Assembly (NCBI GenBank): GCA_963855995.1
Contig: OY979717.1
Coordinates: 71,621,602 to 71,685,601, forward strand
Source: Muricea muricata
Taxonomy: Eukaryota; Cnidaria; Anthozoa; Malacalcyonacea; Plexauridae
Length of the DNA stretch: 64,000 nt
Reading direction: 5' to 3'
Position numbers and translations under genes: made by a program. The notes under the pieces are model-generated. The model was not told the DNA's origin. It saw nothing but the letters and a program-made list of their open reading frames with translations, and ran no database searches. Within the stretch, counting starts at the first letter, position 1. Each line of letters begins with the position of its first letter. Below, piece by piece: positions 1 through 64,000 of the stretch.

Positions 1-1556
1 ACAGCTAGAACATCATCAGGAAAAAGAGTCAACTCTGATAAGGTGCAATCAGTTGGCGAGGAAGGACTGTCCGTTGGAGTTGTGTGGTCGCTTCCAGACA
101 CAATGGAGGTGAAGTAGTCGTTGAACAGTTCCGCTATGTCGCGAGGACAGGAAGCTGAGCGAGCCGAGTCCGGATCTAATCCATTTGATCCCATTGTTAT
201 GGTTCCTGGGACACTGGTACGTTTACTGTTGATTTTAAAGACAGACCAGAATCTTTTGGGATTGCTGAAGAGGCGTTCGCCGATGTTTTCGAAGAACTGA
301 CAACGACTTTCCGTGATCAATCGTTTCGCCTTGGACCGCAGAGCCTTGAATTTGTTTCTCAGTACGTCCGTTGGCGATGTTTTCAGTTTGTGACGCACGG
401 TCTTCTTTTTCCTGATAGCGTGGATTATCTCACCGTTGATCCAAGGCGGATTATTGACGTTGCTGATGGTTTTTACCGGAATGCTGCCGCGCACACCACT
501 GAGAAATAGTTCTTTCCATTTCAACCAACCGTGGTTAATGTCTCTGCTGACTCGACCGCTCCACACAGGTCAACCGTCTCTAGAGTTGCACGAAGTTCGT
601 TGAAGTTTCCTCGATTGTAATCAAAGACAGTTCGTTTTATTTTCGGACGTGCTTTGAACGGTGTCGCAATGTCAAATGTGATTGCTGAGTGGTCGGTTAT
701 TAATTCGCTCTGGCTAGGACTGAGTACTGACATGTTTTGGACGTTTTCAGGTACACTACTGATGACGAGATCGAGGATGTGGTCGCCTCTTGTTGGAACT
801 CGGTTTACTTGCGTCAGGTAGTGGTCGTTCAGAAGTTCAGTAAACTGGACTTCGTCTTCGCCGGCTGTTAACTCTGGCGATTCCCAACAGATCTTTTCGG
901 AAAATTGAAGTCACCGCATATTAGTATGTTGGCGTAATCTGAACACTTATCAGCCAGGAAGAGGTTGAACTCGTCCAACAATTGCCTGTTTATATTCTGC
1001 GGGGGCTTGTACGTACAACATGCCAGGTATTTCTGGTTGCAGGTAGATGTTAGTGCAAGTGCAATTAGTTCTAGGTCGCTGTCAGTAACAATCTCGCGAG
1101 ATGACGAAAAGGAGGTAGACTTCAGTGCAAGAAGAACTCCACCACCATGGGTTTTGGGATCTTTACGGTAGATGGTATAGTCACTCCAGGGAAGTATTTC
1201 CGAGTTTTCAATGTCATCTCTCAACCAAGTCTCTGTTACCCACACGATGTCCGCTTGTTCGGAAAACACAAGGTTTTGGAAGTTTGTCAAGTGGCAAGAT
1301 TGTTTACCATTTAACCTGTGCGAGCTTATTAAACTACGTGCGTTGATAACAAGACATCTCGCGAAAAAACTTCGGCTGCCGTTTGGTTGATGGTTGTTTC
1401 TTCTTGTAGGTCCAGGATTGGTGGCCATATCGCCGGCGAGTAAAATACATAAGAAAACATGTGCTTTATTGTTCTTGATGTCGAACTCCAGGCCATAACG
1501 GTAATTAGTTTTAAATGGATACGAAAGTTTTCGCAAAAATATATCAAGTCCTTTTA
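1..1556 (-). pseudogene. CR1/L2-like non-LTR retrotransposon, endonuclease part
   Basis: Reverse-strand remnant of a LINE ORF2. Positions ~868-1430 encode an apurinic-like endonuclease domain, which nicks target DNA to prime reverse transcription: 'VINARSL' near its start, 'VWVTETWL' in the middle and 'ILICGDFNFP' near its end. Below 868 the frame changes and the linker between endonuclease and reverse transcriptase follows ('LITDHSAITFDI', then 'NVNNPPWINGEI' and 'RFWSVFKIN'). The copy runs off the left edge, so its reverse transcriptase lies outside the window. At least two frame changes mark it as dead. A 2A-like motif precedes the endonuclease and is listed separately. The family is clear; the clade (CR1 versus L2) is inferred. 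Confidence 0.85.
1409..1434 (-). other. 2A-like peptide motif before LINE endonuclease
   Basis: The reverse strand reads GDMATNPGP after a hydrophobic stretch (FLCILLA). It resembles the ribosome-skipping 2A motif (D-x-E-x-N-P-G-P) found at the start of some CR1/L2-like ORFs, but the usual Glu is Ala, so it may not work. The NPGP core is intact. Confidence 0.5.
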
Positions 1557-1850
1557 AACTTGTTTCATACCACATCATGAAGGACAGTGTCAAAAGCCTT
1601 GCTGAAGTTGAAGGGAGAGACACGTGCAAAATCTGCATCTTCATCCAACCATTTAACTCAACTATGATAGCATTTAATGAGGGCCATTGTTGTAGTTTTC
1701 CTTATAGGCGTATTGGTCTTTATCGATAAGCTATTCCACTACTAAAGAAAGTTCTTGTTTTAATACTAATTTCTCAAAAATTCTCATAGTACTGTTAGTT
1801 AACGAGATAGGTCTGAGTTAGTTACATACTTCTAAGGGAAGTTAAATAAT
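1557..1850 (-). pseudogene. LINE reverse transcriptase fragment
   Basis: Across several frames the reverse strand shows reverse transcriptase blocks: 'RPISLTNSTMRIFEKL' near 1,800, then 'LIDKDQYAY', then 'FSKAFDTVLHDVV' near 1,600 (motif A with its catalytic Asp). In-frame stops show it is dead. It lies upstream, in the reading direction, of an endonuclease domain that should precede it, so it belongs to a different LINE copy from the 1-1,556 fragment. Confidence 0.7.
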
Positions 1851-1860
1851 AAAAGTAATC

Positions 1861-2111
1861 TCATAGCGCAACGTATTTGCTGGGGGAACTTCAAAGGTCT
1901 TTTATTTCGTAAGTCTCTACTGACTGCTTTTGGTGGTAGAAGTTTTGCAAGCTTGTGGTTGTTTTTCGACGCAATTTCATTAAAAAGTTTGCTGGATAGA
2001 TATTCTCGTCTATTCTCTAGAGTGGAAATATTAGGCCGTTCGCCGTGACCCGATATCGTTCACTTTCATTAAGCATGTCGTGGAACTGAGGAAACTTTAC
2101 AGAACATAACT
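1861..2111 (-). pseudogene. LINE ORF2 C-terminal fragment (part 2 of split copy)
   Basis: One reverse frame reads 'LENRREYLSSKLFNEI' followed by 'LPPKAVSRDLRNKRPLKFPQ', typical of the last ~70 residues of CR1/L2-like ORF2 proteins after the reverse transcriptase. It appears to be the continuation of the fragment at 4,289-4,494, from which it is separated by the inverted-repeat element at 2,112-4,288. Confidence 0.6.
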
Positions 2112-4288
2112 TTTTCAAACACGGGGAGTTCGAATCTGAAAAGTTGCCGCTCCCGACCCGCAGTTTTTTCATAAAATCCATTTTAATTCCACTCTTTCGA
2201 CGCGCTTCAAATAATCTCCCGCCATTTTGAATTCTTTAATATTGCGTTTGCAATCGCTCAGAATGGTGATTATTCCGTCCCAGATCCCTCAACTCGCGGT
2301 AAATTGTCATTGTAACAGATGGAATTGCTAAAATCATTAATTTTGTAAACACATGGCTCCTTACAAAGCTGCTAGTCATGTTTGTGTGTGTGAAGTCCAT
2401 TTCCACGGCAAGGATAGAGAAATTAGAAAGGATATTAGCAAAAATTTTTGAGACATAATAAAGCAGTGCTTACATACGTCTTTATCATAAACAGAACTCG
2501 CAGAAGTCTACTATTCAGACAAGTTTACTATAATACAAGTAACCTTTAATGAGAGAGCTAAAGCCATCCTTGCCAATGCTGGACGAAAACGTTTGTAATA
2601 CGAAAGCAACGGACAAATTCATTCTATTTCCAGTTCTGAAAAAGGTAATAGATTAATTGCCCTTATCCATCTTCAAATGTTTTTCCCTAAATTTGCTCAA
2701 TTTGTAAATGGCCTGGGGCTTTAGAGATCACAGATATGACATTTCCATCTGGCTTTTTTCAATCTGGGTTACCTTGAATGGAAGTTGTCACAATGCAACA
2801 TGGTATCTCAGACAGCAACTATTAAAAGCGATTTCTGATTTCGGGGATAATGTAATGATAAAAGTATAACAATAGCATGCTTTTCATTTCCAGCATAGAA
2901 CTGTAGAGCTGCTACTGGTTTTTTCTGACGCAAAAAAAAACCCCTCGATTATTTTGATAAACAGGAACAAGACGCCTGCTAGAGGTTTCACTTCGCCTGC
3001 CAAGAGTAGAAGAAAATGTGCACAAGGGACACCAACAATTCCCTTTTAAAATCAGTTGTTATTAGGGTCAATTGTGTATGTGATTCTAATGTAACACATA
3101 GGTTGGAAACATGTTGGAAACACCTCTCACTTCTAGATAATTTCCAGGAAAATTTAATTAGGCATTAACTGCTGCAATAACACTACATTGTAAAAATGAT
3201 ATTCGGTACACTATTTTGTCACCTTGTTTATATATATTGAACAGGCATTGTTTACATATATTGAGCAGCCTCTTACTGAAATTAATGGTCACTTAATGAG
3301 CTATAAATTGTGTCTCTTTTATGGGAGGTTTGGATGAAAACCCCCTTTATTGAAGATTGTTCTGTCGGTTTATTTTCAACTTAGGTTGATAAGTGTTTTA
3401 GTGCATCTTACTGTTGGTGTTTCAGACCTTACGTTTCTTGTGCACTGAAGTAACTGGACGCATTGAAGACAATATATATTTTATTTGTAGTTCTAATAAT
3501 ATTATTGGAAAGTGAGGGACAAAACATTTAAAACAGAAGTTTCAAGCGTTACCGCTTCATGAATACATGAAAACAATTGTTGCAAAACTTTCTGATATTT
3601 AAAAATTGTCAACTAATTATTTATCCTGGGAGGTTATGTACAGTTAATGAATGCATGATGATGAAGGTGGACTATTATTGATTTTACCTATTTTTGGCCA
3701 AAGGCAACATTTTTGCTGCAGTTGTACTCTCAGTTGTGCTCTCAAGCACAACATTGCTGATAACTTATTATTAGTTATAGTTTCCTGGTTGTCCGATGCT
3801 TTCCTCTGACAAACGTTTTCGACCAGCATTGGCAAGGGTGGTTTTAGGTCTCTCAAGCTTACTTATATTACCTGAATCGTCGACTTCTGTGAGTTTTTTA
3901 TATGATGAAAATAGGTTTAAGCACTGTTTTCTTATGTCTCAATAATGTTTGCTAATATATCCCTTTTGGTAGCTCTTTTATTTCTGCATTCGCCGTGGAA
4001 ATGGACTTCACACACACAAACATGACTAGCAGCTTTGTAAAAGCCATGTGTTTACAAAGTGAATGATTTTAAGAATTCCATCGGCTAGAATGACAATTTA
4101 CCGCGAGTTGAGGGATCTGGGACAGAATAATCACCATTCTGAGCGATTGCAAACGGAATATTGAAGAATTCAAAATGGCGGGAGATTATTTGAAGCGTGT
4201 TGAAAGAGTGAGAATTAAAATGGATTTTATGAAAAAACTGCGGGTCAGAGGAGCGGCAACTTTTCAGATTCGAACTCCCCGTGTTTGA
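2112..4288. mobile_element. Non-autonomous inverted-repeat transposon, 2.2 kb
   Basis: The ends are long inverted repeats: ~2,112-2,420 matches the reverse complement of ~3,985-4,288 with few differences (for example TTTTCAAACACGGGGAGTTC at the left end, and a CACACACA-rich block at the inner end). The ~1.5 kb between them has no credible coding sequence. It is inserted in a LINE ORF2. I could not fix an exact target duplication, so the superfamily is unknown. Confidence 0.75.
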
Positions 4289-4494
4289 AAATTATTCTCA
4301 AAGCACATTTTTGTATTCGTTCAATGTCCTTAGCAAGATATTGTGGTAAGGCACTATGAAATAGCGTATTCCAGAACCGACCTTATGCAACTACAATAAA
4401 ACTTGACCAATTCTACTTTAGCCACATCAGCACGTTTGAGTTGCTTCAAAAGATACAGACGTTTTGTTGCCTTTGAGTTAATTACATAATTATA
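4289..4494 (-). pseudogene. LINE reverse transcriptase fragment (part 1 of split copy)
   Basis: The reverse strand reads 'KATKRLYLLKQLKRADVAKV' and then 'ELVKFYCSCIRSVLEYA', the thumb region of CR1/L2-like reverse transcriptases, with a frame change near its end. The 2.2 kb inverted-repeat element and then the C-terminal piece at 1,861-2,111 follow in the reading direction. It is a dead copy. Confidence 0.7.
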
Positions 4495-5478
4495 CACTGC
4501 GACTCACGGTATTAGAATATAAATTCGTGTAACAATAAACGTTGGTAAGCGCTTTCATGTTCCTGAAGTAATGAATTTTTCAAATGGAATACTGGAAGCA
4601 TGTCCTCAATGTTTACATTCGCTAAGTCACGTGATTGCGGAATTATGGAGGCTTTCTATATAAAGGACGGTCCACGATAATGGTTTTTCTAGGTGAGTAT
4701 GACCATGGGACGCCGCACAGATCTCACCGACGATGAAAAACGAATAATAGTGAAAGAATTAGCAAATGCAACAACACCTGAAATGATTGCGGGCAAAATC
4801 AATCGTCATGTCGTTATAGTGAACAAGTTTGTGAATGATCCTTTAAAGAAGAGGAACATCCGCGCTGATTGCGGGTCCAGGAAGTCTGTTTCAAAGCGAG
4901 ACTTAAATTCCTTGAAGAGAAAACTACGAAAACTACCAGGAGCAACTAGTGCCAGGATATTTGAAGAAGCTGGTGTAACAGACATTTCTAAAAGTATACG
5001 AAATAGAATTCTAGCAAAGATGGCCGAGACCAAATGTCCAAAGAAAACTTTACTAACGAGAAGACATAAGCCGTTCGCATCGATTGGGCTAAAACCTACT
5101 TGAAAATAGATATGTCAAGAGCGACATTAGATGGCCCTGATGGTTGGTCAAGAGGATGGGTCATTCGTGGCCACCAGTGTCCAACAAGAACTAGACGTCA
5201 ACAAGGAGGAGGGGGAGTCATGCTATGGACTGGTATTGTCGTGGATGACCTTGTTGGCCCTTTTAGTGTTCAAGAAGGTGTTAAACTAACATCACACACT
5301 TACTGCCAGATAACTCAATACTTGGAGTCAATTTGTTTCAAGAACAAAACAATGATGATTTGGCCTCCTAACTCACCAGATCTAAACCCAATAGAAAACT
5401 TATGGTCAATCGTTGAGCAACGAGTCTACGCGAATGGAAAGCAATATTCGTCAAAAGATGCATTGTGGGGTTGGGGTT
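4495..5478 (+). pseudogene. Tc1/mariner transposase, internally deleted
   Basis: A TA dinucleotide (4,493-4,494) is followed by CACTGCGACTCACGG, similar to the terminal repeat of the Tc1 copy at 10,783. From 4,699 an ORF gives the N-terminal helix-turn-helix part (MTMGRRTDLTDDEKRI, PGATSARIFEEAGV). After a frame break near 5,100 the catalytic part continues (ATLDGPDGWSRGW, GGGVMLWTGIV, then PPNSPDLNPIENLWSIVE). The middle segment with the second catalytic Asp ('HDNA' in the relative at 11.1-12.2 kb) is deleted, and the 3' end is lost at a telomere-like tract. It cannot encode an active transposase. Confidence 0.85.
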
Positions 5479-5487
5479 AGGGTTAGG
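5464..5487 (+). repeat. Short telomere-like tract
   Basis: GGGGTTGGGGTTAGGGTTAGG lies exactly where the Tc1 transposase reading frame is lost. It holds two TTAGGG-type units and one variant. It could be a repair scar or chance. Confidence 0.5.
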
Positions 5488-7032
5488 TTTATTCGACTTA
5501 GACATGCCACACAACTGTTTTACCTCACGCCACCAGTCATGCACTGGGTTTAGTGTCGCCTAATTTATGTACTTTAGTTTGATAGTAGGTCTTACGGCAG
5601 CGTTTACGTTCTCGGTTAACCTTATTACGTAATAGTTTGAAAAGAGTTACATTTCCAAACGCAAAAGCTTTCTGCCTGCGTTTGATTAAGAGTTTCAAGT
5701 TGTTACTAACCACGGTCGGTCTTTTGAGTGAGTCGTAGATGTGCGTTCTGCCATAATTAAATTTAAACCATAATTTATAACATTAGTCATCAAAATTGTC
5801 AATATAACCACCATTAAAAACTAATATTTTGTCCTTTTTCACGTTGTTTTGAAAAAATGCACAGAAAGAATAGAAATTGCCGTGTTGCTATGATAACAAT
5901 CTATTCAAATACTTCATGTTCGGAAATTATAGTTGCATGTTTGGTAAGCGAGGGGCTGCTGCATGCATTTATTTCTATTATTAAAGATTAAAGGCATGCC
6001 ACACAGTCATTCTAGACGTTAACAAGATGCCTGCGTAACAAAGCAAACTAGTAAACGGCTTGTCCAACTGCTTGGCAGACCTAAAAATGTCTTGTCTTTA
6101 CTGTACAGTACCAAACGTTGCTACTCATCAGAGTTAAAAAGTATGCGATGTAAAAAAATCCAATGGTAACGTTGTCAATTGCACAATCAAAAGTTTCAAA
6201 CGCTTTCAAAACACTAGCTTATTGCGCCTTCTCCGAATCCGTCAAAATTTGTCGTTTTAAAACATTATGGACGAGAATTTTGCACGGGGAACCTTGTTGC
6301 AGTTTAAATGTTTCAGTATACATGCTAAAATGTGTGTTTTGAACGTTGTTTTATTGGTGTTGGTGAACACAGCAATGCTTCGCGGTAATGAGCTGCCAAG
6401 TGCGTTAGATGTGTCGAAATTTGTCGTTTAAAAAAACATTTTAGGCGAGAATTTTTGCACTCAAAACCTTCTTGCAGCTTAGATATTCAAAATAAGTCTA
6501 ATAGTTTTAAACATATAAAACGATCCGTGCTTGTTCAGTTGATTATCCAACATTGCTCAATATGACGTACCTAAATGTAACTAAAAGTAACAAGCTACAG
6601 TCCAATATAAAGTAGCGACATGTACTTACATGTCGCGAAATATACACAGTGAACACCAAGCCCGTTTCTGACACTGACGACGAGCAAAAAAACAGACGAG
6701 CCCATTTTAAGACTCCGGTGCGAGACTACGCCTGTGCAGGCGGAGTAAAAATGTGTTGAAATCACCTCTAGCTGTCTCCTAGGCACCAAAGTACGATTTA
6801 AAAAGGGGGGGGGGTAGACTATACACTTGATTAGTACTTACTTCGTCTTGTGTGTTCGGGAAACAGTCAAAAAACAAAATGATTTATAATTATTATTGAT
6901 TTATATTATTTTAATTATTCATTCATAATTTAGAGGTGCTTTGATCAAACCATGGATTTTCACAGAAATCAAAGAGCAGAGGTAAATTGAAACCCATAAA
7001 AAATAGACGCTTCGAAGATTGTAAACATTTTA
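5488..7032. other. No gene seen; two diverged direct repeats
   Basis: No coding signal is visible. Two related blocks lie about 170 bases apart (6,246-6,283 and 6,418-6,460), each with a TTTGTCGTTT core followed by a CGAGAATTTT-type block. The rest is AT-rich intergenic DNA. Confidence 0.4.
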
Positions 7033-7039
7033 ATTTTAC
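7033..7039. repeat. Target site duplication, left (ATTTTAC)
   Basis: The 7 bp immediately outside the left terminus equals the 7 bp outside the right terminus at 18,680-18,686. Confidence 0.85.
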
Positions 7040-7240
7040 CATAGGGAGCCCATGCGTCGAGATAGACTGATATTTGTTTTATTTGATTTTATATATTTGC
7101 TTCCCTTAAAAATACCAACGAAAAAGCGCTATAATATATTTAATTTTATATTATATTTACATTTCGCATTGTCGGAATATTGCATACTTCATTTAACTAT
7201 AACATAGTGTGTTACCGACGGCAAGCCGAGCATATGCCGA
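7040..7240 (+). repeat. Left terminal inverted repeat of P-like transposon
   Basis: About 200 bp match the reverse complement of 18,478-18,679 with only scattered differences. At the inner end an 11 bp unit (GCATATGCCGA) is duplicated only on this side. Confidence 0.9.
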
Positions 7241-9581
7241 GCATATGCCGAAATTAATACTTAACCGTTATCGTTATTTTAAAAGAGGCGCGTGCGCGGT
7301 TGGTTATATAAAAAGTGAGAAGGGATGAAACTCTAAGTGTTAATTGTATGATGAATGCCCCGACTTAAGTGGACCGATAATTATGCAATGGGTGATGTAT
7401 CGAATCAATTATGCCGTGAACCACTAGGAATAATTACGGTAGCAATAATATAAACAAAGAAACAAGCTCAACTACAACTCGTGGAGAGAAGTCAATTGGT
7501 GTCGATCGTAACGGTTCTGATGTTGTCCAGTGGTAAGAATCTGAATATATTTCGAATAGATAGATAAAGTAAAACACATGTATTTTATTTTTACGGTAAT
7601 AAAAGGTTTGCTTTTTTATTTTCACTTCTGTCTTCTGATAGGATTTTACAAAGTTATTCAGCAGTGCCAAATCAATATGTAGTTGTTGAAGACCTGATGC
7701 AGCATTATTTAAAAGATGGTCCATCCAAGAAAAATTCATGTCCTTCCCACTATGAAATATGCCGTATCGTTAAACGGATTTTCCCGATAATTAAAGAATC
7801 GAAGACAAGGCAAAAGGACGTATTAAAACGTAAGAAGTTGTATATCAACATAGCGCGTAATGGCATCTTGCAAAATTTTCCTGTCAGTTTGCTGTCGTTT
7901 GAATATGTAAAGAATATTTACCAACCAAAACACGGATTTTACTGAAGTGCACAAAGTCGTACAGGTGCAAAAGCCCTATTCGTTCATGTGAATTGCCGTC
8001 ACAGATGTGGTGGAAATCCAGTTGTTATCGAACTGACAATTCATGGCGATTTAGATTTTCAGGTCAACATAGCTGGAAAGAGAGTGGCAACATACAACCA
8101 CCTTTCACGTCTAGTGAGTGTAAGAGATTTAGATAACTTAATGCTTTTGATATCTCTGAGTGATTTGTGCAGGGGTTTCGTATCATCGTCAGAAAGGGTA
8201 TCAAGAGATGCCAATGGTCAGACGACATGTGTTTGCCAGCGCTGGTCCAGTGACCAGAACAATACATGCGAAAATCGTCACCAATCTTTATGTTGTAAGA
8301 GACTTATTCACATATCAAAAAAATCATTGATATGCAGTAGTTGCAATACAATTAGAGAAAACTGGCACAAAATTCTGCGTGTTAATCCCGTCAGAGTGCA
8401 ATCGAACGGGAATCTTAAGAGAAAGAGAAGAGAAGATACGATGGACAGGACAGAACTTGTTCAGAAACTCAAGGAAGAAAGAAGGCTGAAGAACAACGCT
8501 TTACGACGTGAAACATATCTGCGAAAAAAGATCAATGAAGGAATGCTGATGTTTGATGATGAAGATAGTGATGATTTCACCAAAATATTCAAAAAAGTTG
8601 GGGAAGATAAAGTACCAGAGAATTCTAAATTAATGTGGAAGGAGCAGGCAAAGGCACTTTCCGTCAAAGGATCTTCTGGTAACAGATGGCACCCTATGCA
8701 AGTATAACCCAATTTATGTTAATATTGTAATACTGGTATTGTTTCTCATATTGTAAGCCTGTATCAAAGAAACTCGTTTCTCCCAGGCATACAGTAAAAA
8801 AACTTACAATATGCAAGTTATTAGAAGACTTATGTTTGAAGCATGGCCAATAGTAACCGTGTAAGTTTGCAAGATCAAGACCTCCTGGATTCCCTTTCCT
8901 GAATACCTTGTTTACTGTGGCTATAAACATTAAGAAGTACACTACATAAGTTCTGGAATGATGCAATATTCAGTACTTTATGTACATCTGCGAGGTTGAA
9001 GTGGGGGCAACTTGTGTTTGACATATTGTTTGTATGACATATGTGTTTGTGATGTTTACATGTAATTTACATTTGCTTATAAACTTACTACTACAATATA
9101 ATTCTAGGGTTATTCGATTGTGCCTGTCTGTTTGGAACAGGAGCCCAGAGGCTTATAGCGAACTTTCTCAAAGTGGCATGATTAAACTTCCATCTGGAAG
9201 ACTTCTTCAGTATTACAAGAATGCTATACCCCAGCATGAAGGTTTTAATGAAGATGTTCTTCACTGGATGGAACAAGAAGCAACTAAAAGGAAACTGTCT
9301 AAAGAAGGAAAATGTGGGGGCATCATTTTAGATGAAATATCAATACAGGCATACAAAAGTAATGTATATTATGATGTAAATGGTTTTGTTTAATCCATTG
9401 AACCGCATAGCCTCTCTTAGTTGCACAGTAAAATTGTCTGGTATTGGATGAAGTAAGAAGAAATAAGTAGGGCACATTGCAGCTCAAATTGGGTTAAGCA
9501 ATGTGTGCATAAGGTGGTTAATTATTATATATTATGGTATCAGATTAATAACTAATTAGGGTTAGCTGTTGAGGCATTTTT

Positions 9582-9725
9582 AATTGGTCTTTTTACTGGA
9601 TTGTTGAGTCTAATAAATTTGTATATTAAATGTATCCCAAGTAGTATTTTACCATTAAAATACTACTTGGGATACATTTAATATACAAATTTATTAGACT
9701 CAACAATCCAGTAAAAAGATCAATT
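9582..9725. repeat. 144 bp near-perfect hairpin (foldback MITE)
   Basis: Arms 9,582-9,651 and 9,656-9,725 are reverse complements over 70 bp with a single mismatch, around a 4-base loop (CCAT). It lies in an intron of the transposase gene. The near-perfect match implies a recent insertion or a constrained hairpin; transcribed, it would give a long stem like a MITE-derived small-RNA precursor. Confidence 0.85.
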
Positions 9726-10782
9726 AGTGTGTATAATTTCATACCTTGTATATGTCTCTTATTTTGAATGTATGTCTTTGCTGTGACTTGTAATACTTTG
9801 CAAGATGTGTCACTCTTTTGAACATACAATGGATCAAACAAACTTGTTGGTTTTGTTTCCCTTGGTCAAGAAAATGATGACATTGAAGAATTGTGCACCA
9901 AAGGTATGTACAGTAACTCAAAAATAAGTATGACTTATTACTAATTGTTTATGCAATTACACTGCACTTGTTAATTATGAATTGTCTGGCAATTAAAGCT
10001 TGTTTTAACTACAATTAAAAAAGTTGTCACGTATAACTATATTCTATATTTTGTTCCGATAGGAAGTGATGAAGATGGAAAGGTGAAACTAGCCACTCAC
10101 GTACTTCAATTTGTGTTTCTTGGCCACACATGATTCAGGTTTCCTTTCGCTCACTGGCCAACCACAGAAGCAAGTGCAACAAGTTTATATACTCACTTCT
10201 GGAAAGCTGTTTATTGGCTATTGCAAGGTGGTTTCATAGTTCATTATTGTTGTTGTGATGGTGGAAGTGCAAATCGTTCATTTGTTAAGTTACACTTCAA
10301 AGACAAAGACCCATGCACAGAGAAGTTTACAACTGTAAATCCATACACTGGAGGCCAACTTGTGTTTATACTAGACCCTTATGTAAGTTTATTACACTAT
10401 ACGCTCTATTTCAAACAAAATTATTGTGTATTTTACCATCTTGGATATTCATATCTGTCGTTGCACTGGATATATGCATGACATATCACAACAAGGGTTA
10501 AATTATTTTGTATCTTTAAAGAGTCTGGTGATTCTTATAATAAATCAGATACTAATTTACTCCTTTCTCATCTAAATCAGAGAATTTTTAAATTTTTAAA
10601 GACTTCATAAAACTTATATAATACATATTATACTGTATCCTTTAATGGCCGATAGTTTCAGCAAATATAAGACTAAAGTAATTCCGAACAAAGTGTGCAT
10701 AATTAGACTTTACACAATTAAATACTGTATACTCGAAACTATACAGTATTTAATTGTGTAAAGTCTAATTATGCACACTTTA

Positions 10783-12346
10783 CACTGCGTGCCAAAATTA
10801 TATGCAAATTGATATTTTTGCTCTAACGCCGACAGTTTTCAACAAAAATTCGCCATACTTGGCACGTTATATGGCAATACTAACAAATGCGCAGATCTAA
10901 AATTTTAAGGTGATCTGCGCAATAGTAAACAAACGGCAGCTATTTTGGTGACCTCTAGTCTATTTGAGCGTGCCAAGTTTATATGCAAATCATTGTTAAA
11001 GTGTCAAATGTGGCGAAGTGATGATGGAAAATTAAAACATGGATTAGATTAGAAATATGTAATTTGAAAACAACAATAATACAGAGCAAATATCGTCAAT
11101 ATGGTTTCATAGTACAATCAATATGGTATATAATTGCCATTTTTATGGATCAGAGAAAAAAGTCTTTGGTCCATCGAAGATGTCAAACTTTCGATGTCAT
11201 CTGATGAAATGTCTTTGGCAGCAGTCAGAACGGCATTCCAGAGGTCGTCCTTGGAAGTGTACTGCCTCCCATCAGAGTAAAGCTTCCGTTTCAGGATGCT
11301 CCACAGATTTTCAGTGGGATTCAAGTTTGGAGAACAGGCTGGCCATTGCATAATTTCCCCATGCCTCGCAAAAGCACTCTGCAAATATTTGGTGGTAAGC
11401 CTTGCAGCATGAGATGAGGCATTATCATGCACAAATACCATCTTTTTCCGGAATGACAAATTCTTCTTCTTGTGCCAGGGTACGAGGTGCTCCTTAATGA
11501 AGTCAATATAAAGTTTGGCAGTCATTTTCACTCCATCTACAACTCTGAATAACCCTACCAGCTCGTTTCCAATGATTGCCGCCGAAAACATCACACCACC
11601 ACCTTCTTGCTGACGCCTGATCCGGTGGGGACGTGGACCCTCCTTGCAATACCATCCTCTCCTCCATCCATCGGGTCCATCAAGGGTCGCTCGACGCTCG
11701 TCGGTGAACAAAACTGTTTGAAAATTGACTTTCATGTGATTTTTTGCCCACTCCATCCTCTTTTTCTTATGGACATCCTGTAATGGTGGGCGAACCTCTG
11801 GTTTTCCACATTTTGCAACATTCCTCAGGATACGGCATCGAGTTGATTTGGGCACATCAGGGACATCGGCATTTTCAAAAACTCTTTGCTAGTTCCAAGA
11901 GGGTTACGGCGGAGTTCTCTCTTGATTCTACTCATGGCTCGATGCGAAACAGGTGCTTTCTTACGAATTTTCCCTTTGTCAGAAAGTCCGTTGCAAAGTT
12001 TAGGGTTAGTCCCAATTTTTTTAATGGTACGATGATCACGGTCCAATTCTTTGCTCATTTTTAAGGTAGATATGTTATCATAAAGCCTTTGAATAATTTT
12101 AGATTTCTCAGCTTGACTCAAAGCTCCTCTACGTCCCATCTCGCATATAAAGTTGGCACATTGCATCAGACTAGAAATCATCAAAATGGCTGCCGTTTGT
12201 TTACTATTGCACAGATCAACTTAAAATTTTAGATCTGCGCATGTGTTAGTGTTGCCATATAACGCGCCACGTTTCGCGAATTTGTATTGAAAGCTATTCG
12301 AGTTTGAGCAAAAATATCGATTTGCATATAATTCTGGCACGCAGTG
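10783..12346 (-). mobile_element. Tc1-like transposon, 1.56 kb
   Basis: TIRs begin CACTGCGTGCCAAAATTATA and end in the complement, flanked by TA (10,781-10,782 and 12,347-12,348), the target site of the Tc1/mariner superfamily. Internal inverted blocks (AGATCTGCGCA and GTTTGTTTACTATTG types) extend the repeats to ~200 bp per side. It carries one reverse-strand transposase gene and is nested in a MITE, inside an intron of the P-like transposon. Confidence 0.9.
11118..12139 (-). pseudogene. Tc1-like transposase, one frameshift
   Basis: DDE transposase of the Tc1/mariner family. The start at 12,139 (MGRRGALSQAEKSKIIQRL) leads into paired helix-turn-helix domains. Near 11,840 the frame shifts and the catalytic half follows: 'TVLFTDERRATLDGPDGW' (first Asp), 'KMVFVHDNASSHAA' (second Asp) and 'SPNLNPTENLWSILK' (Glu). 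It ends with the family's usual short tail at 11,118. Apart from one frame break it is full length, so this is a recent arrival. The frameshift could also be a sequence error. Confidence 0.88.
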
Positions 12347-13901
12347 TATTCGGAATTACTTTAGTCTTATTTTATACTGTATTTGTAGTTTTACAGCATC
12401 TACCCAAGTTGTGACATTATATTACATATAATTAGATCTAATCATAAAACAAGATGGCAAATAGCAGGATCTTTTTGTCTCAAATATTAACAATCTCAAC
12501 ATTCTTTTCAAATTCCATCTCCCTTTAAAAGTAATAATATCTGACTTATATAAACTTTAAATATCAAAAGCTTTCTAGTACCTATCTGTGTATCTGTATG
12601 TATTGTGAAAAAATGCCAGTTTCATACAAAAAATATGCAGAGTGAAAAATATCAGACATACTGATATTTTTTATTCAATATATTTTCAATATTGCAGCAG
12701 CATATTTAGGTATTAATTAGTAATTGTGTACAGTTTATAATTTTAAAGCATAATTTCAAGAAATTGAGGAACAACATAGAGAAGAGTCAAAATGGAGGGA
12801 CACGATTACCAATGGTCTTTTTTCAAGGATGCATATGACTGGGATCAAAGAAACAGTTCATTGACCATTCATGAGAGGTTAACTGAAAAGCATTTTGTAC
12901 TAGGTTATGCCTGCAAAATGCGAAATCATCTAGCTATCGATGTGTTAAACAAGCGTATGCTTTTCTTGATGGAGGTATAAAAAATCAATTATAAATGCAC
13001 AATTTGTGTTACGTCTTGCATGGAGTCAGATTCTACCTGTTCTTAAGGAAAATTTCTAAAGACTAAGAATTAATTTTGTGTTTGTTATAAATAACTAATT
13101 ATAAATAACTTTTTTAAAACCTGTTGAGCTGCAACGTGCCCCATTGCACCCGAAGCTCTGCAGCTTATATAATGGGGTTAATCAAAATGTGTGACAATGT
13201 TTCCTGTTGACACATTGAGCTGCAGAAAAATATGCCCCAGTGTGCCCTACTTATTTCTATTTGATACTTGTCAAGTGCCAGATGATTTTACTCATCAATG
13301 GGAAAGCACTGCAGCCTAATTAGATTTTAATATTTGTGTAGGCATACAGAAATTCTGTTAATGAAGATTGTGCACTGAAGTTAAAAATGACGGTTGATTT
13401 GCTTGAAGCTTCAAGCACCATGATTGAAGTGTTTGAAGACCCAAAGCCAATTACTAGCACTGATGATAGCCGACTTCGTCAGCTTGATGTTCCTCTTGCC
13501 TGGTTCACGAAGTGGAAAGAATCTGTCATGTCCAAGGCATATGCACCAGGAATTACAGGCAAAATGCTTTTGTCAGATAAGTTACGCTTTGATTTATCGT
13601 CAATGGTTTTAGGCTTCAAGAGCCTCTGTGAAGTAGTTATTGCTAAAAGTGGATCTATTGTACCAGCAACAACCAACAGTAATATTGTTGAAAATATCTT
13701 TTGCCAGCAACGAGGACACAACGGCCAAAATACAAATCCTAATTATTACCAGTATTGTCACACAATGAATGGGATTATTCTTGGACAGCAAACCACCACA
13801 AAAAAATGTAATACAGGAAGTGTTACAAGTTTTCCATTTTTTGTTAATGAGAAGCTGGTGAGAAAATGAACATTAAACACATACTTACAGTAGAATAAAA
13901 A

Positions 13902-16750
13902 TTACTTTGATTTGAACCTTTTATGCCAATCTAATACTTGTTTTTCCGAAACATCAAATTGAATGGCCCTTTCTGCTGATGTCGACCTGTAATCCTGCTC
14001 GTGATCACATTTAAGGATTTCAAGTTCGCTTGGTGTCGGTCTAAATCTCTTTCTGGTAATTATTGCTTTGGGGTGGGTAGTGGTAGTAGCTGTTGATGTG
14101 CATGGTTCTGCGTTGTCACCTGAAATATAAAATAATAAAATATTTGTGCAGTATAGGCATGTGTAGTATTTCTGTAATAATTACCATACATGGGGAGATT
14201 ATTACGAAAGTCAGCAAATTATACAATTATCAGTACTACAAGCCAGAAAATATTTATTGTTTTCGTACCTTCTTGATTTTTCACAATTGTGCTTGAGTTT
14301 GAACTGACACGTTGTGGGAAACCGCGTATTTTGTGGATTGCCTTTTTTAGAGCTTCAGCAAGTATTTTTTTGCTGGAACTGGAATTGTAAACAATGCCGT
14401 ACAGATCAAGCAGCATTTTTAATTCATCCTTTTTGTTAACTCTGGATTCGAAAATATGTGGGAGTTTAGCAATCATTGCTTTCAACAAGATATGCGAGGT
14501 ATGCCGCATGTTGCTGTTATCATTAAGGATGGTATCTATATCAACTTTTCCACCTTTCAACTCTTGTTTCTTTGATTTTAGTAGTACTTTCTTTCTATGG
14601 GCTTCAGTTTTTTGTAATTGTGTGTCTCTTCGGACATTTCTCAAAAACTGTGCTCCAGCCATGTTCATGCAGTGTTCTATTATATCTTCATATATCTTAT
14701 ATAGTGTCACAGTAGCTGTGTCTGCAGGGAACAAATCTAACCACTTAGATCTTAGACTGTCAGATCCCTTCAACTCGTTGGTAGTTTTTTTCTAGTACGT
14801 CACTTTTAAATTGTTTAAGTTTTGCCATGTTTAGTAATGTCACCCGTTTCTCTTCAATCTCCAATGCAAGAAGGTAAACGTCATCTCTGATTGAGGTAAG
14901 TCCCCTATTTCTGAACTGTCTAGATTCAGTGACGGTTAATGTTTCTGCATATTGTGAGTCTTTCCCTAATACATCAGACGATGTGGTTAATGATCCTAAT
15001 AACTTCTTTTCCATGTAACAATTAAATGACGACGATCGTACGGATGGATTTGTTGAGCACATCTTAGACCTCATGTCTGCTCTACATTTATTTCGTTGTT
15101 TTGCAATAGCCCAGGCCATGCAGTATCTTATTTTACCCCTACTCTCTGCTGGCATTTCTTTAACACTGACATGATTCATGCTTTCCTGAGGAGATGAACT
15201 TTCAGGGTCTTTTGTTTCTACGATTTTATGAATGATAAATGTCTTGATTCCACTTAAGATTTCAGTTTTTAAGCAAAGATGGGCTACGGATAACTGCTCA
15301 GGTACAGTGCTTAGAACTGACGCAAATTCGACTGTGACGTTGTTGCTTGTAAACAATGTATGCATCTCGCCAAAAAGGGATGACATTTTTTTCTTTCTAC
15401 CTTATGTTCATTCTCTGCAAGCATACAGTCTTTAATCTTTTCATATATACGGTTCCACTGGACTCTTAAAAACTTTTGAAATATTTCAAAACAATCAGTT
15501 GACATGAGAATGTCAATAGCAGCATTAATATCATTGACCAATAGTCTATTTTCATTCTTTGCCACCCTTAATGAATTCATTCTTCGTACTAAAGTCATCA
15601 CTTGGACTTGCCAAATCATCCCTACAATCAAGATCTTCAAGCAGTTCATCCAAGTCAATGATGTTAGTACTGCGTAATTCAGGACTGCAATCTTCATGAA
15701 AAAAAGAACTAATCACTTTTCTATCTCATTATCTTCATCCTCTGAAATATCAGATATGTTAGATATTTGTTCCCGAGTTGACTGATTTTGTTGCTGTAAA
15801 ATACACTCATCATCATACTCTGACTTGCAACAACACTGTGTAGAAGCTAATACACATGCATTAGATGACTGTGCTTTGTCATAAAAGTCTTCAACAATCT
15901 TGGGTGGTTTTATCATGTTGGCATTATTAAATCAAACCAATGAAAGACCAGATGGGTCTTTTGCTCTAGAAATTGCAACATACATTTGTCCACTAGTAAA
16001 CTCGTTACCACAATGGACTTCCAAGCAAGGTAGCGTCATTCCCTGAGATTTGTGGGCAGTAATAGCCCAGCAGAGCTTAAGTGGAATCTGAGTTCTTGTT
16101 CCAATGAGTTTGATAGGATCATCTTTATCTTTCACTGATAGTGTGACAGGCTCAACAGTCATTGTGGCAACATTGTCAAATTTAACCATAGGGAAGTTAT
16201 CAGTTGAAAAGCTTGTCACAATTCCAGTCAAACCATTCACAAGTTCTTTGCTGAGGGTTGTAACTAGCATCACCTTAGCTCCAACCTTTAGTTGCAATAC
16301 TTGGGAAAGGGTCAGATATCTAGAAATTGTAAAATAAATAAGTGTTTAAGCTTAAAAAATATAAAAACTGTGATAACATGTCAACAGTATATTTATGGTG
16401 CATTCTGATCAACTTGTGTCTTCCTGGAAATTATATATTATTAAAAACTGCACACTGAATTCAATATTCTTCAAGAGGACAATATAAATATATTTTATAA
16501 TAGTCGATTATGTTGTATGTAATAGTAATAGGCCATTCCATTTAATGTCTGCACCCCCCCCCCTGTGGATGAGGTTTTCTGAGGGGTTGCTTGAAAGCAA
16601 CTTCTGGAGGGTTATGACTGCAGGCGCCCTTTGATCTTTGCAATTTTTCTGAGGGGTAAGGTGAAAAATTCCAAATTTCTGAGGGGTATTTTGTCTCCGC
16701 ACTTTGATCTTTCTTTCTGAATGGTTAAAAATTTTTAAAGCTCATCCACA

Positions 16751-16791
<41 letters not shown>

Positions 16792-17999
16792 TGCGTGCGT
16801 GCGTGCACACGTGCGCGCGTGCGTGCGCACGTGCGCGCGTGCGTGTGTGTGTGCATGCGTGCGCATGCGTGCGCGTGCTTGCGTGCGTGTGTGAATATTA
16901 AACGGAATGCCCGAATACTATGTAGTTTCATTACAATACAATCATGAATGAGTGTTCTTCTTGACCTGCAACTAATCTTTTTGGCACACCAGACAATATT
17001 GCTTAAGTCGCCCACACTTACTGGTGTCCACAAATACTGTACCATTGATAAAATATTCTGTTGTGCCATACCGCAAACATGGCCAAGTGAAGAATTTGAG
17101 AGGTGTGATTTGCCAGTGATTTAATAGAGAAATTATGGCGTGCGAAATGTCTATATCAAATACCGGTACTGCATTTACAATATCTAATATCCTACCTGCT
17201 TAAAACATTTTTATTTCCAACGTCACATGCCTTTCTTACATACATTTCACCAAGAAGTGGCTCTAATTTCTCAAAGTTGTAATAATCCACATCGTCATTG
17301 AGTTGATATATTCTAACAACATGGTCTACCCCAAAGTTTTTTGAATCAACAGGCCTTGCCAGGGCTTTTGCAAATTATCTGCTCGTAGAGATACAGCGAC
17401 CAATTCTTATTTCATTTAGAAATTATATAAAGTCGTCATCATGCTGTCTCTCTATTTTATCCAGAATAAAAGTATGAGGGAATACTTTGTTCCACACGCG
17501 ACTGGTAAATGCAAAATTTCTGGCGTCGTCGTTCATTGGGTTTGGTACCGGAGGGAGCTGATAAAAATCCCCGGACCCTATGACCTGAATTCCACCGAAA
17601 TGATGCGTCTTTTCTCGTAACGTTCTTGCAATAAATTCAATTGAGTCAAATACCTTGTTGCTTAACATAGAAACCTCGTCAATCATCAGAAGGTCTACAT
17701 TTTTCCATCGTTCAACAGCATCGCTGTTACGTTTCACTTCCTCTAGTAGCAAATAAGACGAGCTTCTGCCTTCTTTAATACCGACGAATGAATGTAATGT
17801 TGTTGGTTTAAGATAACTTAGAAGATTCTGGCACGCAATTCCTGTCGTGCATGTGAAAAAAATTTTTTTGCTCGATTTAAAAAAGTTGTGAATATGTGCC
17901 AACAAAAATGTTTTTCCTGTGCCAGCATTGCCTGTTACAAAAGCATTATGACCTTGCAAAATGACATCGAACGCTTGTTGTTGATCCACATTCAAAGCC
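13902..17999 (-). pseudogene. PIF1-like helicase with C-terminal homeodomain-like exon
   Basis: Second gene of the P-like transposon. Exon ~17,999-17,196 carries the helicase N-terminus: Walker A 'GNAGTGKTFLL', Walker B 'LLMIDEVSML' and 'IGSGDFYQLPP'. A ~0.9 kb intron follows. Exon 16,319-14,269 carries the helicase C-terminus ('ITAHKSQGMTL', 'YVAISRAKDPSGL') and then about 500 residues of charged, Ser-rich and helical sequence of unknown role. Exon 14,119-13,902, joined in phase, ends with a homeodomain-like block ('RKRFRPTPSELEIL', then 'VSEKQVLDWHKRFKSK'). Frame breaks near 17,425, 15,715, 15,580, 15,385 and 14,765, and stops near 17,350 and 15,930, make this copy a pseudogene. PIF1 enzymes unwind DNA 5' to 3'; here it may aid excision-gap repair or copying. 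A promoter-side exon above 18,000 may exist (18,267-18,500). Confidence 0.75.
16751..16893. repeat. (GT)n / GTGC alternating repeat, Z-DNA-prone
   Basis: About 140 bp of strictly alternating purine-pyrimidine sequence (GTGTGT, then GCGTGCGTGCGC and similar). It lies in the intron of the helicase gene. Open frames across it are artefacts of the repeat. Confidence 0.9.
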
Positions 18000-18477
18000 C
18001 TATATGTAATGTAAAACCGCTAAATATGTAATATGATATTACTCGACCATAATTGGATACATACTTACATAATGATTTTAAATTTTTTTCCCAAAAAATG
18101 GCTTTGTGTATAAGTTTAATCTGGTAAAGTATTTACATAATTCTGCGAAAATTGTGCATAATTTAATTTTAACGTTCTTAAAATTGACCCCCCCCCCCGT
18201 CTGAGTTTAGAATTAACTACATTAGGTCCAGTCAAGTCGGGGCATTCATGCAAGGAAAAGTCGCGATTAAAAACTATAGCAATTTAAAGAGTCCGTGGGT
18301 TTTATTTCACAAAATTTTTTAGTAGGTATATGCTTTAGCCTAAGACATATCATGCAGCCGAATTTCAAGGTCAAATTCGTTTTAACTAGCATATATGGCT
18401 TCAAACGAAAAAACATTTTCGTATTACAGTTTCGTCCCTTGTCATTTTTCTTATTTACAGCGCGTGCAAAATATTCA

Positions 18478-18679
18478 TTCGGCATATGCTCGGCTTGCCG
18501 TCGGTAACACACTATGTTATAGTTAAATGAAGTATGCAATATTCCGAAAATGCGAAATGTAAATATAATATAAAATTAAATATATTATAGCGCTTTTTCG
18601 TTGGTATTTTTAAGGTAAGCAAATATATAAAATCAAATAAAACAAATATCAGTCTATCTCGATGCATGGGCTCCCTATG
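18478..18679 (-). repeat. Right terminal inverted repeat of P-like transposon
   Basis: Reverse complement of 7,040-7,240; ends ...GGGCTCCCTATG and is followed by the second ATTTTAC (18,680-18,686). Confidence 0.9.
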
Positions 18680-18686
18680 ATTTTAC

Positions 18687-19177
18687 GTTTCGACTGTAAA
18701 TAGGTCATAGGTGTTCCCTAAGTCCCTCCTTACCACCATCTCATAAATTGATACCAAGCTTGGTGTGTGGATAATAGCCTCAGGGAAAACGCGCATAAGG
18801 CCTGTTTAAGTGACCTTCACAAGAATCCACTTATTACTAAAGATACCTTATTTTGCTAGATATCTTGTATTGCAAGGATTAAAGCAGTAACTAACCTTTG
18901 CCGTGATCGCTGCATGATGTTTTTCATCATCTGAATTTGTATTAGACTCCATCAAAATCATCTGAATTTGCATTAGAGTCTGAATTTGTACTTATACTGC
19001 ATCGTAATAACTCCATCATAACAATAATATATGTACACACGATAAAAGTTTTTAATTAGGTCGAATGCTTAAAAGTTCCGGATTATCCCAGTCTTTGTTT
19101 TGTTGTTGTGTGTATGATTCAGATTTAATGTGCTGTATAAAGGTATTAAAAGACATATTGAACAAGAGAGGACTGAG
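18687..19177 (-). other. No gene; short LINE RT remnant at right end
   Basis: Mostly featureless. On the reverse strand at ~19,100-19,177 a short stretch reads 'LSPLLFNMSFNTFIQHI', a reverse transcriptase block like those at 53.8 and 20.5 kb. Confidence 0.45.
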
Positions 19178-19228
<51 letters not shown>

Positions 19229-20700
19229 GAAACTTTATTTCTTAATCATTAATATACACAACTACAATGATAAGCCTCACTTAAAAGGTAGTTTACCAGT
19301 GTCTACTTGAACTGAAGTTACATATAACAAATTTTTTGCATAGAAAAGAATAACAAACGATTACGCTGGTTATATTGACATTAGAATAGCATAAACTTGT
19401 AGGCTGGACTCGAATCCGAAAGCAAGTTCAAGAAAGTATAAACAGTTTTTCCCAATTGTTAAGAGAAGATCTGGTCGAAAACTATCACCAGTGACAATAG
19501 ATAAGTTCATAAAGCCAAGTAAATCAACATATGGTATCGAATTCTGAACAGCAGTTAGAGTTGACGCGAGGAAGTTTAAAACAGAATTGTGTCGCTATGT
19601 AAACCAGCCTTTGTCTAAATATGTCTTACATCTAGCAACTACGTGAAGAAGCGCTTCGGGTTGTAAGCAGGTAGCGCAATTAGAGGTGGATGATAGTCCC
19701 CATTTTAATAGGTTTTTACACGGTGCAGAGTTTTCGAGAATATTGCAAAAGAATGAGGCTAGTGAGACAAGATGGTTTTGAAGTCTTGGTAAATGTCGTA
19801 CTGTATGTTCTTATTGGTTCTTATGACCGCCCACAGATTTTTGATGTCTTCATTTGGAGAATATTTTAGCGCTATTCGAGAAACAGTTTGAGATTGGATA
19901 TACTTTGTCGAAGGGAGGATGATGTTGAGACCAAATTTATTTTGTGCAAGTAACACATTGCTGAGAGTTGCGGATACGGAAAGCTCGAGCCATTTTCGGA
20001 TGTATTTCGATGCAATACGGTCTAAAGTATCGCTAATCCAGGTCATAGATATATCTAAAACAGTGAAGTCCCGGGAGATCTTTGAAAGCAAGTAACGACT
20101 GTAAAAAAGGATTTTATTGTTCGGATGAAGCGGCAATTCATCAATTTTGCTCATGATGTCACTAAAAAGTCGTACATTTCTGATTTATTTTTCTCTCCGG
20201 ACAATTAAAATAGCGGCCCAAGTAACGAAAGGACTTGCCCATTTCTATTCGGGGTACAAGACAGTTGTTGACAAAAAGTTTAGTTTGTCAACACGTATAA
20301 TCATATTAGCCCATTGGCACCATATTGTAAAACGATTTAGGAGGATTTGATTCTCCTTTTCTTGGCTACTGATGACAGCGGCATCGTCTGCAAACTGGAA
20401 CCAATGGATTGGATTGCATGGAATACCGGTTTTTCCTAATTTCTAAAATCCAAGTTGTCGGTAGTGTTCAGGTTTTATATGCTGGACAAACGTATTAAAG
20501 GATGTGTTAAAAGTAGACTGAGGCAATCTCCATGGACGACGCCGCGATCAAGTGTAATGAATCCGAGTATTGAACTTTTCAGTTATTACAGAAGTTTGGA
20601 AGCCAGTATAAAGGCTATTGATAAGGGTGGTCGGGCACATGGTCGGGAATGTGATCGTATTGTAGGACTTCTCGAGTGAGATTGTCATGAACTTCGCCGA
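19178..20700 (-). pseudogene. Non-LTR retrotransposon, 3' half, decayed
   Basis: A (TAA)n tract at 19,178-19,227 is the 3' tail on the reverse strand. Upstream in the reading direction, 19,759-20,154 is the ORF2 C-terminal part ('LPLHPNNKILFYSRYLLSKI', 'KYIRKWLELSVSATL', 'FGLNIILPSTKYIQSQ'). From 20,160 to ~20,700 come broken reverse transcriptase blocks including 'FADDAAVISSQEKENQILL' (catalytic Asp pair) near 20,390. Several frame changes and stops show a dead copy. The C-terminal sequence is of a type I associate with cnidarian LINEs. Confidence 0.75.
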
Positions 20701-21743
20701 ATGCGTTTTTTTTTAAATCGAGCAGTGTAATAACAACAGATCGTTGCTTAATACGCGCTACGTTAATATGTGCCATCTGAGCTGTAGTATGTTCTAATGT
20801 TTCTGATAGTTGTGGAGTAAAACATTTCTGGATGTTTTGCTCTATGTACTTGTTTTCAGCAAGATATTGATAGGTTTTATTGCGAAGACATGAAATAAAG
20901 ATCTTTAATGGTATACAGTGCGAACCATGGTACTAGTTTTATAGGATATTTATGCCGCACGTATTCAAAATGAGCAGTGGTATTCATTAAAACTTACGAA
21001 CATCAAAACAAAGTTGTAAGAAGATCTTTGCGATGTTGATATTTGATGTTAGTCACATGACTAAAAAAATATGACGTTGTTCAATATTTGAGGTGGACCA
21101 CGCTATTAGTTTCAAAAATATGATAACACGATAGGACGTCGTTTTTAACTTAATTGGAAGTGGAAACGACATTCTTTAAGTAAAAACAACATAGGTAACA
21201 ACAAGAGAATGTTTTAGTTAGAAAATAAACGAATTTGGTGTCATAGTTAAAGGATTTTTCAACGAATACGTGAAACGGCGGAAAAGAGGGATTCTCGACT
21301 TCTAAAATGGATAAGAATGAGAGGTATTAGGCGTTTGAAGGAGAACTGCTCGTAAATTATTATCACCAACGTCTATCAACATTTTTAGAAAGTCTGCTTT
21401 GCCATATATCTTCAAAACTAGCAATGATGGATTCCTGGTAAGCAATAATAATTCTAAAAATATAACGTAACTACTGTCATGGAAGAAACGCTTGAAACTG
21501 GATTAAGCAAAAAGTGCATGAAGTAGCACAACAAGTCGAGACAGACAAGTCGAGATCAACATGATAATGCCCTAATGCTGGGAAAAGGAACTTCTGATGA
21601 AAGGTTTTAGGTGCCTGCCGAAGAAGTGGTAGAACGATCATTTAGATCCGTATAATAGGCAACCAACATGTCTTCATATGTGCCTAAATGTGCAAAACGT
21701 TTACTTTACTACTTTTTTGTTGACTTCTTAGCCTCGCCGGTCA
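20701..21743. other. No gene seen
   Basis: About 1 kb of AT-rich DNA between the LINE remnant and the Polinton. I see no open frame with recognisable motifs, repeat ends or RNA gene. Confidence 0.4.
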
Positions 21744-21749
21744 CATACC
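21744..21749. repeat. Polinton target site duplication, left (CATACC)
   Basis: Identical to 42,207-42,212 just outside the right terminus. Confidence 0.92.
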
Positions 21750-22104
21750 AGTAGTCTATGTTACCCACTGAAGGTCACCCCATACGCCAGGAGGCGACAA
21801 ATTCCCATTTTTCGCACTTTTGAGCGATGGTTTTTAAAATCGTCATTTTATACCCCTCAAATCCTGCTGGGTCTCCCAAGTTTACTTCCGGTCACCTCAA
21901 ATCCTGCTGGGTCACCCAAATCCTGCCGACAAAAATTTTCAAGATGGCGTCAGGAAAATTTAAAAAAAATATTTTTGTCAATTTAGCAAAAAATTCCTTA
22001 AAAAATTTTCATAAGGAATTTTGTAGTCCACTTCATCCGTTGTAACATGAAGTATTTCTATGTCATCAAAAAAAAATCGAGAAAATATTTTTTTCCATTT
22101 TCAT
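21750..22104 (+). repeat. Polinton left terminal inverted repeat
   Basis: About 355 bp match the reverse complement of 41,848-42,206 with few differences. Each repeat holds two direct copies of a CTCAAATCCTGCTGGGT unit (near 21,857 and 21,896), possible binding sites for the terminal protein or integrase. Confidence 0.92.
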
Positions 22105-22179
22105 AAAAAATATTTTTGTATAATGCTATAAGAAAAAAACCAAAAAAAATATTTTTGTATAATGCTATATAATAAAGTT

Positions 22180-22443
22180 ATGGATGGTAATTACACCAAA
22201 AGTGCGTTAATTTCATTAGCAAAAGACGCTCATATTAAACATTATGGGAAGCTTACCAAGCACGAGCTTGCAGAGAGACTAGGGATTCAATTAAATGAGA
22301 AGAAAAGACCGTACAAACGCGGCATTGAAATTTGCAAAACAAACGAGAGGTTTCCAAGTATGGCCCAAGCCGCGAAGGCGTGTGGTACATTCCCTGCACA
22401 GTTGTATGCGATGGTTGTGAATGGCGAAGCAAGATTTCTATAA
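22180..22443 (+). CDS. Small protein with SAP-like and NUMOD1-like motifs
   Basis: An 87-residue product from the ATG at 22,180 (an in-frame ATG lies 18 bases upstream, very close to the TIR). Residues ~5-35 (SALISLAKDAHIKHYGKLTK) look like a SAP-type helix-extended-helix DNA-binding motif. Residues ~50-85 (FPSMAQAAKACGTFPAQLYA) resemble NUMOD1, the DNA-binding module of homing nucleases. It is the first gene inside the left end. A role in DNA binding, perhaps at the termini or in transcription, is inferred. An AT palindrome (22,443-22,460) overlaps its stop. Confidence 0.55.
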   Translation: MDGNYTKSALISLAKDAHIKHYGKLTKHELAERLGIQLNEKKRPYKRGIEICKTNERFPSMAQAAKACGTFPAQLYAMVVNGEARFL

Positions 22444-22497
22444 TTTTTTTTAAAAAAAATGAAAAAAAATTCATGTAATAAATAAGACGTTGAAACA

Positions 22498-25352
22498 ATG
22501 AATGGTGAAAAGCCCGAACGGAAAAAACCATCTAATAATAACAACATGGGAGAAGATTGGACTCGTGAAGCAGATCGCTTAGCCGAACGACATAACCGGT
22601 TTATTAAGAAGGAAAATGAGAAAAAAGAGCGTCAATTGAAAAAGGCTTTGGAAAAAGAGACTAACTATGGACAAGACAAGCTGATAAGGAATTAGACAGG
22701 CGTGATAGGTTTGTCGAGAAATTAGAAGCGAAGAATTTGGTACGTTTGAATCGGGCTAGAGAACGGGAGACGAACAAATGGATGTCCGAGTCAGCCAAAG
22801 AAGGCGAACGTCGAACCAGGTTTATGGATCGTCTTCATGCCAAGGCAACGAGAGCAAAGGAACGTGCCGAGTTTAAGAAATGGGGAAAAGAGATTAGATC
22901 AAATGAACGTCGGATTTGTAACCTTATTCCTTTTAAAGTTGTACGGACGTTCACAAATGCCAATGCAAGATTTACAACGTATTTTGACACGTATAAGGTA
23001 TACGTATATAGGGCGACTGATCCCGTAGCCGTATTCCAAGAAGCCATAAACTTGACAATTGAATACCGTGGATTAGTCCAGGGTGATAAGATTCGTGTCA
23101 TTGTGTCGCATCCGTCATGGGCTCATCCGTTTTCAACGAAACTGATAACCATTACAAACGACGACCAATTTTTCTATACGTTGTTGAAATCTGTTTTGGA
23201 ATACGTAGAATACAAAGAAGTCCCCTTAAACGAAGTCACTATCGAAGTTCAGTCGACAAAAATACCAAGAGGTCAAGGTAGGTTAACGATTACAAAAGAT
23301 AATACGGGTCGAAAAAAATGTATCATTACTGTAAAAAATACGGATACGATGTGTCTTGCCAGAGCTATCGTAACGGCACATGCGAATTTGAACAAAGACC
23401 AATGGACAAAGTCCCAACTTAATAACGGTTTTAATAAGTCTCGGCTACTCCAAGAGACCGAAGCGCTAAAGTTGCATGAAGATGCAGGCGTCCCTATTTC
23501 AGATCATGGAAATACGTTAGAAGATGTAGATACGTTTGCAAAACATTTAGGCGTCCAAATTAACGTGATCGATACAGATTATTTTAATGACATTATACAC
23601 ACGGCTAATCCAGAATCTACAAATATAATTTACATACACAAAAACAATAATCACTACGACGTCATAACGTCCATGCCAGCATTTCTAAGTGTAAAATACT
23701 ATTGCCACACGTGTAAAAAGGGTTACACACATCGTGATAAGCACAAGTGCCCAGACAAATGCCTAGCATGTTTTAAGGCCGAAAAGCATGTAGGCGACAA
23801 TATTGTTTGTAAGCATTGTAACCGAATATTCTTCGGTCAAAAATGTCATGACGAACATTTAAGGAACCGTTCCAAAGGTGAGAAACGCGACGTCGTCTGT
23901 GAACACGTCAAGAAATGTTTAATATGTCATCGAATCGTTCCTGATCTCAAACAGCATGTATGTGGTTATAATACGTGTAGTAACTGTAAGAAATACAGCG
24001 ATCCAAAAACCCACAAATGTTATATGTTACCCGTAGAAACCAAGGGCGGATCCTGCACGCGCGGGGAAACACAATGTACGGGTAAGAAAAAAGACTGGTG
24101 TTTGTGTTGTAAGACACGCACGACAAAGTATATATTTTACGATTTTGAAACACAACAGGATACGGGTACGCACATTGTAAATTACGTCAATGCACAGGAT
24201 TTTGAAGGGAACGAATTTACATTTGATACGACTAACGACTTTTGTAAATTTATGTTTAATGACGAACACGAAGGCTATACGTTTATTGCCCACAACGCTA
24301 AATCTTTCGATGCACAATTCATTCTAAAATATTGTGTTGATAACACCATAAAACCGTTTTGCATTTACAACGGTACAAAAATCATGTTCATGGCTATAGA
24401 AAAATATGATATACGGTTCATTGATAGTATTAATTTTGTAAATGGTGCGTTAGAAACGTTCCCAAAAACGTTTGGGTTAACCGAATTGCAAAAAGGTTAT
24501 TTTCCCCATTTGTTTAATATTCCAGCATATCAGGATTACGTGGGACCCATACCAGCACAACATTATTACGACCCCGACCATATGAATCCAGAAAAACGCA
24601 GCAAATTTTTAAAATGGTATAACGAACGTGTTGCCGAAAATTATGTGTTTAACTTTAAAAATGAATTAGTTGCTTATTGTCGATCGGACGTTGATATTTT
24701 ACGACGTAGCGCGATAACGTTTCGGGATAATTTTCTTAAAATTGGTAATATCGATCCTCTACAGTATATAACGATCGCATCCGTTTGTATGGCTATCTAT
24801 AGGTCAAAATATATGCCTGAAAACACGATCGGGGTTATTAAAGACGGTATGAAAAATGAGGCGTTTTCTAAAATTTCTATACAATGGTTAAATTGGCAAT
24901 CGAGTGTAGATAACGTCTACATCCAACATGCAATGAATGGCGGTGAACATTTTATACCGCGTGTGGGGAAAGTCGATGGGTTTTGTAAGACAACGAACAC
25001 GGTCTATGAATTTCAAGGATGTTTTTGGCATGGGTGCACAAAATGTTACACGGCTGATAAAATTAATCCAATGGCTCAAAAGGATATGGCCGAATTACAA
25101 CGAGCTACTGTACTAAAAAATGACAAAATTAAAAGTTTAGGCTATAATTTAATCGAAGTGTACGAATGCGACATACAAAAAGATACCGCGTTTAAAAAAT
25201 ATTGTAAGGCAAATAACGTCGATATCGTGATGCCATTAAATCCACGTGATGCATTTTTTGGGGGTCGTACGAAGGTTACAAAATTAACGTATGATTTTAA
25301 ACCAGGTGAAAAAGGGCGTTACGTTGATTTCGTTAGTTTGAACAAAAAGTAA
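22498..25352 (+). pseudogene. polB: Protein-primed family B DNA polymerase, lacks palm domain
   Basis: Replicative polymerase of the element. A lysine-rich coiled-coil N-terminus starts at the ATG at 22,498; the frame breaks near 22,665 and the long frame opens before 22,737. Numbering from 22,737: ~200-310 looks like an OTU-type cysteine protease fold ('NTDTMCLARAIV', Cys206; 'NNHYDVI', His306); ~320-450 is a Cys/His-rich zinc region; the exonuclease has Exo I 'DFET' (Asp469, Glu471), Exo II 'HNAKSFD' (Asp525) and Exo III 'YCRSDVDI' (Asp651); ~775 is a 'GCFWHGCTKC' motif. The protein stops at ~871, just where polymerase motif A ('DFxSLYP') should begin, and reads 'DFVSLNKK' then stop. All catalytic polymerase motifs are missing through a deletion, so this copy cannot replicate by itself. 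Confidence 0.9.
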
Positions 25353-25621
25353 AAAATCCTGGCCGAGTATCAGCCGGGAAACGTTTAGCAGCCATTTCCA
25401 AAGAAGCCAAAGCACGGAAAGCGGCAGAACGTAGAAAAGCCGAATCAGAATGTATTGAAAACTCAAACCTCCTCTATGTAACCGTAGGCGTACTCGGTGT
25501 AGTCGGTCTTGGGTACGGTGTTTATAATTTCCTTTGTAAAACAGAAGAGACGAAACAACAACAACAACAAGAAAAAGTAGAACAACCCCAAGAAAAAAAA
25601 AGTAATTTTGATGATTTGTAA
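25337..25621 (+). pseudogene. Membrane protein fragment, 5' end lost at the deletion
   Basis: An open frame with no start codon begins at the deletion point. It reads 'KNPGRVSAGKRLAAISKEAK' near its start, then a basic region, one transmembrane segment ('LLYVTVGVLGVVGLGYGVYN'), a polyglutamine stretch and an acidic end. It is the tail of a downstream gene joined to polB by the same deletion that removed the polymerase palm. The role is unknown; small basic single-span proteins are common in these elements. Confidence 0.65.
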
Positions 25622-25632
25622 ATAAATAAGTA

Positions 25633-25869
25633 ATGTCTTTAACAAAAGAAGAAGTGTTAAATGGGCTCTACAATGCTGGATTAATCACGTTGGGTGCAGC
25701 TGGGGTATCGTTGGCAAGCAGTAAACTGTTAAAAGAAAATCTTGGCGTAACACGAACGATGCAAAATTTGGTTAAAATGGCGGTTGCCGTTGGCGGCGGG
25801 TCGTTGCTTGTAAAAGTTATCCAGAAAAAAAATTGGTTACCATCTGAACCGTTTAAGAAAGGTTCATAG
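25633..25869 (+). CDS. Small membrane protein, 78 aa
   Basis: An unknown protein with two hydrophobic stretches (~12-30, 'LYNAGLITLGAAGVSLASS', and ~50-63, 'MAVAVGGGSLLVKVIQ') separated by a basic, amphipathic part. It lies 11 bases after the previous fragment and 11 before the next gene, in a run of small membrane-protein genes. A virion or membrane-remodelling role is only inferred. Confidence 0.7.
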   Translation: MSLTKEEVLNGLYNAGLITLGAAGVSLASSKLLKENLGVTRTMQNLVKMAVAVGGGSLLVKVIQKKNWLPSEPFKKGS

Positions 25870-25880
25870 ATAAAAATAGA

Positions 25881-26285
25881 ATGGCAAGCGTCGTAGCAGG
25901 TGGGTTATTTAATGCCGTTGCTTTTGCAGGTGCCGGTTACGTTTTTCACAAATTAGACAAGAAAGGTTACGAAGATGAAATGAAACGTCATAATTTAGCC
26001 ATGGAACAATTAACGGCTGCAAAAGAAAAATGGTATGAAAAAACTGTCGAAAAAAAGAACAAAGTTGCATTATTACATCAACAATTAGTAGATGCTAACA
26101 AAGATTTAGATGCGACGAACGATGCGTTGCACAAGTTACGCACGGCGATGGATGAAGATATTGGGCCGGAACCTACGATAAACGATTATTACGAACCGTC
26201 CGACGAGATGAAAACGTATACGAACGTTGTCGTTGGCGTTACGGGATCGGTAGCAGGAGCTTTGGCAACCAAACTGTTGTTTTAA
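25881..26285 (+). CDS. Coiled-coil protein with membrane segments at both ends, 134 aa
   Basis: An Ala/Gly-rich hydrophobic N-terminus (VVAGGLFNAVAFAGAGYVF, ~4-22), a coiled coil at ~30-95 (HNLAMEQLTAAKEKWYEKTV onward), an acidic stretch, then a C-terminal hydrophobic segment (VVVGVTGSVAGALATKLLF). The layout suggests a protein inserted in a membrane at both ends. No family recognised. Its stop is followed at once by a perfect hairpin (26,291-26,316), and the next gene converges from the other side. Confidence 0.7.
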   Translation: MASVVAGGLFNAVAFAGAGYVFHKLDKKGYEDEMKRHNLAMEQLTAAKEKWYEKTVEKKNKVALLHQQLVDANKDLDATNDALHKLRTAMDEDIGPEPTINDYYEPSDEMKTYTNVVVGVTGSVAGALATKLLF

Positions 26286-26290
26286 ATTAT

Positions 26291-26316
26291 TTTCATAACC
26301 TATATAGGTTATGAAA
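26291..26316. terminator. Perfect 26 bp palindrome between convergent genes
   Basis: 13 bp arms (TTTCATAACCTAT and its complement) with no loop fill the gap between the + stop at 26,285 and the - stop at 26,317. The position suits a bidirectional transcript-end or poly(A)-site hairpin. Confidence 0.55.
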
Positions 26317-27592
26317 TTACAAAACAAATTTCGTGACTAAAAACCCTATTCCAATCGTACTGCCTAAAAGGTAAGGGAGATGATTCCCAGAATTTGGTTT
26401 TACCGTAGGTATTGGTGTTTGTGGTTTTGTTGTTGTAGTTGGTTTTTCCGTTATAATTGGTGTTGGTTTTTCCGTTATAATTGGTGTTGGTTTTTCCGTC
26501 ACCTTAGGTGCAACGTAGTTTACTTTTGTATTTACACCAAATTTCATGGCGTTCGTAGCGATGGTTAAAACGTTGTTGTACCCTTCGACTTTGTTTTTTA
26601 AAATAATCATGTTGGATGGAATGAGAATAATACCTGGCGTGATAGCCATGTTTAAAACGACGTTTGTATCTTGAATGGCTTTTCGCATATCCGAAATGGC
26701 TTTTGACGGATTATCTTGCGCTACCGTATCTTTAACGAGCCGATGAAATATTTGTTGCGTTTGTAATGATTTTGCACCTTGCCCAACAATAGGCCAACGC
26801 GTTTGTGCTTGTGCACCTAACACGCAATACACGTAAGATTCGATAGCCGATTGTACTAAAATTTGTCCTGTCCTGTTCAAATTTATGAACCCATATACGT
26901 TTGTGTGGAATATTTTGTTGAATACCTCTTTTAATGTCTTGCGTAATGTACGGCGACATTTTTTCTGGCGTTCCCGTAAACCGTTTCATATGGTAATAGA
27001 TGCAATACCGTGCAATACTCGTAACAACGTTATTATCACCTGTTAAATGTTCCCTACTCATACCACCCACGTGTGAAACAATATAAGCTGCTAATAACGA
27101 TGCAAAATACGGATCGTCTTTGTCTACGGCAGCCTTTGTAATGTCGTTGTTAGTTCCTTTCCACGATGTAGACAACGCATCAAAATTACTCGTGAATCCA
27201 GAATTTGCATTGACGTAAATTGTAAATTTTCTATAATTATACGGTAACGACGACGACGATAAGGCAAACGGTTGCACCGTTCCGCTCGTGTCCCATATTC
27301 TCGGTAACCAATGTAATTCACCCGAATAAAATTTTTTAAAATCATCGGTCGTAATGTCTAAAAATTGTCCGTCGCGGACTTTAAACGATACGCTCGTTCC
27401 GGTGACGTCACCTGTTTTTGATAAGATGACGTTAGATTTGAATCTATCCAAATGAGCGTTCGGATATTGTTGAACGAATTGACGTTCCATACGTTTTTTT
27501 GTATTTTTTAAATTTCGTAACGCTTTGTCGTAATTCGACCCGTAATATTGTCTATACGACGTTTCGTATTTTTTAAAATCTTCTTCCGACAT
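26317..27592 (-). pseudogene. Unknown Polinton protein with P/T-rich stalk and C-terminal membrane anchor, frameshifted
   Basis: The first reading frame (start 27,592) covers about 235 residues of unknown fold beginning MSEEDFKKYETSYRQYYGSN. Near 26,880 the frame shifts and a second open frame continues to 26,317: a helical part, then repeats of 'TEKPTPII' (three copies in a Pro/Thr-rich stalk) and a C-terminal transmembrane segment ('LLGSTIGIGFLVTKFVL'). Both halves look protein-like, so this is best read as one gene of ~425 residues with one indel, though two overlapping genes are possible. It may be a surface or virion membrane protein. It is 3 bases from the integrase gene. Confidence 0.6.
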
Positions 27593-27595
27593 TTT

Positions 27596-28663
27596 TTATT
27601 GAATATCTTTAATATCTTTAACAGGAATCCACGACTGGCTATCGTACCCTAACCATTTAACTAACGCCATTCCGTTCTTTTTCCGAATTATTTTTTCTAT
27701 CTTGTACGTATCGTCTTTTTTGTTGATGAGGGATAACTCTTGTTCGTAGAATTTCCCGATAATCGGTTCACCTTCGTGATCTTCTATTTCGTAAACGGTA
27801 GGATCTCCTCGAAGTACTTTGGACACTTTAAAAATTTCTTCGGTAAAATTAGCTTCGTACTCTTTTGCAAAAATACTTTTGTATTTACTAACCCTAACCG
27901 TATCCCCGACCTTGAATTTAGGTGGTTGTAAACCTTCCAAAACATGCCCGTATAACGTAACCCATACCATATTTTCATTCGTTTTGTCCACGTCTTTTGG
28001 TTTCATATGAATACTGCTGTGTTTGGTATTGTTATAATTTTTTGTAAGATCGTCTAAAACGTCGATCCAATAACGCGTACCTTCACTGTAAAAATATTTT
28101 TCCATCTTTGTTTTCAATGTCCGATTAAACCTTTCGACGATAGCCGCTTTCTTATCGGATTGTGTAGAAAAGTAATGAACGTTATGACTTTTCAAAAGGT
28201 CTCTAACACCAACGTTATAAAATTCTTTTCCTTCGTCAAACTGAGCAACGTTAGGGTATTTTCCAAATTTTGTTTTAAAGGTATCTAATAGTTGGTCGAC
28301 GGCTTTCGTCATGTTTTTTGTATCTTTCCTGTAGACGGGGACCGTAAAAGCATACCGGCTAAGAATTTCTATAGATGTTAATATCCAACGGTAGCCTTTG
28401 TTTTTACTGGCGTATTTTCCCATATCGACGAGATCCATTTGTATTTGGTCGGCAAGACCTTTTACAAACGTTTTCATGAATTTATGTTTCCGAATGATAG
28501 GTTTGAATCTCGTATAGGTATCTTGCGTTTCCAACCATTCTTTGACAAGTCGTCTACTAACTTTTACACCGTCGGCTTTTGCTTTTTGGTATAATTTTTC
28601 GGCAGATTGATAACCCTTAGAAGGGTCGTAGTAGATGTCCCTTAATTCCTGTTCGTTGATCAT
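27596..28663 (-). CDS. int: Polinton integrase with chromodomain
   Basis: A retrovirus-like DDE integrase of 355 residues that inserts the element into the genome. The catalytic core shows Asp77 ('IQMDLVDMGKYA'), Asp143 ('AQFDEGKEFYN') and Glu177 ('AAIVERFNRTLKTKM'). An SH3-like region ('FKVGDTVRVSKYKSIF') follows at ~250. The C-terminal ~50 residues are a chromodomain ('YKIEKIIRKKNGMALVKWLG', then 'SWIPVKDI') that can bind histone tails and steer insertion. The frame is intact and the start at 28,663 abuts the penton gene stop (4 bases). With the capsid genes it is among the best preserved of the element. Confidence 0.95.
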   Translation of the reverse strand: MINEQELRDIYYDPSKGYQSAEKLYQKAKADGVKVSRRLVKEWLETQDTYTRFKPIIRKHKFMKTFVKGLADQIQMDLVDMGKYASKNKGYRWILTSIEILSRYAFTVPVYRKDTKNMTKAVDQLLDTFKTKFGKYPNVAQFDEGKEFYNVGVRDLLKSHNVHYFSTQSDKKAAIVERFNRTLKTKMEKYFYSEGTRYWIDVLDDLTKNYNNTKHSSIHMKPKDVDKTNENMVWVTLYGHVLEGLQPPKFKVGDTVRVSKYKSIFAKEYEANFTEEIFKVSKVLRGDPTVYEIEDHEGEPIIGKFYEQELSLINKKDDTYKIEKIIRKKNGMALVKWLGYDSQSWIPVKDIKDIQ

Positions 28664-28667
28664 TTTT

Positions 28668-29339
28668 TTATTCGATATATAATTCGAACATAACAGTTAA
28701 CCCAACACCGTCACCGATATTCGTTTTCATGTCGAATTGGAACGTGCTATGATCGCCGTTTAAAACAGAAACAGACGTGTGAATATTATCGTACGATGTT
28801 ACGGATTCGTTTAAACTTTGTTCGGTCGTGATGGGAATACGTGCAAAAACTCGACTCGGATTACCGTTTGTATCGAAATTCCGATCGGTATTTACGCAAT
28901 TACATCCGATCGTTACGTACCATAACCCGCGGTTAATATCAACGGGAAAATACGACTTCGATTTAGTATTTTTAGGAATAATTTCGTTTTCTGGGAACCC
29001 AAGCAACGGTCCAAAACGATACAGGTTTAATTTTTTTGGGGACGTAATACTGCACCTATTATCGTGTTTGTGTCGTTCTAACGTAATACCGGACTCGGGT
29101 AAACGATCGGCAATCATATTAAACGTCCAGTACCCTTCTTCGAAGGCAACACCCGTTGCAGGATGATCGGGAACCGTTATAAATTTTATAAGATCGTTGT
29201 CGTTTGTTACAATGTTCTTATACTTCCATAACACGCTAATGTTTTTAACGTTTATTTTTTCGCCGTATTTTGTCGTGATGCATTTTCGAAGAAAAACGTC
29301 GGTTTTCCCCGTATCGAGCGATAACATGAGTTTGTCCAT
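28668..29339 (-). CDS. Minor capsid (penton-like) protein
   Basis: 223 residues, intact. The features match the single jelly-roll penton proteins of Polintons and adintoviruses: a beta-rich N-terminus, 'EEGYWTFNMIADRLPESGIT' followed by 'YRFGPLLGFPENEI' at ~115 (a family-typical LLGF block), and a beta-rich end ('GVGLTVMFELYIE'). Such proteins occupy the fivefold vertices of the capsid, where the fibre attaches. It forms a reverse-strand pair with the integrase and is divergent from the next gene across a short AT palindrome (29,341-29,358). Confidence 0.75.
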   Translation of the reverse strand: MDKLMLSLDTGKTDVFLRKCITTKYGEKINVKNISVLWKYKNIVTNDNDLIKFITVPDHPATGVAFEEGYWTFNMIADRLPESGITLERHKHDNRCSITSPKKLNLYRFGPLLGFPENEIIPKNTKSKSYFPVDINRGLWYVTIGCNCVNTDRNFDTNGNPSRVFARIPITTEQSLNESVTSYDNIHTSVSVLNGDHSTFQFDMKTNIGDGVGLTVMFELYIE

Positions 29340-29359
29340 CTTTTATTTTAAAATAAAAA

Positions 29360-30571
29360 ATGGGCGAAGGCATTTAATTAGATACATTCGGTGAAGACCA
29401 ACCCGTAGAACCTGAAGAAGTTGAAGAAGAAGAAACAAATATGGATTGGCGTGACGAAAGTATTATTGAGTTCAATCTAGAAATACGGCAAGGTTTGGAA
29501 GACGAAAAACAAGCTGATCGTGAATTAGGAAAAATACAAGGTGTTAGGAACCGTGCGTACACGGAAGATAAAAAAAACCTTCTTAGGGAATTAGGTATTT
29601 CCCTTAACAAAGGAGATGGTCCATTTGCAAAAAGTATTTTTGAAAAACTAAAAATTACTGTAAACAGCAAAGGGAAGGTAAACGGTGCAGAATTTGATAA
29701 GGTTAAAATTATTGTTCAAAAAGGAAAAAGACTCGTGTACACGGAAGATGTAAAAAAATTAGCAAAAGTGACCGAATTTAAAGAACTTGTTGAAAAAGCC
29801 GAATTGGAACATCAAAAAACACCTGCAGCGTTGATTGAAGAAACGTTACCGGACGTACCCGTCAATACGGACCTCGAACAATCTGTTTTACGAAACAGTA
29901 TTGAAAATTTAGGACATTCCATCGACGAAAAGGTTGCAGAAATAGAAGCCAAAGCCAAAAGCGCAACGATCAGCGAGCAAACAATACGCGAATTCGGCGG
30001 TATTATAAGAATACCCAACCCCGAACTTAATTTAGATAACGGTTCGATAAAAGAACAAGAAAATAAATTTCGTCAACTTGCTAGAGATGAACCAAAACTC
30101 TTAGAGAAAAGTTTATACGAGGCAATGGCCGATACTTGCGTATTAAAAGCCGACGAAATCCGATTACGACGGAACGAACGACCTGAAAGTGAAACCGTTC
30201 AATCCATGATCGAAGAAGAAGCTCAACAAAACGATCTAACGCGTTTCGAACGATTTAAACAATGGGCTAAAAAAAACCTCGGAGGTATTTCTGTCGTTGC
30301 TATATCGGTTGCGGGTATTATAACCACCATCGTGATGGGTGCACGAACCGCGATAAAAAAAGGGGCACAAGCCACAAGTAAATTTGCAAGAGCATTAGTA
30401 AAAGTAGGTGAAAAAGTAGCCCCGATCATTGGTGGCCTTTTAAATTTAGCCGCTAAACTTTTAACGTTAAGTGCAAGTTGGATTTTTAGCAAAAAATTTA
30501 TGGTTGCTTGCTGTCGGTATTGCGTATATTTTGTACGAAAAATACAAGAAAAAAAGTTACTATATAAATGA
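29360..30571 (+). CDS. PX-like virion protein, hydrophobic C-terminus; 5' nonsense codon
   Basis: The open frame from the ATG at 29,441 gives 376 residues. An in-frame ATG at 29,360, just after the AT palindrome, is followed by a TAA at 29,375-29,377, after which the frame stays open through an acidic stretch to 29,441. The upstream ATG is probably the old start, so this copy has a nonsense mutation. The protein is charged and helical (~1-280), then has hydrophobic segments ('ISVVAISVAGIITTIVMGA', 'VAPIIGGLLNLAAKLLTLSA'). This resembles Polinton PX proteins thought to act in membrane lysis or as an internal virion protein; that role is inferred. Its TGA overlaps the next ATG (ATGA). Confidence 0.65.
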
Positions 30572-31812
30572 ATAGAGGCGAACAATTAACTGCAGGTTAT
30601 AAGAAAACATCAACACTCGAAAAAGATTCACGTGGAAAAAGATGTTCCATTGAAGCGTCGTTATTGAAAACAGAAGCAACCCCAGAAGATATTTACTCGG
30701 TAAGTACTCCTGCATTGAATGCAAACGAATGTATCGTACCGGATACGTTAGCATTATCGTTTAAATTTAACAACAGCAACACGAAGTCGTGGTTTTTAAA
30801 CAATTTAGGTAGATTGCTTGTCGATCGGCTTAGTATTAAAGTACAAGGGGTCGAAGTTTACCAGAATACGGGCGAAAGCATATTGGAAGTTTACAAAGAC
30901 TTATGGCGGCCCGATCGTACAAATCGGCAAGATTTTGGAATTGCCGCTGAAAATGTTCGAAAACTTATTTCTAAAGATGACAGCGCTGACAAATCAGCAA
31001 AATCAGACGGTGCATTAGACACAGCGATTGCAGGTATGTGCGATCGTATGAAAATACCACTTGGGAAAATTTTATGCGATAACGGCCCGTATGCGCCGTA
31101 CGATATGTGTGATTTCATCTACGACATCACGTTACCAAGTTCGGAAAAAATTATGAAAGCTCAAACGAACGAAGGAACAGGAACGTATAAACTTACAGAT
31201 TTACAATTAGAATACGAAGTGATTAAAAGCGAAGGGCTTGCAAACAGCGTTAGAGGAACGTACAATACCGGCCGATCGTTCCCGTACAATTATTCAACGC
31301 TCTTGAAAACTTTACCGTGGGCCAAAGGAAATACGCGCGAAGTCATCGATATTAATATCCCTAGAAAAAGCATGAAAGCCGTCGTGTTGTTATTCACGGA
31401 AAAAGGTGCAGGCGATAGCGAACATTTCCCATTCCCAAATTTAACACAAGTCGACGTAACCGTCGAAGGAAACCCAAACGATATTTACACTCGTGGTCTT
31501 GCAAAACGTAATATGTACAAAGAAGCCGTCCGATTCTTCGGTAATGACGACTGTGAAAAATATATCGGGACAGAATGTATATCGCGACGAAAATATTATA
31601 CCGACAAGTTTGCATGCGTTATAGATTTTAAGACCGTGGATGATGACACCGTAAGCGGTAGCGGTCGAAAACTTATTGGAACGCAAGCCGGAATACTTTT
31701 GGAAATAGAAAAAGAAGTTACAACATCAGACTTGTCCTGCCACGTTTTCGTTATTGCCGACGGTACGATTGATATTAGCGGAACACAACTCAACGGAACC
31801 GCTAATTACTAA
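30568..31812 (+). CDS. Probable major capsid protein (PY-like)
   Basis: 414 residues, intact. It is placed directly before the packaging ATPase, as in many Polintons, and is beta-rich with the N-terminal pattern of double jelly-roll capsid proteins ('SWFLNNLGRLLVDRLSIKVQ' then 'GVEVYQNTGES' at ~70-100; 'PLGKILCDNGPYAPYD' at ~170). It is somewhat shorter than the usual Polinton major capsid protein. It would form the capsomers of an icosahedral shell. The start at 30,568 overlaps the preceding stop by 4 bases, which supports this choice. The capsid assignment rests on context and pattern, not on an alignment. Confidence 0.72.
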   Translation: MNRGEQLTAGYKKTSTLEKDSRGKRCSIEASLLKTEATPEDIYSVSTPALNANECIVPDTLALSFKFNNSNTKSWFLNNLGRLLVDRLSIKVQGVEVYQNTGESILEVYKDLWRPDRTNRQDFGIAAENVRKLISKDDSADKSAKSDGALDTAIAGMCDRMKIPLGKILCDNGPYAPYDMCDFIYDITLPSSEKIMKAQTNEGTGTYKLTDLQLEYEVIKSEGLANSVRGTYNTGRSFPYNYSTLLKTLPWAKGNTREVIDINIPRKSMKAVVLLFTEKGAGDSEHFPFPNLTQVDVTVEGNPNDIYTRGLAKRNMYKEAVRFFGNDDCEKYIGTECISRRKYYTDKFACVIDFKTVDDDTVSGSGRKLIGTQAGILLEIEKEVTTSDLSCHVFVIADGTIDISGTQLNGTANY

Positions 31813-31814
31813 TT

Positions 31815-32390
31815 ATGCATATGATTATTGTCGGTATGACCGCCTGTGGAAAAACACATTACTTGTTAGATATGCTCGAAAAAGAATACAAGAATCATTA
31901 CGACTATATTTTCATCGTTTGCCCGACCTTAGAAGATAACAAAACTTATCAACAATGGAAGTATTTAACCGATCCAGACGTCTACGAATTACCCGTCACG
32001 CATGATGAAAATATCCTCCGTGAAATCATACATTTTTCAAAAAATACCAACAGCTTAATTATTCTCGACGATTGTGCATCAAGCAAAGACGTTAAAAACA
32101 GAACGAGCGAACTCGTGAAATTAGGGTTCTCCGGCCGACATATCGGATTAAGTACGATCGTCGTCACACAACAATTAACGTCTATTGCAAAACCGTACAA
32201 AATGAACATTTCAAAACTCGTCACGTTTTACAATGCGTGTAAAGACGACATGAAATATATTTTCAACAATTATCTTAATATCGAAAAAGATGAAGAAAAA
32301 AGAATTATAGACTCGTTAAAAAATAACGACTACGCACGATTAGAAATCTTAACGACAAGACCGTACACGCACCAAGTCATCATTCCATAA
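31815..32390 (+). CDS. FtsK/HerA-type genome-packaging ATPase
   Basis: 191 residues with Walker A 'IIVGMTACGKTHYLLDML' at ~4-21 and Walker B 'SLIILDDCASS' at ~81-91, a size and layout typical of Polinton and adenovirus-like A32-type packaging ATPases. 'STIVVTQQLTSIAK' at ~130 resembles the sensor motif. It pumps the genome into preformed capsids. It starts 2 bases after the capsid gene and ends in a 30 bp perfect palindrome. The frame is intact. With capsid, penton and integrase it forms the conserved core of the element. Confidence 0.9.
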   Translation: MHMIIVGMTACGKTHYLLDMLEKEYKNHYDYIFIVCPTLEDNKTYQQWKYLTDPDVYELPVTHDENILREIIHFSKNTNSLIILDDCASSKDVKNRTSELVKLGFSGRHIGLSTIVVTQQLTSIAKPYKMNISKLVTFYNACKDDMKYIFNNYLNIEKDEEKRIIDSLKNNDYARLEILTTRPYTHQVIIP

Positions 32391-32419
32391 TTTCAAAACC
32401 TTTTAAAAGGTTTTGAAAT
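32390..32419. terminator. Perfect 30 bp palindrome at ATPase gene end
   Basis: 15 bp arms (ATTTCAAAACCTTTT and its complement), no loop. It starts on the last base of the ATPase stop codon and lies before the next ATG at 32,427. Confidence 0.55.
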
Positions 32420-32426
32420 ATAAAAA

Positions 32427-32555
32427 ATGTTAACGCAACGTGAAAAATTTCTTATCGTTCTTACCATGTGTTTAACCTTTGCGTTTGCACTCCTCGTGCT
32501 CACGTTCCCAATGACGGCTATTCTTGTCGTTTTTTTAATCCTAAAACATTTATAA
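32427..32555 (+). CDS. Small hydrophobic protein, 42 aa
   Basis: ATG at 32,427, stop at 32,553-32,555. After six polar residues (MLTQRE) the protein is almost wholly hydrophobic ('FLIVLTMCLTFAFALLVL', then 'AILVVFLILKHL'), so it should span a membrane once or twice. It sits between two hairpins, 36 bases after the ATPase stop. Unknown function; a virion membrane or lysis role is possible. The short length leaves some doubt. Confidence 0.5.
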   Translation: MLTQREKFLIVLTMCLTFAFALLVLTFPMTAILVVFLILKHL

Positions 32556-32567
32556 TAAAAATGGAAT

Positions 32568-32597
32568 AAATTCATAACGTAATAACGTTATGAATTT
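32568..32597. terminator. Stem-loop between convergent genes
   Basis: 13 bp perfect arms (AAATTCATAACGT and its complement) around a 4-base AATA loop. It lies between the + stop at 32,555 and the - stop at 32,599. Confidence 0.55.
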
Positions 32598-32598
32598 C

Positions 32599-32972
32599 CT
32601 ATTCAGGATTTAATTTTTTATCGGCAACATGTGCACCGACTGTAATCCCACCGGATACTAATCCGACCAAAGGAACGTACGGTGTTAAATAACCAATTAT
32701 CCTTTTAACATCACGTTTAAACAATTCGTTTTTAGAAAGATCGTCGTCTAACGATACATTGTCTTTGACGAGATCTAAATTGGCCATAAGTTCCGACAAT
32801 TTCGTGATAAGCACGTCCGTAACTTTTTCGTTTACTTCGTCTAACTCCTTACTTTGATATTCGTCGTAAATTTTTTTAACGTATCTTCCGTAGCGTTTTC
32901 GATATATTTTGCAGTATGTTTTATTTTTTTCTCGGACACTAACCGTAATAATTCTTTTTTGTATTCTTCCAT
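32599..32972 (-). pseudogene. Small helical membrane protein, broken at an A7 run
   Basis: From the ATG at 32,972 the frame is open for ~43 codons (MEEYKKELLRLVSEKKIKHT...) and then ends. At the run of seven A (near 32,878) a shift opens the frame that continues to 32,599, through helical sequence ('KLSELMANLDLVKD') to a hydrophobic segment ('YLTPYVPLVGLVSGGITVGA'). It is probably one ~120-residue protein with a homopolymer indel, which may be a mutation or a sequence error. No family recognised. Confidence 0.55.
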
Positions 32973-32980
32973 GTATTTAT

Positions 32981-33916
32981 TTATAATTTCAATAATCGTC
33001 TAAAACTGAAAATAGTCCCGGACGTAAAATCCATAGTTTTGTTATTATCAGGTTCGAATACAAAATAGATGGAATTTCCAAAAAATATTTTCGTTGCTTC
33101 TAGACTCTAAATGTTGTAAAACAAATTCGTACGTTTTCCCGTGCTCATAATCTTTCGACATAGCTATTTCTATCCCGTCAGCATTTGTGCCTTTGTTTAA
33201 AAAAGTTCCTTTAATGAAAACTTTTTTACCTGTAGCCCTATGAAAATACCCAGCTTGAATATTATCTTGTTTAATCTTATTCGTTAGTCCCCAACTCCAA
33301 TACTTATATTTCGTCGACGCATCGTATCCGGACCCACCACAATCGCCCCATAACGATACGTTATAACCAACAGACGTCGATAATTCGATATTCATGTCGT
33401 AAGCGTAAATACCTTTTGGAAGTTTTGGCGTGACACTAAAAGTAATTTGATAACTTGTACAGACTTTAGAAAAGTCTACGATGTAATTACTACGACCATT
33501 AAATGGCGTATCCACCATATCGTCAATATGTGTAACAGTATGCGTGTTCATCGTACCTTCAAACGTTAAAATATTTAAATTATCTAGAATGTGCATATCA
33601 GCAAATGCTTTTGTTATAGGTTCGCCTAAACTTTGTGGAAATGGTAAATTTAAAATGCGGTTGTTTTTCATATCGATGTCTGCAATTTTTTCAACGTATT
33701 TGGAATCTGCGAAATCCTTCGACACGGCAAAAGTCCCGTGCGACGGTGTAGGATTTAATCCTAAAACTTCATGATTGTTCATACGTATATTATCTTGCAT
33801 CGTAAACCCAGAATGTGTCAAGTAAACACTATTCGCATACTGTTTTGTAATAGGATCGTTTGCTAATGTTGGGTCTGGAAGGTTTGTGATTTTGTTATTG
33901 TCCATGTTGATGTTAC
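32981..33916 (-). pseudogene. Fibre protein, C-terminal part (split by copia)
   Basis: Downstream half of a virion fibre gene whose first half lies at 38,441-39,244. It contains repeats of the type 'NNKITNLPDPTLANDPITKQ' and 'NNRILNLPFPQSLGEPITKA', a pattern known from phage and virus tail-fibre shafts, and then a beta-rich head domain of ~170 residues with 'LWGDCGGSGYDAS'. Near 33,110 the frame shifts by one and plausible coding sequence continues to the stop at 32,981-32,983. The direct repeat GTTAC at 33,912-33,916 is the copy made by the copia insertion. Such heads usually bind host receptors; that is inferred. Confidence 0.75.
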
Positions 33917-34132
33917 TGTTAAACTTAATTGGAATTACGACCACAAACGCGAAAAGAAACAAAGAACGACTACATTTTGTGTGTATTTATTAACGCGAAC
34001 CAAAAATATAAAAACATGTGTTGCCAAAAAAGGAGCACGTGACCTATACACTGATCTATTATGATATCTGGATAGTTCGATGTTTTTGTTGACTGATCTA
34101 TAACTCTGATCTATAATTAAATATTCTTAACA
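33917..34132 (-). repeat. copia 3' LTR
   Basis: 216 bp, TGTTAAACTTAA...TTCTTAACA. Compared with the other LTR it has two substitutions and one extra A in an A run. Confidence 0.95.
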
Positions 34133-34171
34133 CTCCCTCTCGAAAATATGAACTATAACCTTTTAACTAAT

Positions 34172-37100
34172 TTAACATGCGTTTTTAACTCCCATGAGTC
34201 CTCTTAATCTTTGAAATAATGTTTTGCCTAATGGTTTTGTCAGTAGGTCTGCTAACATTTGTTCCGTGGGACAATAGTCGAGAATAAGTTCTTTCTTTGC
34301 TACTTTGTCACGGATAAAGTGATATTTAATGTCAATATGTTTCGTTCTTGGATGATACTTTGGATTTCTTGATAATGCTATAGTTCCTTGATTATCTTCT
34401 TTAATCACCGTTGGTTTCTTTTGAACAAAACTTATATCTCCGAGTAACGCTCGTAGCCAAATTGCTTCTTGACTTGCTAACGATGCAGCTACATATCTTG
34501 CTTCAGTTGACGAAAGTGCGACAACACTTTGCTTCTTACTTGCCCAACTGATCACTCCTCCGCATACTATGAACAAATATCCTGAATGTGATTTACGACC
34601 ATTTGGATTACTTCCCCAATCAGCATCAACATAGCCTTTTAACTCGACATCGGTTTCTTTGTTTCCATCGAATGTGATGCCATAATCGATTGTTCCTTTG
34701 ATGTATCGCAGGATACGTTTTGCCGCTTTCCAGTGTTCTTCTCCTGGGTTTGAACAAAATTGATTCACTGTTCCTAACGCTTGTGCAAGGTCAGGTCTTG
34801 TTGCAGTTACCGCGTATGTCAGTCCTCCAATTAAAGCTTGATAGTTCTCTTTATCAATAGGTTCTCCTTCGTTTGGTAGTAACTTCGTGCTTTGATCAAC
34901 TGGTGTCGCAGCCGGTTTACAATCTTGCATACCAAACTTCTCTAACAAGTTTTCGAGGTATTGCGCTTGGTGTAATCTTATTCGCTTGTTATCTTTGTCT
35001 CGTTCCACCTGAATCCCTAGGCAGTAATGAACTTCTCCGAGGTCTTTCATCTCAAATCGTTGTCGCAAAGCTGCCTTTTCTCTAAGTAACATACTCTTGC
35101 TGTTACTTGCTGGTATCAAATCATCCACATACAAGGCAATGAGCATAATGTCCTCTCCCTCTCGTTTGATGTAGATACAAGGGTCTGAGCTCGATTTCGT
35201 ATAACCTGAATTCTCCAAGAATTCATCGATAGTGTTGAACCAGCATCGTGACGACTGTTTCAGTCCGTAGATACTTTTGTTTAGTTTGCAGACCAACTCT
35301 TCTTCTCCTTCTTTCACGTATCCTTCAAGTTGAGACATGTATATCTCTTCTTCTAATTTGCCGTTCAAGAATGCTGTAGAAACATCCATTTGATGTACCT
35401 CTAGGTTCAACTGGTTTGCGATTGCCAACAATGTACGAATTGATGTATACTTTGCCACTGGTGAAAAGGTTTCTTCGTAATCTAAACCGGGCTTTTGTGA
35501 ACAGCCTTTCGCCACCAAACGAGCTTTATGTCGTTCTACCGATCCATCTGCTTTGTATTTAACTTTGAATACCCATCTGCAATCTATAGCTTTACGGCCT
35601 TTGGGCAAATTGGTCAATGTCCACGTATTATTCTTGATATGAGCGGAGTACTCGTTGTCCAACGCACGTTTCCACTGTTCGTTATCTGGACCGTTCAGAG
35701 CTTCGTTTACGGTTGTAGGCTCTTCAAAACTGTACTCGCCATCACTACATGCGACATTATTTTCCCACCAATTGCCAGTAATAACTACGCCATGTCTATC
35801 TGGAGGTTCCCGCTTGCGCGTTGATCGTCGTGGTTGTTGTTGCTGTATAACATCCGTTTCTTCACTGGTACTTTCCTCGTTATCAATGTTATCATGGTCT
35901 TCTTGAGTTGCTTGCGGCATAGGTTCGTTGATCTCTTGTATTTCTTCTTCATTTTCAGAATCACTTGTGTCGAAAACTTGGATCTCTTTCTTCCGTTGGA
36001 TAAATTCATCTTCGTCGAATAAAACATCTCTGGATACACATATCTTTCTACTTACGGGATCATATAGTCTATATCCTTTACTTGTAATACTATAACCAAC
36101 GAATATGCATTTCTTCGTCTTCGAATCCCATTTCTTTCGATTTTCTTTAGGAACGTGCATATACGCTTTACATCCAAACACCTTGAAATGCGACACGTCT
36201 GGTTTGCTTCCATAAAAACATTCATATGGAGTCATATTGTCCACCGCAACTGTAGGACTTCGATTTCTAATTATAACTGCCGTGCAAACTGCCTCAGCCC
36301 AAAACTTCTTATCCTGTCCTGCATTATACATCATAGACCGTGCAGTTTCCTGAATTGTTCTGTTCATTCTCTCTGCAACTCCATTCTGCTGAGGTGTTCG
36401 GGGTACACTAAGCTGATGCTGAATTCCCTTTTCTTTAAGATAATTGGAAAATTCTTTAGATGTGTACTCACCACCGTTGTCTGATCGAAGAATCTTTATC
36501 TTCTTCTCTGTCATGTTTGTAACCATTGCTTCGTATTCTTTGAATTTCTCAAGTACTTGATCCTTTGTTTTCATGAAGTAAACAGCCGTGAATCTGGATT
36601 TGTCGTCAATAAAGGTTACAAAGTAACGATTGCCACCGAGACTGTTCTCTTGCATTGGTCCACAAACATCACTGTGTACAATTTCTATAATTTCACTTGC
36701 TCGAGTCGCCTGTCCTTTTGGAAACGATGCTCGTTTCTGCTTGCCATGTGCACAGCCTTCACAAAACTCTGATTCTTTAGCAGGTTGGAAGTCCATTCCA
36801 GTTACTAATTTCTGATCTCGTAACAGACGCAAATTGTTTTTACTCAAATGTCCGAATCTTTGATGCCATAACTCTTCAGGATGCTCATTGGAAGCAATAT
36901 TAACATCATGAAATCCCACATTCTTTTCATTAACATCAAGGACATACAAGTTATTTTGCAGTTTACCAGATCCAGATATTTTTTGAAACTTGTCGAGGAT
37001 CACACATCCACTTTGGTGGAGCTCAATAGAATATCCTCGCTTAGCAGCAGCACTTACTGAGAAAAGATTCTTTGCTAAGTCTGGGACATATAGAACATCT

Positions 37101-38161
37101 ACCAATCTAGCAGGTTTGTACTCATTTCCGGTTTTAACATCAAGCCAAATATTTCCTTTGCCAAATGCTTGAACTACTCGATTATCACCCAAACATACCT
37201 TTTGAGGATTTTCAAAGTGAACATAGTCTACCATCATTTCCTTATCATATGACATATGCTGTGAAGCACCTGAGTCAATATACCATGTCAAATCCTTTCG
37301 ATTCACAGGTTTCGATGACCAAAATGACGCATGTGAACATGATGCCTTGTATGATGCACCATCTTGTTTCTCTTTGTCTTCCTTTGGTTTTTCTTTCTTG
37401 GGTTTACGACATTCCCTTGCCCAATGTCCTGGTATTCCACAGTTGTGACATTTGCCTTTTCTTTTAGGTTTCAAACTTCTCTGATTTGGTCGATCATGCT
37501 TGGACAATAAAGCTTTCTCTCCAGCATCTGGGGTTAATAAATTTTCCTTACGCTTGTGTTCCTCATGAAGTAATCTTGCAGTAACAAATTCTAATTTTAA
37601 ATCATCAGCACGGGATTCTAAAGCTGTGATTAAACCATTATACGATTCAGGGAGACTACATAAGAGCGTTGCAACTTGGTCATCCTCAGTAATAGATGCA
37701 CCAACTGCTTCCAGTTGACTTGCCAGCTCTTTCATTTTGTTGATGTGCTCACCCATCGAATCATCAACTCCCATAGACATAGTAAAATACTTCTTACGAA
37801 GAAACAGTTTATTTGCTAAGGACTTTACCTCGTAATGACTTTCAAGTTTCGACCATGCCTGTTTTGCTGTTGTAGCCGTACGAACAAGAGACAATTGTTC
37901 ATCCCCCAAAGACAGACAAATTGTAGCGAGAGCTTTTCTTTCCCGTTTTTGAAATTGCCGACGCTGAGTTTCAGTAGTTCCTTCTTCTGCAGGTTCTACC
38001 TCATCGCCCTTAACAATGTTCCAAAGATCCTTTTCCTCCAGAACCATTTGCATTTTAAATTTCCATAAGTGAAAGTTCTCTCCTTTAAACTTTTCGATAC
38101 GCAACAGCGATCCATATTCGTCGTTTCCCGAGGTCGCCATACACAAGCTCCAAATCGTCAA
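34172..38161 (-). CDS. copia Gag-Pol polyprotein
   Basis: 1,329 residues in one open frame; the real start may be the ATG at 38,140 (MATSGNDEYG). Domains in order: Gag (copia-type, 'HLWKFKMQMVLEEKDLW'); CCHC zinc knuckle 'CHNCGIPGHWAREC' (238-251); aspartic protease 'WYIDSGASQHM' (~293-303); integrase with an HHCC zinc finger ('LWHQRFGHLS', 'FCEGCAHGK') and a DDE core ('VHSDVCGPM', 'LRSDNGGEY', 'NGVAERMNRT'); reverse transcriptase with 'YVDDL' at ~1011; RNase H ending near 'SSTEARYVA'. The order integrase before reverse transcriptase defines Ty1/copia. No frame break is visible, so the element may still be active. Its Gag-Pol ratio would have to be set without a frameshift, as in copia. Confidence 0.96.
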   Translation of the reverse strand: MTIWSLCMATSGNDEYGSLLRIEKFKGENFHLWKFKMQMVLEEKDLWNIVKGDEVEPAEEGTTETQRRQFQKRERKALATICLSLGDEQLSLVRTATTAKQAWSKLESHYEVKSLANKLFLRKKYFTMSMGVDDSMGEHINKMKELASQLEAVGASITEDDQVATLLCSLPESYNGLITALESRADDLKLEFVTARLLHEEHKRKENLLTPDAGEKALLSKHDRPNQRSLKPKRKGKCHNCGIPGHWARECRKPKKEKPKEDKEKQDGASYKASCSHASFWSSKPVNRKDLTWYIDSGASQHMSYDKEMMVDYVHFENPQKVCLGDNRVVQAFGKGNIWLDVKTGNEYKPARLVDVLYVPDLAKNLFSVSAAAKRGYSIELHQSGCVILDKFQKISGSGKLQNNLYVLDVNEKNVGFHDVNIASNEHPEELWHQRFGHLSKNNLRLLRDQKLVTGMDFQPAKESEFCEGCAHGKQKRASFPKGQATRASEIIEIVHSDVCGPMQENSLGGNRYFVTFIDDKSRFTAVYFMKTKDQVLEKFKEYEAMVTNMTEKKIKILRSDNGGEYTSKEFSNYLKEKGIQHQLSVPRTPQQNGVAERMNRTIQETARSMMYNAGQDKKFWAEAVCTAVIIRNRSPTVAVDNMTPYECFYGSKPDVSHFKVFGCKAYMHVPKENRKKWDSKTKKCIFVGYSITSKGYRLYDPVSRKICVSRDVLFDEDEFIQRKKEIQVFDTSDSENEEEIQEINEPMPQATQEDHDNIDNEESTSEETDVIQQQQPRRSTRKREPPDRHGVVITGNWWENNVACSDGEYSFEEPTTVNEALNGPDNEQWKRALDNEYSAHIKNNTWTLTNLPKGRKAIDCRWVFKVKYKADGSVERHKARLVAKGCSQKPGLDYEETFSPVAKYTSIRTLLAIANQLNLEVHQMDVSTAFLNGKLEEEIYMSQLEGYVKEGEEELVCKLNKSIYGLKQSSRCWFNTIDEFLENSGYTKSSSDPCIYIKREGEDIMLIALYVDDLIPASNSKSMLLREKAALRQRFEMKDLGEVHYCLGIQVERDKDNKRIRLHQAQYLENLLEKFGMQDCKPAATPVDQSTKLLPNEGEPIDKENYQALIGGLTYAVTATRPDLAQALGTVNQFCSNPGEEHWKAAKRILRYIKGTIDYGITFDGNKETDVELKGYVDADWGSNPNGRKSHSGYLFIVCGGVISWASKKQSVVALSSTEARYVAASLASQEAIWLRALLGDISFVQKKPTVIKEDNQGTIALSRNPKYHPRTKHIDIKYHFIRDKVAKKELILDYCPTEQMLADLLTKPLGKTLFQRLRGLMGVKNAC

Positions 38162-38204
38162 TTTCGCGTTTATTTCTTATAATATATACATCAGAAGCCG
38201 AACT

Positions 38205-38225
38205 AGCGCTCCTGGGCTCATAACC
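38205..38225 (-). promoter_or_regulatory. copia primer binding site, tRNA-Met half type
   Basis: Directly inside the 5' LTR the reverse strand reads GGTTATGAGCCCAGG. Its complement (CCTGGGCTCATAACC) looks like the anticodon loop and stem of a tRNA-Met (CAU). Drosophila copia is known to prime from an internal cleavage product of initiator tRNA-Met in the same way. Confidence 0.65.
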
Positions 38226-38440
38226 TGTTAAACTTAATTGGAATTACGACCACAAACGCGAAAAGAAACAAAGAACGACTACATTTTGTGTGTATTTATT
38301 AACGCGAACAAAAAATATAAAAACATGTGTTGCCAAAAAGGAGCACGTGACCTATACACTGATCTATTATGATATCTGGATAGTTCGATGTTTTCGTTGA
38401 CTGATCTATAACTCTGATCTATAATTAAATATTCTTAACA
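38226..38440 (-). repeat. copia 5' LTR
   Basis: 215 bp, nearly identical to 33,917-34,132, followed by the GTTAC duplication at 38,441-38,445. Confidence 0.95.
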
Positions 38441-39244
38441 GTTACCTTGCATTGTAAAACCCGTGTCGGATAAACCACCGCTGCCGGGTAAACCCCTCGG
38501 TCCTTGTGCACCGTCACTCCCGGGTAAACCTCGTGGACCAACACTTCCTGCTGGGCCTGGGCTACCTCTCAACCCCCTCGGTCCTTGTGCACCGTCGCTC
38601 CCGTCACTTCCGGGTAAACCCCTCGGTCCTTGTGCACCGTCACTTCCGGGTAAACCTCGTGGGCCCTGTGGGCCAACACTTCCCGCGGGGCCTTGTGCAC
38701 CGTCACTCCCGGGTAAACCCCTCGGTCCTTGTGCACCGTCACTCCCGGGTAAACCCCTCGGTCCTTGTGCACCGTCACTCCCGGGTAAACCCCTCGGTCC
38801 TTGTGCACCGTCACTCCCGGGTAAACCTCGTGGACCAACACTTCCTGCTGGGCCTGGGCTACCTCTCAACCCCCTCGGTCCTTGTGCACCGTCGCTCCCG
38901 TCACTTCTGGGTAAACCCCTCGGTCCTTGTGCACCGTCACTTCCGGGTAAACCTCGTGGGCCCTGTGGGCCAACACTTCCCGCGGGGCCTTGAGGACCGT
39001 CACTTCCGGGTAAACCTCGTGGACCCTGTGGGTTAACACTTCCCGCGGGGCCCGCAGGACCTGCAGGGCCTCGTGGACCCCTCGATGAACCATTCCCGGA
39101 ATAATGCGTGTCCGCGTAACTTTTTGTAACAGGCTCCGAACCTGTTGACGGGCTCGGTAAATTTATGATTTTATTAGTATTCATGTCTAGGTCTTCTTCT
39201 TGTATGCTTTCAAGACCCGATGAATATCCAAACAATAACGACAT
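38441..39244 (-). pseudogene. Collagen-like fibre protein, N-terminal part (split by copia)
   Basis: Starts at 39,244 with a short head (MSLLFGYSSGLESIQEEDLD), one shaft repeat ('NTNKIINLPSPSTGSEPVTK') and then about 200 residues of Gly-X-Y collagen repeats built from 'GPRGLPGSDGAQ' units, before copia interrupts it. The DNA here is an array of repeats of ~27-36 bases, so repeat number can change easily. Collagen-like trimeric shafts occur in fibres of large DNA viruses and phages. The protein probably trimerises and projects from the penton. The other half lies at 32,981-33,916. Confidence 0.82.
38460..39085. repeat. Tandem array coding Gly-X-Y repeats
   Basis: Units such as GGACCGAGGGGTTTACCCGG recur through the array, with larger segments also duplicated (38,541-38,690 resembles 38,841-38,990). 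GC content is far above the rest of the Polinton. Other-strand open frames here are shadows. Confidence 0.85.
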
Positions 39245-39253
39245 TTTATTTTA

Positions 39254-39837
39254 TTAGTCAACAGAATTCATGTATGCGTTAGAATGTTTTAAAGCACCGA
39301 GATGTTTTTCTAAATCCTTCTTATACCCAAAAGAATGGTCGCAAATACCACAATGATGCGTCTTATTTTGTACGTTAAACTCCCTGTATTTTCTACCCTT
39401 TTCTAAAATCATATCTCTATTAGCCATCCTATACTCTGCACCCTGTTTTAAAATAGCATCCCTACTATTTTGACGGTAAACTGCATGTCTTTGGTTGATT
39501 CTCACTTTGTTAGCTTCATGATAAGCCGCGTTATATTCCTTTTGATCAGTAATAGGCGAATATGAGTTTAAGTCGGAACCTATTAAACCAATCCACTGTT
39601 TCTCAAACTCTAAAATAGTTTTTTTATCACATGCAAATGTCAAAAGGGGTATCATCTTCCAGTTTTGTAAACTTTACTACCACAATTCTTTGAACTTTGA
39701 GCGCTAGCCCTATGATCAGATAACCGTTCCCCTAAAGGTCGTGACGTACAGCCTATATATAAATCGAGAGCATCATCTTCCTTTTTATCCTTTCTGCATA
39801 GCATATAAACAGTTCGGTCCTTAATTTCGTCAGACAT
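39254..39837 (-). pseudogene. GIY-YIG-like nuclease with C-terminal C2H2 zinc finger, frameshifted
   Basis: From the ATG at 39,837 the first frame gives a GIY-YIG core: 'TVYMLCRKDK' (the usual GIY replaced by VYM), then 'LDLYIGCTSRPLGERLSDHR' with YIG and the conserved Arg. It ends near 39,652 and an overlapping frame continues with 'LEFEKQWIGLIG' (the likely catalytic Glu), a basic region with two related ~20-residue units, and a C2H2 finger ('CGICDHSFGYKKDLEKHLGA' followed by His). The two frames are best read as one gene with a small deletion. GIY-YIG enzymes cut one or both DNA strands; a role in replication, resolution or homing is possible. It lies 9 bases upstream of the fibre gene on the same strand. 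Confidence 0.65.
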
Positions 39838-39845
39838 TTTTATTA

Positions 39846-39870
39846 TTTTGAAACTTGACAAGTTTCAAAA
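39846..39870. promoter_or_regulatory. Stem-loop between divergent genes
   Basis: 12 bp perfect arms (TTTTGAAACTTG and its complement) around one base, between the - start at 39,837 and the + start at 39,895. Similar in style to the gene-end palindromes, but here in a divergent promoter gap. Confidence 0.45.
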
Positions 39871-39894
39871 CATCAATTTCCTTTATAAAAAAAT

Positions 39895-40098
39895 ATGGGT
39901 TGTGCAACCTCCAAAAACAGGGATAAAGCTAACAAAGACATATGCGAACGAAGGAGAATCCTATTTGGGTTACACATAGGCAAAGATCTCGATGGGATAG
40001 AAACAAATTTCCAATTCGCCATTGAAAGAAAAGCAAAAAAAACTTATGAAGTACCAAACGTTAAAGAAGAAAAAGACATAGTTACGATTGAAGAATAA
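39895..40098 (+). CDS. Small protein with N-myristoylation/palmitoylation signal
   Basis: 67 residues starting MGCATSKNRDK. Gly2 with Ser6 and Lys7 fits the N-myristoyltransferase consensus, and Cys3 is a likely palmitoylation site, a dual anchor as in many membrane-tethered matrix and signalling proteins. The rest is short, charged and of unknown family, ending in an acidic stretch. It could tether virion parts to a host membrane or act on host signalling. It converges on the zinc-ribbon gene across an imperfect hairpin (40,104-40,136). Confidence 0.65.
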   Translation: MGCATSKNRDKANKDICERRRILFGLHIGKDLDGIETNFQFAIERKAKKTYEVPNVKEEKDIVTIEE

Positions 40099-40137
40099 GA
40101 ATAAAAAATTCCTAACGTTTGTACCTTAGAATTTTAA

Positions 40138-40317
40138 TCACTTTCTAGAATTATACCGTTTCGATCCCCGTTCGGAAAGAGCATCGTTCCTTACCCATGT
40201 TAGTTCCCCGGTTGCCACGTAAATGGGGGTGCCGTGGCCGCATACACATTTGTTTCTTGCTTCGTGCATATTTTTAACAACTTTAATGATCTTCTTATGA
40301 CAACTTTTACAAAACAT
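40138..40317 (-). CDS. Zinc-ribbon-like small protein, 59 aa
   Basis: ATG at 40,317, stop at 40,138. It starts MFCKSCHKKI and has a second metal-binding pair at ~24-26 ('KCVCGHGTP'), giving a C-x2-C ... C-x-C ribbon, followed by a basic C-terminal tail ('SERGSKRYNSRK'). Similar short zinc-ribbon proteins in DNA viruses bind nucleic acid or serve in transcription; that role is inferred. It lies between the acylated small protein and the terminal gene. Confidence 0.6.
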   Translation of the reverse strand: MFCKSCHKKIIKVVKNMHEARNKCVCGHGTPIYVATGELTWVRNDALSERGSKRYNSRK

Positions 40318-40367
40318 GTTGTTTTTTGTTTGTTTTGTGCAGACACATTTTTGAACTTGCGATTTTT

Positions 40368-41833
40368 CTAATCATCTTCGCACAAGGCCTTGACTTTGGG
40401 TCTCTCGCGTGGAGGAGCCTTCTTAATTTCGACTTCGTCGACGCGTATCAAAAGAGACGGGTGCTCGTGGCCTTTGCAAATTGCTGTTACCGTAATAAGA
40501 CCAGAAACCACGACAGATTCTACGTCTAACATGTCTTCGTCGAATTGATCCGGTTTTAGTTTCAGATACAAAGTTTTATATTCGTCTTTTTCGACAAGGC
40601 ATCTCAAAAGCGGCTTTGTTAACGGGCGGTCTAAAAACTCCTCAGCTTTTACTTCAACCACAGGTCACCCGGAATGCGTACAGTGTTAATATAGCGTTCA
40701 GTGGGACAGCATCTGTGACATAATGTATATATTAACACAAAGGTTGGCAAGTAAATACAAATTTGAAAACTCGTACAATATTTAAACCACAAAAAATCTG
40801 CAAAAAGACTTCGATATTCATTTAAAAACATACACATATTAAGAAGACATACCTGAAAAGCATATACGTTGTATTTTTGTGTCAATTCAACATTTTTTAC
40901 CCGACGAAATTCGCGAAAAGTCATCAAATTTTTAGTTGATTTTCGCTAAAACTATGCGCGATGCCGGCTGCCTGCCTTAGGTCACAGGAAAAAGCTCCCT
41001 GATTGGCCTGCTAAAAACTCAATTTTTTTACCGCGAAAGCAAAACCGGTGAGCTACGTAATATACAATGAATATACAATGCTTCTTCTTTTGCACCTGCT
41101 CACATCTTTTACACTTCAGTTTAAAATTTTTCGCAGTTGTTTGCAGTTGTTACTGAGTTGTTGTTTTTAAAAAAGCTTTCACTTCAAATTTCCCTCCGCA
41201 GCGTTGGCGTCCCTCTTTGAAAATTTTAACATTTCTCCCCCCGGTTTTGCTTTCGCGGTAAAAAATTGAGTTTTCAGCAGGCCAATCAGGGAGCTTTTTC
41301 CTGTGACGTAAGGCAGGCAGCCGGCATCGCGCATAGTTTTAGCGAAAATCAACTAAAAATTTGATGACTTTTCGCGAATTTCGTCGGGTAAAAAATGTTG
41401 AATTGACACAAAAATACAACGTATATGCTTTTCAGTTATTTCTTCTCAATATGTGTATGTTTTTAAATCAATATCGAAGTCTTTTTGCAGATTTTTTTGT
41501 GGTTTAAATTTTGTACGAGTGTTCAAATTTGTATTTACTTGCCAACCTTTGTGTTAATATATACATTATGTAACAGATGGCTGTCCCACTGAACGCTATA
41601 TTAGAACTGTACTCATTCCGGGTAACCTGTGCTTCAACGGCTTTTAATCGTGAAAAAAGTTTGTCTTTGATATTAATACCGATCGAATAGTTTTTGAATT
41701 TCTTATTAAACGTCAAGCCAAAATGCGAGTAGCAGTCTTTTAAACCAAACGTAATAGTGTCTTTGCCGTGGACCAAGTTACTATATTTGTCGTTGGACTT
41801 CGAGACTTTGATAAGTTCCGGGTTGAATGACAT
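40368..41833 (-). pseudogene. Terminal Polinton gene of unknown function, split by a P-type MITE
   Basis: The start at 41,833 (MSFNPELIKVSKSNDKYSNL) lies 15 bases inside the right TIR border. Coding runs to the MITE at 41,631 and resumes on its other side at ~40,658, ending at 40,368 (...VKALCEDD). Counting one copy of the 7 bp duplication, the frame is preserved across the insertion, so the intact gene would code for ~165 residues. The second half is beta-rich ('VVVSGLITVTAICKGHEHPS') and could be an OB-like fold, so a single-strand DNA-binding protein is one guess. I do not recognise the family. Confidence 0.65.
40659..41631. mobile_element. P-type MITE (foldback), 973 bp, inside Polinton
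   Basis: The ends read CACAGGTCACCCGGAATG and the complement with one change, flanked by the 7 bp duplication CTTCAAC (40,652-40,658 and 41,632-41,638). The two halves are reverse complements over ~400 bp each, around a diverged centre (~41,050-41,230). CA-N-R-G ends with a 7 bp duplication match the large P-like transposon at 7,040, so it was probably mobilised by a P-type transposase. It has no coding capacity. Confidence 0.85.
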
Positions 41834-41847
41834 TGTTTCTACTTTAT

Positions 41848-42206
41848 TTATGAAAATGGAAAAAAAATATTTTCTCGATTTTTTTTTGATGACATAGAAA
41901 TACTTCATGTTACAACGGATGAAGTGGACTTACAAAATTCCTTATGAAAATTTTTTAAGGAATTTTTTGCTGAATTGACAAAAATATTTTTTTAAAATTT
42001 TCCTGACGCCATCTTGAAAATTTTTGTCAGCAGGATTTGGGTGACCCAGCAGGATTTGAGGTGACCGGAAGTAAACTTGGGAGACCCAGCAGGATTTGAG
42101 GGGTATAAAATGACGATTTTAAAAACCATCGCTCAAAAGTGCGAAAAATGGGAATTTGTCGCCTCCTGGCGTATGGGGTGACCTTCAGTGGGTAACATAG
42201 ACTACT
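41848..42206 (-). repeat. Polinton right terminal inverted repeat
   Basis: Reverse complement of 21,750-22,104, ending ...CATAGACTACT, followed by the CATACC duplication (42,207-42,212). Confidence 0.92.
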
Positions 42207-42212
42207 CATACC

Positions 42213-45182
42213 GTCATTGAATATCAATAATCTAACCCATGCATGCATTTTCCAAGCTTTATCATGCTGATTTCGTCTGCCAGTCAAAAAGACAAACTTC
42301 CGTTGTGCTCTCAAGCATTTTTTTTGCCTCAATCCAGTTCCAAACGTTTATTCCACGACACTAATGAAGGTACTTTCCAATTTTAGTTTTATTGAAGCTT
42401 TCTTCAGATCCTTTGCTGAAGATGTCTAATATTTTTGTTCAAATTCCACGCTGTTATTATTGTTAACATATGCGAGATTTTTACTAAAGTAATTATAGAT
42501 AACTGTTGCCATGGTATCGATGTTGTTATTGAGATAGTCGGGTTTAATTAGATGATTTGAAAAAGTTGTTGGCGGTTGACCATTGTAATAGCGACTTCGG
42601 CAATTTATTCCTTGTTTAACATCAGAGAATTTTTCTTCGGTGTTAAAATACGAGTTTTCTGGGTGAACTAAGTCTGTAAAATATTATACATATATTCATG
42701 TTGCTACGTAATTTGTTATGTATGGTTGTCGTAACTAGAGTGAGGCACAACTAAACTATATAAGCATGTGTAAAATGTATTTTTGAGTGTACTTGAAAAT
42801 ATATCTTGAAAAATCAACATGGTGTCAAGTGTGAAAGAAATTTTAAAAACATAAATGGCCGAATCTTGCTTCCATAAGCCAAGACCACTGGTATTTGACG
42901 GAAATGTAGCAAACAGTTGTCGACGTTCTGTTCAAGAGTACTGGTATACGAAAAACACAGCTGACCATTCTAGCTTTTTTGACATATTTGTTTATCACTA
43001 TTTAATCTGTTCAGCATGCTTCCAAGATATTTTTTTGTTAATCTTGGGATAGTGCTTTCAATGATTTTAAGATCTGGGACTGCTAGCGCGATTTACATAT
43101 TTGCAACCGCAGGGAGGCAAACACAAATAACCTATTTTTTGTATTTTTTTTAGCATTTGTTTATCTCGTTTTAATGACTTTCACACATTGCATGTGAGTT
43201 GTGTTTTTTTGCTAGAATAGAAATAACTTGGCATATTAAAAACATTGTTTTGCCCTGGTCTTCATTTTCAATATTGTTGGAAACTTTTGTCGTTAATTTT
43301 ACAAATCGACTGCGCGTTCATCGATACACTGAAGCTTGTACTTTGCAATTCTAAGGGGCGCGCGCAGACTGACAGTTAGCTATGCTTAACTCACTGTGCA
43401 AGCTGCTATGTCTCACTCACGAGTCAGTATAGTGTTTGGTTATGCGACTCCAGCAGAAACTAATTTGAAATAAATAAACTGTTTAAGACTGATTTAGCTC
43501 TAATGAGATGCCGAATGCCGCTAAAATTAATATTAGTTTTTGAAAGCAAAGATTGAAATTTAAGTGAGGCTTGAAGAAATAGATTTTCGCTTGTGTAAGC
43601 AGAATTTTTTGGTTTTTTTTCACTGGTCTTAGAACCGGGATAGAATTTCTTGATATGTGTCAAATACAGATCTTGTGCTCAATATTTCTCAAGATATCTC
43701 ATGCAGGAATGCAATCATGTTTGAATCGCATGTCTAAACCGCGTTAAAATATATTCAGCTGATCAGATCAGATAAGATTACACGTTAATTAATAATCTCT
43801 CTTAGCAAGACTTATTTATGCCCGTGTTCTACCACAAATGACAAATCGTGCGCATTTTGATTAGATTTTAAACGAAATCTGCAATAAAAAGTTTTTGAAA
43901 TGCCCGGAATACTTACGATACCATATATATCTAGCGCACATCATGATAAATGTAATATCAGATGCGACACTCTCAACTAAGCGCCACAATTTTCTCCGAA
44001 TCAACGTTGATGTTGTTGTAATATCTGCTGTACCGTACTCGCCACAGCGCAGGGAAGAAACCGCGTTAACATGCAGCAAGTATACACGCATGCTTGAAAC
44101 GATGTAGGAGACACTATACAAGCTCTTTTACAAGACTGAGACGCGACGCTCGACGTTTGGTTTGGACAAGAATCTGCCGTGTTGACCGCGATCTCGTCTA
44201 GAACAGGAGGGCTGCTGTTGTAACAACCTTGCTGAGGCGTGGTGAACATAGCTTCGACGGTGGCACGGGCCGCATTGGTTGCTATAACGGCTACCGATTC
44301 TTCCACGCTACGAGAAACAATTGATCATATCTTATGCCAAGTGGTCGTTGGTACATGAGAAAGGTTGTGGGTTGTCACGTTAAGGAGATATCGACGTGGA
44401 CGGCAAATTTACGTTCCCTGCGGCATCTACCGTTGGCCTCAAAGACGAAGTGTTTGCGTGCTGTTATAGCCGAGATATTAAAGCATTCTTTTGTCCAAGG
44501 TTAGCTAGTCCTCCCGCAGTACATTAGCATCGTAAACTCTCTGTATCACTATTGGACGCCGTTGGTCAGTCGCTCATGTTTGCAACGAAATATTTCGAAA
44601 CATATTGTCGTGGAGGTCAGACGCTTTTGCTTGCATGTGATAGAATGATACTTATTGATCTAAGCAGGAAACTATTTAGATGACATGGTTAAACCTGATT
44701 GGTCCATTTGCCCAGACACTTTGTGAGAGATTTAGACAATGGTTTGTTGTTATAGTTGGAATTGCTCCTAGCACGTGTATGAACATGCGATTTCCAAACT
44801 GACTTTTGTGCACTGTGAGACTTTGAAAAATTTTACGTCTGGCCCAATGCTTGTTTCTTTAACTTAAGTTTATATAGCTAGTGCTTGTCGCAAGTTTAAA
44901 CTTGCTTGGCGTGCATGCGCGCGCTAATTTAAATTCTTGTACGCGTAATTGTTTTAACGTATTCGTGTACCTTTACTGCTGAAAATGAATCAATTCGATT
45001 CGAAATATACAGTTTAAAATTAAACTGTGTACTACAACTATGCACAACTTGTTCGGATATCCCTAGTTTTATATTTGCTAAAACTATCATCTGACCAAGG
45101 ATCATGTACCAACCACCCGTCGAAGATTATGGTGCTTTCATGAAAGCGGGACCGGGTCATTGGAACTTGATGACGTGTAATC
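42213..45182. other. No supported gene
   Basis: Three kilobases with no recognisable domain. A reverse-strand open frame at 44,001-44,306 has balanced composition ('TTPQQGCYNSSPPVLDE') and could be an exon, but it has no ATG at its start and no splice partners that I can see. No repeat ends or RNA genes were found. Confidence 0.35.
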
Positions 45183-45186
45183 TTAA

Positions 45187-45969
45187 AGTGCCACTGCAAC
45201 AAAAAAATCGTTGATCCAATTTTAAACACAACAGAACAACATTTCCATACGAGCCTTAATGGCGTTTTCAGTTTCTCGATATCTTGTTTCGTTTTAGAGA
45301 CATTAAGGTTTTTGAAACATGCAAATTAGGTGTCTCTGGCGTCATCTACTCACGAATAATAAATTACATTTATCAAATGGTGAATATCTCTGTAAATAGC
45401 AGGCAGAACTTTTTCACACTTTGCATGACTATAACAATTTGGTAGTTTCACACCTCTATTCCTATTGTGTTGCTGCGACATAAACGGTTTTGGAATAAAA
45501 GCTTTTAAACTGTAAAACAAATATCTTAATTTTCATTTTTCCTCTACACTGTATAATAATTTAAATTCAATAAATGCGATATAAATGTACATACAACAAT
45601 TGTATTATGTGCTGTGAAGTAAATATCGTTTAATAGGAGAGAAATAAGAAATTTTTCTTTTTCAAATACAAGACATTTGCATCCAAACGATCTCCATGGC
45701 AACAGCATAGTGTGAACGGTAGTGTGCGTTTACCTAATCACTACACTCGTACAAAGTTAGAAAAGGTTCTGGCCATTACATCCAAAGATGCTCATTATTT
45801 TAGATATATAAGACGTCAAGAGATGTCTAATTTGCATACTTTAAAAACTTAAATATCTCAAAAACGAAACGAGATTGTGAGAAACTGAAAACACCATTTT
45901 GACTCATCTAGAAATGTTGTTCTGTTGTGTTTAAAATTGGATCAAAAATTTTTTCGTTGCAGTGGCACT
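45187..45969. mobile_element. TTAA MITE, 0.8 kb
   Basis: The ends AGTGCCACTGCAAC... and ...GTTGCAGTGGCACT are flanked by TTAA (45,183-45,186 and 45,970-45,973). Inverted arms of ~280 bp per side (for example GATCCAATTTTAAACACAAC) enclose a short unique centre. TTAA targets and the related outer bases suggest mobilisation by Kolobok or piggyBac enzymes, and a Kolobok element lies 270 bases away. Confidence 0.8.
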
Positions 45970-46566
45970 TTAAGGCATTTTTGTTTAAAGATGCTTACAG
46001 TATATGAACCAGACTCCTTGTTTTTAAAAGTAGTATTGTTGTTAATTACGTATTTTAGTAATGTTAGTTTAAAACTAATAGTCAGCATAAATTTCTCGCG
46101 TGCCGGTGTTAACAATGATCATATACGGTCGAATTTCCACACTAGCTAGTACTGATGAATTATTAAAGCTGTCAACATCAGTCTACACACTTAAATCTTT
46201 CTTGACACCTGATTAAAATTCAGCAAGATATGTTTAAGTGGCACTAGAGCCGCAAAATAAATCCTAATTTTTTTACATATATAGAAAGTATACAAGTATT
46301 TATGCAGACTTGCCAAATTTCAGATTTCAATTCAGCTTCTTCCCGTCATTTTTTTAAACCAAAAGACACGAATTTCATGTCCGCCATTACAGAGTCTTCA
46401 ATTAGCGAGCACGGTGAACAAAACCGGATGTGACGTCAAAGGCTCAACACCCTGTGTCAGTCGCATAGTGAAATCATATGGTGAAATCATACAATTTTGT
46501 TGACGAACTGTATTACTAATATTACTTCGGTTTAGTTTTCTTTCGTTCGCTGTTTTTCAATTTACT

Positions 46567-47670
46567 ATGTCAACTGAGGACGAGGCAGGATCCTGTTCAG
46601 AAGAAAAGTCCGAAGAAATTAGTAATTACTCTCCTGATGAGGAAATGTTGTATGGGGCTGATTCAAACTCATTTGAAGTTGAAGCAGAGTCAAATTTATA
46701 CGATGCCTCGGCGGATCCGCTTGCCACAGAAGAAGAATACCAAAATTATTTACAAGCTGTGGCTGATAAAATAGATGAATTAAAAGAGCTTCGTTTGCGA
46801 TTAACTGGGGAACAGTCTATCGACTTTTGGTAACTTTCTTTATCATACCACGCTTTATGGTCTATACTAAAAATGTCATGTTGCTGTCTATTAATGATAA
46901 TAACAAGTAGGGTTAAGAGCAGGTTGGATACGTTTAAAGTTCGTTGTATACGATTGCATCACTAAGCTATAGTTATGGATTGCATCCACGATATCATATT
47001 CACGCTAAATATCTTTTTTATCTTGAGTATTATTATGCATATTATTTGAACTGTTTTGCAAGTTTTGTACTGTATTGGGTTTTAGGTGTAATTGTGGCAA
47101 TTGCTTTACAGAACTTATTGTGAAGCCTGAAGAGTGTCAATGCTGCCATGAAATTGCACAAGTCCAGAATAAAATGATGAAGGAGAAAATAGGTGACCAG
47201 TGTTTGACGAAGCACCCAGGTTTTGAAGCTGGTTGTTTAAATCAGTGGGCTTTACGACTTGCTGGTTTGAGCTACAAGACGAAAAATAAAGGGTATAAAA
47301 ATTATACAACTTTGTACAAAAAAGGGAAAAAAACAGAAGCAGAGTAAGTGCTAGTGAAAATCAATGATTAAAAAATCTACCTGTTACTTGTTTTCAATTT
47401 GCTGTAGTTAAAAGATTTAGTGCCCTTATACTGGATCAAGTATCATGGCAAGAGATCATATCAAAGTCTTTGATTTAATGTAAATCTGTGAATTTTTTTC
47501 TAAGGTTCTTCAGGGCAGTGTCATATAGACAAGTGGTAAGGCTGGTGTGGAATTACACAGGCTGCTCAACAAGATATCCTTTACCATGTTGTGTCTATGC
47601 CAGAATTCGCAAAGAATTTCCAAGCAAAGACTATGTAGGGTTTGAAGAAGAGGAGGATGACTCAGATTGA
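46567..47670 (+). CDS. P2X7 receptor C-terminal (ballast)-like zinc domain protein
   Basis: Three exons with canonical splice sites: 46,567-46,829, 47,086-47,343 and 47,505-47,670, which join in frame to a 228-residue protein with no stop. The N-terminal ~85 residues are acidic and Ser-rich. Then comes 'WCNCGNCF', 'EECQCCHEI', 'CLTKHPGFEAGCL', a basic Tyr-rich stretch, 'FFRAVSYRQVVRLVW' and 'PLPCCVYARIRKEFPSKDYV', with an acidic tail. This Cys/His pattern is that of the cytoplasmic ballast domain of the P2X7 receptor, which binds zinc and guanine nucleotide. No channel part is present. It lies inside the Kolobok element, opposite in strand to the transposase, so it is transposon cargo. Its role there is unknown. 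Confidence 0.82.
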
Positions 47671-48540
47671 TTTCTTTAGTAAGCTTTTTTTTCATTAGTA
47701 ATTTGTTGAAGGTCTTCATAATTTATCAGTTTCTGGTGGTTGGCACTGATGGATTTCAAATTGTAGCAATACATAAATTTAATTTTGTTTTGGTTGATAC
47801 AGTATTAAAAAGTGCTCTATGTCAATTAGGTATGGTAGAGCCCATGGTAGAGCATGCAGATAGTGATTTTTTAACCCAAAAAATACCAGTAAAAACTTTT
47901 TCATCGAAGAAAAATCATCACATGATAATGAATACACATAGTAATTTAGAAGTCACCTTTTGAGGAAATGGTATCATGAAAAATGAAATAAATTCTGCAT
48001 GTTCTATTAATGAGTATAAATTTTTAGCCAAATTGATTGTTGTTATATTAGGGACTTAATTTTATCATGGAGCAGACTTTTACTTGTCAAATGCTAGGTG
48101 ATTTTACTTGCCAGCACATGTCAATAGATTATATTTATATAAAAAACTTTCTCCCAGCTTTGGTGGCTATATCATAGAGTATCACTACTGGTTGAGCATT
48201 GACTTTTCTTGTGCCCTTTCATGGGCTGTTTACATTTTTTGCGTACTAATGCTTTACTCAGCCTTTGTGTTCCTTGTAGTCCATTGTTCTCTGTTAAAGT
48301 AGCAGCTAAAATGCAAGATATTGAAAACATGCATGATTTTGATGTACTGTATCAAGTGAGTTTTAATCTTAATCTGCAACTAAGTCTGTGAACTGATGTC
48401 TGTAATTTTTTTCAAAATATGTTGCATAATTTATATACTATTACATTGTAAGGTCTAAGTTCTTTTGCACCAGACATGGTACGAAGCCCAGGCATCATCA
48501 AATGCCGACTGATAAATATGATAGAAGTTTAAACTCTGTT

Positions 48541-51500
48541 ATTCGAAAGCACAAACTATCATTGTATACGTACGTTGGTATGTAGGTGGCACAATTATTG
48601 GTTGTTTTGCTTTTCTTGATTTGTATATTTGTATACAATCACTCTTGTCTTGCTTTTCAAGCGTTGTGTGCACAGGTTCTGGAACATCCTCCTTTAGCTT
48701 CTTTTCGGTTGCCTCAAGATCCTTGCGGTTTGTTGAAATAAGGGTAGAAAATATCTCGGCAACATAGTCTAGATACAGCAGTGTATATTTGGTAAGACAA
48801 AATTGACAGATGTACGAACTAAATAGTACCAAATTGTCCATTTCACTAATATTAACATACTGAAGTTCTGTTTCTGTCTCACTTCTCGAACAGTTCCTTC
48901 ACCATTTTTAAACTTCGGATAGGTGACCCTTAGCTTTATGTTCTGTTCCTTGTCTTTTTTTCCTTCACGGTTAAGGTTGTGTAAAAATGGAGGGCTGCTA
49001 AAATTGTCCTGTAAATTAATCCAGAATGGGCAGATAATACATATTGAGAACATGGCATTGATAGTATGCCATTGAATATTGAATGAATTTACTTAAAAAT
49101 GTCTGAACCGTCTGTTTTTTGATATAATCATGTCATATTGTATGCACTGTTTTTTCCTAGAATTTGCTTTTATGTCAAAGTCATTAGTTTCAATCTAGTT
49201 CTCAAAGAATGAGAAAATGCACTATATATAGCTTTAGGTATGATAGGACAGGCTGAAGTGAAATACAGTCTTAATTGATTAGACTTATTATACGATCAGT
49301 TCTTTGTACTTACCTGCGTAGCATTCCATTGTATGAATATGCCAGCATCTTAGGCGCAAAATGGTTCACAACCGAGTGATAGCCCTCTGGACAACTTGTC
49401 TGCCCGTCAGGGGAGGAGTTTGCTGCTGTTTTGTTGAGGGATTTCTTTGTCAAAGCTGAGGTTACTCTTTCATATGCAATAGAGTCTGTTAAAAAATAAA
49501 TAAATAAATAATTATATACATATATATTATCATTATATTCTATGGTTGATAATGAAGACCACATGAAGTAGCTAATATACTGTCCGTGAGCACATGAAAC
49601 GTGCCTATAACTCTTCTTTTTATGGATATTTTTTATTTTTATAGTTTATTGACATCGCTTGGCAGTTATTGGAAATGTCGAGGTCGGTAAAGCACGCTAG
49701 TTGTTGTGTTAACTCAGAGAGAGTTGAATAATGGACGTGGACGGGCAAGACTCAACTTTTTCAGACATCTTCACGAAACAGGATCTGGTCGTACCTTAAG
49801 CATCATTATGTATATTGTTTAGCAATATTACCTTCTATGAACCAGGCGCGTGGTGTAGCTGTAACAATGTTTTCATGAGCGCATTTGTCGAATATCTTGT
49901 TCGGGAAGTTGGAATGCTTGTTGAGAATGTGCGACAAGAATGATTGAAATTTTGGCCGTATTACATCATGTTGTCCTTCTTCCGTTGTCGTTACGGACTA
50001 GTGAAAGTGCCTTAAGCACGCCTTGATCCATCTTGTGATAATTTCACTATCTTTTTCTTTAGCTTTCTTATTGAGAGCTTTGCAAATACCTAAATCACAG
50101 GGGAAAAAGCACCGGAGTAGCACCAGGTATTATGATCTTATAGCACTCACGATAAGTGAAAACGATTATCCCTTTCTAAAGTTTTTTTCAATATTTACTC
50201 ACTTTTCGCGACATGCCATCTGTCGTACATGTGACATACTCGCACTTTCCTAATTTCTTTACAAATCTGCGGGCAAATTTCCTTTATCCATTTGGAAATT
50301 ACTCCGTGTCGATCACTTATGTAGGTCTTTATAATCGTGGATGACAAAGATGTCAGAAGGTACATCAGCGCTGTTTTATGACCATGGAATTCCATAGGGG
50401 TACTACTACCTGCTTGATTTGCCTAACGAAAAAGAAACCCTGCAGTTATTAAGCTATGGTTTTTGCGATTGAATATGCATACAGATGCAGTCTGTCAAGC
50501 ATGATTTGGTAAATCTGAGTAACATATTCAGTTCCACGTCGAAATTCGTGGTTAACTAGAGCATTAAAGGAGCAAAAAATCAGGTTGTTTTATCCGGTAA
50601 AAAAAGTGGTCAGTGCTGGATGTTCTCTTTTCTGAAAATACGTTCTGGTTATCTACAGTGGTAAATTAAACTAAATTTCTAAGACTAGAACAGTAATTAA
50701 ATGTTTTATTAGAATTGTCTTGAAAAAATACCATTTTTGTAAAAGAAAATTAACGACATTGTCAAACGTACCTGAACAACAACCAAATGAAGTATTAGTC
50801 CAACCGGACAACAAAAGATAGTATAGGTTCCAAACTTCGCCGAATGACCCATGCTGTCATGTCGTGCGTCTCCCGCTAAAACAACTTCTCTACTTTGCTC
50901 GGTCTTAAACATCTCAGCTTGGTAAGCACGCCAGAATGTAACAATCGAAGGAATCAAGAGATGCCGTTGGTGGTTGTAGTAACTACTTTCATGATATGCG
51001 CAAATTCCCATATGTTGAAAAATCAACAATGTTTTCCTGATTGATCCACCAGCACACAATGCAGCGAAACTAAGTGGCAGATTGCCAGCAGGGAAATTAC
51101 CAAGCATGTATGGCTGACTTTCCCACGTAAACATCTTTCTGCACTTGCTGCAGGTGCTTGTTACTGTTGTCATTGTCCCAACTTGCCTTAGAAGTAAAGC
51201 CGGATCCTGTGCGAAACAGAGATGGCAATGTTTGAAGAGTTCCAAAATTTCGTTAAGAAATACAATCACCTTGCGTTGTTCTCGCACATTTGTTTCTCCA
51301 TCAGTAAGCGGGATCCTAGGTAATAAATCATGGTTCACAATGATGACTATTGATTGACATGTTTGTACAATGCGCCGTGATACCGTGGTAGACGTTAAGG
51401 TAAGGTAAAAGTCGTCAGTTTCATCATCATAACACTTCATTTCACAGTCGTCATTTTCTGCATAGTTGGTATCACTTTCTTCATAGTCGCTACCAGTTTC

Positions 51501-52790
51501 TTTATAATCAGCATCACTTTCTTCATGGTCGCTATCGTGCTCTTTATAGTGGGTATCATTATCGTCATCTTTACAATCCATTGCGGCAATTTTTGCCGAA
51601 TCTAGCAAATTAATTTCACGTATAATTAACAGCTCAAACGCCTCTGACAAACCGCTTATCTATTCCTTATCGTACATCATGTTCCACCATCAATTAAATG
51701 ATTTATAAACAGCGCATGATCAGTGAAAATATATTTTTCAAAAATTTTACCTGCACAGTTGTTAATCTCGTATCATTTAATACGGGTGTTGGTACAGGTT
51801 GTGTAATTGGATTATTTCTGTCAGGAGACGGTTCCAGTAGTGACTATGGTTAAAAAACATTAGTAAGCAACTTTTTTAAATTAACAATTGAACAATATGT
51901 CAGGGATGCGTCACACCATGGTTACACTTACTTCTTCCGCCGTTGATGACAGATTAGTAATGGTTATCTCGTCAGTTGACACATTCTCGTCTACTCTACC
52001 CGCATCATCCTTTTGAAAGTAACGAAAATGAAAATAGTTATTAGAGAGCAATCACTGCTTTCTTTAGGCAAAAATAAAACCAAATTAATTACTCTTGTGA
52101 CATATTAAATACATTCGGTGTTTTTGGCAGTGTTCAACTCGGACACCGATTCTTGACGGGGATTTTGTGGCTCAAAAATCTCTTTTAATATCTTTAAAAA
52201 ATATTAACAAAATGAAGATAAAATATATATGTTAAAACTTGTATGATATTAATTTATTTTGGTTTTAATACAAATTCCCAAAATAGAATATACCTTTCGA
52301 CGGTCTCTTGCTGAAGAATGGGGAAAAACTTTCTTCCAAATTGTTGGATAGCTGCCTGTTTTAAGGCACGCTCACACGATGTGACATGTCGCATGCGATT
52401 GTCACTCTGATGTATGAAAACGACTGCTAGCGCCATTATTTCAGTTCATCAGTTACAGGAACAATCTTAAATGTGATAACCTTTCACACATTTACTCAAT
52501 TACATGCGCCAAAATCAGAGTCGCACGCGACATGTTGCCCTTGTGGACCGGCCTTTAGGCGCCTTTGGCTCCCGAGAAATGCAAGTGCTTGATGAAAGCA
52601 ATCCAGTGCAAAATGCTCTGAGCATACCGCAAATCTTTGTTCTGGTCCAATGAAAAAATTGGCTCGATGATGACGAACGAAATTCACCCATTTTATGCGT
52701 TTTTTTTCGATCTGTAGGGCTTTTATTAATTGAAATCCCAGGCCCGGCGATATTATTGCAGTCTTGCACAACACAGCGTGACGCTGGCAT
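48541..52790 (-). pseudogene. THAP-Kolobok transposase gene, multi-exon, frameshifted
   Basis: The first exon (~52,790-52,496) codes for a THAP zinc finger: 'MPASRCVVQDCNN', then after a frame break near 52,690 'KWVNFVRHHRANFFIGPEQR' and 'FAVCSEHFALDCF'. Likely small exons follow near 52,436-52,300, 52,190-52,100, 52,010-51,930 and 51,850-51,755. The main exon (~51,650-50,775) has an acidic repeat stretch, a zinc motif 'CSKCRKMFTWESQPYMLGNF' and the conserved core 'VLAGDARHDSMGHSAKFGTY' then 'TIFCCPVGLILHLVVVQ'. An exon at 50,395-50,195 has 'YISDRHGVISKWIKE' and 'YDRWHVAK'. C-terminal pieces lie at 49,564-49,310 and 49,030-48,541. The core motifs are those of Kolobok transposases. At least one frameshift is present. 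Confidence 0.75.
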
Positions 52791-53131
52791 TGTTTATTTC
52801 GATGTTTTAAAAATTTTATTGAGTTTTTACAGTGAAAAAGAGCCTCGAAAGCACAAAAATATCTTAAAAAACGCGCCAAAACACTATTTGGGAACAAACT
52901 TCGTAGAGTCATTGACGTCATAACTGGTAATACAATACGGTAAACGACCCCTTTCGCTAATTGAAAACTCTGTAATGGCGGACATGAAATTCGTGTCTTT
53001 TGGTTTAAAAAAAAATGACGGAAAGAAGCGGAATTGAACGCTGAAATTTGGTGAGTCTGCATAATTACTTGTATACTTTTTATATATGTAAAAAAATTAA
53101 GATTAATTTTGCGGCTCTAGTGCCACTTTAA

Positions 53132-53800
53132 GAACTGAGCTGTGACGCCAGATATAACGTCATTCTTCCAGATGGTCTTTACTAGATGAAACGACTTGTT
53201 GTAAGGTTCGCACATTTGGACATTAATGACAAGAATTGCTGGTTGCTTTATTCCAAAGAAGCATGTTCAGAAAGTTTGCAGTATTAAACCACGTTAGGCA
53301 AGGCTTCTTTCCAAAGCGAATTTATAACTAAACTTTGAAAAGTTAAACAATGTGTGATGTTTTCGACTTTTTCGGCTTGAATATCCTGAATAAGTTCCTT
53401 CGCCGTGAGATAATAATCGTATTGGTCATTAGTATTCATGCATCTCTCTTCATACACTTGAGGGATATCAGGACAGCTCGAATTCTTCAGCTTTTTTTCT
53501 TAAAACGACCAAATTTGGATTTGGCAAGGAAAATATCTAGAGTGGCACGAAGAGGAATTTCAAGCCAAGCACGATGTTTATTATGGCACACTAATGTTTG
53601 GCAACAAATATTTCATGCACAATTGTAATTTAATTTTTCCAAAATATCCACAGTCTCCATCTTTATTGTGCTCAGCATGATCCATAGCATAGCAAAATTA
53701 TAGTAAATTCCTAAATAGCAGAAGCTTTAATTACGGTCCACCGCATGAATCAACCTTTGATTTAAATATACTTTAGGAATGATCTGAGAACTGGTGGAAT
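53132..53800. other. No gene seen
   Basis: Between the Kolobok element and a LINE remnant. The open frame at 53,350-53,628 shows no recognisable motif and I do not call it. Confidence 0.35.
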
Positions 53801-54064
53801 TCACTTTGGACACACTAAATATTTCCCCTTGTCAAGCCGCAAAGTCATTGCGCCTCCACCATACTCTTCTCCAGTTGTGATAGCCACATCGTCGGCAAAT
53901 AAGCGCCAGTGTTTAGGTTTTAACAGATGTTGGGATGCCGTAATGCCAAGTTGAGCAAATCTTTCAGAATTTATAAATTGAATATAGGTGTTCAGCAACA
54001 TATTGAACAACAGCGGGCTGAAACAACACCCTTGCGAAACTCCTGTTAAATCGAAATTGAACAA
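53801..54064 (-). pseudogene. LINE reverse transcriptase fragment
   Basis: A short reverse-strand frame with 'GVSQGCCFSPLLFNMLLNTY' (motif B region) and 'LFADDVAITTGEE' (catalytic Asp pair), cut at both ends. It is the same LINE type as at 19.1 and 20.4 kb. Confidence 0.75.
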
Positions 54065-55797
54065 TGCAGCTTACATAATTGTTCATAGTTGTCAACAATG
54101 TTGAACAATATTGTTGCGTGTAAATGAAGTGTAACAATGGTGAATGTGCGCATCGTCACAGTGTGCAATGCTGTTTAAAACAACCTTGAAAAGTTGATAG
54201 TTTTTATCGTGTGCATGACTGTAAAAACCCTATTGCTGACCACGTGCTTACACGGTGACTTGTAGAAACTGTTTCGATAAGTGTTCAATGTTTCGATAAG
54301 AAGAACAGCAGGACCCTCATTAAGAATTCCAATGTTTTCTGCTTTAAGGCACTGGGATATTTCGTCGTCAGAGAGATTGGATATCGTCAAACAATATGTA
54401 AACCATGGTTTAGAACACTGGGGATCTGATTCAGAGGTAATTGAAATTGTGCATACTAAAACACATAACACTTCAACGGCACAACCGCGTCTGGTTGAAA
54501 TTAACTAAAGATTCTAAACACATAAACACATAATTGTTTCTAGTCACAGTAATTGATAGGTTTTACAAACTCCAGGGTGTTGAGAGAACACGACGCTTTT
54601 TACTGGAATGGCTGTCATTTCTGTACAGGTTAGCTGATTAATTTATTATGTACTCACATCGAATGCTTGATTACATGCTTCTGTTACCATTCATGTTTCA
54701 AAATCAGCTGCTTGATTTTCTGCTTTAAATATTATTTATCGCGCGACATCTAAGAGTGCCTAAGGTGTTTTTATAGTCTTCTTGAAAATATTTTTCTCAT
54801 TGAACAATTTTTCGGTCATATAAAGTCAAATTTTAATTGAGCTATAGAAAAAGAGTGTGTACAAAGATGCAACCAGAGCTAGCGTACAAGTAATCTCAAA
54901 TGCAGGCTTATGAGTACTTAAATGGGTGGTCTTTGATTTGAACAAAAAAAACCACAGAGTTTAAGGATATCCCAAAAAAAGCGGAGTTCTGCTTTTAAAT
55001 TTATATTTTGAAAAGAATATTGAGCAGCAAAACTATTGTTTATTCTCGTTTAAAAGTCATGTTGATTCAGCTTGCTTTGGATAGGTTGCTCATAAAATTT
55101 GAGTGAGTGATCAAGAGTCATAAGTTACAGAATACAGTACATTGACCTATTACGATTGGAAATTTTTAAAATTGAGATAAAGTACACACTTTTACGATCT
55201 GTATTCAAAGTTGCTATCTGGCTTTCGTATACGTTAGCCAATTATCTGTTACCAAAGTGGCTGTCTGGATTTCATCTGTTACTTCATTTTTCATCCTTTT
55301 CGCGGGTTTTTTGACCTTGTGTAGTAAAAATTCTATTTGGGGCAGCGCGCGGTACATTTTGTCTTTGAGACAGCTGAAAAGAAAGTACTAATCATATACA
55401 TTAAAATGCCCATAAAGTAGTCAGGGAATTTGCGTATTTCAATAGTTTAGGTGATTTTAAGAAGATTTGCAATATACTTTATCAGACGTAAATTGGATCT
55501 TCATCTACTTTTGGGTGTATGAAGTTGGCGATTTTTCAAAATACTGTGAGCATAAAAACTGGGGCGAGTATGCTCCTGTGACGTCAAATCGGAAACACGT
55601 ATTGATTGCAAACTAATATTCTATACTACAGCATAGTTATTATAATGGGAGGGTTTGGAAGGCCCGGTCACGTGTCAAAATATGTCGTGTTTTCTCTGAC
55701 GTCACTGCTAGAGTGCACACCTGGTATCAATTTAGTATTATTATGCAAATTTCTGGCTCATTCGTTAAAAATGTAAATTTTGCATAGTTTTTCGACG
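54065..55797. other. No gene; upstream region of THAP gene
   Basis: AT-rich sequence with no motif-bearing frame. Two TGACGTCA-like sites (near 55,580 and 55,698) lie within 220 bases of the THAP start and could be CRE/AP-1-type promoter elements of that gene. Short ACAATGTTGAACAATATTGTTG palindromes near 54,090 look like MITE debris. Confidence 0.35.
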
Positions 55798-56553
55798 ATG
55801 CCCGGGGCAAACTGCTCTATTTTTGGTTGCGGAACTAATAGAAGACATAGGGGAGTCGGGATCTTTAAGATTCCAGCTGGAAAAGACGAGAAATCAAAAG
55901 AAATTCATGACGCATGGAGAAAGGTCATAACACGAGATCGTGTTGTTGATGATAACTTTCGCAAGAAAATCGATTCTGGCAGCGTTTATGTATGCGAGAG
56001 ACATTTTAAGAAAGAAGAAATCGAATGTCGTGAGTATTAAGCTATGATCTTTGCTTATTTATATTATTTTCAAACCAGAATAAACCAAGTCGAGCGGGAG
56101 GTCATGTCGCATATCAAACAATGCTTCGTTGTTGACACATGAATGACTCGTGAATATTAAATCTTGACACCAGCTTGATTTAAATAGTCCGATTATTTAA
56201 ATTAGATTCTTTTAGATATATTATAACATTGTTTCGAAAATTTCATAATAATATTATTCAGAGTTTGTGTATTTTTTTACAGCTGGTAAACGTAAACGCC
56301 TTGTTGTTGGGGCTGTTCCTACACAAAACCTGCCAATAAAAAGCATTTCCCCTTCTCCCGTTACAACGAGACGAGAACTTGTGCGACCTGAATTACCAGT
56401 AGCCGTACCTGTAGTTTACAGAAACATTGAACAGTTCAAGAAAAAGATTTTGGCGTTGAAATTACGCGGATGGTCTAAGACTGAGAGCAATGATGTTAGT
56501 AATGATGTGCTATTTAAACTGTTCGACCAAACCCATGTCTTACCAAAATTGCC

Positions 56554-58135
56554 CTAGCGTGTAGATTCTGGGTACCAAATTTGGTTCTGAAAGAGTACGC
56601 ATCCATATTAGCTGTACCTGTAACATCATTAATTAACTCGTGCTTAAATGAACAAACCTTCCCCCAGATATGGAAGAGTGCAGATGTCACGACAATTCCA
56701 AAAAATTCGCAAGTGGAAACAATATCTAATGATCTTAGGCCAATATCTTTAACTCCCACTTTATCGAAGATCGCAGAAGGCTACATAGTTCATGTTCATG
56801 TTAAACCACCAGTACTAGAACAAATTGGAAAAGACCAGTATGAATGTGTACCGCACTCTTCCACTTCTCATGCACTAATTAACATGATACATCAATGGAC
56901 TAAAGCGACAGATGGCACCGGTGCCAGTGTTAGAGTATTTGTTTTGAACTATAAAAAGGCATTCGATTTGATTGACCGCAACATCTTCATCAGTAAGTTG
57001 TCCAAGTACAAAATTAACCCATTCGTTGTAAATTGGATTTGTGACTTCCTAAGTAATCGACATCAGAGAGTCAAACTTGCTGAAGATGGTTTTTCGGAGT
57101 GGAAAACTGTCCCAGCAGGAGTACCTCAAGGTACAAAGTTATGACCGTGGCTATTTATCATAATGATAAATGATTTGGAAGTAACCTCAAGCGATGGAGT
57201 TTTTGAATATGTCGATGATACGACTACACACGAAGTTGTAAAAAAAGGAGAAAACAGCCAAGCACAAACACTACTTGATGAAATCAATGATTGGCCAATT
57301 GCAAATAAATTTCAGCTGCATCCTCAAAAATGTAAAGAACTGCAGATTTCCTTTACCCGTGATGATGTAAGTCATGATGATGTATTAATCGATCAATCTA
57401 CCTTAAACATCGTGGAATCAGTTAAAATTCTTGGAGTTACTATCCAGAATAACTTTAAATGGAGCTTGCATATTAAGGATACGGTTAAGAAAGCCTCTAA
57501 AAGGTTATACTTTTTGAAGCAGTTGAAGCGGGCAAAATTATCAACAGAAGAGTTAGTTAAATTTTATGTTACATGCATTCAATCTGTTATTCTTTATGCA
57601 TGTCAAGTCTATCACTACAGTATTCCGGAATACCTGAGCAAATCACTCGAACGTGTACAAAGGAGAGCTTTGCGTATAATATATGGATACGACTATTCTT
57701 ATAAGGAATTATTAAGTCAATCAAAACTTACAACCCTCTCGGAACGAAGATCGGACCTCTGTAGTAAATTTTCTGATAAGATTATGTCTGACCCTCAAAA
57801 CAACTTGCATAAATTACTTCCGTTTAACGAAGACAGTCAGTCTTATGATTTACGAAGGAAAGGACGTTTTTACCCACCCAAGTGTGCAACGAATAGACAC
57901 CAAAAAACTTTTATCGTATCGGCATCACAAGAATTTAATATAAATTTAAAAACTATATAGATGTAGATCTTTATGATATTAAAATATTTAATATTATTAA
58001 TTAGAAGAACTCTTTAATTTGGCAGTTTTTAGTTACTTTTATTGCTAAAAGGTAAATATCTGATATTCAGTAAATGCTGTAAATGAGATTATTTTTAATA
58101 AACCATCTATCTATCTAAACCATCTATCTATCTAT
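56554..58135 (+). pseudogene. CR1/L2-like non-LTR retrotransposon, 5' truncated
   Basis: Reverse transcriptase and C-terminal domain: 'NDLRPISLTPTLSKIAEGYI', 'NYKKAFDLIDRNIFISKLSK' (motif A), 'VPAGVPQGTKL' and, after one TGA (57,142-57,144, where a Gly is expected), 'PWLFIIMINDLEV' and 'YVDDTTTHEVV' (catalytic Asp pair). The C-terminal part reads 'LKQLKRAKLSTEELVKFYVT' to the stop at 57,958. The 3' end is an (ATCT)n-type tail at ~58,100-58,135. It has a single nonsense codon and few other breaks, so it is a rather young insertion, inside the THAP gene. Confidence 0.85.
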
Positions 58136-59959
58136 GTAATGAAATAACAAGCCCATTTATTTGTGACCCTAGTACCACCAGAAATCCAACTGAAATAATT
58201 CGCCACACTGTGATCAAAGGTGACTTTTGTCTGATTGGTTGATTTCCGAGCTAGTTTTCAGGCCCTTTTGGAGTATTTTGCTCGCGCGACATCGTGTTCG
58301 TAATTATGCGCGTGCAGCTAGATTGTTTTGTTCTTTGCAAGAGTTGTTTGCAGTATTTGCGAGAAAATTGTTAATATTCATTATCTGCGGCAATTTATCA
58401 TGTAATGTTTTCAGTTCGATCGCAACGAAAAGTTAAAAATGTGCATTTTTTATGCCGTCGGATATGAGTATTCATTCGAGTGACGGAAATCGACGATCAA
58501 TACAAATGAAATGAAACTTTACCAACGATATTTTTGCACAACGTGCTTAATTATGAGGACCATTTCAGGGCAATCTGAAAGAGCGCTATTTCGTGAAAAC
58601 CAATATTTTTGCCGCATGGTAGTGAGAACGTCAAATTTACTGGCAAGCTATCGTTCCTTCAATGTTCAGAAGATTTGTGTACGGAAGGTCCATGAAAACT
58701 GAGGTTAGTGTCTTTGTATCATGTAATTTAAGCAACAGATCGCATTTTTTGCCCATGTCGCTATGATGCTGTTATTTTGTATCGCGTTCGTTGTCAATTT
58801 CACCCGACCTTGTTAACATGTTTGGAAAAATGTTTCTGATCTGACCGTGTTTCTGATGCTAATATTTGGGTACGGAATTATTACTCAGTACTGCCACCAT
58901 GAATCGAGCGACGTGCAACTGCTTCGTGACTTCGACTTGACGATAGACAGCGAAGGCTTCTTGTCAGCTGTAGGTATTGCATGTTTGCGTAAAACCCATA
59001 GAAATAATACTAGGTTTTGCCTAGTATTTCTTTGGTTTAAGCGTATGTAAACAAGCTAATAACAACCAGGTATATACGGTTCTATTTCATTATCTTTTCG
59101 TCTCACTACAACTAAGTACAACAAATGCTGTTAGCAATGCTTAGGCGAACCTCGTACCCGGCTAGTTTCAGTAGCCATCGGTGGAACTCAAACAAAGCTA
59201 ACAACATGAAATTGGCATGGCCACAGAATATATTATAAATTGTAGGCTTCATTATCTTCACGTATAAAAAACGTGAAAGTCGTATCGCAATATTAAACTG
59301 AATCTATACAAAACATTCAATTTTAAATCCAACTACTTTTGAAGTCAAAATGTGCAATTGTATACAACAATAAATATTTCTTTAGAGTGCAACATACTAT
59401 AAAAATAAAAAATAATATATCCTGTGCCTTTGTCTGAAAAGCTATACATCCATGTCAATAATAAACATAAGTAAATTACAACCATCTTTAAAAACCTTAT
59501 AATTATGTACAAGTATATGCAATTCTAATTGTCTTACAAAAATCCAAACTCTAGCTTTGATATATTGTTTAGGTTTTATCATCAACGTATAAAAGAAAGA
59601 AGCTCCGCCTTATTATATTTTTGATTTTTTGCCTTGTCTTATGCGTTGCATTTACTTGCATGTTTTTACAGTTTTGTTTCTAAACCTTATCCTTAATGAT
59701 GGACATGTGCCATGTACAGGTACATAACCCATTAGACCAGAAGAATACATAGAGAGTGTGTACCATTTGAAGCCACTGTCTTCATCAGAGCTTAGGATTG
59801 TGAGATATTAACCAACAGTCATCGCTGCTCAACCTGTGTGGACACTGAGAAGTGCATAACTCAGAAAACGGAAAGGTCAGAAAAGAAAATGTTTGAGCCA
59901 GTTAAAGATAAAGCACCCTTAACTACAACCAGCAAGACTAGACTAGTAGCCACCGTCTA
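58136..59959. other. Probable intron of the THAP gene; no clear exon
   Basis: No firm coding block. A short stretch at ~58,903-58,975 reads 'DVQLLRDFDLTIDSEGFLSA' before a possible donor site and could be a missing P-transposase exon, but the match is weak. Confidence 0.35.
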
Positions 59960-61788
59960 AAAGCAACGTCTTCTCTGCAATCAACTCCAGTATCGTTTGA
60001 CAGACCTAGAAAAGGAAATTTCTAAAAACAGCATTTCTGTTGATAAGACGTTTGAGAAAGATATATTCTCTATCATGGCTGATTGCAGTGATGAAGATGT
60101 TTCACCTCACATGAAATTTTTCTGGGAGCAGCAGGGAAAGTTACTCCAAACACCTACTTTTGGTCGTCGTTACCATCCCCACCTCATCCGCTATTGTTTA
60201 TCCCTTCATGCTAAGTCATCTGCAGTGTATCGCGAATTACGGGACTCTAAAGTCTTAGTTCTTCCAAGTGAAAGGACATTAAGGGATTATCGTAATTTTT
60301 TCAAACCACAACAAGGTTTTAATTCAGATAATATTGAAAGACTTAAGGACATGAAAAATGGATACTTTGACATTCAGAGGTATGTGGTCATTGCGTTTGA
60401 TGAGATGAAGATCCAGTCAAAATTAGTCTTCAACAAATTTACCAATGAACTCACTGGATTTGTTGACCTGGGGGAAAAGGAACTGAATACAAGCAGTTTT
60501 GGTAGTCATGAGCTGGCTACTCATGCTCTTGTATTTTTTGTTCGAGGTACTGCAACTGACCTGAAGTATTCTCTGGCCTACTTCTTGACCAAAGATGTTA
60601 CATCATACCAGATTATGCCTCTTTTTTGGAAGTCTGCATCTGTGTTGGAACTGGTATGTAACCTGTGGGTTTGTGCAGCAGTGTGTGATGGTGCCTCCCC
60701 AAATCATCTGTATTTTCAACTCCATCCTGGTGTAGCTAACACAGAAATAGACAGTGTTATAAATTGGACATGCAATGTCTTTGCACCTGACAGAGAAATT
60801 TATTTTTTTTCTGACCCCCCTCATTTGGTGAAAACAGCCAGGAACTGTTTGTTCAACTCAGGTAGTGGGAAGTGGACTCGCTACATGTGGAACAATGAGA
60901 AATATATGCTGTGGGACCACATTGCTCAATTATATTTTTCTAATCTTGATTGTGGTTTACACCAGTTGCCGAAGTTGACAGCTGATCACATCAATTTGAA
61001 ATCATTTTCGAAGATGAAAGTTAGCTATGCTGTCCAGGTGTTAAGTAACACTGTTTCTGAAGCCCTCCATTGTCATTACCCATCTGGCGAAGAAGATGAA
61101 ACCGCCAAATTCTGCAAAATGATGAATGGCTTTTTTGACTGTGCAAATGTCCGATCCTCCACAGAGTCCTTACGAAAGCGCAATGATTTTCTGGCTCCCT
61201 ATCGTCACACAAATGATGAGCGGTTCAAATGGTTAGAAGACACCTTCATTAAATACTTGGAGGATTGGAAAGCGGCAGTTAATTCAAAAGAAGGGCAATA
61301 TAACCCTGATGAAAAAGGCCGGATGTTTCTAAGTTTGCAAACCTTCCAGGGCTTGAAGATGTCGGTGAGTTCGCTAATTGGGGTTGTCAAGTATCTTCTT
61401 GAGCAAGGTTTTGAATTTGTCTTGACAGAGCGATTCTGTCAAAATGACCTTGAAGAGTACTTTGGTTACCAACGAGCTCAGGGCAGGAGAAGTGACAACC
61501 CATCTGCTGCTGAATTTGGGTACAACGACATGCGAATTGCTGTTTGGAGGGATATAGCTCCATCAACAGTTGAAGGTAACGTTGCAGGGAGGCATTATGG
61601 GAAGCGTCAAAAGTGGTTCAGTGTCAGTGATGAACCTTTGCCAAAACGAAAATCGAGCGAAAAGCAATCGAAAGAATAAACTATAAATGGTAACACTTTT
61701 TGCCTGTAATAATATTTTGTTGATAATTGTAAAAATTGCGATGGACAATAAGTGGTAATTCTTTACAATATAATAAAATGCATAAGGT

Positions 61789-61951
61789 GAGGCTGGTTTA
61801 CACGGCCAAAGTTTCTGTGACCAAGGTACACAGTTTGGTCACAGTAAGTAAATTGACAGATAATTCAAGACAATCGCTACTTTAAAGTTTTTTGACCAAA
61901 GTTGTTGAACACAAACTTTTGTCAGAAACTTTGGCTGTGTAAATTAGGCTC
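61789..61951. mobile_element. Short MITE, ~160 bp
   Basis: Imperfect inverted ends: GTTTACACGGCCAAAGTTTC (from ~61,796) and its near complement (61,923-61,945). No coding content. The target duplication is not certain. Confidence 0.6.
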
Positions 61952-62189
61952 ATGCACTTTATCATATTGTAAAGAACTATCATGTATTACATTGCATTGA
62001 TTATGGTAGCACAAAAATTGATTTTCCTATTCACCTGACCACAAACAAAGTGAGTAAACCAATTGCCAATACTTGAAATGTTGATTGTATTAAGTAAATG
62101 ACTAATAATGTAACTAAAATTAAGATTTTTAACAATCACTAAATGGTATGATTTTTGGCTACTATATACAATATATATATATAGTTGCG

Positions 62190-63830
62190 GGACTGATTAA
62201 GTTCGGCGAATTTTGTACAATGCCACGTCCGTATTCGGACGATTTACGCTGGCAAATGGTATACCAAAAACTTTTTTTGAGAAGAGCTATGAAGAAATTG
62301 CGTTGCAACTATTTGTTAGTCCAAAGACTGAGTATCGGACGAATAGCACGTTAGTGATACCTTGTTGATATTACTGATATTTTGGCTGCTGTTAACACGC
62401 TTGCAAAGACAGCGTGTGTATACATAGTCTACTGAGGTTACAGCAAAAATAAACTCGTGCAACGTTTGTTTCAAAATTTGCTCATGTTTTAAACAATTTG
62501 TTCAAATGTAACCAGCATGTTGCATATATGCCTGACAGTCAGAAGGATGTTATTTTCACAAATGCATTCCAGATAAGTGGGCAAGGACCTCGTACAGCTT
62601 GTAAAACTGAATCATTCTGTCGCAAGTAGTGCTTAACTTTGGCGAAAACCTCTTCAATCCGGTTCAAATCGGGACTGTATGGTGGCAAAAAACGGATAAG
62701 CGCTCCAGAATCATAAACATGCTCCACAACTTCTTGGACATGATGTGCTGGGTGGTTATCTGTTGGGAAAGCTACGAGCGCCTTTTACTAGCAATGAATC
62801 GATTTAATGGGGAAAACCCGCGATCTGTTATTTATTGTAATGCGTAAGAATTAATTGTGCAAATTTAGCAAGCCAGCGTCACCAGAGCCGTCCTATTGCA
62901 TGTAGTAATATTCGGGTAAATAATTTGGATTAAGGAGAGCGAGCATAAAATCTTTTCTTTGGATTTTTCAATAACCAATTGGCAATAAGTCCTTCACTTG
63001 AAATAGCGGAAATTGCAAAATAATGAGGTGCCCTGCGTGAATAGCTATAATCCCTCACGACTGGGTCCTTCAAGTGAAATAAGTATTTTCAGAAGTTTTT
63101 TACAACAACGTGACTTTGAAGTATACTGTACATACAATGCCTGTTTCATCGAGAAAGACGAGTTGGTTCGGATTAAGTACGCTGATTTCTGCTTTGAATT
63201 GTAGCCTTAGATTATCATTTCGCTGAAGAGAAATTCGGTGTATTTAAAAGCAAATGCTTCGTAAATTTTGTACTGAACATAACAATACAAATTTTGAAGG
63301 TGAGTTGAAAGATTCATTGAAGGTTTAAGATTGAAACAATAGTGTGATGCATTCAGTGTTGTGTATATTTCTGCGCATTTTTAGCTGATATATACTGAAT
63401 ATTATTAATGGCAGTGATGTGCTTGTGTATACCTTCTTACGCGTTATTCCAAGTCTATACACAGCTCCACACTGCAGTGTCCTCGGGCCAAACGCAGAAC
63501 CAGTAGCGTTGGAAACATAATTTGCTATTTCGTGTAGCTGCATCTGACGCGAACGAAGCAAGCAATCCATGATAATATACTCTTCATGGGGAAATAAAGT
63601 TATAATCCCAGTTGGGCGACCGAGACAGCAAAGCTTTACATCACCCGTATTTAAAAACGTGCTAATCGTCCGATATACAGTCTTTGGACTAACAAATAAT
63701 AGCAATGCAATTTTTTCATAGCTCTTCTCAAAAAAATTTTTGGTATACCATTCGCCAGCGTAAATCGTCCGAATACGGACGTGGCATTGTACAAAATTCG
63801 CCGAACTTAAGCAGTCTCGCAACTAGCACA
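62190..63830 (-). pseudogene. IS630/Tc1-like transposon with inverted copy of its own 5' end
   Basis: Reverse-strand transposase remnant: N-terminus near 63,784 (MPRPYSDDLRW) with a frame break in a T run at ~63,737, then a helix-turn-helix region ('LLFVSPKTVYRTISTFLNTG'), 'LVFLDETGI' near 63,150 (first Asp) and 'PPYSPDLNRIEEVFAKVKHY' near 62,680 (Glu). Stops and frame breaks between them make it dead. At the left, 62,190-62,345 is an inverted copy of ~63,655-63,815 and repeats the coding start (MPRPYSDDLRWQM) in + orientation. So the inverted repeat includes coding sequence, either as a very long TIR or through a fold-back rearrangement. Confidence 0.75.
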
Positions 63831-63867
63831 CACTCTTACGCCCCACGCGAGCCGACGCATACAATGA

Positions 63868-63902
63868 TACGGTATATATATATACATATTTATATATATA
63901 TG

Positions 63903-63988
<86 letters not shown>

Positions 63989-64000
63989 TATATATATATA
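63868..64000. repeat. (TA)n microsatellite
   Basis: An almost pure TA tract running to the window edge, with a few ATAAATA interruptions. Its true length is unknown and assemblies often collapse such tracts. Confidence 0.95.

Follow-up and report, generated by a model that had tools for sequence, protein, structure and literature searches.

An 11.6-kb element with two convergent genes

The window analysed here, a 64,000-nucleotide stretch of Muricea muricata DNA (contig OY979717.1), contains an 11.6-kb transposon at positions 7040–18679, inside which lie two genes, a transposase on the forward strand and a PIF1 helicase on the reverse strand. The two genes converge, their reading frames ending 32 bases apart, and each of them is broken in this copy. 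The features of the element, and those of a second P-type transposase elsewhere in the window, are as follows; the catalytic roles of the D, D and E residues are presumed from invariant alignment columns and general knowledge.

7033–7039, no strand: left target-site duplication (TSD), ATTTTAC
7040–7240, + strand: left terminal inverted repeat (TIR), begins CATAGGGAGCCC
7655–8695, + strand: transposase N-terminal part with a Cys-rich stretch and one in-frame stop (tblastn with P0011/P0010; translation)
9094–9348, + strand: transposase segment ending at the first presumed catalytic Asp (LDEIS)
9828–10382, + strand: transposase segment with the second presumed catalytic Asp (CDGGSANR), interrupted
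10781–12348, – strand: nested Tc1-like element (DDE_3), outside the two-gene system (inverted repeat; Pfam DDE_3 E 2.2e-16)
12749–12974, + strand: transposase segment LTEKHF...KMRNHLA, one frame change
13342–13869, + strand: transposase terminal exon with the presumed catalytic Glu (NIVENIFCQQRG)
13902–14119, – strand: helicase last exon, a short basic C-terminal module (RKRFRPT...WHKRFKSK), at most helix-turn-helix-like
14269–16319, – strand: helicase exon with the PIF1 2B and C-terminal motifs and an extension of ~500 residues; frames broken
16320–17195, – strand: helicase intron with a GT/GC repeat
17196–17999, – strand: helicase exon with the PIF1 motor domain, Walker A GNAGTGKT and Walker B LLMIDEVSM (Pfam PIF1 E 1.2e-36); two in-frame stops in its last third
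18479–18679, – strand: right TIR
18680–18686, no strand: right TSD, ATTTTAC
55798–56022, + strand: THAP exon of the second P-type transposase (THAP 2.7e-8)
59961–61673, + strand: largely open catalytic part of the second P-type transposase

The TIRs are 201 nt long and 99% complementary, and their terminal 16-mer (allowing up to three mismatches) is found at only two places in the window, which are the two ends of the element (0.10 expected); the 7-bp duplication ATTTTAC lies on either side. The initial annotation had described a decayed, P-like transposon bounded by TIRs and TSDs, and this description is borne out, the decay being visible in the helicase, which has in-frame stops and changes of frame. 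A hairpin at 9581–9726 (71-nt arms, 99% complementary, 4-nt loop) lies between two of the transposase segments.

The helicase belongs to the PIF1 family, having both the motor with its Walker A and B motifs (the reverse-strand open reading frame 17423–18019 matches PF05970) and the 2B domain (15932–16345 on the same strand matches Pif1_2B_dom, PF21530, with E 6e-8), as had been proposed from the Walker motifs. With splice sites placed by eye from the sequence, its three exons (17999–17196, 16319–14269 and 14119–13902) could be joined in phase, in agreement with the earlier reading of an in-phase splice to a last exon, which reads as quoted there. The ~500-residue extension, previously noted as a stretch of no recognisable kind, is real and conserved: with the read-through protein as query, eight database proteins match it at E ≤ 0.001, with 81% identity along 99% of the stretch in the best case and coverage of 57% in the weakest. 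A further search from the relative P0005 listed 19 proteins, 15 of them new, and two of the new ones are nearly full-length open frames of 993 (P0065) and 999 residues with PIF1 motors (P0065 matches PF05970 with E 1.6e-31). Among five helicase relatives identity is 46–73% in the extension and 63–81% in the motor. In Pfam nothing matches the extension above threshold, and a sequence search of it against the PDB gave two matches, both chance. In the A1 structure model (mean pLDDT 57) the part beyond the motor is largely helical; the model has 22 structure matches at E ≤ 0.001, all of them PIF1 structures; from this low-confidence model no known fold can be named for the extension. The motor of the relative P0006 resembles cellular PIF1 far more than it does Helraiser, the sole Helitron structure among the matches listed for it (1.3e-52 against yeast PIF1 structures and ~3e-44 against human ones, versus 1.3e-11 for Helraiser). 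No relative was confirmed in viral contigs, searched with the extension, or in prokaryote genome contigs. The viral helicase relatives (best 80 of 201 in a scan with the whole helicase alignment) were set aside; all of them align inside residues 1–214 of the 714 of P0001 and thus involve the motor, at most its edge.

Fifty-six relatives of the transposase were found with its read-through translation as query, in the coral Oculina patagonica (60% identical), the sea anemone Actinostola, the hemichordate Ptychodera flava and the clam Tegillarca among others, and none was confirmed in viral contigs or prokaryote genome contigs. The window segments are 52–84% identical to P0009 and 29–71% identical to P0010, and the D, D and E columns are invariant in the transposase alignment. 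All 16 of the aligned relatives examined match PF21787, the P-type catalytic domain (best 4.6e-19; the window pieces alone fall below threshold), and three of the 16 also match the GTP-binding insertion domain PF21788. The TNP-like RNase H catalytic domain with D-D-E places the gene in the P superfamily in its broad sense. THAP is not among the 19 families listed for the 16 relatives, and the 81 residues scanned of the window transposase's N-terminal part match no Pfam domain, THAP included. Six of the 16 relatives (e.g., P0014 and P0025) match RFX_DNA_binding at some level (best 3.3e-6), at the N-terminus, the place of THAP in studied P elements. An RFX-type N-terminus was considered for the window transposase and rejected, with no match to RFX_DNA_binding or THAP in the window piece or in its tree neighbours P0010, P0011, P0012 and P0036.

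Judged from these sequence features, the element's transposase is P-type (TNP-like, with a DDE RNase H domain) and differs from the window's other, THAP-carrying P transposase. In a tree of 44 of the 56 relatives (those longer than 600 residues) and the two window transposases, the THAP-carrying one lies far off from the helicase-linked one. The two labels used in the tree are not clades, since P0039, P0042 and P0043, THAP-labelled by rank, nest on the other side, and we therefore give no support value for the split. The helicase proteins have no match near the THAP-type transposase in the window, which makes it a natural control for the finding. Between its THAP exon and the rest of the gene lie two adjacent open frames (56518–57957, + strand), one with a YVDD-like motif, that by eye look like reverse transcriptase.

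Related elements in the host genome

The initial annotation had called for a search of the host genome with the TIR for intact copies. In the 453-Mb genome this search returned a second full copy (C1:26801716–26811823), 94–98% identical to the window element in six colinear blocks, with both genes present and its own 7-bp TSD, ATGATAA. This copy is also broken, at different places from the window copy. The concern that copies of the TIR family might lack the helicase while the helicase proved to be a host gene elsewhere is answered in the negative by this copy and by the genome-wide pairing given below. Three short copies of 350–475 bp (C3:15820756–15821230, C2:15368685–15369034 and C2:7190566–7190936) hold little beyond the TIRs, being without the helicase and without the transposase too; two are flanked by exact 7-bp duplications, and in the third 6 of 7 positions agree. 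These are MITE-like derivatives of the window element.

A genome search with the last helicase exon found the two copies and four divergent loci (E 1.6e-4 to 0.042), and at all four of the latter the helicase extension and a transposase are present and convergent. Element D2b (C1:41020968–41034765), which is of a different family from the window element and a neighbour of D2a, has both genes, the TSD ATCACAC and TIRs of 2562 bp, far longer than 201 nt, that are 99.9% identical, which shows that it moved recently. The helicase of element C9 is an unbroken 982-residue frame convergent to a transposase whose exon matches include stops. Convincing TIRs were not found for D2a or D4, nor within the short spans searched at C9 and C1:85.05M. 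Where both ends of an insertion were read (eight cases), the TSD is an exact 7 bp in six and matches over 6 bp in the remaining two.

The association of the two genes was tallied across this one genome, in which some pairs may represent duplicated regions rather than separate insertions. Two queries gave 54 listed helicase loci (from the best 49 of 505 and the best 55 of 495 candidates), and all 108 scored matches to the terminal exon of the helicase-linked transposase lineage gave 64 transposase loci. A transposase of this lineage lies no more than 12 kb from the helicase at 44 of the 54 listed loci, and within 6 kb at 41 of them; about 0.18 pairs would be expected within 12 kb by chance. The nearest transposase is convergent to the helicase in every one of the 44 pairs, so that convergence holds for every pair counted, at some forty loci and in several divergent families. 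The D2b helicase lies additionally near D2a's transposase, in another orientation. Ten of the listed helicase loci are unpaired, and 20 of the 64 transposase terminal-exon loci have no listed helicase, nine of these 20 spanning less than 300 nt. For the other P-type transposases, 54 loci in number, the lists show no helicase at 6 kb or less; one of these loci is 10 kb away from a helicase that is itself paired with another transposase. These other loci are those with less than 39% identity to the two queries (best 54 of 768 and best 55 of 831 candidates), a cut that was chosen after inspection of the list and that defines the class by identity, not by THAP.

Because the second full copy has both genes, 44 of 54 listed helicases are paired and convergent, the 54 other P-type loci are without a listed helicase at 6 kb or less, and D2b moved recently, we conclude that the PIF1 helicase is an established component of this two-gene lineage of transposons and not a passenger. 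Of the earlier reading, a P-like transposon with PIF1 as its stable second gene is in this way upheld.

Possible roles of the helicase and its C-terminal module

We favour the reading, at a probability of roughly 0.7, that the element is a cut-and-paste DNA transposon with two genes, both broken in this copy, and that its helicase aids repair synthesis after excision. The transposase would excise the element and insert it by a 7-bp staggered cut, and the helicase would act at the ends of the DNA and at the donor gap, where it could drive repair synthesis through a long (10–14 kb) element and its hairpin-forming inverted repeats. Such synthesis would restore the lost copy, and copy number would rise. 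The extension may dock the helicase on the transposase or on the element ends, and the short basic tail may be an optional addition in some families. Yeast Pif1 drives D-loop synthesis in break-induced replication, and repair synthesis after excision is the job that we infer for the transposon helicase.

The main rival to the repair role is one in end processing or strand transfer, in which the helicase would act before or during strand exchange, by unwinding the ends or remodelling the transpososome. We consider this a tentative alternative. Among Academ transposons the helicase and nuclease lineages differ in TSD length, which the authors relate to the enzymes (PMC10045372), and the TSDs here are 7 bp against the 8 bp given for studied P elements (PMC7776569); TSD length may, however, simply be a property of the transposase. 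The lineage might even be partly replicative, with PIF1 driving donor-gap synthesis of the break-induced type so that a full copy is regularly left behind. We think this rather unlikely; if true, it would be an autonomous copy-and-paste outcome from a cut-and-paste transposase.

The initial annotation saw homeodomain helices 1 and 3 in the last exon and supposed that this part might bind the transposon ends. The module is present in seven of the nine elements read (the window copy, the second copy, D1, D2a, D3, D4 and C1:85.05M). These seven fall into four types, D1 and D2a being alike, as are D3 and C1:85.05M and also the window copy and the second copy, and the six modules aligned share invariant R, K, F, D, R and F residues and a final WH. 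In D2b and C9 no such module was found by reading the frames, by one pattern scan or by a genome search that also overlooked the one at C1:85.05M. In favour of a homeodomain are a WxKRxK motif in register after a VSxxQV stretch and an hhalign alignment in the expected register with a pairwise E of 0.0072; the probability of that alignment is, however, only 5.4%. HTH_23 ("Homeodomain-like") matches weakly in four of the six members (best E 0.027), whereas the Pfam homeodomain (PF00046) is not among the matches listed at E ≤ 10, with HMMER filters dropping most weak matches, and the module has no match in the PDB. Each variant was scored beside 500 shuffles against a profile built from five homeodomains: equal or better scores came from 22 shuffles for the window variant and 4 for the D1 variant, which thus beat most of them, but from 394 for D3 and 265 for D4, so that these two of the four do no better than shuffles. 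The Asn that is invariant in helix 3 of homeodomains is missing from the module. On these grounds it is improbable that the helicase ends in a true homeodomain with which it binds the ends of the transposon, and such a domain is not supported; the helicase may carry a helix-turn-helix-like tail. A model of the last exon built from the single sequence has two helices instead of three, but at a mean pLDDT of 66 it carries no weight either way.

That the helicase is merely a captured host PIF1 gene carried along is very improbable and already strongly disfavoured: gene capture by transposons is common, the window copy is broken and ten helicase loci have no listed transposase, but the same gene, extension and convergent order are kept across several divergent families, the nearest partner is convergent in all 44 pairs, and the extension has neither a Pfam match over threshold nor more than chance matches among solved structures.

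Comparison with known transposons

Like the THAP-type P elements (Drosophila P and the zebrafish P-like element), the element described here has a TNP-like RNase H transposase, TIRs and cut-and-paste insertion. Studied P elements have an N-terminal THAP domain and 8-bp TSDs (PMC7776569), whereas here no THAP was found, the TSDs are 7 bp and a second gene is present; the element is thus not a canonical THAP-type P element.

Helicases are carried by a few other transposon superfamilies. Helitrons encode a PIF1-type helicase, as does our element, but unlike them it has TIRs, a TSD and a DDE transposase. Helitrons have neither TIRs nor a TSD, and their helicase is fused to a Rep/HUH nuclease. A Helitron reading was rejected given the TIRs and TSD here and the lack of a Rep among the matches listed (ten pieces of the window were scanned, the best 25 of 36 families being listed for one of them). 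KolobokH and AcademH are helicase-bearing cut-and-paste DNA transposons with transposases of superfamilies other than P. Kolobok lineages carry RecQ, which in Kolobok-1_CCri is on the complementary strand (PMC9587614), and KolobokH thus differs from the present element, whose helicase is PIF1. Among the papers listed in full-text searches of open-access PubMed Central, no P-type transposon with PIF1 was found. Helicase-bearing DNA transposons are known as such, and it is the pairing of the P-type superfamily with PIF1 that is new within the literature searched.

The chemistry of P-type transposases is well studied, and here one lineage has a fixed PIF1 partner while the same genome holds many P-type relatives for which no helicase is listed, so that the benefit to a transposon of its own helicase becomes directly testable; we know of no test of the helicase role on such transposons. 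PIF1, a replication and repair helicase, gains an unsuspected use.

Other repeats are present in the window. Nested long inverted repeats at 2112–4291 (arms of 35–195 nt, 80–100% complementary) are probably a fold-back or MITE-like element. At 62182–63825 two inverted repeats, one of 96 nt (96% complementary) and one of 86 nt (91%), have their arms ~1.4 kb apart, and a 165-residue reverse-strand frame overlaps the right arms.
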